From: Streptomyces liliifuscus
GTDB taxonomy: Bacteria > Actinomycetota > Actinomycetes > Streptomycetales > Streptomycetaceae
Length of the DNA: 64,000 bases
Assembly (NCBI RefSeq): GCF_016598615.1
Contig: NZ_CP066831.1
Span: 3,472,001 to 3,536,000, forward strand
Reading direction: 5' to 3'
Below, piece by piece: positions 1-64,000 of the stretch. The notes under the pieces were generated by a model. It was not told the origin of the DNA. It searched no databases and worked only from the letters and a program-made list of their open reading frames with translations. The first letter of the stretch is position 1, and the number at the start of each line of letters is the position of its first letter. The position numbers and the translations under genes were made by a program.

Positions 1-125
1 GCCAGGCCCTGCTGATGGCGCAGCGTCCGCTGCGACCGGCGGACTCGGCGCTCCTGAACCGGGCGTTCATCGGCCTCCTGGAGTGGGCCACCCACAGCGA
101 CACCCCGGAGGAGGGCCACCGATGA
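1..125 (+). CDS. C-terminal end of an unidentified protein (5' truncated)
   Basis: Only the last 40 codons are inside the window, in the frame that begins at base 3 and stops with TGA at 123-125. They read through residues such as ALLMAQRPLRP and GLLEWATHSDTPEEGHR. The stop overlaps the ATG of the next gene as ATGA, so the two are translationally coupled and probably form an operon. The fragment is too short for family assignment. Large TPR proteins of this type are often paired with an AAA/MoxR-type ATPase in Streptomyces, but that is a guess from context and nothing here proves it. Confidence 0.55.
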   Translation, partial: QALLMAQRPLRPADSALLNRAFIGLLEWATHSDTPEEGHR

Positions 126-3070
126 GCGGGACCGGTGAAAACTTGGACTTCGACGCGCTGCGCCAAGCGATGCAGGAGAACTACGAGCAGCCGGAGGGCC
201 CGGCCCGCAACGCGCGCGCGGAGGTGCTGCTCGCCGAGGCCGAGAAGCTGAACATCCCGCTCGCCGTGATCGAGGCGCTCGGCCACCAGCTGAAGGTCTA
301 CAACTACAGCTCCGAGAAGGACAGGATGTTCGTCCCCTTCGCGCGCCTGCTGCGCATGTGGGACGAACGGCCCGAGGACTTCGACGAGTACGAGACCCAC
401 TCCCTGCACTGGGTCTTCAAGTGGGTGTCCTCCGGAATGGTCGGCCAGCCGCACGTTCCGCTCGCCTCCATCGAGAAGTGGCTCGGCGAGATGGAGCACC
501 GCTACCGGCTCGCCGGTCACTCCGAACGGGCGGTCCGCAGCACCGAGTTCACGGTCGCGCGGTCCATCGGGGACCTGGCGCGGGCCGAGCGGGCGTACAC
601 CGCGTGGCTGGCCGCGGACCGGGACAGCATGGCCGACTGCCACGCCTGCGAACTGCACGACCAGGGCTGGTGGCTGGCCGAGCGGGGCGCCGACGCGGAG
701 GCCCTGGAGCTGTGGCGGCCCGTCCTGGAGGGCGAGTACACCTGCGCCCACGAGCCGCACGCGGTCCTCGCCTCCTCGCTGCTGCCCCTGCTGCGGCTGG
801 GGCGTCTGGACGAGGCGCGGGCCCACCATCTGCGCGGCTTCCGGCTCGTACGCCCCATGGAGAGCATGCGGGGCGCGTACGCGGACCATGTGGAGTTCTG
901 CGCGCTCACCGGCAACGAGGCACGGGCCCTGGAGCTGCTGGCGGAACGTCCCGCCTACTTCACGGACGCCGGGGAACCGCGCAGCCGGATGGACTTCCTG
1001 GCCGTGGTCGCCCTGCTGATGGACCGCCTGACCTCGCTCGGGCTGGGCGCGCAGACCGTGCCGGGACCGGCCGGCCGCACCTGGACCGCGGGCGAACTCG
1101 CCTCCCACGCGCGCGTGGAGGCCCTTTCGCTGGCGGACCGCTTCGACGAGCGCAACGGCACGGCGTACGTGAGCGGACGCGTCCGGGAGCGCATGGGCCA
1201 ACCGCCACTGGTGGAGCGGCTGCCGCTGGGCGTACGCGCGACACCGACCGTGGCCGCTCCCGTGCGGCCCGCGCCCGCCGCGTCCGCGGATGCCACCGCC
1301 GACGACGGGCCGGACCTGGCCGCGCTGCTCGCCGAGGCCCGCCGGCTCTCGGCCGCCCTGCACCCGGATTCCGTCGCGGCATGGGCCGCGGTCGCGGAGG
1401 CGGCCGGTGACGAGGAACTGACTCCCCGCGACCGCGCGGAACTGACCGACCACGAGGCGATGGGCCTCGGCCCCGAGGGCGTGGAGCTGTTCGCCCGCGC
1501 AGCCGAGCTGTACGAGGCCGCGGGCGACCCGGGCGAGGCCCTGGCGGCACGCGCGCGTGGAGCGTACGTACTGGCCCTCTCCGGCCGGACCCGCGAGGCG
1601 CTGGCCGCGGTCTCGGAGCCGTACGAGCGGGTGCTCGCCCTCTTCGCGGAGGGCGGGACAGAGGTCCCGCAGGCCGCCTCGGTGCTGGTGGGACGGGCGC
1701 GCATCCTGCTGCAGCGGGTGCACGAGGCCGCGGAGGTGAACGGGGCGGGAGACGGCTCCGACGTCCTGGCCGCCGCGGAGACCGCCGCACGGGAGCTGCT
1801 GGCCCTCGCAGGACCGGAGGCCGGGAACGACGTCCTGGTCGCCTCCCGGGCCGCGGAGGCACAGGCCATGCTCGGAGAGCTCGCGGCGCACGCCGGGGAC
1901 GCGGAGAGGGCCGCGGAGCTGCTCACGCGGGGCTCGGAGGCGTTCGTGGCGGCCGGGCTGCCGTGGTTCGCGGTGGAGTACGAGGCCCGGCTCACCGGAA
2001 TCGCACGCCATCTGGGCGACGCCGAGGCGGCCGAGCGCGCGGCCCGGGCGGCGCTGGAGCACGGTGCGGCTTTCCTCGAACCGACCGGTCACGCCCAACT
2101 GCACCTCCAGCTGGCCGAGATACTGGGCGCCACCGGACAGTTCGGGCCCGCCGCCGACCACGCCCTGGAGGCGTCGCACTGGGCCGACGAGGCCGGTGAC
2201 GGACCCACGCTCGGTGCCTGGGCCAGACATCAGCTCGGCGGCTTCCTGCTCCGCCAGGACCACTGGGCCGAGGCCGCGGAGGTCCTGGAGTCGGCGCTGC
2301 CGGAGCTGAGCGCGCAGACGCACGGCGACGGGGCGATCGTGCAGACCCATTGGTGGCTCGGCGACTGTCTCACCGAGCTGGGCGAACACCGCGAGGCCGC
2401 CGAGCACTGGCTCCAAGCGGCCGAGATCGCCCGGCACTGGCCCGAGCAGCGCGACCACGCGATGCTCGCCCATCTCGCCGCCGAGGCCCTCGGCCACGCG
2501 GAGCTGCTCCCTCAGGCCGAGCAGGCCTACGCGCGCGCCGGTGACCTCTGGCGGTCCCTCGGCAACGTCCACGGGCTGATCCGCTCCCTGCGGGCGCGCG
2601 CATGGCTCGCGGTGCGCGAGGAGGGCTCGGGGCTCGACACGGCACGTGAGTTGATGGGCGAAGCGGTCCGCGCGTGCGAGGACGAGGTGCCCGAGGACCA
2701 CGAGGAACGCGAGCAGCTCGTCGCCGAACTCGCCCAGACGCACCGGCAGTTCGGCGACCTGGTCGCCCGTTCCGCGCCCGACGACGCCGAGGACGAGCTG
2801 ATCTACGCCCTGTTCGAGGAGGCCCTGGCCCACGTCACGCTGGCCGTCGCGGGCTTTCTCTCCCTCGGCGAGGACGCCCTGCACAGCCGCACCGGCGCCC
2901 AACTGGCCGCCGGCTGGCTGGAGGCCGACCTGGAGCACCCCGACTGGGCGGCCGCACGCGCGCGTGAGGTTCTCGCCGCGTACGCCGAGGGGGATGCCTC
3001 GGACGAGACGGTGGTGGCGCGGCGTGGTGAGGCTGAGCGGTTGCTGCGGGCGACTGAGTCGAGCGCGTAG
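122..3070 (+). CDS. Large tetratricopeptide-repeat protein, 982 aa
   Basis: This is an all-helical protein rich in Ala, Glu and Leu with many TPR-like helix pairs, for example around residues 430-520, 590-720 and 760-860. A Pro/Ala-rich linker near residues 375-395 separates an N-terminal half with conserved WW and Cys residues from a C-terminal repeat half. There is no signal peptide or membrane span, so it is predicted to be a cytosolic scaffold. The ATG at 122 is preferred over an in-frame ATG at 83 because it overlaps the upstream stop as ATGA. The substrate or partner cannot be read from sequence; the coupled upstream gene is the best candidate partner. Confidence 0.8.
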   Translation: MSGTGENLDFDALRQAMQENYEQPEGPARNARAEVLLAEAEKLNIPLAVIEALGHQLKVYNYSSEKDRMFVPFARLLRMWDERPEDFDEYETHSLHWVFKWVSSGMVGQPHVPLASIEKWLGEMEHRYRLAGHSERAVRSTEFTVARSIGDLARAERAYTAWLAADRDSMADCHACELHDQGWWLAERGADAEALELWRPVLEGEYTCAHEPHAVLASSLLPLLRLGRLDEARAHHLRGFRLVRPMESMRGAYADHVEFCALTGNEARALELLAERPAYFTDAGEPRSRMDFLAVVALLMDRLTSLGLGAQTVPGPAGRTWTAGELASHARVEALSLADRFDERNGTAYVSGRVRERMGQPPLVERLPLGVRATPTVAAPVRPAPAASADATADDGPDLAALLAEARRLSAALHPDSVAAWAAVAEAAGDEELTPRDRAELTDHEAMGLGPEGVELFARAAELYEAAGDPGEALAARARGAYVLALSGRTREALAAVSEPYERVLALFAEGGTEVPQAASVLVGRARILLQRVHEAAEVNGAGDGSDVLAAAETAARELLALAGPEAGNDVLVASRAAEAQAMLGELAAHAGDAERAAELLTRGSEAFVAAGLPWFAVEYEARLTGIARHLGDAEAAERAARAALEHGAAFLEPTGHAQLHLQLAEILGATGQFGPAADHALEASHWADEAGDGPTLGAWARHQLGGFLLRQDHWAEAAEVLESALPELSAQTHGDGAIVQTHWWLGDCLTELGEHREAAEHWLQAAEIARHWPEQRDHAMLAHLAAEALGHAELLPQAEQAYARAGDLWRSLGNVHGLIRSLRARAWLAVREEGSGLDTARELMGEAVRACEDEVPEDHEEREQLVAELAQTHRQFGDLVARSAPDDAEDELIYALFEEALAHVTLAVAGFLSLGEDALHSRTGAQLAAGWLEADLEHPDWAAARAREVLAAYAEGDASDETVVARRGEAERLLRATESSA

Positions 3071-3106
3071 CGCTCCGCGGGCGGTCAGGTTGAGGGTCGG
3101 TCCTTG

Positions 3107-3152
3107 TCCGCGGGTCCGCTGTGGCTGGTCGCGCGGTTCCCCGCGCCCCTTC
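3107..3152. repeat. Dispersed GC-rich intergenic repeat, copy A
   Basis: This copy holds the core GGCTGGTCGCGC-GTTCCCCGCGCCCCTT seen in other intergenic gaps of the window (8411, 12400, 34793, 34867, 45013, 45096). It lies between the convergent ends of the TPR gene and the DAK2 gene. The arms CGCG-GTTCCCC-CGCG can fold locally. A role as transcription-end structure or as a non-coding repeat family is inferred. Confidence 0.6.
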
Positions 3153-3170
3153 TGGCGCGGAAACGGCCGC

Positions 3171-5009
3171 CTATTCCACGCCGATCAGCAGCAGCGCCCC
3201 CTGGCGGCCGCCCCGGTACACGACCGTGTCGACGGCCAGGTAGGACTCCCGGACGCGGGCTTCGAGGTGGGCCGCGATCGTGTCGGGGGCCTCGTCGCCC
3301 AGGACCAGGGTGACCATCTCGCCGCCCGCCGCGAGCATGCGGTTCAGGACCGCCTCGGCGGTGGCCGTGATGTCGGAGCCGATCACGGCGACGTCGCCCT
3401 CGATGAGACCGAGGATGTCGCCGGCCTGGCAGATGCCGGCCATGGTCCAGGACTGGCGTTCCGCGACCTCGACCTCGGCGTACCGGGTCGCACCGGCGGC
3501 CGAGGTCATCGCGACCACGTCCTCGTCGAAGCGCCGCCCGGGCTCGTGCACGGCCAGCGCCGCGATGCCCTGCACCGCGGACCGGGTGGGGATCAGCGCG
3601 ACCCTGACGCCCTCGGCGCGGGCCTGCTCGGCCGCCGCGGCCGCGGTGTGGCGCAGCTCGGCGTCGTTCGGCAGCAGCACCACCTCGCGCGCGTGGGCCC
3701 GTCGTACGGCCTCGACGAGCTCCCCGCTGGCGGGCGGCTCCCCGGGGCGCGCGAGGACGGTGGTGGCCCCCGCCTCGGTGTAGAGCCCCGCGAGGCCCTC
3801 TCCGGGGACGACGGCCACGACCGCGCGCTCGGCCCGTTCCCGGACCGGCCGGCTCCCGGCGCCCGTCGTGTGCGCGTCGTCGAGCCCGAAGTGTGTGATG
3901 CGGATCCGGTAGGGCCGCCCGGCCTCGACGCCCGCCTCCACGGCGGCGCCGGCGTCGTCGACGTGCACATGGACGTTCCACAGGCCGTCCCCGCCGACCA
4001 CGACGAGCGAGTCGCCGAGCGCGTCGAGCCGGTCCCGCAGCCGCGTCACCGCCGCGTCCTCCGCCTCCAGGAGGTAGATCACCTCGAAGGCGGGCCCGGC
4101 CTCGTCGGGAGCGGGGGTTCCGTCCGCGCACTCCCCCACCTCTTCGAGGGGTCCCGTCACAGCGTCGTCCACGCGCGCGTGGAGCCCCGTCGCGTCCGAA
4201 CCCGCCCCCACGCGCGCGTGGCCCGCGAGAACCGGCACCGCCGACGCGGCGGGCGCCTCGCCCGTGAACGTCTCCACCAGGGCCCCCAGCACGGCCACGA
4301 GGCCGCGTCCGCCCGCGTCGACCACCCCGGCCCGCTCCAGGACCGCCAGCTGCCCGGGAGTCGCCGCGAGCGCCGCCCGCGCGCCCTCGTACGCCGCCCG
4401 CGCGACCGCCCCGCAGTCGCCCTCGGCGCCGGAGGCCGCGTCGGCGGCGGCAGAGGCGACCGTGAGGACCGTGCCCTCGACCGGGTGCACGACGGCCTGC
4501 CGGGCGGCGTCGGCCGCGCGCCGGAGGGCGAGCCCCAGACCCTGCCCGTCGGTGTGTGTCGCGTCACTGTCGGCGGCGAGCACCTGGGCCATGCCCCTCA
4601 GGAGCTGCGCGAGGATCGTCCCGGAGTTCCCCCGGGCCCCTATGAGCGCGCCGTGCGCCATCGCGTGCACCGCGTCGGCGAGGGCGGGCCCCTCGGGCGC
4701 CCGGCCGGAAGAGACCCCCTGTCCGGCGGCGGTTTCCTGCCCGTCGAGGATCTCCCGGCCGTCGAAGGCCGCCCGGTCCTCGAAGACTTCCCGGCCGCCC
4801 GCAAGTGCGGCATGACCCGCGAAGACGGCCTCCACGGCCGCGGCCGCCGACTCCACGGTCAGGTACAGATTGGTGCCGGTGTCCCCGTCCGCGACGGGAT
4901 ACACGTTGATCGCGTCGATCTCCTCGCGCGCGCGGCCGAGTGCCCGCAGCGCGAGGCCGCACCATGCACGTACCGCGGACGCGTCCAGTCTCTGCGGCAC
5001 CTGCGGCAC
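3171..5009 (-). CDS. DAK2-domain protein, FakA/DhaL-like kinase, 612 aa
   Basis: The N-terminal DhaL-like domain carries NVYPVADGDTGTN (about residues 35-47), the Asp-rich Mg-ATP motif of dihydroxyacetone-kinase L and fatty-acid-kinase FakA proteins. Further nucleotide-site residues follow in GARGNSGTILAQLLRG. The C-terminal third (from about residue 250) matches the FakA-type middle and C domains, with VVVGGDGLWNVHVH and a terminal VVYRGGRQGALLLIGVE. In Firmicutes, FakA phosphorylates FakB-bound fatty acids; that role here is by family only. I chose GTG at 5009 because AAGGAGG lies 5 nt upstream; an in-frame ATG at 5186 has no such site. It diverges from rpmB. Confidence 0.85.
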   Translation of the reverse strand: MPQVPQRLDASAVRAWCGLALRALGRAREEIDAINVYPVADGDTGTNLYLTVESAAAAVEAVFAGHAALAGGREVFEDRAAFDGREILDGQETAAGQGVSSGRAPEGPALADAVHAMAHGALIGARGNSGTILAQLLRGMAQVLAADSDATHTDGQGLGLALRRAADAARQAVVHPVEGTVLTVASAAADAASGAEGDCGAVARAAYEGARAALAATPGQLAVLERAGVVDAGGRGLVAVLGALVETFTGEAPAASAVPVLAGHARVGAGSDATGLHARVDDAVTGPLEEVGECADGTPAPDEAGPAFEVIYLLEAEDAAVTRLRDRLDALGDSLVVVGGDGLWNVHVHVDDAGAAVEAGVEAGRPYRIRITHFGLDDAHTTGAGSRPVRERAERAVVAVVPGEGLAGLYTEAGATTVLARPGEPPASGELVEAVRRAHAREVVLLPNDAELRHTAAAAAEQARAEGVRVALIPTRSAVQGIAALAVHEPGRRFDEDVVAMTSAAGATRYAEVEVAERQSWTMAGICQAGDILGLIEGDVAVIGSDITATAEAVLNRMLAAGGEMVTLVLGDEAPDTIAAHLEARVRESYLAVDTVVYRGGRQGALLLIGVE

Positions 5010-5110
5010 CTGCGCCTCCTTGAACAGCCGAACGTCCGACGCAGCGTAGACCCCGGTCAGGCCCCTACCGGAAGAGGGCCGGGCCAGGTCCCCGGGCCAG
5101 CCATGGTAGT

Positions 5111-5140
5111 TTCGTTGTACGGACGCAGTCGTTGTATGCT
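5111..5140 (+). promoter_or_regulatory. Candidate rpmB promoter
   Basis: A TATGCT -10 box lies at 5135-5140 with TTCGTT 18 nt upstream at 5111-5116. This would give a leader of about 110 nt before the rpmB GTG. The -35 match is weak, so this rests mainly on the -10 box and position. Confidence 0.4.
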
Positions 5141-5201
5141 GCTCCGGTTGCCCGATCCGATCGGGCCTTCCTCCTGGCACCGCCACTCAGATCCTAGATC
5201 T

Positions 5202-5223
5202 TGATCCCGGCATGCCGGGATCA
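5202..5223. promoter_or_regulatory. Perfect 22-bp palindrome in the rpmB leader
   Basis: The arms are TGATCCCGGCA (5202-5212) and its exact complement (5213-5223). It sits 34 nt before the rpmB start, downstream of the candidate promoter, and just after an imperfect GATC-rich repeat at 5190-5200. It could be a protein operator or an RNA structure in the leader. It does not resemble the AT-rich Zur box as I know it. Confidence 0.55.
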
Positions 5224-5257
5224 TCCGTAAGAGCATCTGAAGTCTTTGGAGTGACCC

Positions 5258-5443
5258 GTGGCTGCCAACTGCGACGTCTGCGGCAAGGGGCCGGGCTTCG
5301 GCAACAACATCTCGCACTCTCACCGCCGTACGCCCCGTCGCTGGAACCCGAACATCCAGCGCGTTCGTACCGTGGTGGGCGGGACGCCGAAGCGCGTGAA
5401 CGCTTGCACCTCGTGCATCAAGGCCGGCAAGGTCTCGCGCTGA
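5258..5443 (+). CDS. rpmB: 50S ribosomal protein L28, 61 aa
   Basis: L28 is a structural protein of the large ribosomal subunit. The sequence shows the family signature [18 protein letters not shown] near the N-terminus and a second Cys pair CTSC near the C-terminus. This makes it a zinc-binding (C+) form with four Cys ligands. The length is normal for the family. It starts with GTG at 5258, with TTGGAG about 7 nt upstream. It is monocistronic: a strong terminator follows and the flanking genes are on the opposite strand. Streptomyces also carry zinc-independent paralogues elsewhere, so this is likely the zinc-replete copy. Confidence 0.95.
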
Positions 5444-5482
5444 CGATCTGCTAGCGCGCGGCCACTGCTGGTTCGCTGCTCA

Positions 5483-5515
5483 AAGCCGGTCCACTTCACG
5501 GTGGACCGGCTTTTT
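5483..5515 (+). terminator. Intrinsic terminator of rpmB
   Basis: The 12-bp stem AAGCCGGTCCAC (5483-5494) pairs with 5501-5512 around a 6-nt loop. The right arm runs into TTTTT at 5511-5515. This is a canonical rho-independent terminator. Confidence 0.9.
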
Positions 5516-5569
5516 GCTGTGCCCGCAGAGTTCGCTGTGCCCGCTGTGCCCGCAGAGTTCGCTGTGCCC
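5516..5569. repeat. Two perfect 27-bp tandem copies
   Basis: The unit beginning GCTGTGCCCGCAGAG occurs at 5516-5542 and again, base for base, at 5543-5569. Decayed partial copies (GAGTC, GGCTGAGTC) follow to about 5592. It lies between the rpmB terminator and the end of thiD. No function is evident. Confidence 0.8.
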
Positions 5570-5640
5570 GCCGAGTCGGCTGAGTCCGCAGACCGGCGCG
5601 CGACTGCCTCGCCTGCGGACGTAAACGATTGCGCAAGCGT

Positions 5641-6459
5641 TTACGCGTCGCCCGCCCCGAACCGCCAGCCATGATCCACCGGCCCGATCCCGCCGCCGAG
5701 CGCGAAGCCGGCCGCGATCGCCCCGGTGACGTACTCCTTCGCCGCCGCGACCGCCTCCGGCACCGTCTGCCCCTTCGCGAGCCCCGAAGCGATGGCGCTC
5801 GCGAGGGTGCACCCCGTCCCGTGCGTGTGCCGGTTGTCGAACCGGGGAGCCCGCAGCCAGTGCTCCTGAGAGCCGTCCGTGAGGAAATCGACGGCGTCCC
5901 CGCCGAGGTGACCGCCCTTGATCAGCACCCACGTCGGCCCGTACGCCAGCACGGCCGCCGCCGCCCGCCGCATCCCGTCCTCCGACTCGACCCGCAGGCC
6001 GGTCAGCTGGGCCACCTCGTCGAGGTTCGGCGTCGCCACCGTCGCGACGGGCAGCAGCTTCGTACGTACGGAATCCAGCGCGGACGCGGCGAGCAGCGAG
6101 TCGCCGTGCTTGGAGACGCCGACCGGGTCGACGACGGAGGGCACGGCCGTGCCGCCGATCAACTCGGCAACGGTCTCCACGAGTTCGGCCGAGGAGAGCA
6201 TGCCGGTCTTCACGGCGTCCACGCCGATGTCGTCGACCACACTGCGGTACTGCGCGCGCACCGCCTCCACCGGCAGTTCCCAAGCGCCTTGTACGCCAAG
6301 GGAGTTCTGCGCGGTGACGGCGGTGAGCACACTCATGCCGTGCACGCCGAGCGCGAGCATCGTCTTCAGGTCGGCCTGGATCCCGGCCCCGCCACCGGAG
6401 TCGGAGCCGGCGACCGTCAGCACCCTGGGCGGGGCACTCGCACGGGACGAGGCACTCAT
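5641..6459 (-). CDS. thiD: Hydroxymethylpyrimidine/phosphomethylpyrimidine kinase, 272 aa
   Basis: ThiD phosphorylates HMP and HMP-P to HMP-PP for thiamine synthesis. The N-terminal ribokinase-like motif [15 protein letters not shown], the central KTGMLSS, and the C-terminal anion-hole motif [16 protein letters not shown] with the catalytic Cys are all present. The length is typical of a stand-alone ThiD. The ATG at 6459 overlaps the thiL stop as ATGA, so thiL-thiD form a coupled operon. I see no TPP riboswitch in front of the operon. Confidence 0.93.
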
Positions 6460-7421
6460 GACTCGATGTCCGCGAAGTGGTCCCAGCCGCCCTTGCTGGT
6501 CCATGGCGCCCCGTCCACCGTGACCTGCGGCAGCGCCGACGGGTTGAGGACCTCGCCGATCACCTTCCAGCGGGCGGGCAGTTTCACGTCCGGCGGGAAG
6601 GTCGCCACGATCGCGTGGTCCTCGCCGCCGGTGAGCACCCACTGGAGGGGGTCGACGCCGACGGCCTGACCGATGTCGTTCATCTGCGAGGGGATGTCGA
6701 CGGCGCCGGAGCGGACGTCGATACGTACCTTGCTGGCCTCGGCGATGTGCCCCAGGTCGGCGATCAGCCCGTCGCTGACGTCCGTCATCGAGGTCGCGCC
6801 GAGCCCGGCGGCGGCGGGGCCCGCGTGGTACGGCGGTTCCGGACGCCGGTGGGCCTCGACGAACGCGCGCGGCGAGCGGAAGCCGCGGGAGAGCACGGCG
6901 TGCCCGGCCGCGGACCAGCCCAGCCAGCCCGTCACGGCCACCACGTCACCGGGCTGGGCACCCGCGCGCGTGACCGGCTCATGGTTGCGCAGATCGCCGA
7001 GCGCGGTGATCGCCACGGTGATCGTGTCGCCGCGTACGACATCGCCGCCGACCACCGCCGCGCCGGCGACCTGGCACTCGTCGCGGATGCCGTCCATCAG
7101 CTCGGACGGCCAGGTGGCCGGGAGTTCCGCCGGGACGACCAGGCCGAGCAGCAGCGCGGTCGGCACGGCGCCCATCGCGGCGATGTCCGCGAGGTTCTGC
7201 GCGGCCGCCTTGCGACCGACGTCGTACGCCGTGGACCAGTCACGACGGAAGTGCCGACCCTCCAGGAGGATGTCGGTGCTCGCCACGACCCTGCGGTCGG
7301 GGGCGGCCACCACGGCGGCGTCGTCGCCCGGCCCGACGCGTACCGCCGGAGTGGTGGTGAGCCGTGAGGTGAGCTCCTTGATGAGCCCGAACTCCCCCAA
7401 CTCGCCCACGGTGCCCTTCAT
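6456..7421 (-). CDS. thiL: Thiamine-monophosphate kinase, 321 aa
   Basis: ThiL uses ATP to convert thiamine phosphate to thiamine diphosphate, the last step of the pathway. The protein shows the family motifs GEFGLIKEL at the N-terminus, [21 protein letters not shown] (metal-binding Asp), [28 protein letters not shown] and [11 protein letters not shown]. The start at 7421 is preceded by AAAAGGAG at good spacing. It is the first gene of the thiL-thiD pair. An in-frame upstream extension to 7598 has no ribosome-binding site and low-complexity composition, so I rejected it. Confidence 0.94.
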
Positions 7422-7481
7422 CGTTGTACGTCTCCTTTTGTTGCTGCGTCCGCCCGGTCGCGGGCCGCCTCCGACCTGGGT

Positions 7482-7546
7482 ACGGTCGATTCGACCGTCA
7501 ACCTGCGCGGTCCGTGCACCCCTTCGCGGGGGCCCCTGCCCCCGCG
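7482..7546. promoter_or_regulatory. Palindrome and hairpin in the thiL-Lrp divergent gap
   Basis: ACGGTCGA-T-TCGACCGT at 7482-7498 is a perfect 8+1+8 palindrome. A separate perfect 9-bp hairpin, CGCGGGGGC with loop CCCT, lies at 7525-7546. Both are between divergent starts (thiL at 7421, Lrp protein at 7628), so the first may be an operator. The regulator is unknown. Confidence 0.45.
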
Positions 7547-7627
7547 GGTCTCCCCGCGGCGCGCGGCGACGCGATACCGTGGCGTTCCTTTTCCCCACAT
7601 GATCCTCGTGGCCGCCCTGGAGGTTCC

Positions 7628-7861
7628 GTGGTACAGGCGTACATCCTGATCCAGACGGAGGTTGGCAAAGCGTCGACCGTCGCCGAAATGATCAGCAAGA
7701 TACAAGGGGTGATCCAGGCCGAGGATGTGACAGGACCGTACGACGTGATCGTGCGGGCCCAAGCCGACACAGTGGACGATCTCGGCCGCATGGTGGTCGC
7801 GAAGGTCCAGCAAGTGGACGGCATCACGCGTACCCTGACCTGCCCGGTCGTGCACCTGTAG
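7628..7861 (+). CDS. Stand-alone Lrp/AsnC ligand-binding (RAM) domain protein, 77 aa
   Basis: The protein is a single alpha/beta RAM domain as found at the C-terminus of Lrp/AsnC regulators. It has the typical VQAYILIQTEVGK strand and GPYDVIVRAQADTVDDLG motif, and it lacks the DNA-binding HTH. Such proteins form amino-acid-binding oligomers and may bind full-length Lrp proteins. The GTG at 7628 has TGGAGG a few bases upstream. The next gene follows after 20 nt but has its own leaderless-type promoter. Confidence 0.85.
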   Translation: MVQAYILIQTEVGKASTVAEMISKIQGVIQAEDVTGPYDVIVRAQADTVDDLGRMVVAKVQQVDGITRTLTCPVVHL

Positions 7862-7869
7862 CCCCCGTC

Positions 7870-7881
7870 TACCCTTGGCCG
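7870..7881 (+). promoter_or_regulatory. Leaderless-type -10 box for the DUF3515 gene
   Basis: TACCCT (7870-7875) is followed by exactly 6 nt and then the GTG at 7882. This is the TAnnnT-N6-start layout of leaderless actinobacterial transcripts. No Shine-Dalgarno is present. Confidence 0.5.
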
Positions 7882-8391
7882 GTGGACTTCTTCCGTCACC
7901 GGCGCTTCTCTCATCCCGGGCTGCCCGCCCTCGTTCTGCTGATCGCGGCCACAGGCTGCTCCTCAGCAGACGACAACACCCGGACCGCGGTTCCCAGTCC
8001 GGGCACGAAGGCCACCGAGCTGTGTCAGAACCTGGACAAGTCGCTGCCGCGGAAGGTGGACGGACTCGACCGGGAGGATCCCGAGCCCCGGTCCGCGCTG
8101 ACCGCGGGCTGGGGAAGCCCGGCGATCATACTGCGCTGTGGTGTACAGCGGCCGCCCAAGATGGTCGACCCCAAGGTCGCCGAGGGCGGTGACCCCGACG
8201 CGGTCGGTGGCGGGGTGAACGGGGTGGGCTGGCTGATGGAGAAGCGGGACGACGGGGCGACCCGCTTCACCTCCGCTCAGCGTCTGGCGTATGTCGAGGT
8301 GACTGTGCCCGGGGGGCGGGACACTGCCTCTGTGCTTGTCGACTTGGCCGGGGCCATCAAGAAGGCGATTCCCGAGGGGATCGCCGACTGA
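7882..8391 (+). CDS. DUF3515 family lipoprotein, 169 aa
   Basis: The N-terminus has basic residues, then a hydrophobic stretch (LPALVLLIAA) and a lipobox ending in TGC at about residue 26. It is therefore predicted to be lipid-anchored outside the membrane. The rest matches actinobacterial DUF3515 proteins, with conserved Cys residues in ELCQNL and LRCGV, RSALTAGWG, and a C-terminal helical segment VLVDLAGAIKKAIPEG. The function is unknown. Its position between the Lrp-type protein and ddl suggests envelope biology only by association. Confidence 0.85.
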   Translation: MDFFRHRRFSHPGLPALVLLIAATGCSSADDNTRTAVPSPGTKATELCQNLDKSLPRKVDGLDREDPEPRSALTAGWGSPAIILRCGVQRPPKMVDPKVAEGGDPDAVGGGVNGVGWLMEKRDDGATRFTSAQRLAYVEVTVPGGRDTASVLVDLAGAIKKAIPEGIAD

Positions 8392-8410
8392 GATGGCCTC
8401 GGCTGCTGGT

Positions 8411-8462
8411 CGGCTGCGGGTGCGTCGTGGCTGGTCGCGCGGTTCCCCGCGCCCCTAAAAGC
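8411..8462. repeat. Dispersed GC-rich intergenic repeat, copy B
   Basis: This is a full-length copy, CGGCTGCGGGTGCGTCGTGG followed by CTGGTCGCGCGGTTCCCC and GCGCCCCTAAAA. It sits just after the DUF3515 stop, opposite the 3' end of ddl, in a convergent gap. It is related to the copies at 34793 and 45013. Confidence 0.7.
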
Positions 8463-8518
8463 CCCCGGCACCCTCAGAAAAAAATGCCCCCGCACCCTCG
8501 GACGAGAGGGAGCGCGGT

Positions 8519-9679
8519 CTAGCGCAAGCCCGTGGACCTGCGCAGGGCCGCCTGGATCAGGCGGTCCACCAGTTCCGGGTAGGGCACTCCCGTCGCCTCC
8601 CACATCTGTGGGTACATGGAGATCGGGGTGAAGCCGGGCATGGTGTTGATCTCGTTGATGACGAAGGTGCCGTCCTCGGTGAGGAAGAAGTCCGCGCGGA
8701 CCAGGCCCTCGCAGGAGGCGGCGTCGAAGGCCTCGACGGCCAGGCGCCTGACCTCGGCGGTCTGCTCAGGGGTCAGCGGGGCGGGCACGATGCCGGGCGT
8801 CGAGTCGATGTACTTCGCCTCGAAGTCGTAGTAGTCGTGCGACTGCACCGGCGGGATCTCGGCCGGTACGGAGGCTCGCGGGCCGTCCTCGAACTCCAGG
8901 ACCCCGCACTCGATCTCGCGGCCGCGCAGCAGCGCCTCCACGAGGAACTTCGGGTCGTGCTGCCGGGCCGCCGCGATCGCCTCGTCGAGGCCGGACAGGT
9001 CGTCGACCTTGGTGATGCCGATCGAGGACCCCGCGCGCGCGGGCTTCACGAAGAGCGGCCAGCCGTGCTCCCCCGCGAAGTCGATGATCTTCTTGCGGGC
9101 GGCCGACTCGTCGAGCTCCCACTCGCGGGGCCGGATCACCACGTACGGGCCGACCGGCAGCCCGAAGGAGATGAAGACCCGCTTCATGTACTCCTTGTCC
9201 TGGCCGACGGCCGAGGCGAGCACGCCCGAGCCGACATACGGGACGCCGGAGAGCTCCAGGAGGCCCTGGAGGGTGCCGTCCTCGCCGTACGGGCCGTGCA
9301 GCATCGGGAAGACGACGTCGACCTCGCCGAGTGCCTTGGGGACCGATCCGGGCTCGCTGTAGACGACTTCGCGGTTGGCGGGGTCGACGGGCAGGATCAC
9401 GCCGCCCTCGCTCGACTCGGCGAGTTCCTCGACGTCGGGCGTACGACGCTCGGTGATCGCCATGCGCTCCGGTTCGTCCGCGGTGAGCACCCAGCGGCCT
9501 TCCCGGGTGATTCCGATCGGCAGGACGTCGTACTTGGTCCGGTCGATGGCCCGCAGTACGGCTCCGGCGGTGACCATGGAGATCCCGTGTTCGGAGCTGC
9601 GCCCGCCGAAGACGACGGCCACGCGCGGCTTGCGAGGCGGCTGCTGCTCAGGGCTCTGGGGAAGGTTCTCAGTGCTCAT
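8519..9679 (-). CDS. ddlA: D-alanine--D-alanine ligase, 386 aa
   Basis: Ddl joins two D-Ala with ATP to make the dipeptide end of peptidoglycan precursors, in the cytosol. The N-terminal motif VVFGGRSSEHGISM, the Gly-rich loop PARAGSSIGI, the substrate loop HDYYDFEAKYID and the metal-binding NEINTMPGFT are all present in order. Tyr residues in the omega loop favour D-Ala over D-lactate. The length is normal. A GGGTACTCT motif lies close upstream of the ATG, so transcription may start very near it. The downstream gap to the DUF3515 gene holds a dispersed repeat. Confidence 0.94.
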   Translation of the reverse strand: MSTENLPQSPEQQPPRKPRVAVVFGGRSSEHGISMVTAGAVLRAIDRTKYDVLPIGITREGRWVLTADEPERMAITERRTPDVEELAESSEGGVILPVDPANREVVYSEPGSVPKALGEVDVVFPMLHGPYGEDGTLQGLLELSGVPYVGSGVLASAVGQDKEYMKRVFISFGLPVGPYVVIRPREWELDESAARKKIIDFAGEHGWPLFVKPARAGSSIGITKVDDLSGLDEAIAAARQHDPKFLVEALLRGREIECGVLEFEDGPRASVPAEIPPVQSHDYYDFEAKYIDSTPGIVPAPLTPEQTAEVRRLAVEAFDAASCEGLVRADFFLTEDGTFVINEINTMPGFTPISMYPQMWEATGVPYPELVDRLIQAALRRSTGLR

Positions 9680-9737
9680 ATCGCGTTGAGAGTACCCGTT
9701 GGTAAGGCCCTGAGTCAGCGTGCCTCGACGGGGTTGC

Positions 9738-10757
9738 TCAGCGTCGTTCGGGCTTGGCGCTGCGCGACATCATTTCCTTGAGGGCGACGACCGGGGGCTT
9801 GCCGTCGTGGACGATGTCGACGACGGTCTCCGTGATGGGCATGTCGACGCCGTGCCTGCGCGCCAAGTCCAGTACGGATTCACAGGACTTGACGCCCTCG
9901 GCGGTCTGCTTGGTGACCGCGATGGTCTCCTGGAGGGTCATGCCCTTGCCGAGGTTGGTGCCGAAGGTGTGGTTGCGCGAGAGCGGCGAGGAGCAGGTCG
10001 CCACCAGGTCGCCGAGGCCCGCGAGCCCGGAGAACGTCAGCGGGTCGGCGCCCATGGCGAGACCGAGCCGGGTCGTCTCCGCCAACCCCCGTGTGATGAG
10101 GGACCCCTTGGCGTTGTCGCCGAGCCCCATGCCGTCCGCGATGCCGACGGCGAGACCGATGACGTTCTTGACGGCGCCGCCCAGTTCGCAGCCGACCACG
10201 TCGGTGTTGGTGTAGGGGCGGAAGTACGGCGTGTGGCAGGCGGCCTGGAGCCGCTGGGCCACCGCCTCGTCGCTGCACGCGACCACCGCGGCGGCCGGCA
10301 TGCGGGCGGCGATCTCACGGGCGAGGTTGGGCCCGGTGACCACGGCGATCCGGTCGGCGCCGACCTTCGCGACGTCCTCGATCACCTCGCTCATCCGCAT
10401 GGCGGAGCCGAGTTCGACGCCCTTCATGAGGGAGACGAGGACCGTGCCGGGTGCGAGCAGCGGCGCCCAGTCGGCGAGGTTCCCGCGCAGCGTCTGGGAG
10501 GGCACCGCGAGCACCGTGAAGTCGGCGTCGTGGGCTGCCTCGGCGGCGTCCGTGGTGGCCCGCAGGTTCTCCGGGAGTTCGATGCCCGGGAGGTAGTCGG
10601 GGTTCGTATGGGTGGAGTTGACCGCTTCGGCGAGCTCGGCCCGCCGTCCCCACAGCGTCACGTCGCACCCGGCGTCGGCGAGCACCATGCCGAAGGCCGT
10701 GCCCCACGATCCGGTCCCGAAGACGGCCGCCTTGACGGGCTTGCCGGATGTCGTCAC
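9738..10757 (-). CDS. gpsA: NAD(P)-dependent glycerol-3-phosphate dehydrogenase, 339 aa
   Basis: GpsA reduces dihydroxyacetone phosphate to sn-glycerol-3-phosphate for phospholipid synthesis. The Rossmann motif GTGSWGTAFG is near residues 14-23, the catalytic Lys lies in GAVKNVIGLAVGIADG, and SGLAGLGDLVATC is typical of the family. The GTG start overlaps the plsC stop as GTGA. The product G3P is the acceptor for acyltransferases such as PlsC, so the pair is functionally linked. Confidence 0.95.
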   Translation of the reverse strand: MTTSGKPVKAAVFGTGSWGTAFGMVLADAGCDVTLWGRRAELAEAVNSTHTNPDYLPGIELPENLRATTDAAEAAHDADFTVLAVPSQTLRGNLADWAPLLAPGTVLVSLMKGVELGSAMRMSEVIEDVAKVGADRIAVVTGPNLAREIAARMPAAAVVACSDEAVAQRLQAACHTPYFRPYTNTDVVGCELGGAVKNVIGLAVGIADGMGLGDNAKGSLITRGLAETTRLGLAMGADPLTFSGLAGLGDLVATCSSPLSRNHTFGTNLGKGMTLQETIAVTKQTAEGVKSCESVLDLARRHGVDMPITETVVDIVHDGKPPVVALKEMMSRSAKPERR

Positions 10758-11617
10758 TTGCCGTGCCCCTTTTCGTGCTCAACCTCGGTCATTTCCCGCA
10801 CGGCGTTCTCCGGCGCGGTGTTTCCCTGCGCCGTTTTCTTCCGCACGGCCGTTTCCTGCTCTTCCTGCACTCGCGTCTCTTCCTTGCCCCGCGTCCTGCG
10901 CCGCTGCTCGATGCGCACCTGGCGCGGGTCGTACGGCGTCGCGGGCGCCTTCTCGCCGCGGATCAGCTCCAGCTGCGCGGTGATCGCCGCCATGATGACC
11001 TCGGTCGCCTCCTTGAGGAGTTCGGGGGTCATCTCCTCGTCGTAGAAGCGCGTGAGATCCACGGGCGGGCCCGCGAGCACCTGGTGCGTCTTGCGCGGCA
11101 GGAAGTCGGGCTTCTTCGCGTACGGGGCCAGCAGGTGGTTGGCGCCCCACTGGGCCACCGGAATCACCGGGCACCTGGTCTGCAACGCCACCCGCGCGGC
11201 ACCCGTCTTGCCGGTCATCGGCCACAGGTCGGGGTCACGGGTCAGGGTGGCCTCGGGATAGAACGCGACGCACTCCCCGCGCTCCACGGCCTCGATCGCG
11301 GCGCGGTAGGCGCTGAGCGCGTCGGTGCTCTCGCGGTACACCGGGATCTGCCCGGTCCCGCGCATGGCCGCCCCTACGAAGCCCTTCTTGAAAAGACCGC
11401 TCTTGGCGAGGAATCGCGGAACCCGGCCCGTGTTGTACTGAAAGTGCCCGTACGCGAACGGATCCACGTGGGAATTGTGGTTCACCGCGGTGATAAATCC
11501 GCCCTCGGCAGGAATGTTCTCCATTCCGCGCCAGTCCCGCTTGATCAGAACCATCAGCGGCGGTTTGCAGAGAACCGCTGCGAAGCGGTACCAGAAGCCG
11601 ATTCTGCGGCGGGACAC
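10754..11617 (-). CDS. plsC: 1-acyl-sn-glycerol-3-phosphate acyltransferase family protein, 287 aa
   Basis: This is a PlsC/LPLAT-family enzyme, predicted to acylate lysophosphatidic acid at the membrane. Motif I NHNSHVD (HX4D type), motif III-like FYPEATLTRD and the hydrophobic substrate pocket VALQTRCPVIPVAQW are visible. After about residue 225 a highly charged Glu/Lys/Arg tail follows that is not part of the catalytic fold. It starts with GTG at 11617 after GGAAGG. It is co-transcribed with gpsA. The exact acyl acceptor is inferred from family only. Confidence 0.9.
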   Translation of the reverse strand: MSRRRIGFWYRFAAVLCKPPLMVLIKRDWRGMENIPAEGGFITAVNHNSHVDPFAYGHFQYNTGRVPRFLAKSGLFKKGFVGAAMRGTGQIPVYRESTDALSAYRAAIEAVERGECVAFYPEATLTRDPDLWPMTGKTGAARVALQTRCPVIPVAQWGANHLLAPYAKKPDFLPRKTHQVLAGPPVDLTRFYDEEMTPELLKEATEVIMAAITAQLELIRGEKAPATPYDPRQVRIEQRRRTRGKEETRVQEEQETAVRKKTAQGNTAPENAVREMTEVEHEKGHGK

Positions 11618-11762
11618 GCGTACACCTTCCTTCTAGGGCCTGGGGGGCCGCACAAGTGTCGCTCCAGGCCGCCGGTCTGTCGAGAACACCGTACGCCCCG
11701 GCCACCGGCCCGCCAGGGTGCCCGGGTCACAATGGGCGCGACGAGGGAGGGACGGAGCGCGC

Positions 11763-12395
11763 GTGCAGTGGACCTTGGTCATACCCCTGAAAGCCCTGTC
11801 GCGGGCGAAGAGCAGGCTCTCGGACACCGCGGCCGACGGCCTGCGCCCGGGGCTCGCCCTGGCGTTCGCGCAGGACACGGTGGCCGCGGCGCTGGCCTGC
11901 CCGGCGGTCGGGGATGTGGCCGTAGTCACGGGTGATGTGCTGGCCGGACGCGAGCTGGCCGCCCTGGGCGCCCGCATCGTCCCGGACGAGCCCGGGGGCG
12001 GCCTGAACGCCGCTCTGACGCACGCCGCCTCGGTCGTACGCGCCAGAAGCCCGCAAAGCCCGCTGGCGGCCCTGAACGCCGATCTGCCCGCACTGCGCCC
12101 TCTTGAATTGGCCCGGGTCCTCGACGCGGCCGCCGAATTCCCCCGCGCTTTCCTTCCTGACGCCGCCGGAATCGGTACCACTCTCCTGGCCGCGTCCCCG
12201 AACCGTGAATTGCTTCCCGCATTCGGCCCCGATTCCCGCTCCCGCCACCGCACCTCGGGCGCCGCGGAACTCCTCCTGCCAGACGTATCCTCCGTACGCC
12301 AGGACGTGGACACGGGCGCGGACCTCCGAGCGGCATTGACACTTGGAGTGGGCCCGCGCACTGCGGCGGTGGTCGAGCGCCTCAATGCCGCGTAA
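11763..12395 (+). CDS. cofC: 2-phospholactate/PEP guanylyltransferase (F420 biosynthesis), 210 aa
   Basis: CofC/FbiD activates 2-phospholactate or, in actinobacteria, PEP with GTP in the first step of coenzyme F420 side-chain assembly. Family motifs are IPLKALSRAKSRL at the N-terminus (nucleotide-binding), VVTGD, DEPGGGLNAAL, LNADLPAL (metal-binding Asp) and GIGTTLLAA. I chose GTG at 11763, after GGAGGGACGGAG. The gene diverges from plsC with about 145 nt between starts. The other F420 genes are not in this window. Confidence 0.9.
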   Translation: MQWTLVIPLKALSRAKSRLSDTAADGLRPGLALAFAQDTVAAALACPAVGDVAVVTGDVLAGRELAALGARIVPDEPGGGLNAALTHAASVVRARSPQSPLAALNADLPALRPLELARVLDAAAEFPRAFLPDAAGIGTTLLAASPNRELLPAFGPDSRSRHRTSGAAELLLPDVSSVRQDVDTGADLRAALTLGVGPRTAAVVERLNAA

Positions 12396-12399
12396 GCGG

Positions 12400-12447
12400 T
12401 TTTGAGGGGCGCGGGTAACTGCGCGACCGGCCCACGACCACCCGCGC
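12400..12447. repeat. Dispersed GC-rich intergenic repeat, copy C (reverse orientation)
   Basis: TTTTGAGGGGCGCGGGTAACT then GCGCGACCGGCCCACGACCA is the reverse complement of copies A and B. It lies right after the cofC stop codon, a typical 3'-end position. Confidence 0.65.
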
Positions 12448-12488
12448 ATGCACACCGCCCTCGGATCCCCGCCCCGGAACAAACCGCA

Positions 12489-12500
12489 TACCCTTCCCCC
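12489..12500 (+). promoter_or_regulatory. Leaderless-type -10 box for the 70-aa gene
   Basis: TACCCT at 12489-12494 is followed by 6 nt and ATG at 12501. No Shine-Dalgarno is present. Confidence 0.5.
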
Positions 12501-12713
12501 ATGCAGGCGACCGCGTACACATACGACCCAGAAACCCGCACAGGCCAGGTACTGCTGGACGACGGCACCCCCGTCCCCTTCGACGCCCCGGCGTTCGACA
12601 AGGGCGGCCTCCGACTGCTCCGCCCGGGTCAACGCGTGCGGATCGAGGTCGAGGGCGGGGACGGCGAGGACTCGGCCCGGCGCATCACACTCATCACACT
12701 GCAAACGTTCTGA
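12501..12713 (+). CDS. Small beta-rich protein, possibly OB-fold, 70 aa
   Basis: This is an unassigned small protein. It reads as alternating strands: ATAYTYDPETRTGQVLLDDG, then TPVPFDAPAFDKGGLRLLRPGQRVRIEVEGG, then a final ARRITLITLQTF strand. The layout of a Gly-Gln-Val turn, an acidic loop and a late GQRVRIEVEG strand resembles cold-shock-like OB folds, but the RNA-binding aromatics of CspA are not evident. It appears leaderless, with TACCCT 6 nt before the ATG. A strong terminator follows directly. The family is unknown to me. Confidence 0.7.
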   Translation: MQATAYTYDPETRTGQVLLDDGTPVPFDAPAFDKGGLRLLRPGQRVRIEVEGGDGEDSARRITLITLQTF

Positions 12714-12722
12714 ACACGCCGC

Positions 12723-12752
12723 GGGCCGGGCTCCCCAGAGGGAGCCCGGCCC
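12723..12752. terminator. Bidirectional terminator between the 70-aa gene and hupS
   Basis: A perfect 13-bp stem (GGGCCGGGCTCCC, 12723-12735, with 12740-12752) closes a 4-nt loop. It lies in the convergent gap and lacks a T-tract, as is common in Streptomyces. Confidence 0.8.
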
Positions 12753-12779
12753 GGCGCGTGAGTATCCCAGCGCCCCTGT

Positions 12780-13424
12780 CTACCTGCGGGCGGTGGCCTT
12801 CTTGGCGGTGGTCTTGCGGGCCGCCGACTTCTTGGCCGGCGCCTTCTTCGCCGCGGCCTTCTTCGCCGGGGCCTTCTTCGCCGCCGCCTTCTTCGCGGTG
12901 GTCTTCTTGGCCGTGGTCTTCTTGGCGGCCGCCGAGGTCTTCTTGGCGGTCGTCTTCTTGGCCGTCGCCGTGGTCTTCTTGGCCGTCGTCTTCTTCGCGA
13001 CGGTCCTCTTGGCGGTGGTCTTCTTCGCCGCGGTCTTCTTGGCGGTGGCCTTCTTGGCGGCGGCCTTCTTGACCGTCGCGGAGGCGCCGCCGGACAGGCT
13101 GCCCTTCGGGGCCTTCTTGACCGCGACCTCGCCACCGCGCGGCAGCTTCTTCGAGCCGCTCACCAGGTCCTTGAAGCCCTGGCCGGCACGGAAGCGCGGC
13201 ACCGAGGTCTTCTTGACCCGAACGCGCTCCCCGGTCTGCGGGTTGCGGGCGTAACGGGCCGGACGGTCCACCTTCTCGAAGGAACCGAAGCCGGTGACCG
13301 AGACCCGGTCCCCGCTGACAACTGCACGCACGATGGCGTCCAGTACGGCGTCGACCGCTTCCGCGGCCTGCTGACGCCCGCCGACCTTGTCGGCAATCGC
13401 TTCTACGAGCTGCGCCTTGTTCAC
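12780..13424 (-). CDS. hupS: HU-family nucleoid protein with lysine-rich tail, 214 aa
   Basis: The N-terminal 95 residues form a complete HU domain ([16 protein letters not shown] at the start, [23 protein letters not shown] for the DNA-binding arm). From about residue 105 the protein is a histone-H1-like tail of many AKK/AKKT units. HupS of Streptomyces is associated with sporulation nucleoids. The GTG at 13424 follows GGGGAAGAC. The tail is coded by a near-repetitive run of AAG-AAG-ACC/GCC codons, a likely slippage region. Transcription is from the promoter at 13476-13504. Confidence 0.95.
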
Positions 13425-13475
13425 GTCTTCCCCTTCGGAGACATTGCCAGAACGAAAGTGTTCAAGCTTTTTCGC

Positions 13476-13504
13476 ACGTTAGGCAGATATATACCGCAAA
13501 TCAA
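13476..13504 (-). promoter_or_regulatory. hupS promoter
   Basis: Read on the minus strand: TTGATT (13504-13499), a 17-nt AT-rich spacer containing GGTATATATC, then TAACGT (13481-13476). Spacing and boxes fit a housekeeping-sigma promoter about 50 nt upstream of the GTG. The AT-rich spacer is rare in this GC-rich region. Confidence 0.65.
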
Positions 13505-13562
13505 ACACGAAACGGGCTAATCACCCTTGTGCCGCAACGAACTGGGGCTGTGGCGAAGTTCC

Positions 13563-13793
13563 TCAGCGTTCCTCTTCGGGGATTCGGTCCTCGTCGAGGT
13601 CCGTCGTGAACCGCTCCAGCCGCCTTGTCGCATCGGCGAGATCGTGCTTGGCCACGGCCGTAATGACCAGCAGCTTCCGGGTCAGCGCCATCCGTACGCC
13701 CTCCGGGACTTGCAGTGCGCGCACCCTTGTGTGCGCTTCCTTGAGTTGGGACGCGACTGCCGCATAGAGCTCGAGTTGGCCGTCGTGTTCCAT
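13563..13793 (-). CDS. Small helical hypothetical protein, 76 aa
   Basis: This is a short, charged, mostly helical protein (ELYAAVASQLKEAHTRVRAL, MALTRKLLVITAVAKHDLADAT, ending DLDEDRIPEEER). It has no signal peptide or motif I recognise. It lies between leuD and hupS on the same strand; similar small genes sit at this position in other Streptomyces by memory. A CACAAT box lies 6 nt before the ATG, which may be a leaderless -10. A coiled-coil role is possible but not shown. Confidence 0.7.
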   Translation of the reverse strand: MEHDGQLELYAAVASQLKEAHTRVRALQVPEGVRMALTRKLLVITAVAKHDLADATRRLERFTTDLDEDRIPEEER

Positions 13794-14095
13794 GCACAGA
13801 TTGTGCCATCTGGGGCGAGTTGTCGCCTGCGCAGGGGGTAACTACCGCCTCCCGAGGGCCTCCTGCGCACCTCCCCACAAGGCTCTGCCGAGAGTCGGCT
13901 ACCCCATCAAAACCCCTTGAAACAAGGGCAGTTGAGGCCAATCACAAAGTCCTGAACACCCCTTCCGGAGGCAGACACAGATGTACCCCCAACCGTCCAC
14001 GATTGGGGGTACAGAGGCCTGTTGCGCTGGCTGGAATCAGCCTTGTGGGGTGCGACTCCGATCGGATCCGAAGGGGTCCGGAGCCCCGAAGGCGA
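13794..14095. other. 302-nt gap with a perfect inverted repeat
   Basis: No gene is seen here. At 13982-14013 the arms TGTACCCCCAA and TTGGGGGTACA pair perfectly around a 10-nt loop, 82 nt past the leuD stop. It has no T-run, so it could be a leuCD transcript end, an mRNA-stabilising hairpin or an operator. Confidence 0.6.
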
Positions 14096-14689
14096 TCACA
14101 CCTGAACGGTCCGCGGCTTGTGGGAGGGCCGCTTGGACTCGTACGCGGAGATGTCCGCCTCGTTCTGCAGGGTGATGGAGATGTCGTCCAGCCCGTTCAG
14201 CAGCCGCCAGCGGGCGTTCTCGTCGAGCTCGAAGGGGGCCGTGATGCCCTCGGCGCGCACCTCACGGGCCTCCAGGTCGACCGTGACCGGGGCCTTTGGG
14301 TCCTTCTCGGTGAGCTCCTGCAGCGCGTCCACGATCTTCTGCTCCAGAACCACTGTGAGCAGGCCGTTCTTGAGCGAGTTGCCACGGAAGATGTCCGCGA
14401 AACGGGACGAGATGACGGCCTTGAAGCCGTAGTTCTGCAGCGCCCAGACGGCGTGCTCGCGCGAGGAGCCCGTACCGAAGTCGGGTCCGGCGATCAGGAC
14501 CGTGGCGCCCGTGCGCTCGGGCTGGTTGAGGACGAAGGACGGGTCCTTGCGCCAGGCCTCGAAGAGCCCGTCCTCAAAACCGTCCCTGGTCACCTTCTTG
14601 AGCCAGTGAGCAGGGATGATCTGGTCGGTGTCGACGTTGCTGCGGCGCAGCGGGACGGCCCGGCCGGTGTGCGTGGTGAATGCTTCCAT
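14096..14689 (-). CDS. leuD: 3-isopropylmalate dehydratase small subunit, 197 aa
   Basis: LeuD forms the swivel domain of isopropylmalate isomerase with LeuC in leucine synthesis. Motifs are [16 protein letters not shown] near the start, [16 protein letters not shown], and [17 protein letters not shown]. The length is normal for a bacterial LeuD. It begins 5 nt after the leuC stop, so the two are coupled. Confidence 0.96.
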
Positions 14690-14694
14690 GGCTC

Positions 14695-16131
14695 TCAGAC
14701 TCCAGCGGGCGTGCGGGCGGCAGACGACTGGTCGTTCAGGTCGGCGGGAGAGGCCAGATGGCCCAGCACGGCGGTGGCGGCGGCGACCTGCGGCGAGACC
14801 AGGTGCGTACGACCGCCCTTGCCCTGCCTGCCCTCGAAGTTGCGGTTGGAGGTGGACGCGGAGCGCTCACCGGGCGCCAGCTGGTCGGGGTTCATGCCCA
14901 GACACATCGAGCAGCCCGCGTGCCGCCATTCGGCGCCGGCCTCCTTGAAGACCAGGTCCAGGCCCTCGGAGACGGCCTGGAGACCGACGCGCGCGGAGCC
15001 GGGGACCACCAGCATCCGTACGCCGTCGGCGACTTTGCGGCCCTCGACGATCGAGGCGGCCGCGCGCAGGTCCTCGATACGGCCGTTGGTGCACGAACCT
15101 ACGAAGACGGTGTCGACCTTGATGTCGCGCAGCGGCTGTCCGGCCTCCAACCCCATGTATTCCAGGGCCTTTTCGGCGGCGTGGCGCTCCGAAGCGTCCT
15201 CGTACGAAGCAGGATCGGGGACGGACGCCGAAAGCGGCGCTCCCTGGCCGGGGTTGGTGCCCCAGGTGACGAACGGCGCGAGGGAGGCGCCGTCGATGAC
15301 GACCTCGGCGTCGAATTCCGCGTCCTCGTCCGTCTTGAGGGTCTTCCAGTACGCGACGGCGGCGTCCCAGTCCTCGCCCTCGGGGGCGTGGGCGCGGCCC
15401 TTGATGTACGCGAAGGTGGTCTCGTCGGGGGCGATCATGCCCGCGCGGGCGCCGGCCTCGATCGACATGTTGCAGATGGTCATCCGGGCCTCCATCGAGA
15501 GTTTCTCGATGGCGGAGCCGCGGTACTCCAGGATGTAGCCCTGGCCGCCGCCCGTACCGATCTTGGTGATGATCGCCAGGATCAGGTCCTTGGCCGTGAC
15601 GTCCTCGGGCAGTTCGCCTTCGACCGTGATGGCCATGGTCTTGGGGCGGGCCAGCGGCAGCGTCTGGGTTGCCAGCACATGCTCGACCTGGGAGGTGCCG
15701 ATGCCGAACGCCAGCGCGCCGAAGGCGCCGTGCGTGGAGGTGTGGGAGTCACCGCACACGACCGTGGTGCCGGGCTGGGTCAGGCCCAGCTGCGGGCCCA
15801 CGACGTGCACGACACCCTGCTCGACATCGCCCAGCGAGTGCAGGCGCACACCGAACTCGGCGGCGTTCTTGCGCAGCGTCTCCAGCTGGACGCGGGAGAC
15901 CGGGTCCGCGATGGGCTTGTCGATGTCGAGGGTCGGGGTGTTGTGATCCTCGGTCGCGATGGTGAGGTCGAGACGGCGCACGGGGCGCCCCGCCTGGCGG
16001 AGACCGTCGAAGGCCTGCGGGCTGGTCACCTCGTGCAGCAGGTGCAGATCGATGAAGAGAAGGTCGGGCTCGCCCTCCGCGCGCCGGACGACATGGTCGT
16101 CCCAGACCTTCTCCGCGAGTGTCCTACCCAT
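14695..16131 (-). CDS. leuC: 3-isopropylmalate dehydratase large subunit, 478 aa
   Basis: LeuC is the aconitase-type [4Fe-4S] catalytic subunit that isomerises 2- to 3-isopropylmalate. The Fe-S ligands are visible as Cys in [12 protein letters not shown] and the two Cys of [13 protein letters not shown]; substrate motifs [15 protein letters not shown] and TTFAYIKGR are also present. The ATG at 16131 follows AGGGAAAGCG. It diverges from the NdgR-type regulator at 16321, which in Streptomyces is known to act on leuC. The 189-nt shared gap carries the near-palindrome at 16288-16308. Confidence 0.96.
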
Positions 16132-16285
16132 CGCTTTCCCTCCGGCCGGCCTGTGTGGCGCCGGCCCAACTAGAGATTTCCGATGCGGCGCGCCCGTACC
16201 CCTCGTACCGGACGCTCTCCGCCGGGCCCGTTGGTCCGCGGGCCGCTGTACCTACCAGGGTGGCGCGTTCCACGGAAAATTGAAC

Positions 16286-16320
16286 TTGCGTTTCACAGAG
16301 TGAGACGCGAGTATCGTTTC
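16286..16320 (+). promoter_or_regulatory. ndgR promoter with embedded operator-like near-palindrome
   Basis: TTGCGT (16286-16291), a 17-nt spacer, GAGTAT (16309-16314), 6 nt and then the ATG form a leaderless promoter; the -10 box departs from TAnnnT. The near-palindrome GCGTTTCAC-AGA-GTGAGACGC (16288-16308, one mismatched pair) fills the space between the two boxes. A protein bound there would block RNA polymerase, which fits IclR-type autoregulation. Confidence 0.6.
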
Positions 16321-17037
16321 ATGGACAACAGTAGCGGCGTCGGCGTTCTGGACAAGGCAGCCCTTGTCCTGAGCGCCCTGGAGTCCGGTCCGGCCACCCT
16401 CGCAGGGCTGGTCGCGGCAACCGGGCTGGCACGACCCACGGCACATCGCCTCGCCGTGGCACTTGAACACCACCGGATGGTGGCGCGCGACATGCAGGGC
16501 CGCTTCATTCTCGGCCCCCGCCTCGCCGAGCTGGCCGCGGCCGCGGGCGAGGACCGCCTCCTCGCGACGGCGGGCCCGGTGCTCACCCACCTCCGCGATG
16601 TCACGGGCGAGAGCGCGCAGCTCTACCGCCGCCAGGGCGACATGCGCATCTGCGTCGCCGCGGCGGAGCGCCTGTCGGGCCTCAGGGACACGGTCCCGGT
16701 CGGCTCGACGCTCACCATGAAGGCGGGCTCCTCGGCCCAGATCCTGATGGCCTGGGAGGAGCCGGAGCGTCTGCACCGCGGCCTCCAGGGCGCCCGCTTC
16801 ACGGCGACGGCCCTCTCGGGTGTACGGCGCCGGGGCTGGGCGCAGTCGATCGGCGAGCGCGAGCCGGGCGTCGCGTCCGTCTCGGCCCCGGTGCGCGGGC
16901 CGTCGAACCGCGTGGTCGCCGCCGTCTCGGTCTCCGGTCCGATCGAGCGCCTCACGCGTCACCCCGGCCGGATGCACGCCCAGGCGATCATCGACGCGGC
17001 CACCCGCCTCTCGGAGGCCCTGCGCCGCACCGGCTGA
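16321..17037 (+). CDS. ndgR: IclR-family regulator, NdgR-type, 238 aa
   Basis: The N-terminal winged HTH (LDKAALVLSALESGPATLAGL, then LARPTAHRLAVALEHHRMV) is followed by an IclR effector domain with GSTLTMKAGSSAQILMAW and VAAVSVSGPIERL. NdgR proteins sit next to leuCD and regulate leucine and other amino-acid genes in Streptomyces. The ATG at 16321 has no Shine-Dalgarno and lies 6 nt after a -10-like GAGTAT, so it is likely leaderless. A strong terminator follows at 17136. Confidence 0.93.
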   Translation: MDNSSGVGVLDKAALVLSALESGPATLAGLVAATGLARPTAHRLAVALEHHRMVARDMQGRFILGPRLAELAAAAGEDRLLATAGPVLTHLRDVTGESAQLYRRQGDMRICVAAAERLSGLRDTVPVGSTLTMKAGSSAQILMAWEEPERLHRGLQGARFTATALSGVRRRGWAQSIGEREPGVASVSAPVRGPSNRVVAAVSVSGPIERLTRHPGRMHAQAIIDAATRLSEALRRTG

Positions 17038-17135
17038 CGTGCGTCGCAGGCTTACGCCCGATCCGACTTCCTCCCACCGGTCGCTTCAACGCCGCAGCGA
17101 CCGACCGGAGTTGACGTCGGCCCGACGGCCAACAC

Positions 17136-17169
17136 GAAGAAGCCCTCCCCTGTTGGGGAGGGCTTCTTC
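17136..17169. terminator. Bidirectional terminator for ndgR and the tRNA cluster
   Basis: A perfect 15-bp stem (GAAGAAGCCCTCCCC with its complement) closes a TGTT loop. It lies between ndgR on the plus strand and tRNA-Glu on the minus strand and can serve both. Confidence 0.9.
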
Positions 17170-17176
17170 AATGACG

Positions 17177-17249
17177 TACCCCCGACCGGATTCGAACCGG
17201 CGCTACCGCCTTGAGAGGGCGGCGTGCTAGGCCGCTACACAACGGGGGC
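17177..17249 (-). tRNA. tRNA-Glu (CTC)
   Basis: 73 nt. The acceptor stem is GCCCCCG/CGGGGGT with a G1-U72 wobble. The anticodon loop is CTCTCAA, giving CTC, on a CCGCC/GGCGG-type stem. The T-arm is CCGG-TTCGAAT-CCGG. CCA is not encoded. It is the last gene of the five-tRNA cluster before the shared terminator. Confidence 0.95.
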
Positions 17250-17278
17250 CCAGGATCTTGCGTTTCCGCAGATCCGAG

Positions 17279-17350
17279 CTGGTCTACCAGGACTCGAACC
17301 TAGAATGACGGTACCAGAAACCGTAGTGTTGCCAATTACACCATAGACCA
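17279..17350 (-). tRNA. tRNA-Gln (CTG)
   Basis: 72 nt. The acceptor stem is TGGTCTA/TAGACCA with discriminator G. The anticodon loop is TTCTGGT (CTG) on a fully paired ACGGT/ACCGT stem. The T-loop is TTCGAGT. Confidence 0.95.
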
Positions 17351-17370
17351 ATGTGGTTCATACCAGTTCG

Positions 17371-17443
17371 TACCCCCGACCGGATTCGAACCGGCGCTAC
17401 CGCCTTGAGAGGGCGGCGTGCTAGGCCGCTACACAACGGGGGC
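17371..17443 (-). tRNA. tRNA-Glu (CTC), second copy
   Basis: 73 nt, identical to the copy at 17177-17249 over the whole gene. Confidence 0.95.
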
Positions 17444-17505
17444 CCTAGCGATCCTGCATGAGAATCAGCGGGTGCGACCCGGACTGTCTCCCTGGGAAGG
17501 ATCTG

Positions 17506-17578
17506 TACCCCCGACCGGATTCGAACCGGCGCTACTGCCTTGAGAGGGCAGCGTGCTAGGCCGCTACACAACGGGGGC
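17506..17578 (-). tRNA. tRNA-Glu (CTC), third copy with compensatory stem change
   Basis: 73 nt, the same as the other two except that a C-G pair of the anticodon stem is replaced by T-A (CTGCC/GGCAG). Both sides change, so the structure is kept. The anticodon is CTC. Confidence 0.95.
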
Positions 17579-17620
17579 TTTGCGGAGTTGATCTCCGCGG
17601 TTGCAGATGAGCTCTGCGAG

Positions 17621-17692
17621 CTGGCCTACCAGGACTCGAACCTAGACTAACGGAACCAGAAACCGTCGTGCTGCCAATTACACCATAGGCCA
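17621..17692 (-). tRNA. tRNA-Gln (CTG), first gene of the cluster
   Basis: 72 nt. The acceptor stem is TGGCCTA/TAGGCCA. The anticodon loop is TTCTGGT (CTG). Position 31-39 is a T-T mismatch (ACGGT versus TCCGT), unlike the copy at 17279, and the acceptor also differs at one pair. It is likely functional, since U-U or U-pseudouridine at this position is tolerated. Confidence 0.92.
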
Positions 17693-17781
17693 CTGAAACA
17701 CAAACCCCCGCAGGGATCCTGCTTTAGCGTGCGCCTCCGGTCCGGCCTTTCGGCCCGCTCTCCGGCGGCGCAGGAAGAACA

Positions 17782-18549
17782 TTACCTGAAGGTGGACGGC
17801 GCTCCAAAACGGGTATGGGGCCGGAGGATCGCGGGGAGTTCGGCCAGCGAGGCGATCCGGCGCAGGCCGGTGAGCCGATCCGGCACCCCGCCCGGTGCGG
17901 CGTCGGGGTCCGGGGCCGTGACGGCCCTCACTCCCCCGCGGTCGATCCAGACCGAGAACATTCCCGCGTCGGCCGCGCCCTGTCCGTCGATCTCCGGGTG
18001 GTCCCCGACGTACGCGACCTGGTGCGGCGGCAGCTCCAGGGCCTCGCAGGCCGCGTGGAACGCCTCCGCCGCGGGCTTCGAGACACCGAGCTCGGCCGCG
18101 CAGAGCACGGACTCGAATCGGTCCCGTACGCCGAGAACCCGCAGCTTGTGGTCCTGGACCCGGATGCTGGAGTTGGACAGCACGGCGTGGCGGTGGCTGC
18201 CGGCCAGGGTGTCGAGGACGGGCAGGACGTCCGGGAACAGCGCCCAGGCCGCCTCGTAGTGCCCGAGATACCGGAGGAACCAGTCCTCCGCCTCCGGGTC
18301 GGTGAGGGGCTTGCCGAGAAAGGCCCGTACCCGGTCCCGGCGGCCCTGCTCCCAGTCCACCTCCCCCGCCGCGTACCTCGCCCACTGCTGGTCGGTGAGG
18401 TCGCGCCAGTGGCCGAGGGCCTGCTCGACGGAGGCGTACCCGTCGAGCAGGCCCTCGGCCGCGAGATGTCCGCGCATACCGGCCCGGTCGGCCGTGGTGT
18501 AGTCGAAGATCGTGTCGTCCACGTCCCAGACCACGGCTCTGATCGTCAT
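17782..18549 (-). CDS. HAD-superfamily hydrolase, 255 aa
   Basis: This is a predicted phosphatase of the haloacid-dehalogenase fold. Motif I is VWDVDDTIFDY (nucleophile and acid Asp), motif II LSNSS, motif III Lys in GVSKPAAEAF, and motif IV YVGDHPEIDGQGAADAG. A helical cap with several Trp (HWRDLTDQQWARY) lies between motifs I and II. The substrate is unknown. The ATG at 18549 lies 6 nt after TACCGT (18561-18556 on the minus strand), so translation is probably leaderless. Downstream on the same strand is the tRNA cluster. Confidence 0.88.
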   Translation of the reverse strand: MTIRAVVWDVDDTIFDYTTADRAGMRGHLAAEGLLDGYASVEQALGHWRDLTDQQWARYAAGEVDWEQGRRDRVRAFLGKPLTDPEAEDWFLRYLGHYEAAWALFPDVLPVLDTLAGSHRHAVLSNSSIRVQDHKLRVLGVRDRFESVLCAAELGVSKPAAEAFHAACEALELPPHQVAYVGDHPEIDGQGAADAGMFSVWIDRGGVRAVTAPDPDAAPGGVPDRLTGLRRIASLAELPAILRPHTRFGAPSTFR

Positions 18550-18555
18550 GGTTCG

Positions 18556-18561
18556 ACGGTA
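18556..18561 (-). promoter_or_regulatory. Leaderless-type -10 box for the HAD gene
   Basis: TACCGT on the minus strand, 6 nt before the ATG at 18549. No ribosome-binding site is visible. Confidence 0.45.
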
Positions 18562-18585
18562 ACCCGATGGCGGTGGGCGCGTCCC

Positions 18586-20805
18586 TCAGTTGACCGTGGT
18601 CGTGCCGGTCAGGGCCAGGTCGGGGCCCTGGCCGTCGCGGGCCTTGGCGGTCAGGCGCCATGTGTACGTTCCCGCGACCCGGTTGCCGTCGCCCCACTTG
18701 CCGTCCCAGGAGGCGCGGACTGCGGCGGCCCTGGAATCGCCGGTGAGGTTGCGCACGACGTTGCCGCTCGCGTTGGTCAGGGTCAGGGTCCACGTCGAGG
18801 GCTTGCTCAACTGCCAGACGGGCTGCCAGGGGTCCTGGGTCGTGGGGCCCGCGGCGGCGTCGGTCTGGGCCTCCATCTGCGCGAGCGGCGAGGTGGGGAC
18901 GCCCGCGGTGACGAGCGCAACCTGGCCCTGGGCGGTGAGGTAGGCGACGTTGCCGCCGAAGCGGTCGACGGCCCAGCGGCCGGTGTTGCCGCCGGTGTTC
19001 TGGTCCGCGGTGGGCAGCACGGCCGCGGTCCGGGTGGTCGCCGTACCGGTGTGGAAGTCCGTGAGCAGCAGTTGGTGGGTGGTGCGGTCCTCCCGGACGA
19101 GGTAGCCGTCGGCGAGCCGGGACGGGCCGGCCGGGACCGTGATGTTCCGGCCCGTGGCCCGGTCGTGGACACCGGCGGGTCCGGCGCTGCCGCAGCTCCA
19201 GTAGAGCCAGGTGTTGACGGCCTGGATCTCGCTGGGGGTGCAGGGGGCGCCGGTGTTCACGGTGGCGACGTTCCGCTTGGCCTTGAGGTCGTACGCGACG
19301 ACGCTGCCCTGGGTGGTGCCGGGGGTCCACAGGCGCTGGCCCCAGATCGCGGCGGCGCTGCGGGTGCGGTCGAGGGCGGTCTCCCCGTCGGCTCCGCGGG
19401 GGAAGTCGGCGACCTTCTGGGTGGCGGGGGTTCCGCCGTTGTAGAGGACGTAACGGCCGGTGCCGGTGCCGATGCGACCGCCGGCGGAGCCGGTGGGTTC
19501 GGCGCTGTAGGTGTCGGTGCCGAGCCCGGCGACGTGCACGGACTCCTTGCCGTCCGTGCCGGTGAACAGGTAGGCGAAGCGGCCGTCGCCGAGGGCCTCC
19601 AGCTGGGGGCAGGCGGCGTCGCCGCCGAGGCAGGGCGACGAGTCGACGTACGGGCTGCGGCGGACCTGCGGGCCGGTGGGCTTCCCCGAGGCGTCCAGCG
19701 GAACGGCGTACGCGGCGTCCCAGCCGACGCTGGTCGCGTTGCCGAACATCAGCAGTTCGCCGCCGGCGAGCATCAGTCCGTCCACCGCGGCGCGACCGGG
19801 CGGCACGGTGAACACCGGCTGGGCCGAGACGTCCCCGTCGGCGGTGGGCAGGACGCGGTACACGTGCCGGTCGCTGCTCGACTTGCCGGCGTCGGCGAGC
19901 AGGCCGCCGTCCGCGGTCACCTGGTACGCCCCGTCCGCGTGGTCCAGGACCGTGCGCCTGGCCCCGGTGACGAGCGAGACGGCGGTGAGCGCCAGATCGG
20001 CGTCCGAGGAGGTGAACTCGGGGTTGCCGCTGAGGATCTGGTCGCCCACGACCCCGAGGGCGTTGTAGGGGAAGGTGACCGTGGCGGGTTCGGTGCCGGG
20101 CGCCGAGTCCACCCGGATCGCCTTCCTGTTCACCACGACCCAGCGGTCGTTGAAGGTGATCACCGGTTCGGCGCCGACGCCTGCGACGTACGTACGGAAT
20201 GTGCCGTCCGCGAGGTCGACGAGACCCACGGAGGTAGCGCCCTCCAGGGTGTAGGCGACGGCGAGGCGGCGGACCGAGCCGCCGGTCACATACGTGCCGG
20301 TGGGCTGGGCGCCGGGCGGCAGGCCGGTGACCGGGAGGTCGGTGGTCGTGCCGCCGGCGGCGGCGCGCAGGACGTGCAGGGCGCCGTCGGCGTCCTGGGT
20401 GAGCACGCTCCAGCCCGACATGGCCTTGTACGTCTGACCCGCCGGGATCGTGACGGTGGCGGTCACGCCGGTGGAGCGGTGCTCCTGGGCGACGGTGCTG
20501 CCCGACCTGCTGCTGATCACGACGTCGGTGCCGGTGGCCAGGTCGTCCGGGCCCGCGTGCTGCGGCGGCGTGACGCCCGGGAAGTCGGACCAATGGGGGT
20601 TGGCGAGCCACCCGATCTCGTACTGGAATCCGGAGGCCCCCGCCCACCTGAACCGGACCTCGGTCGGCTTGGTGTAGTTCAACTGCGTGGTGGCGACCGG
20701 GGTGTCGGCATTCGGCGCGGCCTCGGCCGGTGCGGTCAGCACGGCCCCCGACAACGCCATCGCCCCACTTACGGCGATTCCCACAAGTCTTCGTGAACGG
20801 GTCAC
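18586..20805 (-). CDS. Secreted protein with FlgD-Ig-like C-terminal domain, 739 aa
   Basis: A Sec signal peptide (RSRRLVGIAVSGAMALSGAV, cleavage after AEA-A near residue 31) leads into a long beta-rich region. This region has repeated YVLYNGG, GDGRFAYLF and DRWVVV-type strands that suggest a propeller fold. The last 90 residues (WTLTLTNASGNVVRNLTG to TYTWRLTAKARDG) match the FlgD-type Ig domain often found at the C-terminus of Streptomyces secreted proteins. The GTG at 20805 follows GGGGAGGGGAAC. No catalytic motif is recognised; the ligand is unknown. Confidence 0.82.
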   Translation of the reverse strand: MTRSRRLVGIAVSGAMALSGAVLTAPAEAAPNADTPVATTQLNYTKPTEVRFRWAGASGFQYEIGWLANPHWSDFPGVTPPQHAGPDDLATGTDVVISSRSGSTVAQEHRSTGVTATVTIPAGQTYKAMSGWSVLTQDADGALHVLRAAAGGTTTDLPVTGLPPGAQPTGTYVTGGSVRRLAVAYTLEGATSVGLVDLADGTFRTYVAGVGAEPVITFNDRWVVVNRKAIRVDSAPGTEPATVTFPYNALGVVGDQILSGNPEFTSSDADLALTAVSLVTGARRTVLDHADGAYQVTADGGLLADAGKSSSDRHVYRVLPTADGDVSAQPVFTVPPGRAAVDGLMLAGGELLMFGNATSVGWDAAYAVPLDASGKPTGPQVRRSPYVDSSPCLGGDAACPQLEALGDGRFAYLFTGTDGKESVHVAGLGTDTYSAEPTGSAGGRIGTGTGRYVLYNGGTPATQKVADFPRGADGETALDRTRSAAAIWGQRLWTPGTTQGSVVAYDLKAKRNVATVNTGAPCTPSEIQAVNTWLYWSCGSAGPAGVHDRATGRNITVPAGPSRLADGYLVREDRTTHQLLLTDFHTGTATTRTAAVLPTADQNTGGNTGRWAVDRFGGNVAYLTAQGQVALVTAGVPTSPLAQMEAQTDAAAGPTTQDPWQPVWQLSKPSTWTLTLTNASGNVVRNLTGDSRAAAVRASWDGKWGDGNRVAGTYTWRLTAKARDGQGPDLALTGTTTVN

Positions 20806-20986
20806 GTTCCCCTCCCCTGAAACATGGTGAACACGCGCATCATGTGCGCCCGAAACATCCAATGTCCGCGGGGAGAGCGGGAGTTGGCCGGAGGGGTGAA
20901 CTCCGGGTGTCGACTCCGTGTACGCGAGAGGGGCGGCGCCCGAACCGGACGCCGCCCCTCTGTGTGTGCGCTGTGTGGCCGTGCGC

Positions 20987-22462
20987 CTAGGCGGTCAGCT
21001 TCGCCAGCGCCGCGTCGATACGGGCCAGCGTCTTCTCCTTGCCCAGGATCTCCAGGGACTCGAAGAGCGGCAGGCCGATCGTGCGGCCCGTGACGGCGAC
21101 GCGGACCGGGGCCTGCGCCTTGCCGAGCTTGAGGCCGTGCTCCTCGCCGGCGGCCAGGACGGCCTCCTTGAGGGAGTCGGGCGAGGTCCAGTCGGCCGCG
21201 TCCAGCTTCTCGCGGGCCGTACGGAGCAGCGCGTCGCTGCCCTCCTTCATGGCCTTCGTCCAGGACGCCTCGTCGAAGGCCGGCTCCGGCAGGAACAGGA
21301 AGTCGACGTTGTCCGTGATCTCGGAGAGGACCTTGAGGCGGGTCTGGGCGTGCGGGGCGATCGCGTCCCACTGGGCCTGGTCGAAGTCCTCGGGCGCCCA
21401 GGGCGCGAAGGGGGCCTTCAGCCAGGGGGCGCAGCGCTCGGCGAAGTCCTTCACGTCGAGCAGGCGGATGTGGTCGGCGTTGATCGCCTCGGCCTTCTTG
21501 AGGTCGAAGCGGGCCGGGTTCGGGTTCACGTCCGTGACGTCGAAGGCCGCGACCATCTCGTCCATCGAGAAGATGTCCTGGTCGGCGGAGAGCGACCAGC
21601 CGAGCAGGGAGAGGTAGTTGAGCAGGCCCTCCGGGAGGAAACCGCGCTCCCTGTAGAGGTTCAGCGAGGACGACGGGTCGCGCTTGGAGAGCTTCTTGTT
21701 GCCCTCGCCCATCACGTACGGCAGGTGCCCGAAGGCGGGCACCGACTTGGCGACGCCCAGCTCGGCGAGCGCCTTGTAGAGGGCGATCTGGCGCGGGGTG
21801 GAGGAGAGCAGGTCCTCGCCGCGCAGGACGTGGGTGATCTCCATCAGGGCGTCGTCGACGGGGTTCACGAGCGTGTAGAGCGGGGCTCCGTTGGCTCGTA
21901 CGATCCCGTAGTCCGGGACGTTCTCCGGGAGGTACGTGATCTCGCCGCGGACCAGGTCCCTGAAGGTGATCGTCTCGTCGGGCATGCGGAAGCGGACGAT
22001 GGGGGCGCGGCCCTCGGCCTCGTACGCGGCCTTCTGCTCGGCGGTCAGCTCGCGGCAGTGGCCGTCGTAGCCGGACGGCTTGCCGGCGGCGCGGGCGGCG
22101 TCGCGGCGGGCGTCCAGCTCCTCCGTGGAGCAGTAGCAGTGATAGGCGCGGCCCGCCTCCAGGAGCTTGGCCGCCACATCGCGGTAGATGTCCATCCGCT
22201 GCGACTGGCGGTACGGCTCGTGCGGGCCGCCGACCTCGGGGCCCTCGTCCCAGTCGAAGCCCAGCCAGCGCATCGAGTCGAGCAGCTGGCCGTACGACTC
22301 CTCGGAGTCGCGGGCCGCGTCGGTGTCCTCGATGCGGAAGACCAGGGTGCCCTCGTTGTGCCGGGCGAACGCCCAGTTGAACAGGGCGGTGCGGACCAGG
22401 CCCACGTGGGGGTTGCCGGTCGGGGACGGACAGAAACGTACGCGGACGGTCGCGTTAGCCAC
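20987..22462 (-). CDS. gltX: Glutamyl-tRNA synthetase, 491 aa
   Basis: GltX charges tRNA-Glu and, in organisms lacking GlnRS, also tRNA-Gln as a substrate for the GatCAB amidotransferase. The HIGH-type motif is in [19 protein letters not shown], the second signature is KLSKRD, and the [12 protein letters not shown] zinc-like region is present. The GTG at 22462 overlaps the upstream hydrolase stop by 8 bp, so expression is coupled. Five tRNA genes for Glu and Gln lie about 3.3 kb downstream on the same strand. Confidence 0.96.
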
Positions 22463-23243
22463 GCTTGATCACCTTGTTGGTGAGAGTGCCGATGCCTTCG
22501 ATGGTGACGGCGACCTCGTCGCCGACAGTGAGCGGGCCGACCCCCGCGGGGGTGCCCGTGAGGATCACGTCGCCGGGGAGCAGCGTCATGGCCTCGGTGA
22601 TGTTGACGATCAGGTCCTCGACGGAGTGGATCATCTCGCTGGTGCGGCCCAGCTGGCGCTGTTGGCCGTTGACCGTGCACATGATGGTCAGGTCGGACGG
22701 GTCGAGGTCCGTCTCTACCCAGGGGCCGAGCGGGCAGGAGGAGTCGAAGCCCTTGGCCCGCGCCCACTGCTTCTCGCGCTTCTGGACGTCACGTGCGGTG
22801 ACGTCGTTGGCGCAGGTGTAGCCGAGGATGACGTCCTTGACCCGCTCGCGCGGGACCTCGCGGCACATCCGGCCGATGACGACGGCCAGCTCGGCCTCGT
22901 GGTGCACCTCGTTGGAGAAGGAGGGGTACGCGATCTCGTCGCCGGGGCCGATCACCGAGGTGGACGGCTTGAAGAAGGCGAACGGGGCGTCGGGCACCTC
23001 GTTGCCCATCTCCCTGGCGTGCTCCGCGTAGTTGCGGCCGAAGGCCACGACCTTGTTGGGGAGCATGGGCGGCAGGAGCCGGACCTTGTTCAGCGGGACC
23101 TTCGTGCCGGAGAGCTCGAAGTCCGTGAACGGGATGCCCTTGATGATGTCGAGCACGAGCCCGCCGGTCGACCCAGGAGGGCTCTCGCCCTCGACCGCGC
23201 CGAACGCGACGTTGCCGTCGATGGAGAACCTGGCGATGCGCAC
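22455..23243 (-). CDS. Fumarylacetoacetate hydrolase-family protein, 262 aa
   Basis: FAH-family enzymes hydrolyse or decarboxylate beta-diketo acids with a divalent metal. Metal ligands are visible as [11 protein letters not shown] (Glu, Glu) and [12 protein letters not shown] (Asp), with the [11 protein letters not shown] motif near the C-terminus. The N-terminal region ([19 protein letters not shown]) is the usual small cap. It starts with GTG at 23243. Its overlap with gltX is conserved in Streptomyces by memory. The substrate could be an acylpyruvate; not resolved. Confidence 0.9.
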
Positions 23244-23349
23244 GAGATGCCTGCGCCCCTCACTGAGCTGGCTGGAGTCTGACGCTCCAGGCTAACGCGG
23301 GAGAGGGGCGCGACCTCGCGGAACTGCGGCTGGATGGGGCGTGGGACCG

Positions 23350-23538
23350 TTACTCCGCCGCCATGGCGGCGACCGGGGCGTCCATCAGGATCGTGCGCCG
23401 GGGGTTGGCGGTCTGTGCGGGGAGCTCGACGGAGTGCTCCTGCTGCTCCGGCGTACGCAGTTCTTCGGCGTCCTCGAGGTGCGCCAGCGTCGTGCGTCGC
23501 GGGTTGGCTATGTTGAGGAACATCATCGTCGTCTTCAT
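23350..23538 (-). CDS. Small peptide with duplicated NPRRT motif, 62 aa
   Basis: Read from ATG at 23538 it begins MKTTMMFLNIANPRRTTL and, after an acidic stretch (EDAEELRTPEQQEHSVE), repeats the motif as TANPRRTIL before a small hydrophobic end. The two copies of A-N-P-R-R-T-x-L are 32 residues apart. A longer form from ATG at 23619 (89 aa) is possible; neither start has a clear Shine-Dalgarno. I do not recognise a family with known function. The acidic leader-like centre and short repeated motif could fit a modified-peptide precursor or a small docking protein, but no modifying enzyme is adjacent. Confidence 0.55.
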   Translation of the reverse strand: MKTTMMFLNIANPRRTTLAHLEDAEELRTPEQQEHSVELPAQTANPRRTILMDAPVAAMAAE

Positions 23539-23639
23539 CTGCGGTTTCGGACCCTGTCGGTATGGGCGCCGGGCGGCTTCGGAAACCGCCGCGCGGGCGC
23601 GGGTTGTCGGATTTGCCATCCCTGTAAAGCGTCAGGCTA

Positions 23640-24140
23640 AACATGCGCTTCCCTGTGGAACGCGTGAAGGCGACGTGATCGTCGTGTGAGTTTCCTCACT
23701 CACAGGTAGACAATCCGGTCAATGTGGACTCTCAACTCGCCCTACCGAAACGGACATTGCTCCACTGAAGCCCCTATTCCGCTCCTGATCATGGCGACTG
23801 GGACACCGCTTGCAGGCGAATGACTCGTGCACCTGTGTCCGATATAAACGGAATCGCTTTCCACATGCCGTAACACCGCCTTCACTAGGTGTCACGATGG
23901 TCACAGCATGACCCATGGGCCTTGTTGGAGATCCGGCACTGTGCTGGAATTCCACGGAACCGCCGCGGGATCGAACCGGCGCGCAAGGGGCGCGAACGCA
24001 GCGCCGAGTGGCGGCGGGAAGGGGGGCCTGCGCCGGTCACTCACGACCACACATGGGGGCGCGTTCAGGGCGCTCCCAAGACGCCGACACCGTCTCGCCG
24101 TTCACGCGGAGAGGCGCCTGGTCCAGAGGTTGCGACGCTA
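23640..24140. other. 500-nt region upstream of conservon 1
   Basis: The region is AT-richer than its surroundings from about 23690 to 23900. An inverted repeat TGTGAGT-N6-ACTCACA lies at 23685-23704. From 23889 the cvnA1 frame is open without stops, but no ribosome-binding site supports a start there. It likely holds promoters for the divergent NPRRT gene and cvnA1; I could not place boxes with confidence. Confidence 0.5.
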
Positions 24141-27100
24141 GTGCAGGGACGTTTCAAGAGGGATGGCAGCGCTTCGGCGGAGCCGGAGCCGCACGGCGGG
24201 ACCGGCACCGGTTCCTCGCCCCAGCACGCCCAGAACCAAGGACCGGCAGGGGCCGGCGACGGGGGTGAGCGCTCTTCGCGCCCCGGTGCGCCCAAGGGTG
24301 CCCAGGGCAAGGGCGGTCCGACCGCGGTGACCGGTGGCCCGGGGGCCCCGCCCGCCGCACCGCCCAAGGCCAAGAACCCCAGTGGCCCCGGCTCGCGAAT
24401 AGCTCTGCGCAACTGGCGCATCTCCACGCGTCTGGTGTCGCTGCTCGCGCTGCCCGTGGTCGCCGCCACCTCGCTGGGCGCCCTGCGCATCAGCGACACG
24501 ATGGACGAGATCCAGCAGCTCGAGAACATGAAGCTGCTGACCGACATGACGAAGCAGGCGACCGAGCTCGCCGCCGCGCTCCAGGAGGAGCGCGACAAGT
24601 CGGCCGGTCCGCTCGCCAACGGCACGAAGGCGTCCGACTTCACCGTCAAGGGCGTCCGCGACAAGACGGACCGTGCGCGTGCCGCCTTCATGGAAGGCAC
24701 CCACGAGCTCGACGACGCGGGCAACAACGAGAACCTCGACGGCGTCCGGGACAACGTGGTGGCCATCGCCACCCAGCTGAACACCCTGAGCGGCATCCGC
24801 AACAACGCCTTCCAGGACGAGAAGAACTCCTCCCAGTCGGTCGAGTCGTACCACCGGCTGATCGAGCAGCTGCTCGGCCTCTCCCAGGACATGGCCGAGG
24901 CGACCAGCAACCCGGAGATGATCCAGCGCACGCGCGCCCTGGCGGCCTTCTCCACCGCCAAGGAGTACGCGTCCATCCAGCGTGCGGTCATCGCGGCGGC
25001 CCTGCCGGCCACCGACGCCACGTACGGCGATCTCTCCGAGAACGACCGGCAGTACGGCCTCTCGGCCTTCGAGAACCAGAAGGCCGAGCTCACCAGCTTC
25101 GCCAGCATCTACGAGGGCAACTCGCGCGAGCTGACGAAGCCGCTCGACGAGCCGAGCCCGACCATCAAGGCGGCCGACACCTACGCGGAGCGTGTGCTCC
25201 GGCGTGAGAACGGTCTGCAGCTGCGTGACAAGCGCTCGTACCTGGACTGGGTGGACGCCGACTCGTCCAAGATCCAGGAAATGTCGAAGATCGAGCTCAC
25301 GCTGCTCAACGAGATGGAGCAGAAGGCCCGCGAGCTGCGCAACGAGGCCGAGCAGGAAGCGATCATCTCCGGTGCGCTGATCCTGCTGGTGCTCGGTGTC
25401 TCGCTGGTCGGCGCCTTCGTGGTGGCCCGCTCCATGATCCGCTCGCTGCGCCGCCTCCAGGACACCGCGACGAAGGTCGCCCAGGACCGGCTGCCCGAGC
25501 TGGTCAAGCAGCTCTCCGAGTCCGACCCGCAGGACGTCGACACGTCCGTCGAGTCGGTCGGTGTGCACTCCAAGGACGAGATCGGCCAGGTGGCCGCGGC
25601 CTTCGACGACGTGCACCGCGAGGCCGTACGACTCGCCGCCGAGCAGGCCCTTCTGCGAGGCAACGTCAACGCGATGTTCACCAACCTCTCGCGCCGCTCC
25701 CAGGGCCTCATCCAGCGTCAGCTCTCGCTCATCTCCGAACTGGAGTCCCGCGAGGCCGACCCGGACCAGCTGTCCTCACTGTTCAAGCTCGACCACCTCG
25801 CGACCCGCATGCGCCGTAACGGCGAGAACCTCCTCGTCCTCGCCGGTGAAGAGCCCGGCCGCCGCTGGACCCGTCCGGTCCCGCTGGTCGACGTGCTCCG
25901 CGCCGCCGCCTCCGAGGTGGAGCAGTACGAGCGCATCGAACTGTCGGCGGTGCCCACCACCGAGGTCGCCGGCCGCGTGGTCAACGACCTCGTGCACTTG
26001 CTCGCCGAGCTGCTGGAGAACGCCACGTCGTTCTCCTCCCCGCAGACCAAGGTCAAGGTCACCGGTCACGCGCTGCCCGACGGCCGCGTACTGATCGAGA
26101 TCCACGACACCGGTATCGGCCTCTCGCCCGAGGACCTCGCGGCGATCAACGAGCGGCTCGCCTCGCCGCCCACCGTGGACGTCTCGGTCTCCCGCCGCAT
26201 GGGTCTGTTCGTGGTCGGCCGGCTGTCCCAGCGCCACGGCATCCGCATCCAGCTCCGCCCGTCCGACTCCGGTGGTACGACCGCGCTGGTCATGCTGCCC
26301 GTCGATGTCGCCCAGGGCGGCAAGAAGGTTCCGGGCAACAAGCAGGGCCAGGGCGTTCCCAACAGCGGCGGCCCCGCCGCCGCGCAGGCCGCGGCCGGTG
26401 TCGCGGCGGCCCGCCGGGGCGGCGCCGGAGGCGGTCCCGCCCTCGGCGCGGGTGCTCCCACCGGCGGCAACGGCGGACGGCTCAACGCCGGTCCGCAGCG
26501 CGGCCAGGTCGGTGCCGGCACCGGAGCGCGTGCCGCGCTGCCCAGGCCGGACGCGGGCGGCCGCCCGGGCGGACCGGGTGGATCGCGTGGCCCCCAGCAG
26601 CCCCCGCAGGGCAGGCCGGCCCCGGCCGGTGCCGGTGCCCCGCAGGCCTTCAACGACTTCGGCGGCAACGACTCCGGCCGGCAGGACGCATTCGGCGGCG
26701 GACGCCAGGACACGATGGGCGGCAACAACCGCGGCCCCGTGCCCCCGCAGCCCCAGCAGCGTCCGACCGGTGGCGACCAGGGCCGCCGTCCGCCCCAGCA
26801 GCCGCAGCTGCCGCCGCGCGGTGGTCCGCGTGCCGAGCTGCCCGGCGGAAACCCGCAGCCGCGGGTGCCCAGCTGGAGCGACGACAACGCGCAGCCGCCG
26901 GTGCCGCGTTCCTCGATGGACGCCCCGCGCGGCCACGAAGAGCCGGACGCCACCTCGCAGATGCCCCGGATCAACGACCGGCAGGGACCGGGTGGACCCG
27001 CGTCCACCTCGGAGTTCCCGCGGATCGACGACCGTCAGGGTGCCGGTTCCACGGGCGAGTACCCGCGGCCGGACTACGACGCCCCGCGTTCCGGCGCGGG

Positions 27101-27926
27101 TGCGCAGCAGGGCAACGGACAGTTCGTCCGCCCGGACGTCTTCGGTACGCCGAATCCTTCCGGCGCCGGCCAGAACCCGTCCGCGGGCGGCCAGTACAAC
27201 CGCCAGGACCCCGCCGCCACCGGCCAGTTCCCGATGCCCGGCTACGACGGTGGTTCCACCGGTCAGTACGCGGCACCGGGTCAGGACGTTCAGCAGAGCC
27301 ACACCGGCCAGTTCCCGGCGCCGAACCACGGCGAGCGGCAGGGCGGCGGCACCGGGCAGTTCGAGCGTCCCGGCGCCAATGGCTCGAACGGCACCAACGG
27401 CTCCCGCCCCCAGCGTCCGCAGTCGCGTCGGCGTCCCGCGCTCCCCCAGGAGCCCGAGGCACTGCCGCCGGCGACGGGTCCCGGTGACGGGCGTACACCG
27501 CTGTACGACACCCTGGAGACCAACTGGTTCAACCAGGCCCAGGCGGGCAACGGCGAGCAGGCACCGCAGCAGCAGCCCGCACAGGCTGCTCCCGCGGCAC
27601 CGCAGCGTCCGGCGCCCGCCGCATCAGGGTCCGCCTCCTGGCGGACCACCCCCAATGACGAACTCGGCCGGCAGGCCGAGCGGGTACGCCAGCCCTCCGC
27701 GGGTGGCGTGACCGTCTCGGGTCTGCCGCGCCGGGTCCCCCGCGCGAACCTCGTCGCGGGGACGGCTCAGCAGCAACAGCACCAAACCGGTCCGCAGGTC
27801 TCGCGTGCGCCCGATGACGTACGCGGCCGGCTGACCAATCTTCGTAGGGGCATCCAGCAGGGCCGGCAGGCCGGCAACGGCCAGACCGGCAGCTTCCCCA
27901 GCCCCACTCACCAGCAGGAGCGTTAG
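24141..27926 (+). CDS. cvnA1: Conservon sensor protein CvnA1, 1261 aa
   Basis: CvnA proteins are membrane sensor-kinase-like parts of actinobacterial conservons. After a Gly/Pro-rich cytosolic start come TM1 (about 96-114), an extracytoplasmic nitrate/nitrite-sensor-like helical domain (116-406), TM2 (407-430), a HAMP-like segment, a DHp-like helix with His in LDHLATRMRRNGENLL (about 552), and an HATPase domain with N box ELLENATSFSS and G1 HDTGIGLS. The last 530 residues are Pro/Gly/Gln-rich and disordered, with many TGQF/TGQY/SEFP-type repeats. They end in a conserved block GGVTVSGLPRRVPRANL...APDDVRGRLTNLRRG. GTG at 24141 has AGAGGTTG 8 nt upstream, the same as cvnA2. Confidence 0.9.
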   Translation: MQGRFKRDGSASAEPEPHGGTGTGSSPQHAQNQGPAGAGDGGERSSRPGAPKGAQGKGGPTAVTGGPGAPPAAPPKAKNPSGPGSRIALRNWRISTRLVSLLALPVVAATSLGALRISDTMDEIQQLENMKLLTDMTKQATELAAALQEERDKSAGPLANGTKASDFTVKGVRDKTDRARAAFMEGTHELDDAGNNENLDGVRDNVVAIATQLNTLSGIRNNAFQDEKNSSQSVESYHRLIEQLLGLSQDMAEATSNPEMIQRTRALAAFSTAKEYASIQRAVIAAALPATDATYGDLSENDRQYGLSAFENQKAELTSFASIYEGNSRELTKPLDEPSPTIKAADTYAERVLRRENGLQLRDKRSYLDWVDADSSKIQEMSKIELTLLNEMEQKARELRNEAEQEAIISGALILLVLGVSLVGAFVVARSMIRSLRRLQDTATKVAQDRLPELVKQLSESDPQDVDTSVESVGVHSKDEIGQVAAAFDDVHREAVRLAAEQALLRGNVNAMFTNLSRRSQGLIQRQLSLISELESREADPDQLSSLFKLDHLATRMRRNGENLLVLAGEEPGRRWTRPVPLVDVLRAAASEVEQYERIELSAVPTTEVAGRVVNDLVHLLAELLENATSFSSPQTKVKVTGHALPDGRVLIEIHDTGIGLSPEDLAAINERLASPPTVDVSVSRRMGLFVVGRLSQRHGIRIQLRPSDSGGTTALVMLPVDVAQGGKKVPGNKQGQGVPNSGGPAAAQAAAGVAAARRGGAGGGPALGAGAPTGGNGGRLNAGPQRGQVGAGTGARAALPRPDAGGRPGGPGGSRGPQQPPQGRPAPAGAGAPQAFNDFGGNDSGRQDAFGGGRQDTMGGNNRGPVPPQPQQRPTGGDQGRRPPQQPQLPPRGGPRAELPGGNPQPRVPSWSDDNAQPPVPRSSMDAPRGHEEPDATSQMPRINDRQGPGGPASTSEFPRIDDRQGAGSTGEYPRPDYDAPRSGAGAQQGNGQFVRPDVFGTPNPSGAGQNPSAGGQYNRQDPAATGQFPMPGYDGGSTGQYAAPGQDVQQSHTGQFPAPNHGERQGGGTGQFERPGANGSNGTNGSRPQRPQSRRRPALPQEPEALPPATGPGDGRTPLYDTLETNWFNQAQAGNGEQAPQQQPAQAAPAAPQRPAPAASGSASWRTTPNDELGRQAERVRQPSAGGVTVSGLPRRVPRANLVAGTAQQQQHQTGPQVSRAPDDVRGRLTNLRRGIQQGRQAGNGQTGSFPSPTHQQER

Positions 27927-28349
27927 TTGAGCCAGATGAGCCAGGCGGCACAGAACCTCAACTGGTTGATCACCAACTTCGTTGACAACACCCCCGGGGT
28001 GTCCCACACCGTCGTCGTTTCCGCCGACGGACTCCTTCTGGCGATGTCCGAGGGCTTTCCGCGCGACCGCGCCGACCAGCTCGCGGCCGTCGCCTCCGGA
28101 CTCACTTCACTCACGGCCGGTGCCTCCCGGATCTTCGAGGGCGGCACCGTCGCCCAGACGGTCGTCGAGATGGAACGCGGCTTCCTCTTCCTGATGTCCG
28201 TCTCGGACGGATCGTCCCTCGCGGTCCTCTCCCACCCGGACTGCGACATCGGCCTTGTCGGATACGAGATGGCTCTGCTCGTCGACCGTGCGGGTGCGGT
28301 GCTCACGCCGGATCTGCGGGCCGAACTTCAGGGCAGCCTGCTTCACTAG
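27927..28349 (+). CDS. cvnB1: Conservon roadblock/LC7 protein CvnB1, 140 aa
   Basis: This is a Roadblock/LC7-fold protein (VVVSADGLLLAMSEGFPRD, then AVASGLTSLTAGASRIFEGG and LVGYEMALLVDRAG). It is the conservon subunit thought to bridge the sensor and the GTPase-like CvnD, by analogy to MglB. TTG at 27927 directly follows the cvnA1 stop and has AGGAG 6 nt upstream; an ATG at 27936 gives a 3-residue shorter form. It is nearly identical to CvnB2. Confidence 0.92.
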   Translation: MSQMSQAAQNLNWLITNFVDNTPGVSHTVVVSADGLLLAMSEGFPRDRADQLAAVASGLTSLTAGASRIFEGGTVAQTVVEMERGFLFLMSVSDGSSLAVLSHPDCDIGLVGYEMALLVDRAGAVLTPDLRAELQGSLLH

Positions 28350-28468
28350 TCAGGTTTTACGTACGTCCGAATTTCACCGAACGTCCGCACAATCCGTCGG
28401 CCGCCCTCCCCCCACCGGCCCCGTCAGACGGCACGACTGACCGACCTGCTGTCCCGCCCGGAGGATCA

Positions 28469-28867
28469 ATGACCCCGCCCACCGCCTCTCATGATCCGTA
28501 CGCACAGCCGTACGAGGATGAGGGCGACCAGCCGCTGGTACGTCCGTACGCGATGACCGGCGGCCGGACCCGGCCGCGCTACCAGCTCGCCATAGAGGCA
28601 CTGATCAGCACAACGGCCGACCCGGCGCAGCTGATGGGGCTGCTCCCGGAGCACCAGCGGATCTGCCACCTCTGCCGTGAGGTGAAGTCGGTGGCCGAGG
28701 TGTCGGCCCTGCTGTCCATGCCCCTGGGCGTGGCACGGATTCTCGTCGCGGACCTCGCGGAGGCCGGACTCGTCGCGATCCACCAGCCGGGTGGCGACGA
28801 GAGCAATGGCGGCGCCCCGGACGTGACACTGCTCGAAAGGGTGCTCAGTGGACTTCGCAAGCTCTGA
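28469..28867 (+). CDS. cvnC1: Conservon DUF742 protein CvnC1, 132 aa
   Basis: DUF742 proteins have a winged-helix-like core: LVRPYAMTGGRTRPRYQLAIEAL, HQRICHLCREVKSVAEVSALL, PLGVARILVADLAEAGLVAIHQP. A Cys-x-x-Cys (CHLC) is present. The function is unknown; the fold suggests DNA- or protein-binding. The ATG follows GGAGGATCA. The 3' end overlaps cvnD1 by 20 bp. A 119-nt gap separates it from cvnB1. Confidence 0.92.
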   Translation: MTPPTASHDPYAQPYEDEGDQPLVRPYAMTGGRTRPRYQLAIEALISTTADPAQLMGLLPEHQRICHLCREVKSVAEVSALLSMPLGVARILVADLAEAGLVAIHQPGGDESNGGAPDVTLLERVLSGLRKL

Positions 28868-29423
28868 CGGAGGTCGGGCGACCACCTCCGCGAAGATCGT
28901 GGTGGCGGGTGGCTTCGGCGTCGGCAAGACCACGTTCGTGGGTGCCGTCTCCGAGATCAACCCGCTGCGCACCGAGGCCGTCATGACGTCCGCCTCGGCG
29001 GGCATCGACGACCTCACCCACACCGGGGACAAGACGACGACCACCGTCGCCATGGACTTCGGCCGTATCACCCTGGACCAGGACCTGATCCTGTACCTGT
29101 TCGGTACGCCCGGCCAGGACCGTTTCTGGTTCATGTGGGACGACCTGGTACGCGGCGCGATCGGTGCCGTCGTGCTCGTGGACACCCGCCGTCTCGCCGA
29201 CTGCTTCCCCGCGGTCGACTACTTCGAGAACAGCGGACTGCCGTTCGTCATAGCCCTGAACGGCTTCGACGGACACCAGCCGTACACCCCCGACGAGGTC
29301 CGCGAGGCCCTGCAGATCGGCCCGGACGCCCCGATCATCACGACGGACGCCCGCCACCGCGCGGACGCCAAGTCGGCGCTGATCACCCTGGTCGAGCACG
29401 CCTTGATGGCTCGTCTGCGCTAG
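28848..29423 (+). CDS. cvnD1: Conservon P-loop GTPase-like protein CvnD1, 191 aa
   Basis: This is a small Ras-like nucleotide-binding protein. The P-loop is GGFGVGKTTFVG, switch region TTTVAMDFG, G3-like FGTPGQDRFWFMWDD, and G4-like ALNGFDG in place of NKxD. In conservons, CvnD interacts with CvnB and CvnA at the membrane. The GTG start lies inside the cvnC1 end with a 20-bp overlap. A hairpin terminator follows at 29618. It is almost identical to CvnD2. Confidence 0.93.
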   Translation: MDFASSDGGRATTSAKIVVAGGFGVGKTTFVGAVSEINPLRTEAVMTSASAGIDDLTHTGDKTTTTVAMDFGRITLDQDLILYLFGTPGQDRFWFMWDDLVRGAIGAVVLVDTRRLADCFPAVDYFENSGLPFVIALNGFDGHQPYTPDEVREALQIGPDAPIITTDARHRADAKSALITLVEHALMARLR

Positions 29424-29522
29424 GGATCGTCGTGCGAAGGGCTATGTCCTGGCAGGCCTGGCACACAAGTTGGCAACGCCGTACGGCAGTTGTCGTAGAC
29501 GCACTGGAGCCGGCTGTGTCGT

Positions 29523-29551
29523 TTGACACGGTCGGCCTTGGTGTTCATAAC
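29523..29551 (+). promoter_or_regulatory. Consensus-like promoter between the conservons
   Basis: A perfect TTGACA (29523-29528), a 17-nt spacer and CATAAC (29546-29551). It lies before the terminator at 29618, so it would not directly drive cvnA2 unless readthrough occurs. Confidence 0.5.
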
Positions 29552-29557
29552 GTTTCG

Positions 29558-29647
29558 ACAGAGATATCGAGTGGCACCGACACGCGTCGCGGTCGTCTGA
29601 TGCCGCTGTGCTCACAAAGGCCCCGCCTTTTGGCGGGGCTCGCTCTT
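29558..29647 (+). ncRNA. Candidate small RNA between cvnD1 and cvnA2
   Basis: The region is bounded by the promoter-like TTGACA-N17-CATAAC and the terminator hairpin. The transcript would be about 90 nt, and no protein of usual composition is encoded. Alternatively the hairpin only ends the cvn1 mRNA and the promoter belongs to cvn2. Confidence 0.3.
29618..29647 (+). terminator. Terminator of conservon 1
   Basis: GGCCCCGCC-TTTT-GGCGGGGCT with a following CTCTTTAT. The 386-nt gap continues to cvnA2 with a second hairpin CACTCGGAA/TTCCGAGTG at about 29676-29701 ending in TTTGG. Confidence 0.8.
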
Positions 29648-29809
29648 TATGACCGTTTTATCTAGGGCTTACATCACTCGGAATCCTTGGTTCCGAGTGT
29701 TTGGACGAGCACACCCTGACGTGCTGGAATGCCAGAACTGCCCAGTAGTAAGGGCCGGAAGACACACGCGGCACGACGAAGGTGCACACGCCGAGAGGTT
29801 GTTGGTCGA

Positions 29810-32800
29810 GTGAGGCGTAGCAAGAACGGTCCCGAGCCGTCGGCACGGGGCAACTTCACCCCGCCGCCGCGCGGAGCGGCACCCGCACATGTGTCCGGCT
29901 CGGAGCCGGCGGCCCCACCCCCGAAGAGCGGCGGACGTCTGTCCCCGCGCAACTGGCGTGTGCCGACCAGGCTGAACGCCATTCTCCTCATACCCGTGAT
30001 CGTCGGGCTCGTCATGGGCGGCTTCCAGGTGAAGAGCTCCATCGACACCTGGCAGGAGGCGCAGGACGCGGAGAAGGTCGCCAAGATCGTCGACGCGGCC
30101 GGGCAGTACGCCGAGGCGCTCCTCAACGAACGTGACGTCTCCGCCCAGCCGCTGCTGGAGGGCGACCGCGACAACGCGACGGTCAAGCAGGCCCGCGCCT
30201 TCACGGACGCGAAGCAGGACGCGTTCCACAAGGAAGTCGTCGGAATGCCGGCCGGTCAGGGCCTGGAGCGCCGGCTGAACCTGGTGGAGCAGGCCGAGCC
30301 GACGCTGCCCCAGGTCCGCAAGACCGCCTTCACCACCGCGATGGACCCGACGAAGACCGAAGAGGGCTACGTCACCGTCGAGCACCTCCTCATGGAGTTC
30401 TCGAACGAGCTGGGCCTCGGCACGGGCAACATCACGAGCTACGGCCGCACCGTGTACGCCGTCGCCCTGTCGAAGGGTGCCGCCTCGCTGCAGCGCTCGA
30501 TCGGCATGCACCTCCTGGTGAAGCCCAGCAGCAACGAGAAGATCCGCAGGCAGCAGGTCACGGCCTTCACGTCGTACGCCTATCTCGAGAACGTGGCCGT
30601 CCAGGAGTACGTCTCCGGCGGTACGGCGCAGGACGCGGCGCGTCTCAAGCAGGTCATGGCCGAGAAGGAGGCCGACGGCAAGAAGCTCGCCGCCGAGGCC
30701 AAGAGCAAGACCGAGGCGGCCGGCGGCACCTACAAGGCCCCGCCCTCCATGACCGGCATGATCCAGGCCATCGCCACCGGGGCCTCCCCCAGCGACCTGG
30801 CCCAGCAGGGCGTCACGCCCGAGACCTGGATGGCGGCCTCCACCCTCAAGTTCGACGGCTACAGCGAGGTCGAGCAGGAGCTCATCAACCGGGCGGTGAG
30901 CGACGCGGGCGACATCGCCACCGACGCCCAGCGCGACGCCTTCGTCAACGGCGCCATCGTCATCGTGGCCCTGCTCGCCGCCTTCATCATCGCCGGCCTC
31001 ATGGCACGCCAGATGAGCCGCTCGATGCGCCAGCTGCGCAACGCGGCCTTCGGTGTCGCCGAGCAGCGCCTGCCGATGCTGGTCGACCAGCTCTCGCGCA
31101 CCGACCCGGGCCGGGTCGACACCCGGGTCACGCCCATCCCGATCACCACCACGGACGAGATCGGCGAGGTCGCCCGCGCCTTCGACCAGGTCCACCGCGA
31201 GGCCGTACGACTGGCCGCCGAGCAGGCCCTGCTCCGTGGAAACATCAACGCGATCTTCACCAACCTGTCGCGCCGCAACCAGTCCCTGATCGAGGGCCAG
31301 CTGACCCTCATCACCGAGCTGGAGAACAACGAGGCCGACCCGGACCAGCTGGAGAACCTCTTCCGGCTGGACCACCTCGCGACCCGTATGCGCCGCAACG
31401 GCGAGAACCTCCTGGTCCTCGCCGGCGAGGAGCCTGGCCGCCGCTGGGACCAGCCGGTCCCGCTGGTCGACGTGCTGCGCGCCGCCTCCTCCGAGGTGGA
31501 GCAGTACGAGCGCATCGAGCTCTCCGGCGTACCGGAGGCCGAGATCCACGGCCGCGCGGTCACCGACCTCGTGCACCTGCTGGCCGAGCTCCTGGAGAAC
31601 GCGACCACGTTCTCCTCGCCGCAGACCAAGGTCCGCGTCACCGCGACCCGTCTCCCGGACGGCCGCATCATGGTCGAGATCCACGACAAGGGCATCGGCC
31701 TCACCGCCGAGGACTTCGCGGACATCAACCACAAGCTGGCCAACCCGCCGACCGTCGACGCCGCGATCTCGCAGCGCATGGGTCTGTTCGTGGTCGGCCG
31801 GCTGTCCGACCGGCACGGCATCCGCGTCCAGCTGCGTCCCTCGGGCGAGCAGGCCGGTACGACCTCGCTCGTCATGCTGCCCGACATCATCACGCACGGT
31901 GGTGGCGGCGAGCAGGCACCGCAGCGCGACGAGTTCACCGTCTCGCAGATCATCCCGGAGCAGCAGCCCTTCGGCGGCGAGGAGTTCCAGAGCGCCGGCC
32001 AGCAGCCGATGCGTACGGCCGCGGAGCTGGGCTTCGACGACAGCCGCTACGCCGAGGTCCCGGACGACATACGCGAGCTGGACCCCGTGGGCCGTTCGCT
32101 GATGCGTGAGGAGCGCCGGGCGGCCCTGGAGGCCCAGACGCACGGCGAGCTGGAGGGCGCGTCCCCGTCGTTCAACGGCGAGTTCGACCCGCAGCAGGGC
32201 TACGACAACGGTCAGCAGGCCTTCGACAACGGCGCAGCGGCGTACGACAACGGCGCGGCCGCGTACAGCGAGGCGCCCGCGTACGACCAGCAGACGCCGT
32301 ACGAGGAGCCGCAGCAGGCGTCGTACGACGAGACGTACTTCCCGGCCAATGGCGGGTACCCGGAAACCCCCTATGCGGAGCCCGTCCAGGAGGAGCCCCA
32401 GCCGGCCCACGCTCCCGCGCGGGACAGCTTCTCGGCCTTCGAGGAGCAGTCCTACCAGGACGACTGGCCGCAGCAGGACACGTACCAGAACGGCTACCGT
32501 TCCGAGTACGCTCCCGAAGCGGAACCCGTGCAGGCCGCTGACGTGGCCGAGCAGGACCGCGTAGGCTTCGAGCGTCCGGGAACGGCCTCTCCCGCCGCCC
32601 ACGCGCTGACCGACGCCGGGCTTCCGCGCCGCGGATCCACCGACGCCGGGCTTCCCCGCCGCGGCTCCACCGCGAGCGCGGGCGGCCAGCAGTCCGTGGG
32701 CCAGGAATCGCCGGCTCCCTTCGGTGGCGGCAACGACGGCAACTCGAGCGGCGGCAAGGGCGACTGGCGGTCGAACAACGACCAGATGTGGCAGCGCGCC

Positions 32801-33052
32801 GAGCAGCTGAAGAAGCCCAAGGCGGGCGGGGTCACCTCCTCCGGCCTGCCGAGGCGTGTGCCCAAGGCCAATCTGGTCGAGGGCACCGCGGAATCGACCC
32901 CACAGGGCGGCCCCCAGGTCTCCCGCGCTCCCGAGGACGTCCGGGGCAGGCTGAGCAACCTGCGCCGAGGGGTCCAGAGGGGGCGTAACGCAGGAAGCGA
33001 AACGAACGGCCAGGGCTTCGGTCCTGACAGCACCTACAACCAGGAGCGTTAG
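29810..33052 (+). CDS. cvnA2: Conservon sensor protein CvnA2, 1080 aa
   Basis: The architecture is the same as CvnA1: basic/Pro-rich start, TM1 (NAILLIPVIVGLVMGG), long extracytoplasmic helical domain, TM2 (GAIVIVALLAAFIIAGL), HAMP, DHp-like LDHLATRMRRNGENLL, and HATPase (ELLENATTFSS, HDKGIGLT). The sensor domain has little visible identity to that of CvnA1, while kinase-like parts are almost identical. The tail is acidic and Gln/Tyr-rich with YDNG/YDQ repeats and a duplicated AGLPRRGST, and ends with the conserved GGVTSSGLPRRVPKANL...APEDVRGRLSNLRRG block. GTG at 29810 is chosen for the AGAGGTTG 8 nt upstream. Confidence 0.9.
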   Translation: MRRSKNGPEPSARGNFTPPPRGAAPAHVSGSEPAAPPPKSGGRLSPRNWRVPTRLNAILLIPVIVGLVMGGFQVKSSIDTWQEAQDAEKVAKIVDAAGQYAEALLNERDVSAQPLLEGDRDNATVKQARAFTDAKQDAFHKEVVGMPAGQGLERRLNLVEQAEPTLPQVRKTAFTTAMDPTKTEEGYVTVEHLLMEFSNELGLGTGNITSYGRTVYAVALSKGAASLQRSIGMHLLVKPSSNEKIRRQQVTAFTSYAYLENVAVQEYVSGGTAQDAARLKQVMAEKEADGKKLAAEAKSKTEAAGGTYKAPPSMTGMIQAIATGASPSDLAQQGVTPETWMAASTLKFDGYSEVEQELINRAVSDAGDIATDAQRDAFVNGAIVIVALLAAFIIAGLMARQMSRSMRQLRNAAFGVAEQRLPMLVDQLSRTDPGRVDTRVTPIPITTTDEIGEVARAFDQVHREAVRLAAEQALLRGNINAIFTNLSRRNQSLIEGQLTLITELENNEADPDQLENLFRLDHLATRMRRNGENLLVLAGEEPGRRWDQPVPLVDVLRAASSEVEQYERIELSGVPEAEIHGRAVTDLVHLLAELLENATTFSSPQTKVRVTATRLPDGRIMVEIHDKGIGLTAEDFADINHKLANPPTVDAAISQRMGLFVVGRLSDRHGIRVQLRPSGEQAGTTSLVMLPDIITHGGGGEQAPQRDEFTVSQIIPEQQPFGGEEFQSAGQQPMRTAAELGFDDSRYAEVPDDIRELDPVGRSLMREERRAALEAQTHGELEGASPSFNGEFDPQQGYDNGQQAFDNGAAAYDNGAAAYSEAPAYDQQTPYEEPQQASYDETYFPANGGYPETPYAEPVQEEPQPAHAPARDSFSAFEEQSYQDDWPQQDTYQNGYRSEYAPEAEPVQAADVAEQDRVGFERPGTASPAAHALTDAGLPRRGSTDAGLPRRGSTASAGGQQSVGQESPAPFGGGNDGNSSGGKGDWRSNNDQMWQRAEQLKKPKAGGVTSSGLPRRVPKANLVEGTAESTPQGGPQVSRAPEDVRGRLSNLRRGVQRGRNAGSETNGQGFGPDSTYNQER

Positions 33053-33053
33053 T

Positions 33054-33476
33054 GTGAGCCCGATGAGCCAGGCGGCGCAGAACCTGAACTGGTTGATCAC
33101 CAACTTCGTGGACAACACCCCCGGGGTGTCCCACACGGTGGTGGTCTCCGCCGACGGACTCCTTCTGGCGATGTCCGAAGGGTTCCCGCGTGACCGTGCC
33201 GACCAGCTGGCGGCCGTCGCGTCGGGTCTCACCTCGCTGACCGCGGGCGCGTCCCGCATCTTCGAGGGCGGGAGCGTGAATCAGACGGTTGTGGAGATGG
33301 AGCGGGGATTCCTGTTCATCATGTCCATTTCCGATGGATCGTCGCTCGCAGTACTCGCACATCCGGAAGCGGACATCGGTCTCGTCGGGTACGAGATGGC
33401 CCTTCTGGTGGACCGTGCCGGTACGGTCCTGACGCCTGATCTGCGTGCGGAGCTCCAGGGGAGCCTTCTCAACTAG
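33054..33476 (+). CDS. cvnB2: Conservon roadblock/LC7 protein CvnB2, 140 aa
   Basis: The same Roadblock/LC7 fold as CvnB1, with most differences conservative (for example GGSVNQ versus GGTVAQ). GTG at 33054 begins one nt after the cvnA2 stop, and AGGAG lies about 8 nt upstream. A hairpin separates it from cvnC2. Confidence 0.92.
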   Translation: MSPMSQAAQNLNWLITNFVDNTPGVSHTVVVSADGLLLAMSEGFPRDRADQLAAVASGLTSLTAGASRIFEGGSVNQTVVEMERGFLFIMSISDGSSLAVLAHPEADIGLVGYEMALLVDRAGTVLTPDLRAELQGSLLN

Positions 33477-33496
33477 CAGACAAGCGATGCTTTTTG

Positions 33497-33526
33497 GCGT
33501 CCCGTGGCCTTAAGGTTTCGGGACGC
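33497..33526 (+). promoter_or_regulatory. Inverted repeat in the cvnB2-cvnC2 gap
   Basis: GCGTCCCG (33497-33504) and CGGGACGC (33519-33526) pair perfectly around a 14-nt loop. It may alter the ratio of CvnB2 to the CvnC2/CvnD2 pair. The corresponding cvn1 gap is also unusually long at 119 nt. Confidence 0.45.
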
Positions 33527-33568
33527 GGCTCCACATTGATGGGCCCGGCACAGTCGGAGGAGGAGAAA

Positions 33569-34150
33569 GTGGCAACACCCCCAGGCGGTTCGTCTTCGGG
33601 CAACTGGTCCTATGGCCCTGGCCAGGGCCAGGGCGGGAACGACTCGCCGAACCGGTACAACTTCCCCTCCGCACCGTCTCCGCGGCGCCAACAGCCCTAC
33701 GCACCCCAGGGCCCCGGGCCCTCCCCGTACGACCAGCCGTCGGCGCCGCGCATCCAGCCCGTGCAGCCGCAGCGGCGCTCTCCCGAACCGTCGCCCGCGG
33801 GGGGCGCCAGCAACCCGCTGGTCCGCCCCTACGCCATGACGGGCGGCCGCACCAGGCCTCGGTATCAGCTCGCCATCGAGGCACTGGTGCACACCACCGC
33901 GCAGCCGCACCAGATGCAGGGCCAGCTGCCCGAGCATCAGCGGATCTGCAACCTCTGCCGGGAGATCAAGTCGGTGGCCGAAATCTCGGCCCTCCTGACG
34001 ATCCCTCTCGGCGTGGCCAGGATCCTCGTCGCCGACTTGGCGGAGGCGGGCCTGGTCGCCATCCATCAGCCCGGCGGCGACGAGAACGCCGGCGGTCAGC
34101 CAGACGTGACTTTGCTCGAAAGGGTGCTCAGTGGACTTCGCAAGCTCTAG
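33569..34150 (+). CDS. cvnC2: Conservon DUF742 protein CvnC2, 193 aa
   Basis: The C-terminal 115 residues match CvnC1 closely (LVRPYAMTGGRTRPRYQL to DVTLLERVLSGLRKL). A further N-terminal extension of about 80 residues, rich in Pro, Gly, Ser and Gln, is absent from CvnC1. GTG at 33569 follows GGAGGAGGAGAAA, an excellent site; an ATG at 33539 is a less likely start. The gene ends with a 20-bp overlap into cvnD2, the same as in conservon 1. Confidence 0.9.
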   Translation: MATPPGGSSSGNWSYGPGQGQGGNDSPNRYNFPSAPSPRRQQPYAPQGPGPSPYDQPSAPRIQPVQPQRRSPEPSPAGGASNPLVRPYAMTGGRTRPRYQLAIEALVHTTAQPHQMQGQLPEHQRICNLCREIKSVAEISALLTIPLGVARILVADLAEAGLVAIHQPGGDENAGGQPDVTLLERVLSGLRKL

Positions 34151-34712
34151 CGGAGGGCCTTCCCGCTCCACCACGTCCGCGAAGATCGTGGTGGCGGGCG
34201 GCTTCGGCGTGGGCAAGACCACGTTCGTCGGGGCCGTCTCGGAGATCAACCCGCTGCGTACCGAGGCCGTCATGACGTCCGCTTCGGCGGGCATCGACGA
34301 CCTCACCCACACGGGAGACAAGACCACCACCACGGTGGCCATGGACTTCGGCCGTATCACCCTGGACCAGGACCTGATCCTGTACCTGTTCGGTACGCCC
34401 GGCCAGGACCGTTTCTGGTTCATGTGGGACGACCTGGTACGCGGCGCGATCGGCGCGATCGTCCTGGTCGACACCCGCCGTCTCGCCGACTGCTTCCCCG
34501 CGGTCGACTACTTCGAGAACAGCGGACTGCCGTTCGTGATCGCCCTGAACGGCTTCGACGGCAACCAGCCGTACAACCCGGACGAGGTCCGGGAGGCGCT
34601 CCAGATCGGGCCCGACACCCCGATCATCACCACGGACGCCCGCCACCGCGCGGACGCCAAGTCGGCGCTCATCACCCTGGTGGAACATGCGTTGATGGCC
34701 CGCCTGCGGTAG
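34131..34712 (+). CDS. cvnD2: Conservon P-loop GTPase-like protein CvnD2, 193 aa
   Basis: It is nearly identical to CvnD1: P-loop GGFGVGKTTFVG, FGTPGQDRFWFMWDD, ALNGFDG. The only length change is a 2-residue insertion near the N-terminus (GGPSRST versus GGRAT). The start lies in the cvnC2 end. Long stretches match CvnD1 even at third codon positions, so the duplication is recent or kept similar by conversion. Confidence 0.93.
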   Translation: MDFASSSGGPSRSTTSAKIVVAGGFGVGKTTFVGAVSEINPLRTEAVMTSASAGIDDLTHTGDKTTTTVAMDFGRITLDQDLILYLFGTPGQDRFWFMWDDLVRGAIGAIVLVDTRRLADCFPAVDYFENSGLPFVIALNGFDGNQPYNPDEVREALQIGPDTPIITTDARHRADAKSALITLVEHALMARLR

Positions 34713-34734
34713 CCGACGGCGCTCAGCCGAACGA

Positions 34735-34770
34735 AAAGGGGGCCCCTTCCTTTTGGGAGGGGCCCCCTTT
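34735..34770 (+). terminator. Terminator of conservon 2
   Basis: AAAGGGGGCCCCTTCC-TTTT-GGGAGGGGCCCCCTTT, a 16-bp near-perfect stem ending in TTT, 23 nt after the cvnD2 stop. Confidence 0.9.
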
Positions 34771-34792
34771 GTGTTCGGGCTCCAGGTACGTC

Positions 34793-34918
34793 TTCGGCTG
34801 CGGGTGCGTCGTGGTTGCTCGCGCAGGTCCCCGCGCCCCTTAAAAACACCGGTCTGCCCCTTGTCCTTGAGGGGCGCGGGGAACTGCGCGACCAGCCCCC
34901 ACCCACCCGCAGCCGACA
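34793..34918. repeat. Dispersed repeat, inverted pair D
   Basis: Forward copy 34793-34846 (CGGCTGCGGGTGCGTCGTGG to GCGCCCCTTAAAAA) and reverse copy 34867-34918 (TTGAGGGGCGCGGGGAACTG to CCCGCAGCCG). Together they can form a stem of about 50 bp with a 20-nt loop. It lies between the conservon 2 terminator and the accE terminator. Confidence 0.75.
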
Positions 34919-34925
34919 CACACGC

Positions 34926-34960
34926 GAAAGGGCCCCCTCCGGCGTGGAGGGGGCCCTTTC
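34926..34960. terminator. Terminator of accE (minus strand)
   Basis: A perfect 15-bp stem, GAAAGGGCCCCCTCC with its complement, and a 5-nt loop, 8 nt past the accE stop codon. No long T-tract. Confidence 0.8.
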
Positions 34961-34968
34961 ACAAAGAC

Positions 34969-35160
34969 TCAGTGCCAGCTGTGCGGAGCGCGGAAGCCGG
35001 GCTCTCGTTCCAGGCGGCGCCAGCCTGCCTTCGCTCGGCCTCGGTGGGTCGGGGCCGCGGCCGGGGCGGAGGCGGCGCGGGCCAGGAGGATGGCCGTGAT
35101 GGCGGCGACTTCCTCGGGCTCGGCGTGGCCCTTCTCGACGCGAATATCAGGGATGTCCAT
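34969..35160 (-). CDS. accE: Acyl-CoA carboxylase epsilon subunit, 63 aa
   Basis: AccE stabilises and activates the acyl-CoA carboxylase made of biotinylated alpha and beta subunits. The short protein has IRVEKGHAEPEEVAAITAIL at the N-terminus, an Ala-rich helix, and a basic, Trp-containing end (AGWRRLEREPGFRAPHSWH) typical of Streptomyces epsilon subunits. It starts 60 nt after the accB stop and is in the same operon. Confidence 0.9.
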   Translation of the reverse strand: MDIPDIRVEKGHAEPEEVAAITAILLARAASAPAAAPTHRGRAKAGWRRLEREPGFRAPHSWH

Positions 35161-35220
35161 GTGTGTGAGTCTCCGTGAGAGAGGGGTCCGCGGGGTTGCC
35201 GCGATGGGTCCGTCGAGTTA

Positions 35221-36813
35221 CTACTGCGGCGGGTTTCCGTGCTTGCGGGAGGGCAGGTCCGCGTGCTTCGTGCGGAGCATCGCCAGGGAGCGGATCAGGA
35301 CCTCTCGGGTCTCGGCGGGGTCGATGACGTCGTCGACCAGACCGCGTTCGGCCGCGTAGTAGGGGTGCATCAGCTCGGACTTGTACTCCTTGACCATGCG
35401 GACGCGCATCGCCTCGGGGTCCTCGGCGTCGGCGATCTGCCGGCGGAAGATGACGTTCGCGGCGCCCTCGGCGCCCATCACGGCGATCTCGTTGGTGGGC
35501 CACGCGTAGGTGAGGTCCGCGCCGATGGACTGGCTGTCCATGACGATGTACGCGCCGCCGTAGGCCTTGCGCAGGATCAGTGAGATCCGCGGCACGGTCG
35601 CGTTGCAGTAGGCGTAGAGGAGCTTCGCGCCGTGGCGGATGATGCCGCCGTGTTCCTGATCGACACCCGGAAGGAAGCCCGGAACATCCAGCAGAGTGAC
35701 GATCGGGATGTTAAAAGCGTCGCACATCTGGACGAAACGCGCAGCTTTCTCCGACGCCTCGATGTCCAGCACCCCGGCCAGGCTCTGCGGCTGGTTGGCG
35801 ACGATGCCCACCACCTGGCCGTCGAGACGGGCCAGCGCGCAGATGATGTTGCGGGCCCAGCGCTCGTGGATCTCCAGGTAGTCGCCGTCGTCGACGAGCT
35901 CCTCGATGACCTTGGTCATGTCGTACGGACGGTTGCCGTCCGCCGGGACCAGGTCCAGCAGCACGTCCGAGCGGCGGTCGGCCTCGTCCTCGGAGTGGGT
36001 CACCGGGGGGTTCTCGCGGTTGTTCTGCGGGAGCATCGACAGGAGGTAGCGGACCTCCGCGATGCACGTCTCCTCGTCGTCGTACGCGAAGTGCGCCACC
36101 CCGGACGTCTCGGCGTGCACGTCCGCGCCGCCCAGGCCGTTCTGGGTGATCTCCTCGCCGGTGACCGCCTTGACGACGTCGGGGCCCGTGATGAACATCT
36201 GCGAGGTCTCGCGGACCATGAACACGAAGTCCGTCAGGGCCGGGCTGTAGGCCGCGCCGCCCGCGCACGGGCCGAGCATCACGGAGATCTGCGGGATCAC
36301 GCCGGAGGCGCGGGTGTTGCGCTGGAAGATGCCGCCGTACCCGGCGAGCGCGCTGACGCCCTCCTGGATCCGGGCGCCCGCACCGTCGTTCAGCGAGACC
36401 AGCGGGGCACCGGCCGCGATGGCCATGTCCATGATCTTGTGGATCTTCGTGGCGTGGGCCTCGCCCAGGGCGCCGCCGAAGATCCGGAAGTCGTGCGCGT
36501 ACACGAAGACCGTGCGGCCCTCCACCGTGCCCCAGCCGGTGATCACACCGTCCGTGTACGGCTTCTTGGTCTCCAGGCCGAACCCGGTCGCCCGGTGCCG
36601 GCGCAACTGCTCGACCTCGTTGAACGAGCCGGTGTCCAGCAGAAGCTCGATCCGCTCCCGGGAGGTCAGCTTGCCCTTGGCGTGCTGCGCCGCGGTCGCC
36701 TTGTCACTGGGTCCGCGAAGAGCCTCCGCACGGATCGCGTGCAGTTCGGCCACGCGCCCGCGGGCGTCGGTCGGTTCGCCTGCCGAGGATCCGGTCTCGT
36801 CCAAAACGGTCAT
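35221..36813 (-). CDS. accB: Acyl-CoA carboxylase beta (carboxyltransferase) subunit, 530 aa
   Basis: The beta subunit transfers CO2 from biotin to acetyl- or propionyl-CoA, making malonyl- or methylmalonyl-CoA for lipids and polyketides. The motifs LNDGAGARIQEGVSAL, MLGPCAGGAAYSPALTDF and LILRKAYGGAYIVMDS are typical. Ile at about residue 423 (GGAYI) matches the AccB-type Ile reported to permit acetyl-CoA, in place of the Asp of PccB. The ATG at 36813 follows TAAGGT by 6 nt, a leaderless layout. Confidence 0.95.
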   Translation of the reverse strand: MTVLDETGSSAGEPTDARGRVAELHAIRAEALRGPSDKATAAQHAKGKLTSRERIELLLDTGSFNEVEQLRRHRATGFGLETKKPYTDGVITGWGTVEGRTVFVYAHDFRIFGGALGEAHATKIHKIMDMAIAAGAPLVSLNDGAGARIQEGVSALAGYGGIFQRNTRASGVIPQISVMLGPCAGGAAYSPALTDFVFMVRETSQMFITGPDVVKAVTGEEITQNGLGGADVHAETSGVAHFAYDDEETCIAEVRYLLSMLPQNNRENPPVTHSEDEADRRSDVLLDLVPADGNRPYDMTKVIEELVDDGDYLEIHERWARNIICALARLDGQVVGIVANQPQSLAGVLDIEASEKAARFVQMCDAFNIPIVTLLDVPGFLPGVDQEHGGIIRHGAKLLYAYCNATVPRISLILRKAYGGAYIVMDSQSIGADLTYAWPTNEIAVMGAEGAANVIFRRQIADAEDPEAMRVRMVKEYKSELMHPYYAAERGLVDDVIDPAETREVLIRSLAMLRTKHADLPSRKHGNPPQ

Positions 36814-36819
36814 GTAGCG

Positions 36820-36825
36820 ACCTTA
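36820..36825 (-). promoter_or_regulatory. Leaderless-type -10 box for accB
   Basis: TAAGGT on the minus strand, 6 nt before the ATG at 36813. No Shine-Dalgarno is present. Further upstream, CGGGCC/GGCCCG arms occur at about 36847-36878. Confidence 0.5.
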
Positions 36826-36967
36826 CGAAGCCCACCAAGGAAAGCGGGCCGTCGACTCCGTACAGTCTCCGGCCCGTTTTACTGGTACCCCTGAACAGAA
36901 CCATGACCGCATGCAGGCGATCCGACTGCTCAGAGGGCGTGTGGCTTGTAGGGGTCACACAAAGCCG

Positions 36968-39295
36968 TCAGCTGAGAGCCACCTCACATTCATGCGTGGC
37001 GCATGCCATCCCCGGAGTGACACGCACCCTCAGACGGCGCCCGGTGGCGAGCACCTCGACCCCGGGACCGGCGCGCACGACCCGGCGTACGGGACAGTCC
37101 CAGACGATCTCCAGGGCCTCTCCGGTGCGCGACGGTTCGCTGACGGAGAGGGTAGCGGTGCGGCCGCGGCGGCGTACGAGCACGCTCGCGGGGGCCGAGG
37201 CGGTGAGCTGGCCCGCCCTGCCCGCCCGCCAGAAGTTGGCGGCGGTCAGGCCCAGGGAGGGCACGGTCACGGCCTGGCGGCCGGAGTCGTTGGCAAGGAC
37301 CGACAGCCGGCCGGGGTCGGCCGCGCGGGCTGCGACCATGCGGCGCGAGGCGCCGGGCAGGACGGCGTACGCGTACGTGGCGTCCACCGGGTCCGTGCCG
37401 TGGTCGAGCCAGAGGGTCTGCCAGCGGCGGGTGCGGCGTTCGGTGGTGCTGGTGGTGTTGATGTCGGACCAGGCGCCGGTGCGGTCCTCGCGCAGGGTGC
37501 GCAGGGCGGACCGGTCCAGGACCACCCAGCCGCCGTGGCCTTCGAGGTGCGCCCACCCGGGACCCCGTACGAGGGTCTGCGTGCCGCCCTCCCCCAGGTT
37601 GCGGTTGTCGACGACCGTCTCGACCGGGACGCCGTCGGTGGCCGTGATGCCCGCGCCCAGGCAGACGATCGAGTCCGCGAGACAGAACCAGGACTTGCGG
37701 GCCTCCAGAGTCGACCCGAGGCCCAAGAGGTGTTGTCCGACGGCCGCGAACTCCCCGTCGGTCACCCCGCCGACCCAGCGCACGGCGGGCTTGGGCTCGC
37801 CCCACTCCCCGCCGGCCTTGTCGGCGAGCCGCTTGGTGGACACGGTCGTGCCGGGGAGCCGGTACCAGTCGACGGTCGGCCAGTACCAGTCCGTGTACTG
37901 ATCGGGCGGGACGCCGAGGCTGTCGGCCCACCAATAGAGCATTCCGGCGCCCGTGTGCCAGCCGCGCGGGTTCTCGCCGTTGCCGCACTCGTAGTACGCG
38001 ATCCGGTCGCTCGCCATGGCGATGTTCGCGGTGAAACCGGGGCGGCGGTGGACGGCCCGGTCCATGGCGGCGAAGAGGCGGTGGCCGACCGGTTCGGGCG
38101 CGGCCTCGACCGCCGAGCCGGCGACCGCGTGCAGCCGGGCCAGGTCGCCGACGCCGAACTGGGGTGCCGTCAGGAGGGGTGTGACGGTGTCCCGTTCGAT
38201 CCAGCCCTTGACGCTCGCGTGCCAGCGCTCGCGCTCCGCCGCGCTCGCGCCCTGGGCGAGGAGCGCGATCGCGGCGATCAGCGCCTGTCCGTGGAAGTGG
38301 TCGCTGCGCATGATGTGGCGGTCGTCGCTCCTGAGGTAACCGCGGCTGATGGCACGCCCGTTGACGCTGTCCATCATCAGCCCGTCGTGGATCAGGGGCG
38401 CGTAGGCACCCTCCACGCTGTCGAGGACGATCTGTCTCTTGGCGTCGGTCACCTCCCACGTCGAACCGGCCAGCAGCGCGAAGAGACGGCCGAGTCCGTC
38501 GAGCAGGACCTGCCCGTACGTTCCCGAGTAGGCGACCCAGGTGTGCTGGACGAACGACCCGTCGGCGTACAGCCCGTCCCCCTTCGTGACGTACGGGAAG
38601 ACCGGGGAGAGCGCGTCCCGGGCGAGCGCGGTCTTCTCGGGGGCGCGGCCGAGGATGCCGCGCAGGGCGACGGAGCGGCACAGGTCGACGCGGTTGGCGC
38701 CGGTCGAGGTGCCCGAGTAGTCGCGGAGCATCGAGTCGGGGATGAAGTGGTCGACGGCGGCGCAGGCGGCGGCGACCTGGGCGGCGGAGAGTTCGCTGTG
38801 GAGGGCGGCCACGATGTCCATGAGCAGGCGGGGGCTGCCGATCTGCCACTCCCACCAGTTGCCGTAGCGGGTGGTGGAGGGGTTGTAGACGGTGGCGGAG
38901 AGGTGGTCGAGGCCGCGGAGGATGTCCGTGCGCAGGCCCGCGTCGCCGGTGGAGCCGGTGCCCTCCTGGACGTACGCCTGAGTCATCGTCCACAGCCGGC
39001 TGTAGCTCTGGGTGATGCCGGTCGGCGGGTCGTAGGGGTGGCCGGGCCAGAGCGAGGTGGCGGTGGGAGCCATCGTCTGCCGGAAGCCGCGGGCCAGTTC
39101 GCCGGTCTCGGCGAGGCGGGCGGCGTACGGCTCGGTGGCCGGGTCGTAGCCGGCGCCGAGGGCGATCTCCAGCCAGCGAAGGCGGAGGGTGTCGTACTCG
39201 TCGTCGCGGGCCGCGTGGGCGGACGTGGTGGGCATGAGCGCCGGGCTCGCCGTGAGCGCCGCTGCCAGAAGGAACGTACGGCGGGTGGGGGTCAT
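36968..39295 (-). CDS. Secreted polysaccharide lyase family 8 protein, 775 aa
   Basis: PL8 enzymes cleave hyaluronate, chondroitin or xanthan by beta-elimination. The N-terminus has a Tat signal (PTRRTFLLAAALTAS, cleavage near AHA-A). Typical features are YGNWWEWQIGSPR (aromatic patch and catalytic Asn), FVQHTWVAYSGTYGQV (catalytic His and Tyr), NGRAISRG, and the C-terminal beta domains with VLPGASRRMVAARA. Length and order fit bacterial PL8. I chose ATG at 39295, which gives a normal signal peptide. It is a single gene; the substrate cannot be told from sequence. Confidence 0.9.
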   Translation of the reverse strand: MTPTRRTFLLAAALTASPALMPTTSAHAARDDEYDTLRLRWLEIALGAGYDPATEPYAARLAETGELARGFRQTMAPTATSLWPGHPYDPPTGITQSYSRLWTMTQAYVQEGTGSTGDAGLRTDILRGLDHLSATVYNPSTTRYGNWWEWQIGSPRLLMDIVAALHSELSAAQVAAACAAVDHFIPDSMLRDYSGTSTGANRVDLCRSVALRGILGRAPEKTALARDALSPVFPYVTKGDGLYADGSFVQHTWVAYSGTYGQVLLDGLGRLFALLAGSTWEVTDAKRQIVLDSVEGAYAPLIHDGLMMDSVNGRAISRGYLRSDDRHIMRSDHFHGQALIAAIALLAQGASAAERERWHASVKGWIERDTVTPLLTAPQFGVGDLARLHAVAGSAVEAAPEPVGHRLFAAMDRAVHRRPGFTANIAMASDRIAYYECGNGENPRGWHTGAGMLYWWADSLGVPPDQYTDWYWPTVDWYRLPGTTVSTKRLADKAGGEWGEPKPAVRWVGGVTDGEFAAVGQHLLGLGSTLEARKSWFCLADSIVCLGAGITATDGVPVETVVDNRNLGEGGTQTLVRGPGWAHLEGHGGWVVLDRSALRTLREDRTGAWSDINTTSTTERRTRRWQTLWLDHGTDPVDATYAYAVLPGASRRMVAARAADPGRLSVLANDSGRQAVTVPSLGLTAANFWRAGRAGQLTASAPASVLVRRRGRTATLSVSEPSRTGEALEIVWDCPVRRVVRAGPGVEVLATGRRLRVRVTPGMACATHECEVALS

Positions 39296-39407
39296 GCCAG
39301 GCGATGGTGCCCGAGGTGTCCGTGTGCTCACCAGAGGGGCAACGGGTGATCTTAGGACTGAACCAATGGCAACCGGGTGTAATCGACGCAACACGCCCTG
39401 CGTTCTG

Positions 39408-39436
39408 TTGAAACCCGTAAGGAATAGGTCTATGGT
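39408..39436 (+). promoter_or_regulatory. Promoter of the YceI gene
   Basis: TTGAAA (39408-39413), a 17-nt spacer and TATGGT (39431-39436), about 65 nt before the ATG. Confidence 0.6.
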
Positions 39437-39500
39437 CGATGTCGTTGAACGTTAAACAGCTTCGGCGCAAGGCCGGGCTCGTCCCCTCAAGGAGTTAGTC

Positions 39501-40112
39501 ATGGGCCTCTTCGGCAGCAAGGACAAGACCGACACCCTCACCACGGCGCCCGCCGCCGTGAACCCCGACCTTGCCGCCCTCACCGGCGACTACACGATCG
39601 ACCCGTCGCACTCGACGATCGGCTTCGTCGCGCGTCACGCCATGGTGACGAACGTCAAGGGCGGCTTCCTGGACTTCTCCGGCAGCCTGCACCTGGACGG
39701 CGCCGACCCGTCGCAGTCGACTGCTTCCCTCGACGTCACCATGGAGAGCATCAACACCGGCTCCGCCGACCGTGACGGTCACCTGAAGAGCGCGGACTTC
39801 TTCAAGACGGACGAGTTCCCGACGATGACGTTCCGCTCCACCAAGGCGGAGGCCCTCGGTGGCGACGACTACCGCATCACCGGTGACCTGACGATCCTCG
39901 GCACCACCCAGCAGCTCGCCATCGACCTGGAGTTCAACGGCTCCGCGAAGGACCCGTTCGGCAACGAGCGCGTCGGTTTCGAGGGCAAGGCGGAGATCCT
40001 GCGCTCCGAGTGGGGCCTCACCTGGAACGCGGCGCTCGAGACCGGTGGCGTGCTCGTCTCCGACAAGATCAAGCTGAACTTCGACATCTCGGCGATCAAG
40101 AACGCCGACTGA
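39501..40112 (+). CDS. YceI-family lipid-binding protein, 203 aa
   Basis: YceI proteins form a lipocalin-like barrel that binds polyisoprenoid or similar amphiphiles. The motifs YTIDPSHSTIGFVARHAMVTNVKG, SADRDGHLKSADFF and EFPTMTFRSTKAEAL are clear, with GDLTILGTTQQLAIDLEF and the terminal KLNFDISA. There is no signal peptide, so this copy is likely cytosolic. The ATG follows AAGGAGTTAGTC. It appears monocistronic. Confidence 0.93.
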   Translation: MGLFGSKDKTDTLTTAPAAVNPDLAALTGDYTIDPSHSTIGFVARHAMVTNVKGGFLDFSGSLHLDGADPSQSTASLDVTMESINTGSADRDGHLKSADFFKTDEFPTMTFRSTKAEALGGDDYRITGDLTILGTTQQLAIDLEFNGSAKDPFGNERVGFEGKAEILRSEWGLTWNAALETGGVLVSDKIKLNFDISAIKNAD

Positions 40113-40375
40113 TCGGGTCCGCGGTTCTGTTTCACAACTGATCGACCCCCGCATTGTCCTCCGAGCGCGCCCGTCGTCCGGCTCCCGTGGATCCCTGGAT
40201 CCCCTGGGAGCGGGAGGCGGGCGCTCAGGTGTGTCGGGGGCGTGTCGGGGCCCGATCCGGGCGCGTCGGGGGTTCCGGTGCATCGCCCCCGGGTCGTACG
40301 TTCTTCTTCGGCCGGACGGAAGGCGATCAGCCGGTCGCAGGACCACGGATCGTCACGGGACCGAGGAAGGGCCGC

Positions 40376-41296
<921 letters not shown>

Positions 41297-41333
41297 GGTC
41301 CGTCGGCACTCGGTCCCAGGGCCTGTCGGCACG

Positions 41334-41978
41334 TCACCGCGCCCGGCGGCCCGACTCCAGACCGGTGATCGCCTTCTCCAGGCGGGCCGCCCTGACCTCC
41401 GGGGTCCTCGCCTTCAACAGTCCCAGGACGACCAGGTACTGGTCCGTCCTGCCGAGCCCCTCGAAGAAGGCCTTCGCGCGCGGGCTGCGGTCCAGGGCGG
41501 CGGCGAGGTCGTCCGGGACCGTGGTGTTCCGCTGGGACTCGTACGCCGCCTCCCAGCGGCCGTCCGCCTTGGCCGCCGCGACCTCCGCGAGCCCCGGGGG
41601 CCGCATCCGGCCGGCCGCGGTGAGGGCCTCGACCTTGCGCACGTTGACCATCGACCAGAGGCTGCCGGACCTGCGCGGGGTGTACTTCTGCAGGTAGTAC
41701 GAGTCGTCTAGGCCCCGCCGCTGACCGTCGATCCAGCCGTGGCAGAGGGCCACGTCGAGGGCCTCCGTGATGGTGACCGACGGCAGGCCGGACCCCTTCT
41801 TGGCGATCTTCAGCCAGACGCCGGCGCGGAGCCCGGGATTGGCGGACATCCAGGCGTCGAGGTCCGCCACGTCCGTGAAGGTCCTGATCTCCACGCCGCC
41901 GAGGGTGCCGGGGGCATCGGGAGTGCCGGAGGGCCGGGAGGTCCCGGAGCCCTTGGAACTGTTGGAGGTCTCGTCCAT
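41334..41978 (-). CDS. YdeI/OmpD-associated family protein, 214 aa
   Basis: This family carries LDAWMSANPGLRAGVWLKIAKK, TITEALDVALCHGWIDGQRRGLDDSYYLQKYTPRR and a C-terminal domain with LDRSPRAKAFFEGLGRTDQYLVVL. Bacterial members are linked with bacteriocin or stress resistance, but the mechanism is unclear. The ATG at 41978 is preceded by TACTGT at 6 nt with no Shine-Dalgarno (leaderless). It diverges from the gene at 42090; the shared gap has an inverted repeat and a tandem repeat. The Ser/Pro/Gly-rich first 28 residues are likely disordered. Confidence 0.88.
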   Translation of the reverse strand: MDETSNSSKGSGTSRPSGTPDAPGTLGGVEIRTFTDVADLDAWMSANPGLRAGVWLKIAKKGSGLPSVTITEALDVALCHGWIDGQRRGLDDSYYLQKYTPRRSGSLWSMVNVRKVEALTAAGRMRPPGLAEVAAAKADGRWEAAYESQRNTTVPDDLAAALDRSPRAKAFFEGLGRTDQYLVVLGLLKARTPEVRAARLEKAITGLESGRRAR

Positions 41979-41984
41979 GGGGAG

Positions 41985-42019
41985 ACAGTAGGACGGGACT
42001 AGGACAGTTTCCGTCCTAC
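41985..42019 (-). promoter_or_regulatory. ydeI-type promoter with operator-like inverted repeat
   Basis: TACTGT (41990-41985, minus strand) is 6 nt before the ATG. Perfect 9-bp arms GTAGGACGG (41988-41996) and CCGTCCTAC (42011-42019) overlap this -10 box, so a bound protein would repress the gene. Confidence 0.5.
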
Positions 42020-42026
42020 AAGGGCC

Positions 42027-42078
42027 GGTCGGCCGTACGGGACTCCGACGCCGGTTGGCCGTACGGGACTCTGACGCT
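42027..42078 (+). repeat. Two direct 26-bp repeats at the promoter of the 42090 gene
   Basis: GGTCGGCCGTACGGGACTCC... (42027-42052) and the second copy 42053-42078 differ at only three bases. The second copy supplies TTGGCC (42055-42060) as a -35-like box, 17 nt before TACTGT (42078-42083); TACTGT ends 6 nt before the GTG at 42090. Tandem activator or repressor sites are possible. Confidence 0.55.
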
Positions 42079-42089
42079 ACTGTGCGCCG

Positions 42090-42632
42090 GTGTCCGCGTT
42101 CATACAGCAACTCCCCGCCCTGATAGGCGTGATAGTCGGCGCCCTCGGCTCGTATCTGGCGATCGTGCGCGGGGACAAGGTCCGGTTCCGGCGCGAGCGG
42201 ACGGCTCGCTGGGAGGAACGGCGCCTCACCGTGTACTCCGACTACGCCCGCGTCCTGAAGAAGAGCGTCACCCTGACCTACCGGGTCTCCTCCCACCTCG
42301 GCAACGATCCGCACCCGCATCCCCTCTCCCCCGAGGAGGCCGCGCCCCAGCTGGCCTCGGCCCTCGAAGCCCGCGATCCGGTCGGCGAGGCGCTCCTGAT
42401 GCTCGGCTCGCCGGACGTGGTGGAACGGGCGCGCGAGTGGGTCGTCCTGGTCATCGAGATGGAACGCTTCCTGGACACCCGCACCCATGACCCCGAGGCC
42501 TGGTCGGCCCTGCTGGCCCGCCAACGGGCGGCCCGGGAGCGGTACTACTCCGCGGTGCGCGACGATCTGGCCCTTCCGCCGGGGCACTCGGGGCGTTGGA
42601 TCTTCGACGAGCCGGTTTCGGCGGGGTCGTGA
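42090..42632 (+). CDS. Membrane-anchored hypothetical protein, 180 aa
   Basis: A short N-terminal membrane segment (LPALIGVIVGALGSYLAIV, about residues 9-27) is followed by basic residues and a long helical domain (RWEERRLTVYSDYARVLKKSV, then VVERAREWVVLVIEMERFL and RQRAARERYYSAVRDDLAL). It looks like an N-anchored cytosolic coiled-coil-like protein. The family is common in Streptomyces but has no known role. GTG at 42090 is leaderless by layout (TACTGT-N6-GTG). Confidence 0.78.
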   Translation: MSAFIQQLPALIGVIVGALGSYLAIVRGDKVRFRRERTARWEERRLTVYSDYARVLKKSVTLTYRVSSHLGNDPHPHPLSPEEAAPQLASALEARDPVGEALLMLGSPDVVERAREWVVLVIEMERFLDTRTHDPEAWSALLARQRAARERYYSAVRDDLALPPGHSGRWIFDEPVSAGS

Positions 42633-42641
42633 GGAGGGCAC

Positions 42642-42986
42642 ATGGACGAGCACGGTCATGATCCGCACATCCACGTCGAGGCGAAGGTCGCCCGGGGTGA
42701 CGCCGCTGTCCGCAATGTGCTGGCGTCCACGTTCGGTCTGGTCGGTGACCTGCCGAGTGTCGTCGACACGGGGTGCGGACTACGAGTGCCGTACGCGATG
42801 ACCTCGCCTCGTCCGGACAGCGTCACCTGCCTCGCCTGCCGTGAGCACGCGCGGCGCGAGCATCTGCGGCTCGCGGAGATGGTCGAACGCCTGGGACTCA
42901 TGCCCGGATCGGCCATCAGCGGCGCTGAGGCGAAGCAGGCGGCGGACCGGCATCGCGACCTCGCGGAGCGGTTCTCCGGCAATTGA
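42642..42986 (+). CDS. Small His/Cys-containing hypothetical protein, 114 aa
   Basis: Its N-terminus is His-rich (MDEHGHDPHIHVEAKV). The middle holds TGCGLRVPYAMTS and VTCLACREHARREHL, a CxxC plus His cluster that could bind metal. The C-terminus is helical. It starts 10 nt after the previous stop, with GAGGAGGGCAC as ribosome-binding site, so it is in the same operon as the gene at 42090. The function is unknown. Confidence 0.75.
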   Translation: MDEHGHDPHIHVEAKVARGDAAVRNVLASTFGLVGDLPSVVDTGCGLRVPYAMTSPRPDSVTCLACREHARREHLRLAEMVERLGLMPGSAISGAEAKQAADRHRDLAERFSGN

Positions 42987-43011
42987 GTGGACCGGGGAAG
43001 CCGGGCGTCGC

Positions 43012-43092
43012 TAGCCTGCCCCCATGTCCAGCCCCGAGGCGTCAAGACTCCGGCCACCGGCTCTCCGGTGGCTGCTCGGGATGTCCGGCTGA
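43012..43092 (+). promoter_or_regulatory. Leaderless promoter and 22-codon leader ORF before the MFS gene
   Basis: TAGCCT (43012-43017) lies 6 nt before an ATG at 43024. The short ORF (MSSPEASRLRPPALRWLLGM..., 22 codons) stops at 43092. Inside it, GCCACCGG-CTCT-CCGGTGGC (43053-43072) is a perfect hairpin. The exporter ATG follows 114 nt later. This fits a translational or transcriptional attenuator sensing ribosome stalling. Confidence 0.45.
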
Positions 43093-43206
43093 AGCGTCGC
43101 GGTCAAGCGCGTACACGCTCCTGCCGTTGTCACTGTCATCACCGTGCCCGTCACCGGAACGCCGTGCAGCCTGTCATGTTCGTTTTCGGGTGTGCGGAGT
43201 TCTGTC

Positions 43207-44436
43207 ATGCCGTTCGGGTTGTATCTGTTGGGGCTCGCTGTCTTCGCTCAGGGGACCTCCGAGTTCATGTTGTCCGGGCTGGTCCCGGACATCGCGCGGG
43301 AGATGGGGGTGTCGGTACCGGCGGCCGGGTCGCTGACCTCGGCGTTCGCCGCCGGGATGGTCGTGGGCGCGCCGCTGATGGCCGTACTGGCGCGGCGCTG
43401 GTCCCGGCGTGCGGCGCTGCTGGGGTTTCTGGGCGTCTTCCTGGTGGTCCATGTCGTCGGTGCGGTCACCGACAGCTTCACCGTGCTGCTGGTCACCCGG
43501 GTCGTGGGCGCGCTCGCCAACGCCGGGTTCCTGGCGGTCGCCGTGGTGACGGCCGTGGCGATGGTCGACGCCGACGCCAAGGCGCGGGCCACGTCCGTGC
43601 TGCTCGGCGGGGTCACCGTCGCCTGTGTGGCGGGGGTGCCGGGCGGTGCCGTCCTCGGGCAGCTGTGGGGATGGCGGTCCGCCTTCTGGGCCGTGGTCGT
43701 GCTGTCCGTGCCCGCCCTCTTCGCGATCGTGCGGTCGGTGCCGGGCGGAGTGCCGGAGACCGCTCGCGCGAGTGTGCGCGGCGAGGTACGGGCGCTTCGT
43801 GCGCCCCAGCTCCAAGTGGCCCTGTTTCTCGGGGCGTTGGTGAACGGGGCCACCTTCTGCACGTTCACCTATCTCGCACCGATCGTCACCTCCGTCGCCG
43901 GCCTGGGCGAGGCATGGGTGCCCCTGGTGCTCGCGCTCTTCGGGTTGGGATCGTTCGTCGGGGTCGCCGTCGCCGGGCGGATCGCCGATGCCCGGCCCGG
44001 GCGGGTCCTCGTCGGGGGCGGAGCGGCCCTGCTCGTCGGGTGGGGCCTCCTCGGCCTGACCGCCGGGAACCCGGTGGCGGCCGTCGTACTCGCCTTCGTA
44101 CAGGGTGTGTTGTCGTTCGGGGTCGGGTCCACGCTGATCTCCCGGGTGCTGTACGAGGCGGCCGGCGCGCCCACCCTGGCGGGCGGTTTCGCCACGGCGG
44201 CGTTCAACGTGGGCGGGGCGCTCGGGCCGTGGCTGGGCGGGCTCGCGATCGGGGCGGGTCTTGGGTACCGCTCGCCGGTGTGGGTGAGTGTCGTGCTGGT
44301 GGGGCTCGCCCTGGTGGCGGGAGGGGCCGCGCGGCGGACAGGGGCTCTCGCGGTCCACGTGCGCAGCGACGGCGACGCGGACGGCGTCCGCCGCTTCGAC
44401 GACAGCGGGCGTCCCCTCGGACGGTCCACGGAATAA
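43207..44436 (+). CDS. Cml/CmlR-type MFS drug exporter, 409 aa
   Basis: This is a 12-TM major-facilitator antiporter. The start MPFGLYLLGLAVFAQGTSEF and FMLSGLVPDIAREMGVSVPA, then GMVVGAPLMAVLARRWSRRA, closely follow the chloramphenicol exporters of Streptomyces lividans and Rhodococcus known as CmlR/Cmx. A C-terminal tail of about 40 residues is hydrophilic. The ATG at 43207 has GGAG 7 nt upstream. Chloramphenicol or a related phenicol is the likely substrate by family; natural substrates could differ. A possible leader ORF lies upstream. Confidence 0.88.
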   Translation: MPFGLYLLGLAVFAQGTSEFMLSGLVPDIAREMGVSVPAAGSLTSAFAAGMVVGAPLMAVLARRWSRRAALLGFLGVFLVVHVVGAVTDSFTVLLVTRVVGALANAGFLAVAVVTAVAMVDADAKARATSVLLGGVTVACVAGVPGGAVLGQLWGWRSAFWAVVVLSVPALFAIVRSVPGGVPETARASVRGEVRALRAPQLQVALFLGALVNGATFCTFTYLAPIVTSVAGLGEAWVPLVLALFGLGSFVGVAVAGRIADARPGRVLVGGGAALLVGWGLLGLTAGNPVAAVVLAFVQGVLSFGVGSTLISRVLYEAAGAPTLAGGFATAAFNVGGALGPWLGGLAIGAGLGYRSPVWVSVVLVGLALVAGGAARRTGALAVHVRSDGDADGVRRFDDSGRPLGRSTE

Positions 44437-44463
44437 CCCGGTGCGGGTCGGCGGGCGGGCGGT

Positions 44464-44475
44464 TAGCCTCCGGGG
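44464..44475 (+). promoter_or_regulatory. Leaderless-type -10 box for the 44476 gene
   Basis: TAGCCT (44464-44469), 6 nt, then ATG at 44476. It is the same hexamer and spacing as at 43012. Confidence 0.5.
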
Positions 44476-44973
44476 ATGACCTGGCTGCCCGCTGACTTCG
44501 TCCATCCGCTGCGCGTCGACGTGCCCGGCGGGCATCATCTGCGGCCGATCACCGGGGGCGACGCCGCGATCGACTACCCGACGGTGATGGGGTCGCGGGA
44601 GCGGCTGTGGTCCATCTTCGGGGAGGCCTGGGGATGGCCCGCCGCCACGATCACGTACGAGGCGAATCTGGCCGACCTGGAGCGGCACGAGGCCGAGATC
44701 GCCGCCCACGAGTCGTTCAACTACGTGCTGTTCGACGAGGCGGAGAGCGTCGAGTACGGGTGCGTCTACATCGATCCGCCGGAGAAGGCCGGGGCCGATG
44801 CCGAGATCTCCTGGTGGGTCGTCGACGAGCGGGTGGGGACCGAACTGGAGCGGGATCTCGACGCGTTCGTGCCGCGGTGGATCGGTGAGGCGTGGCCCTT
44901 CGAGCGGCCGCGGTTCATCGGGCGCGACCTGTCCTGGAAGGAATGGCTGGCCCTGCCGGGTCCGGCTCGCTGA
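44476..44973 (+). CDS. GNAT-like acetyltransferase family protein, 165 aa
   Basis: The protein has a GNAT-like plan: LRPITGGDAAIDYPTVMGS, an acidic helical part, then FNYVLFDEAESVEYGCVYIDPPEK (strand 4-like) and AEISWWVVDERVGTELERDLDAFVPRWI, where the pyrophosphate-binding loop is degenerate. The classical Q/RxxGxG/A is not evident, so activity is uncertain. Many Streptomyces carry this variant. Translation appears leaderless. Confidence 0.75.
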   Translation: MTWLPADFVHPLRVDVPGGHHLRPITGGDAAIDYPTVMGSRERLWSIFGEAWGWPAATITYEANLADLERHEAEIAAHESFNYVLFDEAESVEYGCVYIDPPEKAGADAEISWWVVDERVGTELERDLDAFVPRWIGEAWPFERPRFIGRDLSWKEWLALPGPAR

Positions 44974-45012
44974 GCCGTTGGGGGCCGAGTTGGGGGCCCA
45001 TTCGTATGTGTG

Positions 45013-45141
45013 TCGGCTGCGGGCCCGGTGGGGGCTGGTCGCGCAGTTCCCCGCGCCCCTTAAAAGCAGGGGGTGCACGCGAGCTTTTTTCTTTCAGGGG
45101 CGCGGGGAACTGCGCGAGCAACCACGACGCACCCGCAGCCG
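45013..45141. repeat. Dispersed repeat, inverted pair E
   Basis: Forward copy 45013-45066 (CGGCTGCGGGCCCGGTGGGG to CCCCGCGCCCCTTAAAA) and reverse copy 45096-45141 (AGGGGCGCGGGGAACTGCGC to CCCGCAGCCG). It sits between convergent gene ends, and the two arms can pair over about 45 bp. Confidence 0.75.
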
Positions 45142-45176
45142 AACACAAAGGGGCCCCTCCCAAAAAAATGGCGCTC

Positions 45177-46010
45177 CTACGCGTCCCGCACCCTGAAGGC
45201 CGCGCCCGCCACCAGCAGCAACCCGAGTGCGTACGCCGCCAGTACGCCGAGGCCCGGCCATGGGCCGATCGGGAGGCGGGAGAGGTCCCGTGTCGCCTGG
45301 ACGGCCAGGCCCGCCGGCATCGGGGCCCAGCGTTCGAGACGGTCCCGCCAGTTCGGGTCGCCCAGCAGGTCGGCCAGGAGCGGGATCGCGTACAGCAGGC
45401 CCAGGCCCGTGGTGATGGCGCCCGTGCTGTCCCGCAGCAGGGCCGCGAGGCCGAGGCCGAGCAGGGCGGTCAGGGTGAGGCAGAGGACCGACCCGAAGGC
45501 GGCGCGGAGTGTGGGGCCGTCGGCCAGGGACGGGAGCGGGTAGCCGGCTTCCGGGGTGAAGCCGTTGCCGGGGAGGATCAGCCGGCCCGCGTAGAGGGAA
45601 CCGAGGATCGCCGCTGTTCCCGCCGCCGCCGTCATCGCGGCCAGCACCGCCGCCTTCGACACCAGCAGCGCCACCCGGTGCGGCATCGCCGTCAGTGTCG
45701 TGCGGATCGTGCCCGTGCCGTACTCCGCCCCCATCAACAGCGCGCCGAGGACGAGGGCCGTCGCCTGGCCCAGCCAGACGCCCGTCAGGCTCAGTTTCAC
45801 CGTGTCCTCGTGGCAGGCGGCCGCCGACGGGCACGCACCGGTGCCGACGGCGGACAGCGCGGCCACGCCGACCGTGACCGTGAGGACCGCGGTCGCCGCC
45901 AGCAGCCACCAACTGCTTTGCAGCGTACGGAGTTTCGTCCACTCGGCGTGCAGCGGCCGCAGTGCCGTCAGGCGGGCGTGCGGCCGCCGCGGCGCCCTCG
46001 GGCTGCTCAC
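45177..46010 (-). CDS. ABC-2-type permease, 277 aa
   Basis: This is a membrane permease with six predicted spans (first LAATAVLTVTVGVAAL; others around VLGALLMGAEYG, AVLAAMTAAAGTAAILG, VLCLTLTALLGLGLAALL, TTGLGLLYAIPLLADLLG, GLGVLAAYALGLLLVAGAAF). GTIRTTLTAMPHRV after the second span is typical of ABC-2 proteins. It is the second permease of a three-gene transporter, started by GTG after GGAGGGACGC and overlapping the previous stop as GTGA. Confidence 0.88.
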   Translation of the reverse strand: MSSPRAPRRPHARLTALRPLHAEWTKLRTLQSSWWLLAATAVLTVTVGVAALSAVGTGACPSAAACHEDTVKLSLTGVWLGQATALVLGALLMGAEYGTGTIRTTLTAMPHRVALLVSKAAVLAAMTAAAGTAAILGSLYAGRLILPGNGFTPEAGYPLPSLADGPTLRAAFGSVLCLTLTALLGLGLAALLRDSTGAITTGLGLLYAIPLLADLLGDPNWRDRLERWAPMPAGLAVQATRDLSRLPIGPWPGLGVLAAYALGLLLVAGAAFRVRDA

Positions 46011-47593
46011 GCGTCCCTCCTGCGCAGGCGCCAGAGCGCGAGGGCCAGCGCCACCGCCGCGTAAACACCCAGCACCGCCAGGCCGTTCCAGGGGGCCATC
46101 GGATAACAGCCGCTCTCCGGCAGGCAGTTGTGGTCCACCTGCGGGTAGTAGGTGACCCCCTGCTGGATCGCGAAGGCCGCCGCCGGGGTCAGCCGCAGCA
46201 GCCACTCGCCGGCCGGCAGCGGGAGGGCGAACGCCAGGATCTGCGGCAGGATCACCAGGACCACGACCACCGTGATCGCGCCCGCGCTGCTGCGGAGCAA
46301 CGTGCCCACGGCCAGGGCGAGTACCGCCACCAGGGACAGCAGGAGCGCGCTGCCGACGACGGCCCGCGGGACCGCCCCCTCCAGCATCGACAGATCCGGG
46401 AACGCGGGCGGCTCGAAGCCGTTGGAGCGCAGCGTGTCCTGGGCGAGCGAGAAGGCCAGCGCCGCCGCGACGAGCCCCGCCGCGAACGTCACTCCCCCGA
46501 TCACCAGGACCTTCGCCGCCAGCACCTGTCCCCGGCGCGGACTCGCCGTGAACGTCGTACGGATCATGCCGCGCTTGTACTCGGCGGTGATGAAGAGCGC
46601 GCCGAGCGCCACCATGAACAGGACGCCGACGAAGACTCCCTGGAAGCTCATCTGGACGGTGTCGCCGCCGGTCTGGTCCGGCGCGATGTCGCCCTGGCCG
46701 GTGAGCGTGAAGGCGCCGTCGCCGGTGACCTTCGTGCTGCCGGGGATCGGCCGCGCCGGGCCCGACTCCGGGAGGTTCGGGTCGTCGGGGTCGGGGGCGC
46801 CCACGTCGGTGCTGGTCCAGGAGGGGCGCGCGCTGTCGCCGCGCAGTTCCACATGGCCGAAGGCCGCCGTCGCGGTCGCGATTCCCGCGGTCGCGGACGT
46901 GCCGCCGAAGGAGCGGCGCAGGGTGGTGTGCGCGGGGGTGGCGACGAACAGTCCCGCCCGGGCCGTCTTCGGCAGGTCCGCCGGGCGGACGGTCGCGATC
47001 TTCGTCCACTCGCGGCCGTCCGGCGACTCGTAGCCCGTCAGCTCCTGGCCCGAGCGGGTCAGCCGGAGCCAGCGCGCCCCGGCGGACGAGCCCTTCTCGT
47101 CGTGGGTGAAGTCCCACTGCATACGGACGCCGTGGTCCGGGGTCACCATCAGGGCCACATACGAACTGCCGGGCTTCGTACTCGACTTGACGATGACGCC
47201 TGCCTTCGCCCAGGGCTCCGGTGTCCTGCCCTCGTGTCCCTCGATGCCGGACACCTGGACCGTGACGCTGCCGTCCCCGGTGAGCGGCCGGTGGACGAGG
47301 CGGAAGGTGTCGTTCACGCGGGTTCCGTCGGGGGCGGAGACGATGCGGACCTGGCCGTTGGAGTCGTTGACGGCGCCGCTCGCGCCGAGTTGAGAGATCA
47401 CGACCGTGGCGGCGGCCGCCAGCACGAGGACCAGCAGCCAGCTCCGTACGGTCCAGAACTTGCTCCACTCCGCGCGCAGCAGCCGTACGAACCCGTCCCG
47501 GCCCGGCTGGAGTTGGGACTTGTACGGGGTTCTCGGCGCAGGTGCCGGAGGAGTCGAGGGAGTGAGTGAGGGCGGTGTCGAGGAGGACGTCAT
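46007..47593 (-). CDS. ABC-2-type permease with large extracytoplasmic lectin-like insert, 528 aa
   Basis: After TM1 (about 52-70) the chain leaves the membrane for nearly 250 residues (72-318) before the remaining five spans. This insert includes a concanavalin-like region (DGSVTVQVSGIEG, WAKAGVIVKSSTK, SSYVALMVTPDHGVRMQWDF, WLRLTRSGQELTGYESPDG, GLFVATPA) as in DUF1349-like modules. Then come MGALFITAEYKRGMIRTTF and other ABC-2 signatures. It overlaps the ATPase stop as ATGA. An extracellular sugar- or envelope-binding sensor attached to a permease is the inferred role. Confidence 0.88.
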   Translation of the reverse strand: MTSSSTPPSLTPSTPPAPAPRTPYKSQLQPGRDGFVRLLRAEWSKFWTVRSWLLVLVLAAAATVVISQLGASGAVNDSNGQVRIVSAPDGTRVNDTFRLVHRPLTGDGSVTVQVSGIEGHEGRTPEPWAKAGVIVKSSTKPGSSYVALMVTPDHGVRMQWDFTHDEKGSSAGARWLRLTRSGQELTGYESPDGREWTKIATVRPADLPKTARAGLFVATPAHTTLRRSFGGTSATAGIATATAAFGHVELRGDSARPSWTSTDVGAPDPDDPNLPESGPARPIPGSTKVTGDGAFTLTGQGDIAPDQTGGDTVQMSFQGVFVGVLFMVALGALFITAEYKRGMIRTTFTASPRRGQVLAAKVLVIGGVTFAAGLVAAALAFSLAQDTLRSNGFEPPAFPDLSMLEGAVPRAVVGSALLLSLVAVLALAVGTLLRSSAGAITVVVVLVILPQILAFALPLPAGEWLLRLTPAAAFAIQQGVTYYPQVDHNCLPESGCYPMAPWNGLAVLGVYAAVALALALWRLRRRDA

Positions 47594-48522
47594 CGTGCGA
47601 CCTCGCCGTCCACCGCGGAGACGAACTCCGTCGAGTCCCGGGTCAGTTCCATGTACGCCTCTTCCAGGGTGGCCCGGTGGGCGCCCACCTCCGCGAACGC
47701 GATCCCGGCCTCGGTGAGGAGCGCCACGATCCGTTCCGACGGCAGACCGGTGACGGTGAGGGTGTCGCGGCCGGTCACCGCGACCGTGCCGCCCTTGCGG
47801 GCGAGCAGTTCCATCGCCTCCGTACGAGCACTCGTACGCAGGGCCACTCGGTCGCCGGACGCGGCGGCCAGCAGGTCGGCGACGGCCGTGTCGGCGATCA
47901 GGCGCCCGCGGCCGATGACGACCAAGTGGTCGGCGGTGTCCTCGAGTTCGCTCATGAGATGGCTGGACACGAGGACGGCACGGCCCTCGGCGGCCAGCCG
48001 GCGCAGCAGGCCGCGGATCCACCGGATGCCCTCGGGGTCGAGGCCGTTGACCGGTTCGTCGAGAAGGAGCACGGGCGGGTCGCCGAGGAGCGCGGCGGCG
48101 ATGCCGAGGCGCTGGCGCATGCCGAGCGAGTAGCCGCCCGCCCTGCGTCGGGCCGGCTGCTCCATGCCGACCTGTTCGAGGACCTCGTCGACCCGGCGCA
48201 TGGGCAGGCCGTGCGAGTGGGCCAGCCAGCGCAGATGGTCGCGGCCACGGCGGGCCGGGTGCAGCGCGGCGGCGTCGAGCAGCGCGCCGACCTCCAACAG
48301 CGGGGTGCGCAGGGCGTGGTAGGGGCGCCCGCCGATGAGGGCGTGCCCCGCGTCGGGGGCGTCCAGACCGAGCACGGTCCGCATGGTCGTCGACTTGCCT
48401 GCCCCGTTGGGGCCGACGAAGCCGGTGACCTGGCCCGGTTCGACCGTGAAGGAGAGCCCGTCCACGGCGACGGTCTGCCCGAACCTCTTGCGGAGGTCCC
48501 GGACTTCGATGGTTGCGTCCAT
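47590..48522 (-). CDS. ABC transporter ATP-binding protein, 310 aa
   Basis: The ATPase subunit has Walker A GPNGAGKSTT, Q-loop-like region LLEVGALLDAAALHPAR, signature SLGMRQRLGIAAALLGDP, Walker B VLLLDEPVNGLDPEG and switch His in LVSSHLMSELE. The C-terminal extension to residue 310 is typical of NatA/BcrA-type exporters. TAGCCT lies 7 nt before the ATG, so the gene is probably leaderless. It is divergent from the histidine kinase gene and first in the transporter operon. Confidence 0.94.
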   Translation of the reverse strand: MDATIEVRDLRKRFGQTVAVDGLSFTVEPGQVTGFVGPNGAGKSTTMRTVLGLDAPDAGHALIGGRPYHALRTPLLEVGALLDAAALHPARRGRDHLRWLAHSHGLPMRRVDEVLEQVGMEQPARRRAGGYSLGMRQRLGIAAALLGDPPVLLLDEPVNGLDPEGIRWIRGLLRRLAAEGRAVLVSSHLMSELEDTADHLVVIGRGRLIADTAVADLLAAASGDRVALRTSARTEAMELLARKGGTVAVTGRDTLTVTGLPSERIVALLTEAGIAFAEVGAHRATLEEAYMELTRDSTEFVSAVDGEVAR

Positions 48523-48529
48523 GTCAGCG

Positions 48530-48535
48530 AGGCTA
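48530..48535 (-). promoter_or_regulatory. -10 box of the ABC transporter operon
   Basis: TAGCCT on the minus strand, 7 nt before the ATG at 48522. No Shine-Dalgarno is present. The divergent gap to the kinase gene is 147 nt. Confidence 0.4.
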
Positions 48536-48669
48536 GGGATCCCGGGCGGGCCGCGTCGTCCCGCCCGGGAGCAGTCTTCGCCACCCCTGGCCCGGGGGAC
48601 GGCATCCCCCACGCGAGGGACACCGCACTGCCGACCTGGGGGACGCGGTCCGGCGCGGGCGGCGGCAGA

Positions 48670-50412
48670 ATGACGGACGTGGACAGGGCGGAGGAAATGG
48701 ACGAGGCGACGACAGTGCGGGCGGACCCTCGACCCCTGGAACAGCCGCGCCCGCCCGGCCAGATGGGGCTGCGCCGACTCTGGCCGTTGGGGGTGCGCGG
48801 GTCCTGGCCGTTGGGGCTGCGCGGGCCGTGGCAGTCGGGATTGCGCGAGCCCTGGCAGGCGAGGCTGCCCGAGTCCTGGCAGTCGGGGCTGCGTCGGGCC
48901 GCCGATTCCCGCGCAGCTCGCGCGCGCGACCGCGGCGCAGTCGCCGACGGGCACGGCGCAGGCACCGGCGGCCATGACGTACGTACCCCCGGCCGTGGCG
49001 TACACGCTCTCGGCCGGGGCGTAAGCACTCTCCTCGGCCGGGCGGTGCGCTCCCTCTCCCCCGAGGCGCGGCCCGGCTCCCCGGCCCGGTTCTCCGCCCG
49101 TACCGCCCATTTCGCCGGTGCCGCCCGTACCGCCCGTTTCGGCAGTGCCCCTGGTGCCTCCGGTGCCGGGCCCCTCTCCCCCGTCGTGCTCTCCGTCGGG
49201 CTCGCGGTCCTCGCGTCCGTCGAGATCCTGGTGCGCGCCGCCGGGCTGCGCGGGAATCTCGCGCTGGCCGTGCTGCTCGCGCTGTGCACCACGCTGCCCG
49301 TGGGGTTCGTCCTCGCGCCGGAGCGCGGGGCGCCCATCCGCGGCACCGCGGCCATCGCGCTCACGACCGCCTGCGTCCTGGCCCTGGAACCCTTCCGCGC
49401 CCTCACCCTCGCGGGAGCGGCGGCCCAGCTGATCACCGTCCATGCGCTGGGCCGCGCGGGGACACCCCTGCTCAGCGGCCTGCTCGTGCTGCCGTACGTC
49501 GGTCTCGCGCTGGCCGCGGCAGGCGACCCCGCCGACTCCACCGTCCGTGTCGTGGCCGTCCTGGTCGCCACGCTCGCCTCCGCCGCGGCGGCCACGGGCA
49601 TCACCCGGCACGTACGGACGGCCGCGCAGGCCCACAGCGCAACGGAACGCGCCTTCGCGGACACCCTGCTCGAACACGCGGCACGGGGTGAACGGGCCCG
49701 TATCGCAAGGGAGTTGCACGATGTCGTCGCCCATCACATCTCGATGATCGCCGTACAGGCCGAGACCGCCCGGCTGACCACCCAGGGGCTGCCCGCCGAC
49801 GGCGCCACCCGGCTGCTCGCCATCGGGGACACCGCGCGGGCCGCCCTGACGGAGATGCGGCGGCTGCTCGGAGTGCTGCGCGAGGACGCGGACGTGGGGG
49901 TCACCCGGCGCCCCCAGCCGGGCCTGCGCCAGCTGATGGAGCTGGTCGACGACTCCCGGGACGCCGCGGGCTCCCGTACCCGGCTGATCGTCAGCGGCAC
50001 GGTCGCCCCGCTCGACCCCGGCATCGAGGTCACCGCCTACCGCATCGTCCAGGAGGCCCTGACGAACGCCCGCCGGCACGCTCCGGGCGCCGCCGTCGAC
50101 GTAGAACTCCGGTACGGGACGGACGACTTGGAGCTTCGCGTACGCGACAACGGCCCCGGACCCGGAACGGGAACCGAGCCCGGAAGGGGAGCCGGACCCG
50201 GCTACGGCTCCCGTTCCGGCTCGGAGCCCGCGCACCCCGCACACCCCACGCACCCCACGCACCCAGCACCCCGTGACCACGCCGGACACGGCCTCCTCGG
50301 CATGCACGAACGTGCGGCCACCGTGGGCGGCACCCTGCGCACCGGCCCCGCACCGGGCGGCGGCTTCCTGGTCGAGGCACGCCTCCCGGTACGGGCGGAG
50401 GCCCTCGCATGA
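48670..50412 (+). CDS. Histidine kinase of NarL-type two-component system, 580 aa
   Basis: This is a HisKA_3-type kinase. Several membrane segments lie between about 170 and 310, then the H-box ARIARELHDVVAHHISMI (His350) and an HATPase domain (EALTNARRHAPG, RDNGPGPG, GLLGMHERAATVGGTLRTG). A low-complexity Gly/Pro/His insert (GTGTEPGRGAGPGYGS to HPTHPTHP) interrupts the ATP-lid. The N-terminal 170 residues are unusual: five copies of an eight-residue WxxGLRxP-like unit (38-77) then an Arg/Ala-rich region. The start is uncertain; an ATG at 48697 is possible. It overlaps the regulator as ATGA. Confidence 0.88.
   Translation: MTDVDRAEEMDEATTVRADPRPLEQPRPPGQMGLRRLWPLGVRGSWPLGLRGPWQSGLREPWQARLPESWQSGLRRAADSRAARARDRGAVADGHGAGTGGHDVRTPGRGVHALGRGVSTLLGRAVRSLSPEARPGSPARFSARTAHFAGAARTARFGSAPGASGAGPLSPVVLSVGLAVLASVEILVRAAGLRGNLALAVLLALCTTLPVGFVLAPERGAPIRGTAAIALTTACVLALEPFRALTLAGAAAQLITVHALGRAGTPLLSGLLVLPYVGLALAAAGDPADSTVRVVAVLVATLASAAAATGITRHVRTAAQAHSATERAFADTLLEHAARGERARIARELHDVVAHHISMIAVQAETARLTTQGLPADGATRLLAIGDTARAALTEMRRLLGVLREDADVGVTRRPQPGLRQLMELVDDSRDAAGSRTRLIVSGTVAPLDPGIEVTAYRIVQEALTNARRHAPGAAVDVELRYGTDDLELRVRDNGPGPGTGTEPGRGAGPGYGSRSGSEPAHPAHPTHPTHPAPRDHAGHGLLGMHERAATVGGTLRTGPAPGGGFLVEARLPVRAEALA
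48781..48900 (+). repeat. Five tandem 24-bp repeats coding a Trp-containing octapeptide
   Basis: The units begin with W at residues 38, 46, 54, 62 and 70 of the kinase (WPLGVRGS, WPLGLRGP, WQSGLREP, WQARLPES, WQSGLRRA). Spacing is exactly 24 nt. Divergence between units suggests an older duplication. Confidence 0.85.
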
Positions 50413-51176
50413 CGACCCCCGAAGCCGCCCCCGAAGCGGTCGCCCAGGCCAGCGCCGAGACACACGCCGAGCCGGCGGCAGATCCGCCGGCCGAAGCCCG
50501 CCCCGTCCGTATCGTCGTGGCCGACGACCACGAGGTCGTCCGCGCCGGATACGCCGGACTCCTCGCCACCCAGCCGGACTTCACGGTCGTGGGCACCGCG
50601 CGGGACGGCGCGGAGGCGGTCCGCGTCTGCCGCGAACACCGGCCCGACGTGGTGTTGATGGACGTACGGATGCCGGTGTCGGACGGCATCCAGGCGACCG
50701 CGGAACTCATGGGCGACGCCGGAACCGCACACCCGCCCCGCGTGCTGATCCTGACCACCTTCGACCTCGACGAGCACGTGTACGACGCCCTCATCGCCGG
50801 AGCGAGCGGCTTCCTCCTCAAGGACGTCACCGCGGAGCGGCTGTTCGACGCCGTACGCGTGGTCGCGGCCGGGGAGGCCCTGCTGGCACCCGGGGTCACG
50901 CGTCGGCTGATCGCCGAGTTCGCCCGGCTGAAGCCCAGGGCGCCGCGCCGGGACGCGCTCGCGGTCCTCACTCCGCGCGAGTCGGAGGTGCTGCGGCTGC
51001 TCGCCGAGGGGCTGTCCAATCCGGAGCTCGCCGGGCGTCTGCACGTGGGCGAGGAGACGGTGAAGACGCACGTCAGCCGGGTGCTTTCGAAGCTCGGGCT
51101 GCGCGACCGGACCCAGGCGGTGGTCATGGCGTACGAGACGGGTCTGGTCGTGCCGGGGGCGGGGAACTCGGCCTGA
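50409..51176 (+). CDS. NarL/FixJ-family response regulator, 255 aa
   Basis: The receiver domain has RIVVADDHEVVRAGYAGLL, phospho-acceptor Asp in VVLMDVRMPVSDG, and ILTTFDLDEHVYDAL. The C-terminal LuxR HTH is LTPRESEVLRLLAEGLSNPELAGRLHVGEETVKTHVSRVL. An additional Ala/Glu-rich N-terminal stretch of about 30 residues precedes the domain. It is coupled to the kinase stop. The pair probably controls the divergent ABC transporter. Confidence 0.95.
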   Translation: MTTPEAAPEAVAQASAETHAEPAADPPAEARPVRIVVADDHEVVRAGYAGLLATQPDFTVVGTARDGAEAVRVCREHRPDVVLMDVRMPVSDGIQATAELMGDAGTAHPPRVLILTTFDLDEHVYDALIAGASGFLLKDVTAERLFDAVRVVAAGEALLAPGVTRRLIAEFARLKPRAPRRDALAVLTPRESEVLRLLAEGLSNPELAGRLHVGEETVKTHVSRVLSKLGLRDRTQAVVMAYETGLVVPGAGNSA

Positions 51177-51251
51177 CCGGATAGGGGCGGCCGAATTTCA
51201 CCCCTTGTGGCGGCGCTCACAGCGTTCACATAATCCCTCAACAGAAATTGA

Positions 51252-52157
<906 letters not shown>

Positions 52158-52182
52158 CGCCTGCCCATCTCCCGTACGACCT

Positions 52183-52216
52183 CCACAGGCCCGGCGCGCT
52201 GCTCAGCGCCGGGCCT
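52183..52216 (+). terminator. Terminator of the trypsin gene
   Basis: A perfect 13-bp stem, ACAGGCCCGGCGC with its complement, and an 8-nt loop, 26 nt after the stop. Confidence 0.85.
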
Positions 52217-52307
52217 GTGCCCGCACCACCGAAGGGCTCCGCACCACCGAAGGCTCCGCACCTCCGAAGGACGAACGACTCGGCCGTGAGCCGGAGTTGA
52301 GCCGGGT

Positions 52308-53645
52308 TCAGAAACCCCCTCCGAAGTCCCCGCCGCCCCCGAAGTCACCGCCTCCGAAGCCGCCGCCGAAGTCACCGGAGTCGAAGTCGGCGCCGGACAC
52401 GTCCCCGCCCTCGTAGCCTCCGCCGCCGAAGTTCCCGTACCCGGAGCCGTAGTCGGCCGCGTACGACGGGCTGGCCATCATGGAGCCGAGCATGGTGCCG
52501 ACGAGGAGGCCGGGCAGGATGCCGCCGCCGAAGTAGCCGCCCGCCCAGGGGCCGTACGCCGGGCCCGCCTCCCAGTAGGGGCGGCGGCCGTAGTCGGTGT
52601 CGACCTCGCGGACGGCGGGGTCGTGGCCCTCGGCGAGGCGAACCTGGTCGGCGGCACAGACCGGCACCTCGCGGGAGGCCCCGCCCGACGGCGTCCAGGT
52701 GACGTCGGCGACCGACGGGCCGTGGCGCGGGTCGAAGAAGCAGGGGGCCCGGCGCTCGGGGACGGGCCGGTGCTCGCGGCGCGCGGCGAGCACCGCGAGC
52801 GAGAAGCGCCCGTCCTCCAGGGACTGGGTGACGGCCCGCACCTCCTCGGGGCGGGTGGCCGCGGCCATGAAGGACTTCGCCTTGTCGTAGGAGTCGAGGG
52901 CGCGCTCGTAGTCGGCGCGCATCGCGTCGTCCGCGCCCGCCTCCGCGGGGTGGAAGTCGAGCCGGTCCAGTTCCTCGCCGAAGGCGGTGATGTCCTCGTC
53001 GACGACGACCCGCAGCTTGTCGAGCGCGGCCTGCCGCTCGGCCTCCTTCCTGCGGCGGTTGCGGCGCACGAGGGTGTACGCGCCGGCGCCGCCCGCCACG
53101 ATCACCGCGCCGGCCCCGATCAGGGCGCCCGTGTCCACGCCGCCCCCGCCCTCGCTCCAGCCGCTGGGCGCCGAGCCGCCGACGTTGGCGAGGGCCCGGT
53201 CGGTGAAGTTGTCGAGCTGGGTCTTGGTGTCCTCGCCCCGGACGCTGGTGACGAGGTTCTTCACGGCGTCCTGCGACAGGACCGAGGAGTCCGCCTTCGC
53301 GTCGAACTGGTCGCCCAGCCGGATCGCGTACAGGCCGGTGATGCCGGTCGCGGTGCGCAGGTTCGGGAAGAGGTCCTGCTTCGGGAAGTCCGCGGGGAGC
53401 ACGGCGACGAAGACGGGCTTGTCGGCCCTCTCGATCTGCTCGGCGAGGGCGTCGGCGTCGGCCGACGACAGTTGCCCCGACATGGCCGGGTCGACGTACA
53501 CGGGGCTCTTCTTCAGGGCGTCGGCGACCGTCGAGACGTCCGTCGCCGCGTGGGCGCCCGTGGCCCCGACGGACAGCACCGCCAAGGCCGCGAACGCGAT
53601 CAGGAGTACGGAGAGTCCTAGCCTGAGGGTCTGTGCGGCCTTCAT
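52308..53645 (-). CDS. Membrane protein with Gly-rich C-terminus, 445 aa
   Basis: A signal sequence or TM (LGLSVLLIAFAALAVLSVGA) is followed by an extracytoplasmic alpha/beta domain (SPVYVDPAMSGQLSSADADALAEQI, VFVAVLPADF) resembling TPM-like domains. Then come a second TM (GALIGAGAVIVAGGAGAYTLV), a basic stop-transfer RRNRRRK, a helical cytosolic domain, and a Gly/Phe/Asp-rich end (FGGGGYEGGDVSG, DFGGGFGGG). The Gly-rich end resembles those of YgcG-type proteins. The function is unknown. TAGCTT lies 7 nt before the ATG, a leaderless layout. Confidence 0.8.
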   Translation of the reverse strand: MKAAQTLRLGLSVLLIAFAALAVLSVGATGAHAATDVSTVADALKKSPVYVDPAMSGQLSSADADALAEQIERADKPVFVAVLPADFPKQDLFPNLRTATGITGLYAIRLGDQFDAKADSSVLSQDAVKNLVTSVRGEDTKTQLDNFTDRALANVGGSAPSGWSEGGGGVDTGALIGAGAVIVAGGAGAYTLVRRNRRRKEAERQAALDKLRVVVDEDITAFGEELDRLDFHPAEAGADDAMRADYERALDSYDKAKSFMAAATRPEEVRAVTQSLEDGRFSLAVLAARREHRPVPERRAPCFFDPRHGPSVADVTWTPSGGASREVPVCAADQVRLAEGHDPAVREVDTDYGRRPYWEAGPAYGPWAGGYFGGGILPGLLVGTMLGSMMASPSYAADYGSGYGNFGGGGYEGGDVSGADFDSGDFGGGFGGGDFGGGGDFGGGF

Positions 53646-53682
53646 ACCTTCGAAGCTACTCCTGAGTGACCGAAAACGAACC

Positions 53683-53724
53683 TCAGGTCCGGTGGGCGGC
53701 TCACTCGCCGCCCACCGGACCTGA
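53683..53724 (-). terminator. Terminator of the GH3 gene
   Basis: A perfect 18-bp stem (53683-53700 with 53707-53724) closes a TCACTC loop, 19 nt past the GH3 stop codon and 37 nt before the divergently unrelated next gene start. Confidence 0.9.
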
Positions 53725-53743
53725 CATGTACGGCCCAGCGGGG

Positions 53744-56764
<3,021 letters not shown>

Positions 56765-56823
56765 GGACCTTCCCTCGGCTCTGGTGCGGCTGTTATGACT
56801 TGACCTCTCAGGACTTACCTCAC

Positions 56824-56975
56824 GGCGTGAGTTAACTGATGCCCCGCCAAGCCGTCAAGACTTCACGTCAGAAGCGGTACACACCCAACTCCCGGCCGGA
56901 TCAGGGCCGTTGCTCCTTCAGAAACTGAACGCGCACCCCCTTGACGCCCGTTCGAAGCCGTCATTAACTCACGCC
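56824..56975. promoter_or_regulatory. Inverted 12-mer pair in the GH3-GH30 divergent promoter
   Basis: GGCGTGAGTTAA at 56824-56835 and its exact complement at 56964-56975 are 128 nt apart, 60 nt before the GH3 ATG and 42 nt before the GH30 ATG. The AT-rich core GAGTTAA stands out from the GC-rich background. Likely shared operators for one regulator. Confidence 0.6.
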
Positions 56976-57016
56976 TCGCACGCCCACATCCCCCACCTCC
57001 AGAAGGGCGGCGCACC

Positions 57017-58894
57017 ATGAGCACCCCCAGAAGACCCCTCCGGGTGGCCCGGCTCCTCCTCGCCGGGCTGCTCACCACCGCAGGGCTGACCACCGTCGGT
57101 GCCACGCCCGCACAGGCCGCGGGCGAGCAGGTCACGGCCTGGCTCACCACGACGAACGACTCCGGCGGCCGGAATGTCGTGCGGGGTCTGCAGGCGCAGA
57201 CCCCCTTCGCGTTCCAGGCCGGCAGCGGCGGCAGCGGCGAGAACATCTCCGTGGACGAGAACACGCGCTACCAGTCCTTCTCCGGCGGCGGCGCGTCCTT
57301 CACGGACACCGCGGCCTGGCTGATGGACGGCAGCGGCGCCCTGACCCAGGCGACCCGTGACGCGACCATGCGCAAGCTGTTCTCCCCCACCGAGGGCATC
57401 GGGCTCTCCCTGCTCCGCAACCCGATGGGCGGCTCCGACCTGGCCCGCTTCGGCTACACGTACGACGACGTGCCGGCCGGGCAGACCGACCCGGACCTCT
57501 CCGAGTTCTCGATCGCCCACGACCTCCAGGACGTGCTGCCGCTCACCCGGCAGGCCAGACAGCTCAATCCGTCCCTCACGCTGATGGCGTCGCCGTGGAC
57601 CGCGCCCGCCTGGATGAAGGACAACGGGCAGCTCAACGGCGGCTGGCTGAAGGCCGAGAACTACGGGGCGTACGCCAACTACTTCGTGAAGTACCTCCAG
57701 GCGTGGCGCGACCAGGGCGTCCCCGTCGACTACGTCACCGCCCAGAACGAGCCGACCTGTTGCTCCGGCTACCCCTCCATGAGCTGGAACGGCTCGGGTC
57801 TCGCGTACTTCACCAAGAGCGAGCTGCTGCCCAAGCTCCAGGGCGCGGGTCTGTCCACGAAGGTGCTGGCGCACGACTGGAACTGGGACACGTACGACGC
57901 GTACGCCGCCCAGACCGTCGACGACGCGGCGGTGCGCTCGCACCCGAACTTCGGCGGGATCGCCTGGCACGGCTACGGCGGCGACGTCGCCAAGCAGACC
58001 ACCGTGCACAACCAGTATCCGCAGCTGGACGCCTTCGGTACCGAGCACTCGGGCGGCACCTGGATCGCCAACCAGCAGCGCGAGGACATGATGAACATCA
58101 TCGACTACACCCGTAACTGGGCGAAGTCGGTGACCAAGTGGTCGCTGGCCGTGGACCAGAACCGCGGCCCGCACAACGGCGGCTGCGGCACCTGCGACGG
58201 TCTGATCACCGTGCACAACGGGGACTCCCGGCACGGCCAGGTCGACTACACCGTCGAGTACTACACGATGGGTCACCTGACGAAGTTCGTACGCCCCGGG
58301 GCCCAGCGCATCGCCTCCACGGCGAGCTCGTCCGTGCCGAACGTGGCCTGGCGGAACCCGGACGGTTCGAAGGCGCTGATCGCCTACAACGACGCGTCGG
58401 CGGCGAAGACGGTGACGATCAACTGGGGTTCGCAGCACGCCACCTACTCGCTCCCCGGCAAGACGTCGGCGACCTTCACCTGGTCCGGCACCCAGTCGGG
58501 CGGCGGCGATCAGTCGGGCGCGTTCGTGGGGCTCGCGGGCAAGTGCCTGGACGTGGCGGGCGGTTCGTCCGCCAACGGCACGGCGGTGCAGCTCTACGAC
58601 TGCAACGGTTCTGCCGCCCAGAACTGGACGGTCGCCGCGGACGGTTCCGTCCGGGCGCTGGGGAAGTGCCTCGATGTCACCGGTGCGGCCGTCTCCGACG
58701 GGGCGAAGGTCCAGCTCTACGACTGCAACGGCTCGGGTGCGCAGCGATGGTCGTACAACGCCTCGACCGGCGACGTCGTCAACCCGGCCGCGAACAAGTG
58801 CCTGGACGTCAGCGACAACTCGTCCGCGAACGGGGCGCGGGCGCAGATCTGGTCCTGCACGGGCGCAACGAACCAGAAATGGCAACTGCGGTAG
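57017..58894 (+). CDS. Secreted GH30 glycosidase with ricin-type CBM13, 625 aa
   Basis: After a signal peptide (residues 1-35, ending AQA-A), the GH30 barrel (about 40-465) shows the catalytic acid Glu in TAQNEPTC and nucleophile Glu in FGTEHSGGTW, with FSGGGASFTDTAAW and SPWTAPAWMKDNGQ. These point to a beta-1,6-glucanase or glucosylceramidase-type activity. The C-terminal 130 residues are a ricin B lectin (CBM13) with three QxW-type repeats (QNW, QRW, QKW). A long hairpin follows. It shares a divergent promoter with the GH3 gene. Confidence 0.93.
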   Translation: MSTPRRPLRVARLLLAGLLTTAGLTTVGATPAQAAGEQVTAWLTTTNDSGGRNVVRGLQAQTPFAFQAGSGGSGENISVDENTRYQSFSGGGASFTDTAAWLMDGSGALTQATRDATMRKLFSPTEGIGLSLLRNPMGGSDLARFGYTYDDVPAGQTDPDLSEFSIAHDLQDVLPLTRQARQLNPSLTLMASPWTAPAWMKDNGQLNGGWLKAENYGAYANYFVKYLQAWRDQGVPVDYVTAQNEPTCCSGYPSMSWNGSGLAYFTKSELLPKLQGAGLSTKVLAHDWNWDTYDAYAAQTVDDAAVRSHPNFGGIAWHGYGGDVAKQTTVHNQYPQLDAFGTEHSGGTWIANQQREDMMNIIDYTRNWAKSVTKWSLAVDQNRGPHNGGCGTCDGLITVHNGDSRHGQVDYTVEYYTMGHLTKFVRPGAQRIASTASSSVPNVAWRNPDGSKALIAYNDASAAKTVTINWGSQHATYSLPGKTSATFTWSGTQSGGGDQSGAFVGLAGKCLDVAGGSSANGTAVQLYDCNGSAAQNWTVAADGSVRALGKCLDVTGAAVSDGAKVQLYDCNGSGAQRWSYNASTGDVVNPAANKCLDVSDNSSANGARAQIWSCTGATNQKWQLR

Positions 58895-58910
58895 GGGACC
58901 GCAGGTCCTT

Positions 58911-59109
58911 TTTTCGCCCCCGCCGCCCCTACCCATTCCCGTCACTACTCGGGGGCCAGCCCCCGAACCCCCGCTCCTCAAACGCCGGAGGGGCTGATTT
59001 TCAGCCCGTCCGGCGTTTGAGGACGAGCGCGTCAGCGCGATGCGGGGGTTCGGGGGCGGAGCCCCTGAGTAAGGGACGGGAATGGGTAGGGGCGGCGGGG
59101 GCGAGAAAA
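58911..59109. terminator. Long imperfect inverted repeat (about 200 nt) between convergent genes
   Basis: The outer arms 58911-58943 and 59075-59109 pair almost completely with a 2-nt bulge. Inner arms TCCTCAAACGCCGGA (58975-58989) and 59009-59023 pair perfectly, and GGGCTGA/TCAGCCC forms the tip. It ends in T-runs on both strands (TTTTTT and GAGAAAA). It is a bidirectional terminator or a repeat family, between GH30 and cimA. Confidence 0.8.
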
Positions 59110-59121
59110 CTCCCCGGTGGT

Positions 59122-60762
59122 CTACTCCGCCGGTTCCACGCCCGCGCGCAGCAACCCGTACGTGTAAGCGTCCTCAAGGGCCTGCCAGGACGCCGCGATC
59201 ACGTTCTCGGCGACGCCCACCGTCGACCACTCCCCCGCACCGTCGGACGTGGAGATGAGCACCCGAGTCGTGGACTGCGTACCGTGCTTGCCCTCCAGGA
59301 TGCGGACCTTGTAGTCGACGAGCTCCAGCTTGGCGAGCTGGGGGTAGATCTTCTCCAGGGCCACACGCAGCGCCCGGTCGAGCGCGTTGACCGGCCCGTT
59401 GCCCTCGGCCGTGGCGACGATGCGCTCGCCCTTGGCGAAGAGCTTGACCGTGGCCTCGTTGGCGTGGCTGCCGTCGGGCCGGTCCTCGACGATGGCACGC
59501 CAGGACTCGACCTCGAAGTACTTGCGGGCCTTGCCCTCGACCTCCTCCCGGAGCATGAGCTCGAAGGAGGCGTCCGCGGCCTCGTAGGTGTAGCCCTTGA
59601 GCTCGCGCGCCTTGACCCGCTCGACGACCCGGCCGATCAGCTCACGGTCGCCGCCCAGGTCGACGCCGAGCTCCTTGCCCTTGAGCTCGATGGAGGCGCG
59701 GCCGGCCATGTCCGACACCAGCATCCGCATGGTGTTGCCGACCTGCTCGGGGTCGATGTGCTGGTACAGGGCCGGGTCGACCTTGATGGCCGACGCGTGC
59801 AGGCCCCCCTTGTGGGCGAAGGCCGAGACACCGACGTACGGCTGGTGCGTGGACGGGGTCAGGTTCACGACCTCGGCGATCGCGTGCGAGATGCGGGTCA
59901 TCTCGGAGAGCGCGCCCTCGGGGAGGACCTTCTTGCCGTACTTGAGCTCGAGGGCGGCGACGACCGGGAACAGGTTGGAGTTGCCGACGCGCTCGCCGTA
60001 GCCGTTTGCCGTGCACTGGACGTGGGTCGCGCCCGCGTCGACGGCGGCGAGGGTGTTGGCGACGGCGCAGCCGGTGTCGTCCTGGGCGTGGATGCCCAGG
60101 CGTGCGCCGGTGTCGGCGAGGACGGTGGCGACGACGGCCTGGACCTGGGCGGGCAGCATGCCGCCGTTGGTGTCGCAGAGCACCACCACGTCGGCGCCGG
60201 CCTCCGAGGCGGCCCGGACGACGGCTTTCGCGTACTGCGGGTTCGCGCGGTAGCCGTCGAAGAAGTGCTCGCAGTCGACGAAGACGCGGCGGCCCTGCTC
60301 ACGCAGATACGAGACGGTGTCGCGGACCATCTCCAGGTTCTCTTCGAGGGTCGTGCGCAGCGCCAGCTCGACATGCCGGTCGTGGGACTTGGCGACGAGC
60401 GTGACGACGGGCGCGCCGGACGCGACCAGCGCCTTGACCTGCGCGTCCTCGCTCGCCCTGCCGCCCGCCCTGCGCGTGGCGCCGAAGGCGACGAGCTGGG
60501 CGTGCTTGAAGTCGATCTCCTGCTGGGCGCGGGCGAAGAACTCGGTGTCGCGCGGGTTGGCCCCCGGCCAGCCGCCCTCGATGAAGCCCACCCCGAAGTC
60601 GTCCAGGTGCCGTGCGATGGCCAGCTTGTCCGCGACGGTGAGGTTGATGCCCTCTCGCTGCGCACCGTCGCGCAGCGTCGTGTCGAAGACGTGGAAGGCG
60701 TCGTCGACTCGGGAGGGGCCGCGACGGGAGGAGTCGCGATTCTCGTCGGTTGCGTCCGTCAT
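59122..60762 (-). CDS. cimA: (R)-citramalate synthase, 546 aa
   Basis: CimA condenses pyruvate and acetyl-CoA to citramalate, feeding isoleucine via 2-oxobutyrate. The DRE-TIM motif FDTTLRDGAQREG, HxH metal site GLHASAIKVD with AFAHKGG, FIEGGWPGANP, and the C-terminal LeuA-like regulatory domain (VNALDRALRVALEKIYPQL, STTRVLISTSDG) are all present. The ATG at 60762 follows AGGAG at 9 nt. The leader upstream contains a hairpin with T-tract, suggesting attenuation. Older annotations call this 2-isopropylmalate synthase. Confidence 0.92.
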   Translation of the reverse strand: MTDATDENRDSSRRGPSRVDDAFHVFDTTLRDGAQREGINLTVADKLAIARHLDDFGVGFIEGGWPGANPRDTEFFARAQQEIDFKHAQLVAFGATRRAGGRASEDAQVKALVASGAPVVTLVAKSHDRHVELALRTTLEENLEMVRDTVSYLREQGRRVFVDCEHFFDGYRANPQYAKAVVRAASEAGADVVVLCDTNGGMLPAQVQAVVATVLADTGARLGIHAQDDTGCAVANTLAAVDAGATHVQCTANGYGERVGNSNLFPVVAALELKYGKKVLPEGALSEMTRISHAIAEVVNLTPSTHQPYVGVSAFAHKGGLHASAIKVDPALYQHIDPEQVGNTMRMLVSDMAGRASIELKGKELGVDLGGDRELIGRVVERVKARELKGYTYEAADASFELMLREEVEGKARKYFEVESWRAIVEDRPDGSHANEATVKLFAKGERIVATAEGNGPVNALDRALRVALEKIYPQLAKLELVDYKVRILEGKHGTQSTTRVLISTSDGAGEWSTVGVAENVIAASWQALEDAYTYGLLRAGVEPAE

Positions 60763-60864
60763 CTCTTGAGGCTCCTGTATCGGATTCGGTCTACCGGAAT
60801 GACCGGCTCCACCGTCCATGATCTCTCGCGCTCCGGTCCCGGCTGAAGGTGGGCCAGGAAACAG

Positions 60865-60890
60865 AAAAACCTCTCGCGGGTGCGAGAGGT
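60865..60890 (-). terminator. Terminator-like hairpin in the cimA leader
   Basis: On the minus strand: ACCTCTCGC-ACCC-GCGAGAGGT followed by TTTTCTGTTT, about 100 nt before the cimA ATG. It is a canonical intrinsic terminator inside the 5' leader. Confidence 0.75.
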
Positions 60891-60943
60891 CTGCGCGCGG
60901 GTCAGGACGACGGTGGCCGCCCGTACGTGGTCGTACGGTGCGG

Positions 60944-60979
60944 TCACTGCGGACCGGCGCGCCTGCTGCCAATAATCAT
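60944..60979 (-). other. Candidate 11-codon leader peptide with two ATT Ile codons
   Basis: ATG ATT ATT GGC AGC AGG then CGC GCC GGT CCG CAG TGA, coding MIIGSRRAGPQ. Two consecutive ATT codons, rare in high-GC genomes, precede the terminator by about 55 nt past the stop. A second hairpin CCGTAC/GTACGG lies at 60921-60938 between them. Alternative: the AT-rich TGATTATTG may be an extended -10 box instead of a leader. Confidence 0.35.
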
Positions 60980-61060
60980 GGCGAACGAGAGCACGGAGGC
61001 AGTCTGGCACATACCGCCCCCGTGCTCACCGTCCGTCTCAGGATGCGAGCACTCGGTTGA

Positions 61061-62329
61061 TCACCGCAGGTGGCGTACGAACACGTGCCGGCTGTCCCAG
61101 GTGTCGCCCGGCACCAGGTCGGCCGAGTAGGAGTCGAAGGCGACACTGCGGCCGTGCGCGTCGATCACCGGATCGGTCGCGGACTCGTCGTTACCGCCCC
61201 CGGCGGTGTCGACGCTGGCGAGCTTGGTGGCACCGGTGCGCAGGTCACGTACGTACACACGCTGTGTGTGGCCGGGATCCCCCGGGTCGACCGAGCCGAA
61301 GACGAGGTGGCGGTTGTCGGCGCTGAGCGCGCCGGACACGGTCCACGCGGCCGGGTCGGCGGCGTCGATCCGGCGGATCGATCCGGTCTCCAGATCGCGG
61401 AAGAACATGTTCTGGCCGTTGTTGGTGTCGCCCGGGGTGAGCTTGGAGTCGAGCGAGCGGAAGAGGGCGTACCGGCCGTCGGAGCTGACGGCCGGATACT
61501 CGGACTGGGCGTCCGGGACGGCTCCGTCCGGCGCCTTGTCCGCCTGCCACAGCTTGCCGCTGGGTACGTCGCGGACGTAGATGTCGCTCCAGTCCCCGCT
61601 CGTCGGGAACGGGACGAAGAACTGGTAGCCGACGCGCGTGCCGTCCGCGCTGATCGACAGGTTCGTGACCGATCGCCACCGCCCGGGATCGGGCGCCTGG
61701 CTGACCCTGACGGCAGTGCCGGTCCTGCGGTCGACGCGGTAGACCCGGGCGTGCTGGTCGTGCTCGGAGGAACCCTCCGAACGGCTCGCGGCGAAGACGA
61801 CATAGCGGCCGTCCGCACTGATCGCGGGCTGGCGCCCGGTGTCGTAGCCGGGCGCCTGCTCGTCGTCGAGACGCTCGACGGCGCCGGTGCGGAGGTCCTT
61901 CACGTAGACGTGCCGGCGACCGCCGGTGTCTCCGGGCACCAGGTTGGTCGCGGTCGAACTGAACGCCAGATAGCGGCCGTCGGCGCTCAGCGAGAGGTCT
62001 TCGACAGCCCCGTCGCCCTGACTTCCGTCGGCGGCGGTGCTGACCCTGCTGGTGACGCCGGTCCTGAGGTCGCGCACGAAGGCGTCGGTCGCGCCGTTGG
62101 TGTCGCCGGCCACGAGGTTGGCGGCCTGCGAGGTGAAGGCCACGTAGCGGCCGTTCGCGCTCAGGTCACTGACGCCCGACCCGCGGTCGCCGTCGGCCCC
62201 GTCGGGCGCCACGCTGACCTTCTCGGTGCCGGGAACGGGCGGTGCGGCGGACGCGGTGGCCGGTAGGGCCGCGCCGGTCAGTGCGGCGGCCAGGGCGGCG
62301 CAGAGCGCGAGTCTCCTTGCATTGGTCAT
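61061..62329 (-). CDS. Secreted beta-propeller (PD40/TolB-like) protein, 422 aa
   Basis: A signal peptide (NARRLALCAALAAALTGAALP, ending ASA) leads to a propeller of repeated blades. Each has SADGRYVAF/LAF-type strands and LVAGDTNGATDAFVRDLRTG, LVPGDTGGRRHVYVKDLRTG, LTPGDTNNGQNMFFRDLETG or LVPGDTWDSRHVFVRHLR. There is no catalytic motif; such proteins bind partners or polymers outside the cell. The ATG at 62329 follows GGGGGAACC. It is a single gene. Confidence 0.88.
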   Translation of the reverse strand: MTNARRLALCAALAAALTGAALPATASAAPPVPGTEKVSVAPDGADGDRGSGVSDLSANGRYVAFTSQAANLVAGDTNGATDAFVRDLRTGVTSRVSTAADGSQGDGAVEDLSLSADGRYLAFSSTATNLVPGDTGGRRHVYVKDLRTGAVERLDDEQAPGYDTGRQPAISADGRYVVFAASRSEGSSEHDQHARVYRVDRRTGTAVRVSQAPDPGRWRSVTNLSISADGTRVGYQFFVPFPTSGDWSDIYVRDVPSGKLWQADKAPDGAVPDAQSEYPAVSSDGRYALFRSLDSKLTPGDTNNGQNMFFRDLETGSIRRIDAADPAAWTVSGALSADNRHLVFGSVDPGDPGHTQRVYVRDLRTGATKLASVDTAGGGNDESATDPVIDAHGRSVAFDSYSADLVPGDTWDSRHVFVRHLR

Positions 62330-62451
62330 GGTTCCCCCGTGTGTCCCGTTGGTCGCATCTCCCCCGGCCCGATGCCAGGGGCCCACAGGGATACAAGCTC
62401 ACCACTGACACGGGGTCAATCAGCCGAATTGAGTACAACCTGGACGGGTTC

Positions 62452-63057
62452 TCAGGTGTCCGAGCGAGCCAGTGCCTCGTCCAGGAACTCCCGTACGTGG
62501 CCGAGGATCTGGCCCCGGTCCGTGCCCCTCAGTCCGATGGCCACGTGGATGGAGAAGCCGTCGAGGAGGGCCCTCAGCCGGGACGCGAAACGGTCCGGGT
62601 CCACCGGGCGGAACTCCCCGCGCGACACGCCCTCCGCCAGCAGCGCCACGAGGTCGCGGTGCCAGGCGCCCTCGATCGCGGCCTGTCGCTCGCGGGCGTC
62701 CTCGTCGGCGTTCTGCGAGCGGTTCCAGACCTCCAGCCAGAGGGTCCAGTGCGGGTCGCGGTGGCCGTCGGGCACGTACAGGTCGACGTACGCGTCGAGG
62801 CGCTCGCGCGCCGGAGCCGCCCGCGCGAGCAGCCGGCCGCGCTCCGCGCCGAGCCGCCCCTCGCTCCACTCCAGGGTGCGCAGCAGCAGCTCGTCCTTGG
62901 AGTGGAAGTAGTAGAGGAGGTGACCGCTGCTCATCCCGACCTCGCGGCCGAGCGCCGCCATGGTGAGCTTCTCCAGACCGCTTTCGGCGATCATGTCCAT
63001 CGCCACGGCTAGGACGTCCTCGCGGGGCGGGGCGGTGTTGCGCCGACGGGTAGTCAC
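62452..63057 (-). CDS. TetR-family regulator, 201 aa
   Basis: The N-terminal HTH is VLAVAMDMIAESGLEKLTMAALGREVGMSSGHLLYYFHSK, with a BetI/RutR-like recognition helix (SSGHLLYYF). The ligand domain is helical with several Trp (HWTLWLEVWNRSQN). GTG at 63057. In the 5' flank are tandem 9-bp repeats that may be its own binding sites. It lies on the same strand as the agmatine deiminase gene, about 120 nt downstream of it, so it may control nitrogen or polyamine metabolism. Confidence 0.92.
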   Translation of the reverse strand: MTTRRRNTAPPREDVLAVAMDMIAESGLEKLTMAALGREVGMSSGHLLYYFHSKDELLLRTLEWSEGRLGAERGRLLARAAPARERLDAYVDLYVPDGHRDPHWTLWLEVWNRSQNADEDARERQAAIEGAWHRDLVALLAEGVSRGEFRPVDPDRFASRLRALLDGFSIHVAIGLRGTDRGQILGHVREFLDEALARSDT

Positions 63058-63067
63058 GCGACGGCCC

Positions 63068-63100
63068 CGACGGTCTCGACGGTCTCGACGGTCTCGACGG
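63068..63100. repeat. Tandem 9-bp repeats in front of the tetR gene
   Basis: CGACGGTCT occurs three times in a row (63068-63076, 63077-63085, 63086-63094), then a partial CGACGG. It lies 11-43 nt before the GTG start. It could be an iteron-like operator or simple slippage. Confidence 0.85.
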
Positions 63101-63178
63101 CAGGATCGGTCGGCCGATGGTCGCGGGCGGCACAGGACAGTACGTTCACCCGTACGTTCTACCTGACCGCGGCCGCGG

Positions 63179-64000
63179 TCAGGCCCTCGGCTGCTGTTGC
63201 GTGATGCAGTGGACGCCGCCGCCGCCCGCGAAGATCGCCCGCGCGTCCACCAGCGTCACGGCCCGCTCGGGGAACAGCCGCCGGAAGATCCCGGCCGCGA
63301 TCTCGTCGCGCGGGTCGTCGAAGCCGCAGAGCACGACTCCGCCGTTGCAGAGGTAGTGGTTGATGTAGGAGTAGTCGACCCAGTGGCCGTCCGCCTCCAG
63401 GACCGTCGGGGCGGGGACCTCGACGACCTCGATCCGGCGGCCCCGGGCGTCGGTCTGTGCCCTGAGCAGCCCGATGATCTCCTTCGACACCTCGTGGTCG
63501 GGGTGCGCCGGGTCCGGCTGGGAGTGCGCGACGACGACTCCGGGCCGGGCGAAGGCGGCGACGATGTCGACATGGCCGAGCGTCCCGTAGCCGTGCGGGG
63601 GATAGTCGCCGGTCAGTCCGCGCGGCAGCCAGACGGCCCTGCTCGTACCGAGCTGGGCATGGATCTCCGCCTCCACCTCCTCCCTCGTCCAGCCCGGGTT
63701 GCGCTCGGGGCCGAGCTGCACGGTCTCGGTGAGCAGCACCGTGCCCTCGCCGTCCACATGGATCGCGCCGCCCTCGTTGACGAGCTTCGAGGCGTACGTC
63801 CGTGCCCCGGCCAGGTCCGACACATGCGCCGCGATCTTGGCGTCGTGTTCCCAGCGGGCCCATTCCTGGGCGCCCCAGCCGTTGAACGTCCAGTCCACGG
63901 CGGCGAGTTCGCCCTTCCCGTCGATGAGGAAGGTGGGGCCGATGTCGCGCATCCAGGCGTCGTCGAGTGCCCGTTCCACGGTGTCGATGTCCGGGCCGAG
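63179..64000 (-). CDS. aguA: Agmatine deiminase family protein, N-terminus outside the window
   Basis: 274 codons are present, still open at the window edge. The family (peptidyl-arginine-deiminase-like) converts agmatine to N-carbamoylputrescine. Visible catalytic residues are Asp in DDAWMRDIGPTF, His in HGYGTLGHVDIVAAF and Cys in GGGGVHCITQQQ, in the expected order, with LVNEGGAIHVDG. Family length is 340-370 aa, so about 80 residues are missing. Agmatine as substrate is by homology only. Confidence 0.9.
   Translation of the reverse strand, partial: LGPDIDTVERALDDAWMRDIGPTFLIDGKGELAAVDWTFNGWGAQEWARWEHDAKIAAHVSDLAGARTYASKLVNEGGAIHVDGEGTVLLTETVQLGPERNPGWTREEVEAEIHAQLGTSRAVWLPRGLTGDYPPHGYGTLGHVDIVAAFARPGVVVAHSQPDPAHPDHEVSKEIIGLLRAQTDARGRRIEVVEVPAPTVLEADGHWVDYSYINHYLCNGGVVLCGFDDPRDEIAAGIFRRLFPERAVTLVDARAIFAGGGGVHCITQQQPRA

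Follow-up and report, generated by a model that had tools for sequence, protein, structure and literature searches.

Between the FAH and gltX genes and the divergent conservon gene cvnA1, a stretch of 64,000 nucleotides from Streptomyces liliifuscus (the window) carries a short open reading frame (ORF) whose product appears to contain the same eight-residue motif twice, which raises the question of what peptide is made there and what it might bind. The ORF is read from the minus strand (23350–23538), beginning with an ATG at 23538 and ending with TAA, and it was annotated as the coding sequence of a 62-residue, two-motif microprotein on the basis of the ORF reading, a conserved start codon, and the ratio of nonsynonymous to synonymous change (dN/dS). 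A further ATG at 23619 in the same frame would give a product of 89 residues, and the original prediction had left the length between 62 and 89. Comparison with 138 orthologues favors the shorter form. Residue 1 of that form is encoded by GTG in 90 orthologues and by ATG in 45 (135 of 138), two of the remaining three (loci L056 and L105) have an in-frame ATG a few codons upstream, and residues 2–4 (KTT) are invariant in all 138. The position of the 89-residue start has both an open frame and a start codon in just eight orthologues, and some in-frame start further upstream, ahead of any stop, is found in 55. An AGGG tetramer at 23552–23555 (minus strand) is by direct reading a possible ribosome-binding site, at the long spacing of 13 nt ahead of the start; a tetramer of the AGGG, GAGG, AAGG, AGGA, or GGGT type lies upstream of the gene in 137 of the 138 orthologues. 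The GC content at codon positions 1, 2, and 3 is 0.68, 0.48, and 0.94, and the dN/dS of the whole gene is 0.39. Together with the conserved start, the third-position GC content and the dN/dS suggest that the frame is translated. Judged by its position, the gene is probably SCO5545 of Streptomyces coelicolor.

The two copies of the motif were confirmed on the minus strand by matching a DNA pattern: copy 1, ANPRRTTL, spans residues 11–18 (23485–23508) and copy 2, ANPRRTIL, spans residues 44–51 (23386–23409). The distance from start to start is 33 residues and not the 32 given earlier. When the 62-residue protein was shuffled, two non-overlapping eight-residue windows agreeing at seven positions appeared in two of 20,000 shuffles. 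A degenerate DNA pattern for ANPRRTxL (Ala as GCS, Leu as CTS, and G or C as the third base of x, and so not covering every codon) matched twice in the 11.35-Mb genome, both times within this gene, and its reversed control did not match; by the pattern tested, the motif therefore occurs nowhere else in this genome. A looser pattern gave four matches, two of them elsewhere, against one for its control. Among the orthologues the consensus of both copies is [TI]-A-N-P-[RK]-R-T-x-[LV], with a spacing of 32–41 residues. The second Arg and the Thr of R-R-T are invariant at both copies in all 138, and the first Arg is replaced by Gln once in copy 1 and by Lys 15 times in copy 2. In the 19 sequences of alignment A2, A-N-P-x-R-T is invariant twice. 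The first Arg is Asn in one divergent copy, and in two divergent genera (six genomes, three each of g2 and g5) little can be aligned except two copies of TANPRRTx[LV]. With the divergent sequences added, the spacing extends to as much as 49 residues; the regular expression used to choose this extended set itself includes some of the motif, and the invariance seen in the set is therefore partly a product of selection, unlike that of the 138-orthologue tally.

The distribution of selection along the gene follows the motifs. With 4,000 random pairs drawn from the 138 orthologues, dN/dS was 0.003 for motif 1 and 0.113 for motif 2, compared with 0.605 for the linker and 0.676 for the tail; values of 0.42 and 0.46 were obtained at alignment residues 2–11 and directly after motif 1. 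The proportion of synonymous differences (pS) in the motifs (0.33 and 0.38) matches that of the whole gene (0.34), which argues that conservation there acts on the peptide rather than on a signal in DNA or RNA; the N-terminal stretch is lower (0.22). On this sequence evidence, selection acts at the protein level and is concentrated on the motifs. The linker (23410–23484, minus strand) has 25 residues here, of which seven are Asp or Glu and one is Lys or Arg. The acidic stretch that had been described is thus mildly acidic, and it is variable in both sequence and length, with a dN/dS of about 0.6 for its main part. The tail, earlier called hydrophobic, is the least conserved segment (dN/dS 0.68).

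Conservation beyond this strain was readily established, as the gene was found in 148 of 150 Streptomyces genomes at E ≤ 0.001. A first scan of genome contigs resulted in at least 421 related stretches, of which 80 were kept, and the 138 loci used throughout are best hits, mostly from close Streptomyces, after three weak ones (L002–L004) of 141 had been left out. At the family level, 56 of 61 genomes matched at E ≤ 0.01, and this number rose to 60 once divergent copies had been read; profile hits in G150, G166, G168, and G176 each proved to contain a two-motif ORF, leaving G163 as the sole family genome without one. In the order (147 genomes), all 132 genomes of the same genus matched and one of the 15 others did so weakly; the class gave 30 matches among 296 genomes, 28 of them within the genus and two weak; and the phylum gave 12 among 396, each from that genus. 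Outside Streptomycetaceae, no convincing homologue was found among the order, class, and phylum genomes sampled. Since the profile searches scored at most 43 candidates per genome in the order and at most 16 in the phylum, very divergent homologues may have been missed. The weak hit in the order, which falls in a different family (G495, E = 0.0014), was rejected, as it consists of short motif-like pieces (E = 0.007 and 0.02) with neither FAH nor cvnA1 alongside, and the weak class-level hits in G358 (E = 0.003) and G329 (E = 0.01) were taken as chance. Of the two Streptomyces genomes without a match, G001 is 79% complete and yielded just distant relatives of FAH, so that its locus was not seen, and G010 retains the locus but lacks the peptide. 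No paralogue was found in the S. liliifuscus genome, the other matches having E ≥ 0.45, or ≥ 0.38 with the profile. Plasmids and phages gave no match to the peptide, and in viral contigs eight stretches fit a peptide pattern, with no relative among them by tblastn. Among the genomes sampled, this is a single-copy gene specific to Streptomycetaceae.

The 62-residue protein had no match in Pfam, NCBIfam, or PADLOC at E values up to 1, and it belongs to no named family in these collections; a search of PDB sequences with the A2 profile gave a single match (E = 1.2), which was taken as chance. An AlphaFold2 model has a mean pLDDT of 57.5, a pTM of 0.16, and no helix that reaches four residues, the low pLDDT arising from the shallow input alignment of 26 similar sequences; the protein is probably mostly disordered by this prediction. 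A Tat signal peptide was considered for the twin arginines and rejected by direct reading, as polar AHLxDA follows motif 1 and the tail after motif 2 is short and variable.

Three ideas had been put forward for the peptide, namely a docking peptide, a phosphorylated adaptor, and a modified-peptide precursor. The first fits best with the predicted disorder, the variable linker, and the two near-invariant motifs. Because selection keeps two copies of the motif while most else drifts, a bivalent docking peptide is the best explanation, and we would give a probability of roughly one half to a disordered, bivalent docking microprotein whose partner most likely lies in the Cvn1 system. The mostly disordered chain would present two like short motifs on a flexible linker, and these two 'hands' would dock on, or bridge, the protomers of a partner that is a dimer. 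A pair of copies joined by a linker whose length changes would suit a symmetric dimer or a cluster. The maintenance of both motifs by selection in nearly all Streptomyces genomes implies some cellular receptor that reads the motif. A precedent is offered by LC8 (dynein light chain), a dimeric hub with bivalent short-linear-motif ligands. The LC8 ligands likewise combine disorder, two like motifs, and a linker of variable length, but their motif is different, and the receptor of the peptide described here is putative. The traits of a docking protein that are seen here are the two conserved short motifs and a predicted-disordered, fast-evolving chain (dN/dS 0.6–0.68 in linker and tail). Sda of Bacillus is a small folded modulator of a histidine kinase; the peptide would resemble it as a small cytoplasmic protein that may act on a kinase, whereas Sda differs in being folded. 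Were the docking reading correct, the peptide would operate in the manner of known bivalent docking peptides or of small modulators of kinases.

The conserved R-R-T also allows a different use of the motif, in which a basophilic Ser/Thr kinase phosphorylates the Thr after Arg-Arg in each copy and so makes or removes a binding site. The presence of R-R-T in both copies, with the second Arg and the Thr unchanged in every orthologue, is what such a phospho-adaptor would have. A kinase site, however, leaves the conserved A-N-P ahead of the Thr unexplained, and the Thr is never replaced by Ser at either site in the 138 orthologues, a strictness not usual at a plain phosphoacceptor site, although no test in itself. 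We regard this reading as unlikely.

The neighborhood of the gene suggests where a partner for a docking peptide might be sought. The predicted placement between FAH–gltX and cvnA1, divergent from the latter, was borne out by Pfam matches and synteny: downstream on the same strand lie an FAH-family hydrolase gene (22455–23243) and gltX, encoding glutamyl-tRNA synthetase (20987–22462), and cvnA1, encoding a histidine kinase with NIT, HAMP, and HATPase domains, is on the plus strand (24141–27926), its NIT domain matching with an E value of 1.7e-43. The seven neighbor proteins (20987–33049) match in Pfam as FAH, GltX, CvnA1, a roadblock protein, a DUF742 protein, an ATP/GTP-binding protein, and a second NIT-type kinase. 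Upstream and divergent cvnA1 is present in all 138 loci, at a distance of 555–663 bp in 133 of them, and 134 have FAH downstream in the same orientation, 72–1810 bp away; these distances run between the ends of tblastn matches rather than from start codons. In two of the four loci without FAH the contig ends, and in the other two no FAH was read within about 1.5 kb. Among 13 distinct divergent loci, cvnA1 is present in all 13, again in divergent orientation to the gene, and FAH in 11. Histidine kinases usually form dimers, as do roadblock proteins, and since cvnA1 accompanies the gene in every locus read, Cvn1 is the first place to look for a dimeric partner. That the partner is a Cvn1 component, either the histidine kinase CvnA1 or the roadblock protein CvnB1, is a tentative proposal drawn from position. 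The peptide would then be a cytoplasmic modulator of Cvn1 made from its own regulated promoter, and conservons would have gained a handle by which they could be approached.

The neighborhood may also have been merely inherited, with a bivalent docking or adaptor peptide acting on a partner unrelated to Cvn1, such as a growth, division, or translation protein of the family. We consider this somewhat less likely than the main reading; in its favor, G010 and G163 retain cvnA1–FAH–gltX without the peptide gene; the peptide can thus be lost while cvn1 stays, and with two such losses an obligate role in Cvn1 is disfavored. The near-universal presence of the gene in Streptomyces and conserved upstream elements of its own point the same way, and the lack of any such peptide noted at the tandem conservon 2 also counts against a link to Cvn1. 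Against a partner elsewhere stand the constant company of cvnA1 in all loci read (138 of 138 and 13 of 13) and the situation outside the family. In seven genomes of other families (of eight with FAH, G491 being left out because its FAH is at a contig end), about 6 kb upstream of FAH contained neither a cvnA1 homologue (E ≤ 1e-3) nor a two-motif ORF, so that in these seven loci, where FAH is not beside cvnA1, the gene was not found; two of the seven have a lone NPRR-like string within a short ORF.

A more specific version of Cvn1 docking is that the two ANPRRTxL hands clamp the CvnA1 dimer or CvnB1, perhaps mimicking the conserved GLPRRVP of the CvnA tail, and thereby set when Cvn1, a G-protein-like system, signals in development. 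We consider this doubtful; if it were true, it would provide a new motif–receptor pair, and conservons would gain regulators of a peptide class. The C-termini of CvnA1 and CvnA2 (cvnA2, 29729–33052) share SGLPRRVPxANLV and SRAPxDVRGRLxNLRRG. A match to the CvnA tail was found in 66 of 66 long loci, and these conserved C-terminal segments are probably a recognition tail of conservon kinases. The sequence likeness between this tail and ANPRRTxL extends little beyond P-R-R, so that mimicry would be a lead only.

Non-core proteins encoded with conservons provide the closest comparison for a modulator of Cvn1. CvnF and CvnE, such as CvnF8 of S. coelicolor, are likewise encoded with a conservon outside its core, and CvnF8 was shown to stimulate CvnA8 and so to modulate a CvnA histidine kinase, an activity that for the 62-residue peptide is supposed (PMC13343842). 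According to the same paper, CvnF and CvnE occur with CvnA proteins that lack sensory domains, unlike CvnA1 with its NIT domain (PMC13343842). CvnF carries a GAF domain and CvnE belongs to the cytochromes P450, in contrast to the peptide, which has neither a Pfam match nor a confident fold. An identity as CvnF or CvnE was therefore rejected, given the missing GAF or P450 match and the NIT domain of CvnA1.

Among published data on cvn1, a row of ScbR targets gives sco5544–5545, described as cvnA1 together with a putative protein that is uncharacterized (PMC4595836), cvnA1 is targeted by BldC and BldD and the cvn1 promoter is bound by WhiAB (PMC6428758, PMC5859096), and cvnA1/sven5239 is named in the legend of a WhiB ChIP figure (PMC4850268). 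In S. coelicolor, CvnA1 is reported to regulate antibiotic production and aerial mycelium positively (PMC9739842). Repression of cvn1 follows ppGpp synthesis (PMC2374992) and treatment with some cell-wall antibiotics (PMC3123327), and cvn1 also changes in an interaction (PMC12175524). A table of orphan proteins includes SCO5546 (PMC3224560), and the signal path of conservons is called poorly understood (PMC13343842). None of the passages cited here assigns a role to the peptide, and a literature search by locus tag (SCO5544–5547, and S. venezuelae and S. lividans tags that were mostly guessed), by motif, and by the palindrome described below returned nothing on it.

The remaining earlier idea, a precursor of a ribosomally synthesized and post-translationally modified peptide (RiPP) with two repeated core segments, would accord with the small size and the duplicated segment. 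It did not hold up: no precursor or leader family matched in Pfam or NCBIfam at E values up to 1, no maturase is among the seven neighbor proteins, the gene is single copy with fixed synteny, and the segments between and after the motifs are variable. We judge such a precursor to be highly improbable.

The region upstream of the gene contains conserved elements that may form its promoter. A palindrome, GTGAGGAAACTCAC (23686–23699, minus strand; also written GTGAGcAAACTCAC), is a predicted, probable regulator site conserved across loci, and TAGCCT at 23634–23639 (minus strand) is a probable −10 element by virtue of its fixed spacing from the palindrome. In 134 of the 138 loci the palindrome consensus GTGAGcAAACTCACA begins 59–60 bp ahead of TAGCNT, and a stricter form, GTGAG-N(4-10)-CTCAC, is present in 125; TAGCNT itself lies at varying distances from the start codon. 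Such constant spacing between palindrome and TAGCNT would suit a promoter under a regulator, the labels of −10 element and regulator being putative; a scan with the sigma-70 consensus reported no promoter in this region. The S. liliifuscus genome has two matches to the pattern GTGAGNNNACTCAC, against four for its reversed control, and as the pattern is no commoner than the control, no regulon is visible. Sites of the cyclic-AMP-receptor type have the form TGTGA-N6-TCACA, and the palindrome resembles these. In G010 (locus L178), the palindrome, as GTGAGCAAACTCAC, is kept 66 bp before a TAGCCT that now directly precedes FAH, as though the gene had been cleanly deleted; as G010 keeps it without the peptide, the palindrome may serve more than this gene.

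A second TAGCNT is found within 200 nt past the peptide stop codon in 103 of 138 loci, compared with 10 of 138 after one shuffle, and FAH thus seems to own a separate promoter. This bears on whether the ORF might be a leader peptide that controls the downstream FAH–gltX genes through attenuation, for which the shared strand, the position upstream of gltX, and the Glu and Gln residues of the linker here might speak. Those residues, however, lie in the part that varies while the motifs are kept, the distance to FAH is not fixed, no terminator-like site was found in 23100–24200, and Rfam had no match in 22900–24300. With a separate FAH promoter indicated as well, we judge a leader function to be highly improbable. 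Downstream of gltX and on the same strand, three genes for tRNA-Glu(CTC) and two for tRNA-Gln(CTG) form a cluster at 17176–17692. On the other side of the peptide gene, GGAATTCC (23946–23953) is conserved between it and cvnA1 and is perhaps part of the cvnA1 promoter, and the 5' region and first codons of cvnA1 (24083–24196) show very strong DNA conservation across 11 diverse loci, above that of the rest of the intergenic region.
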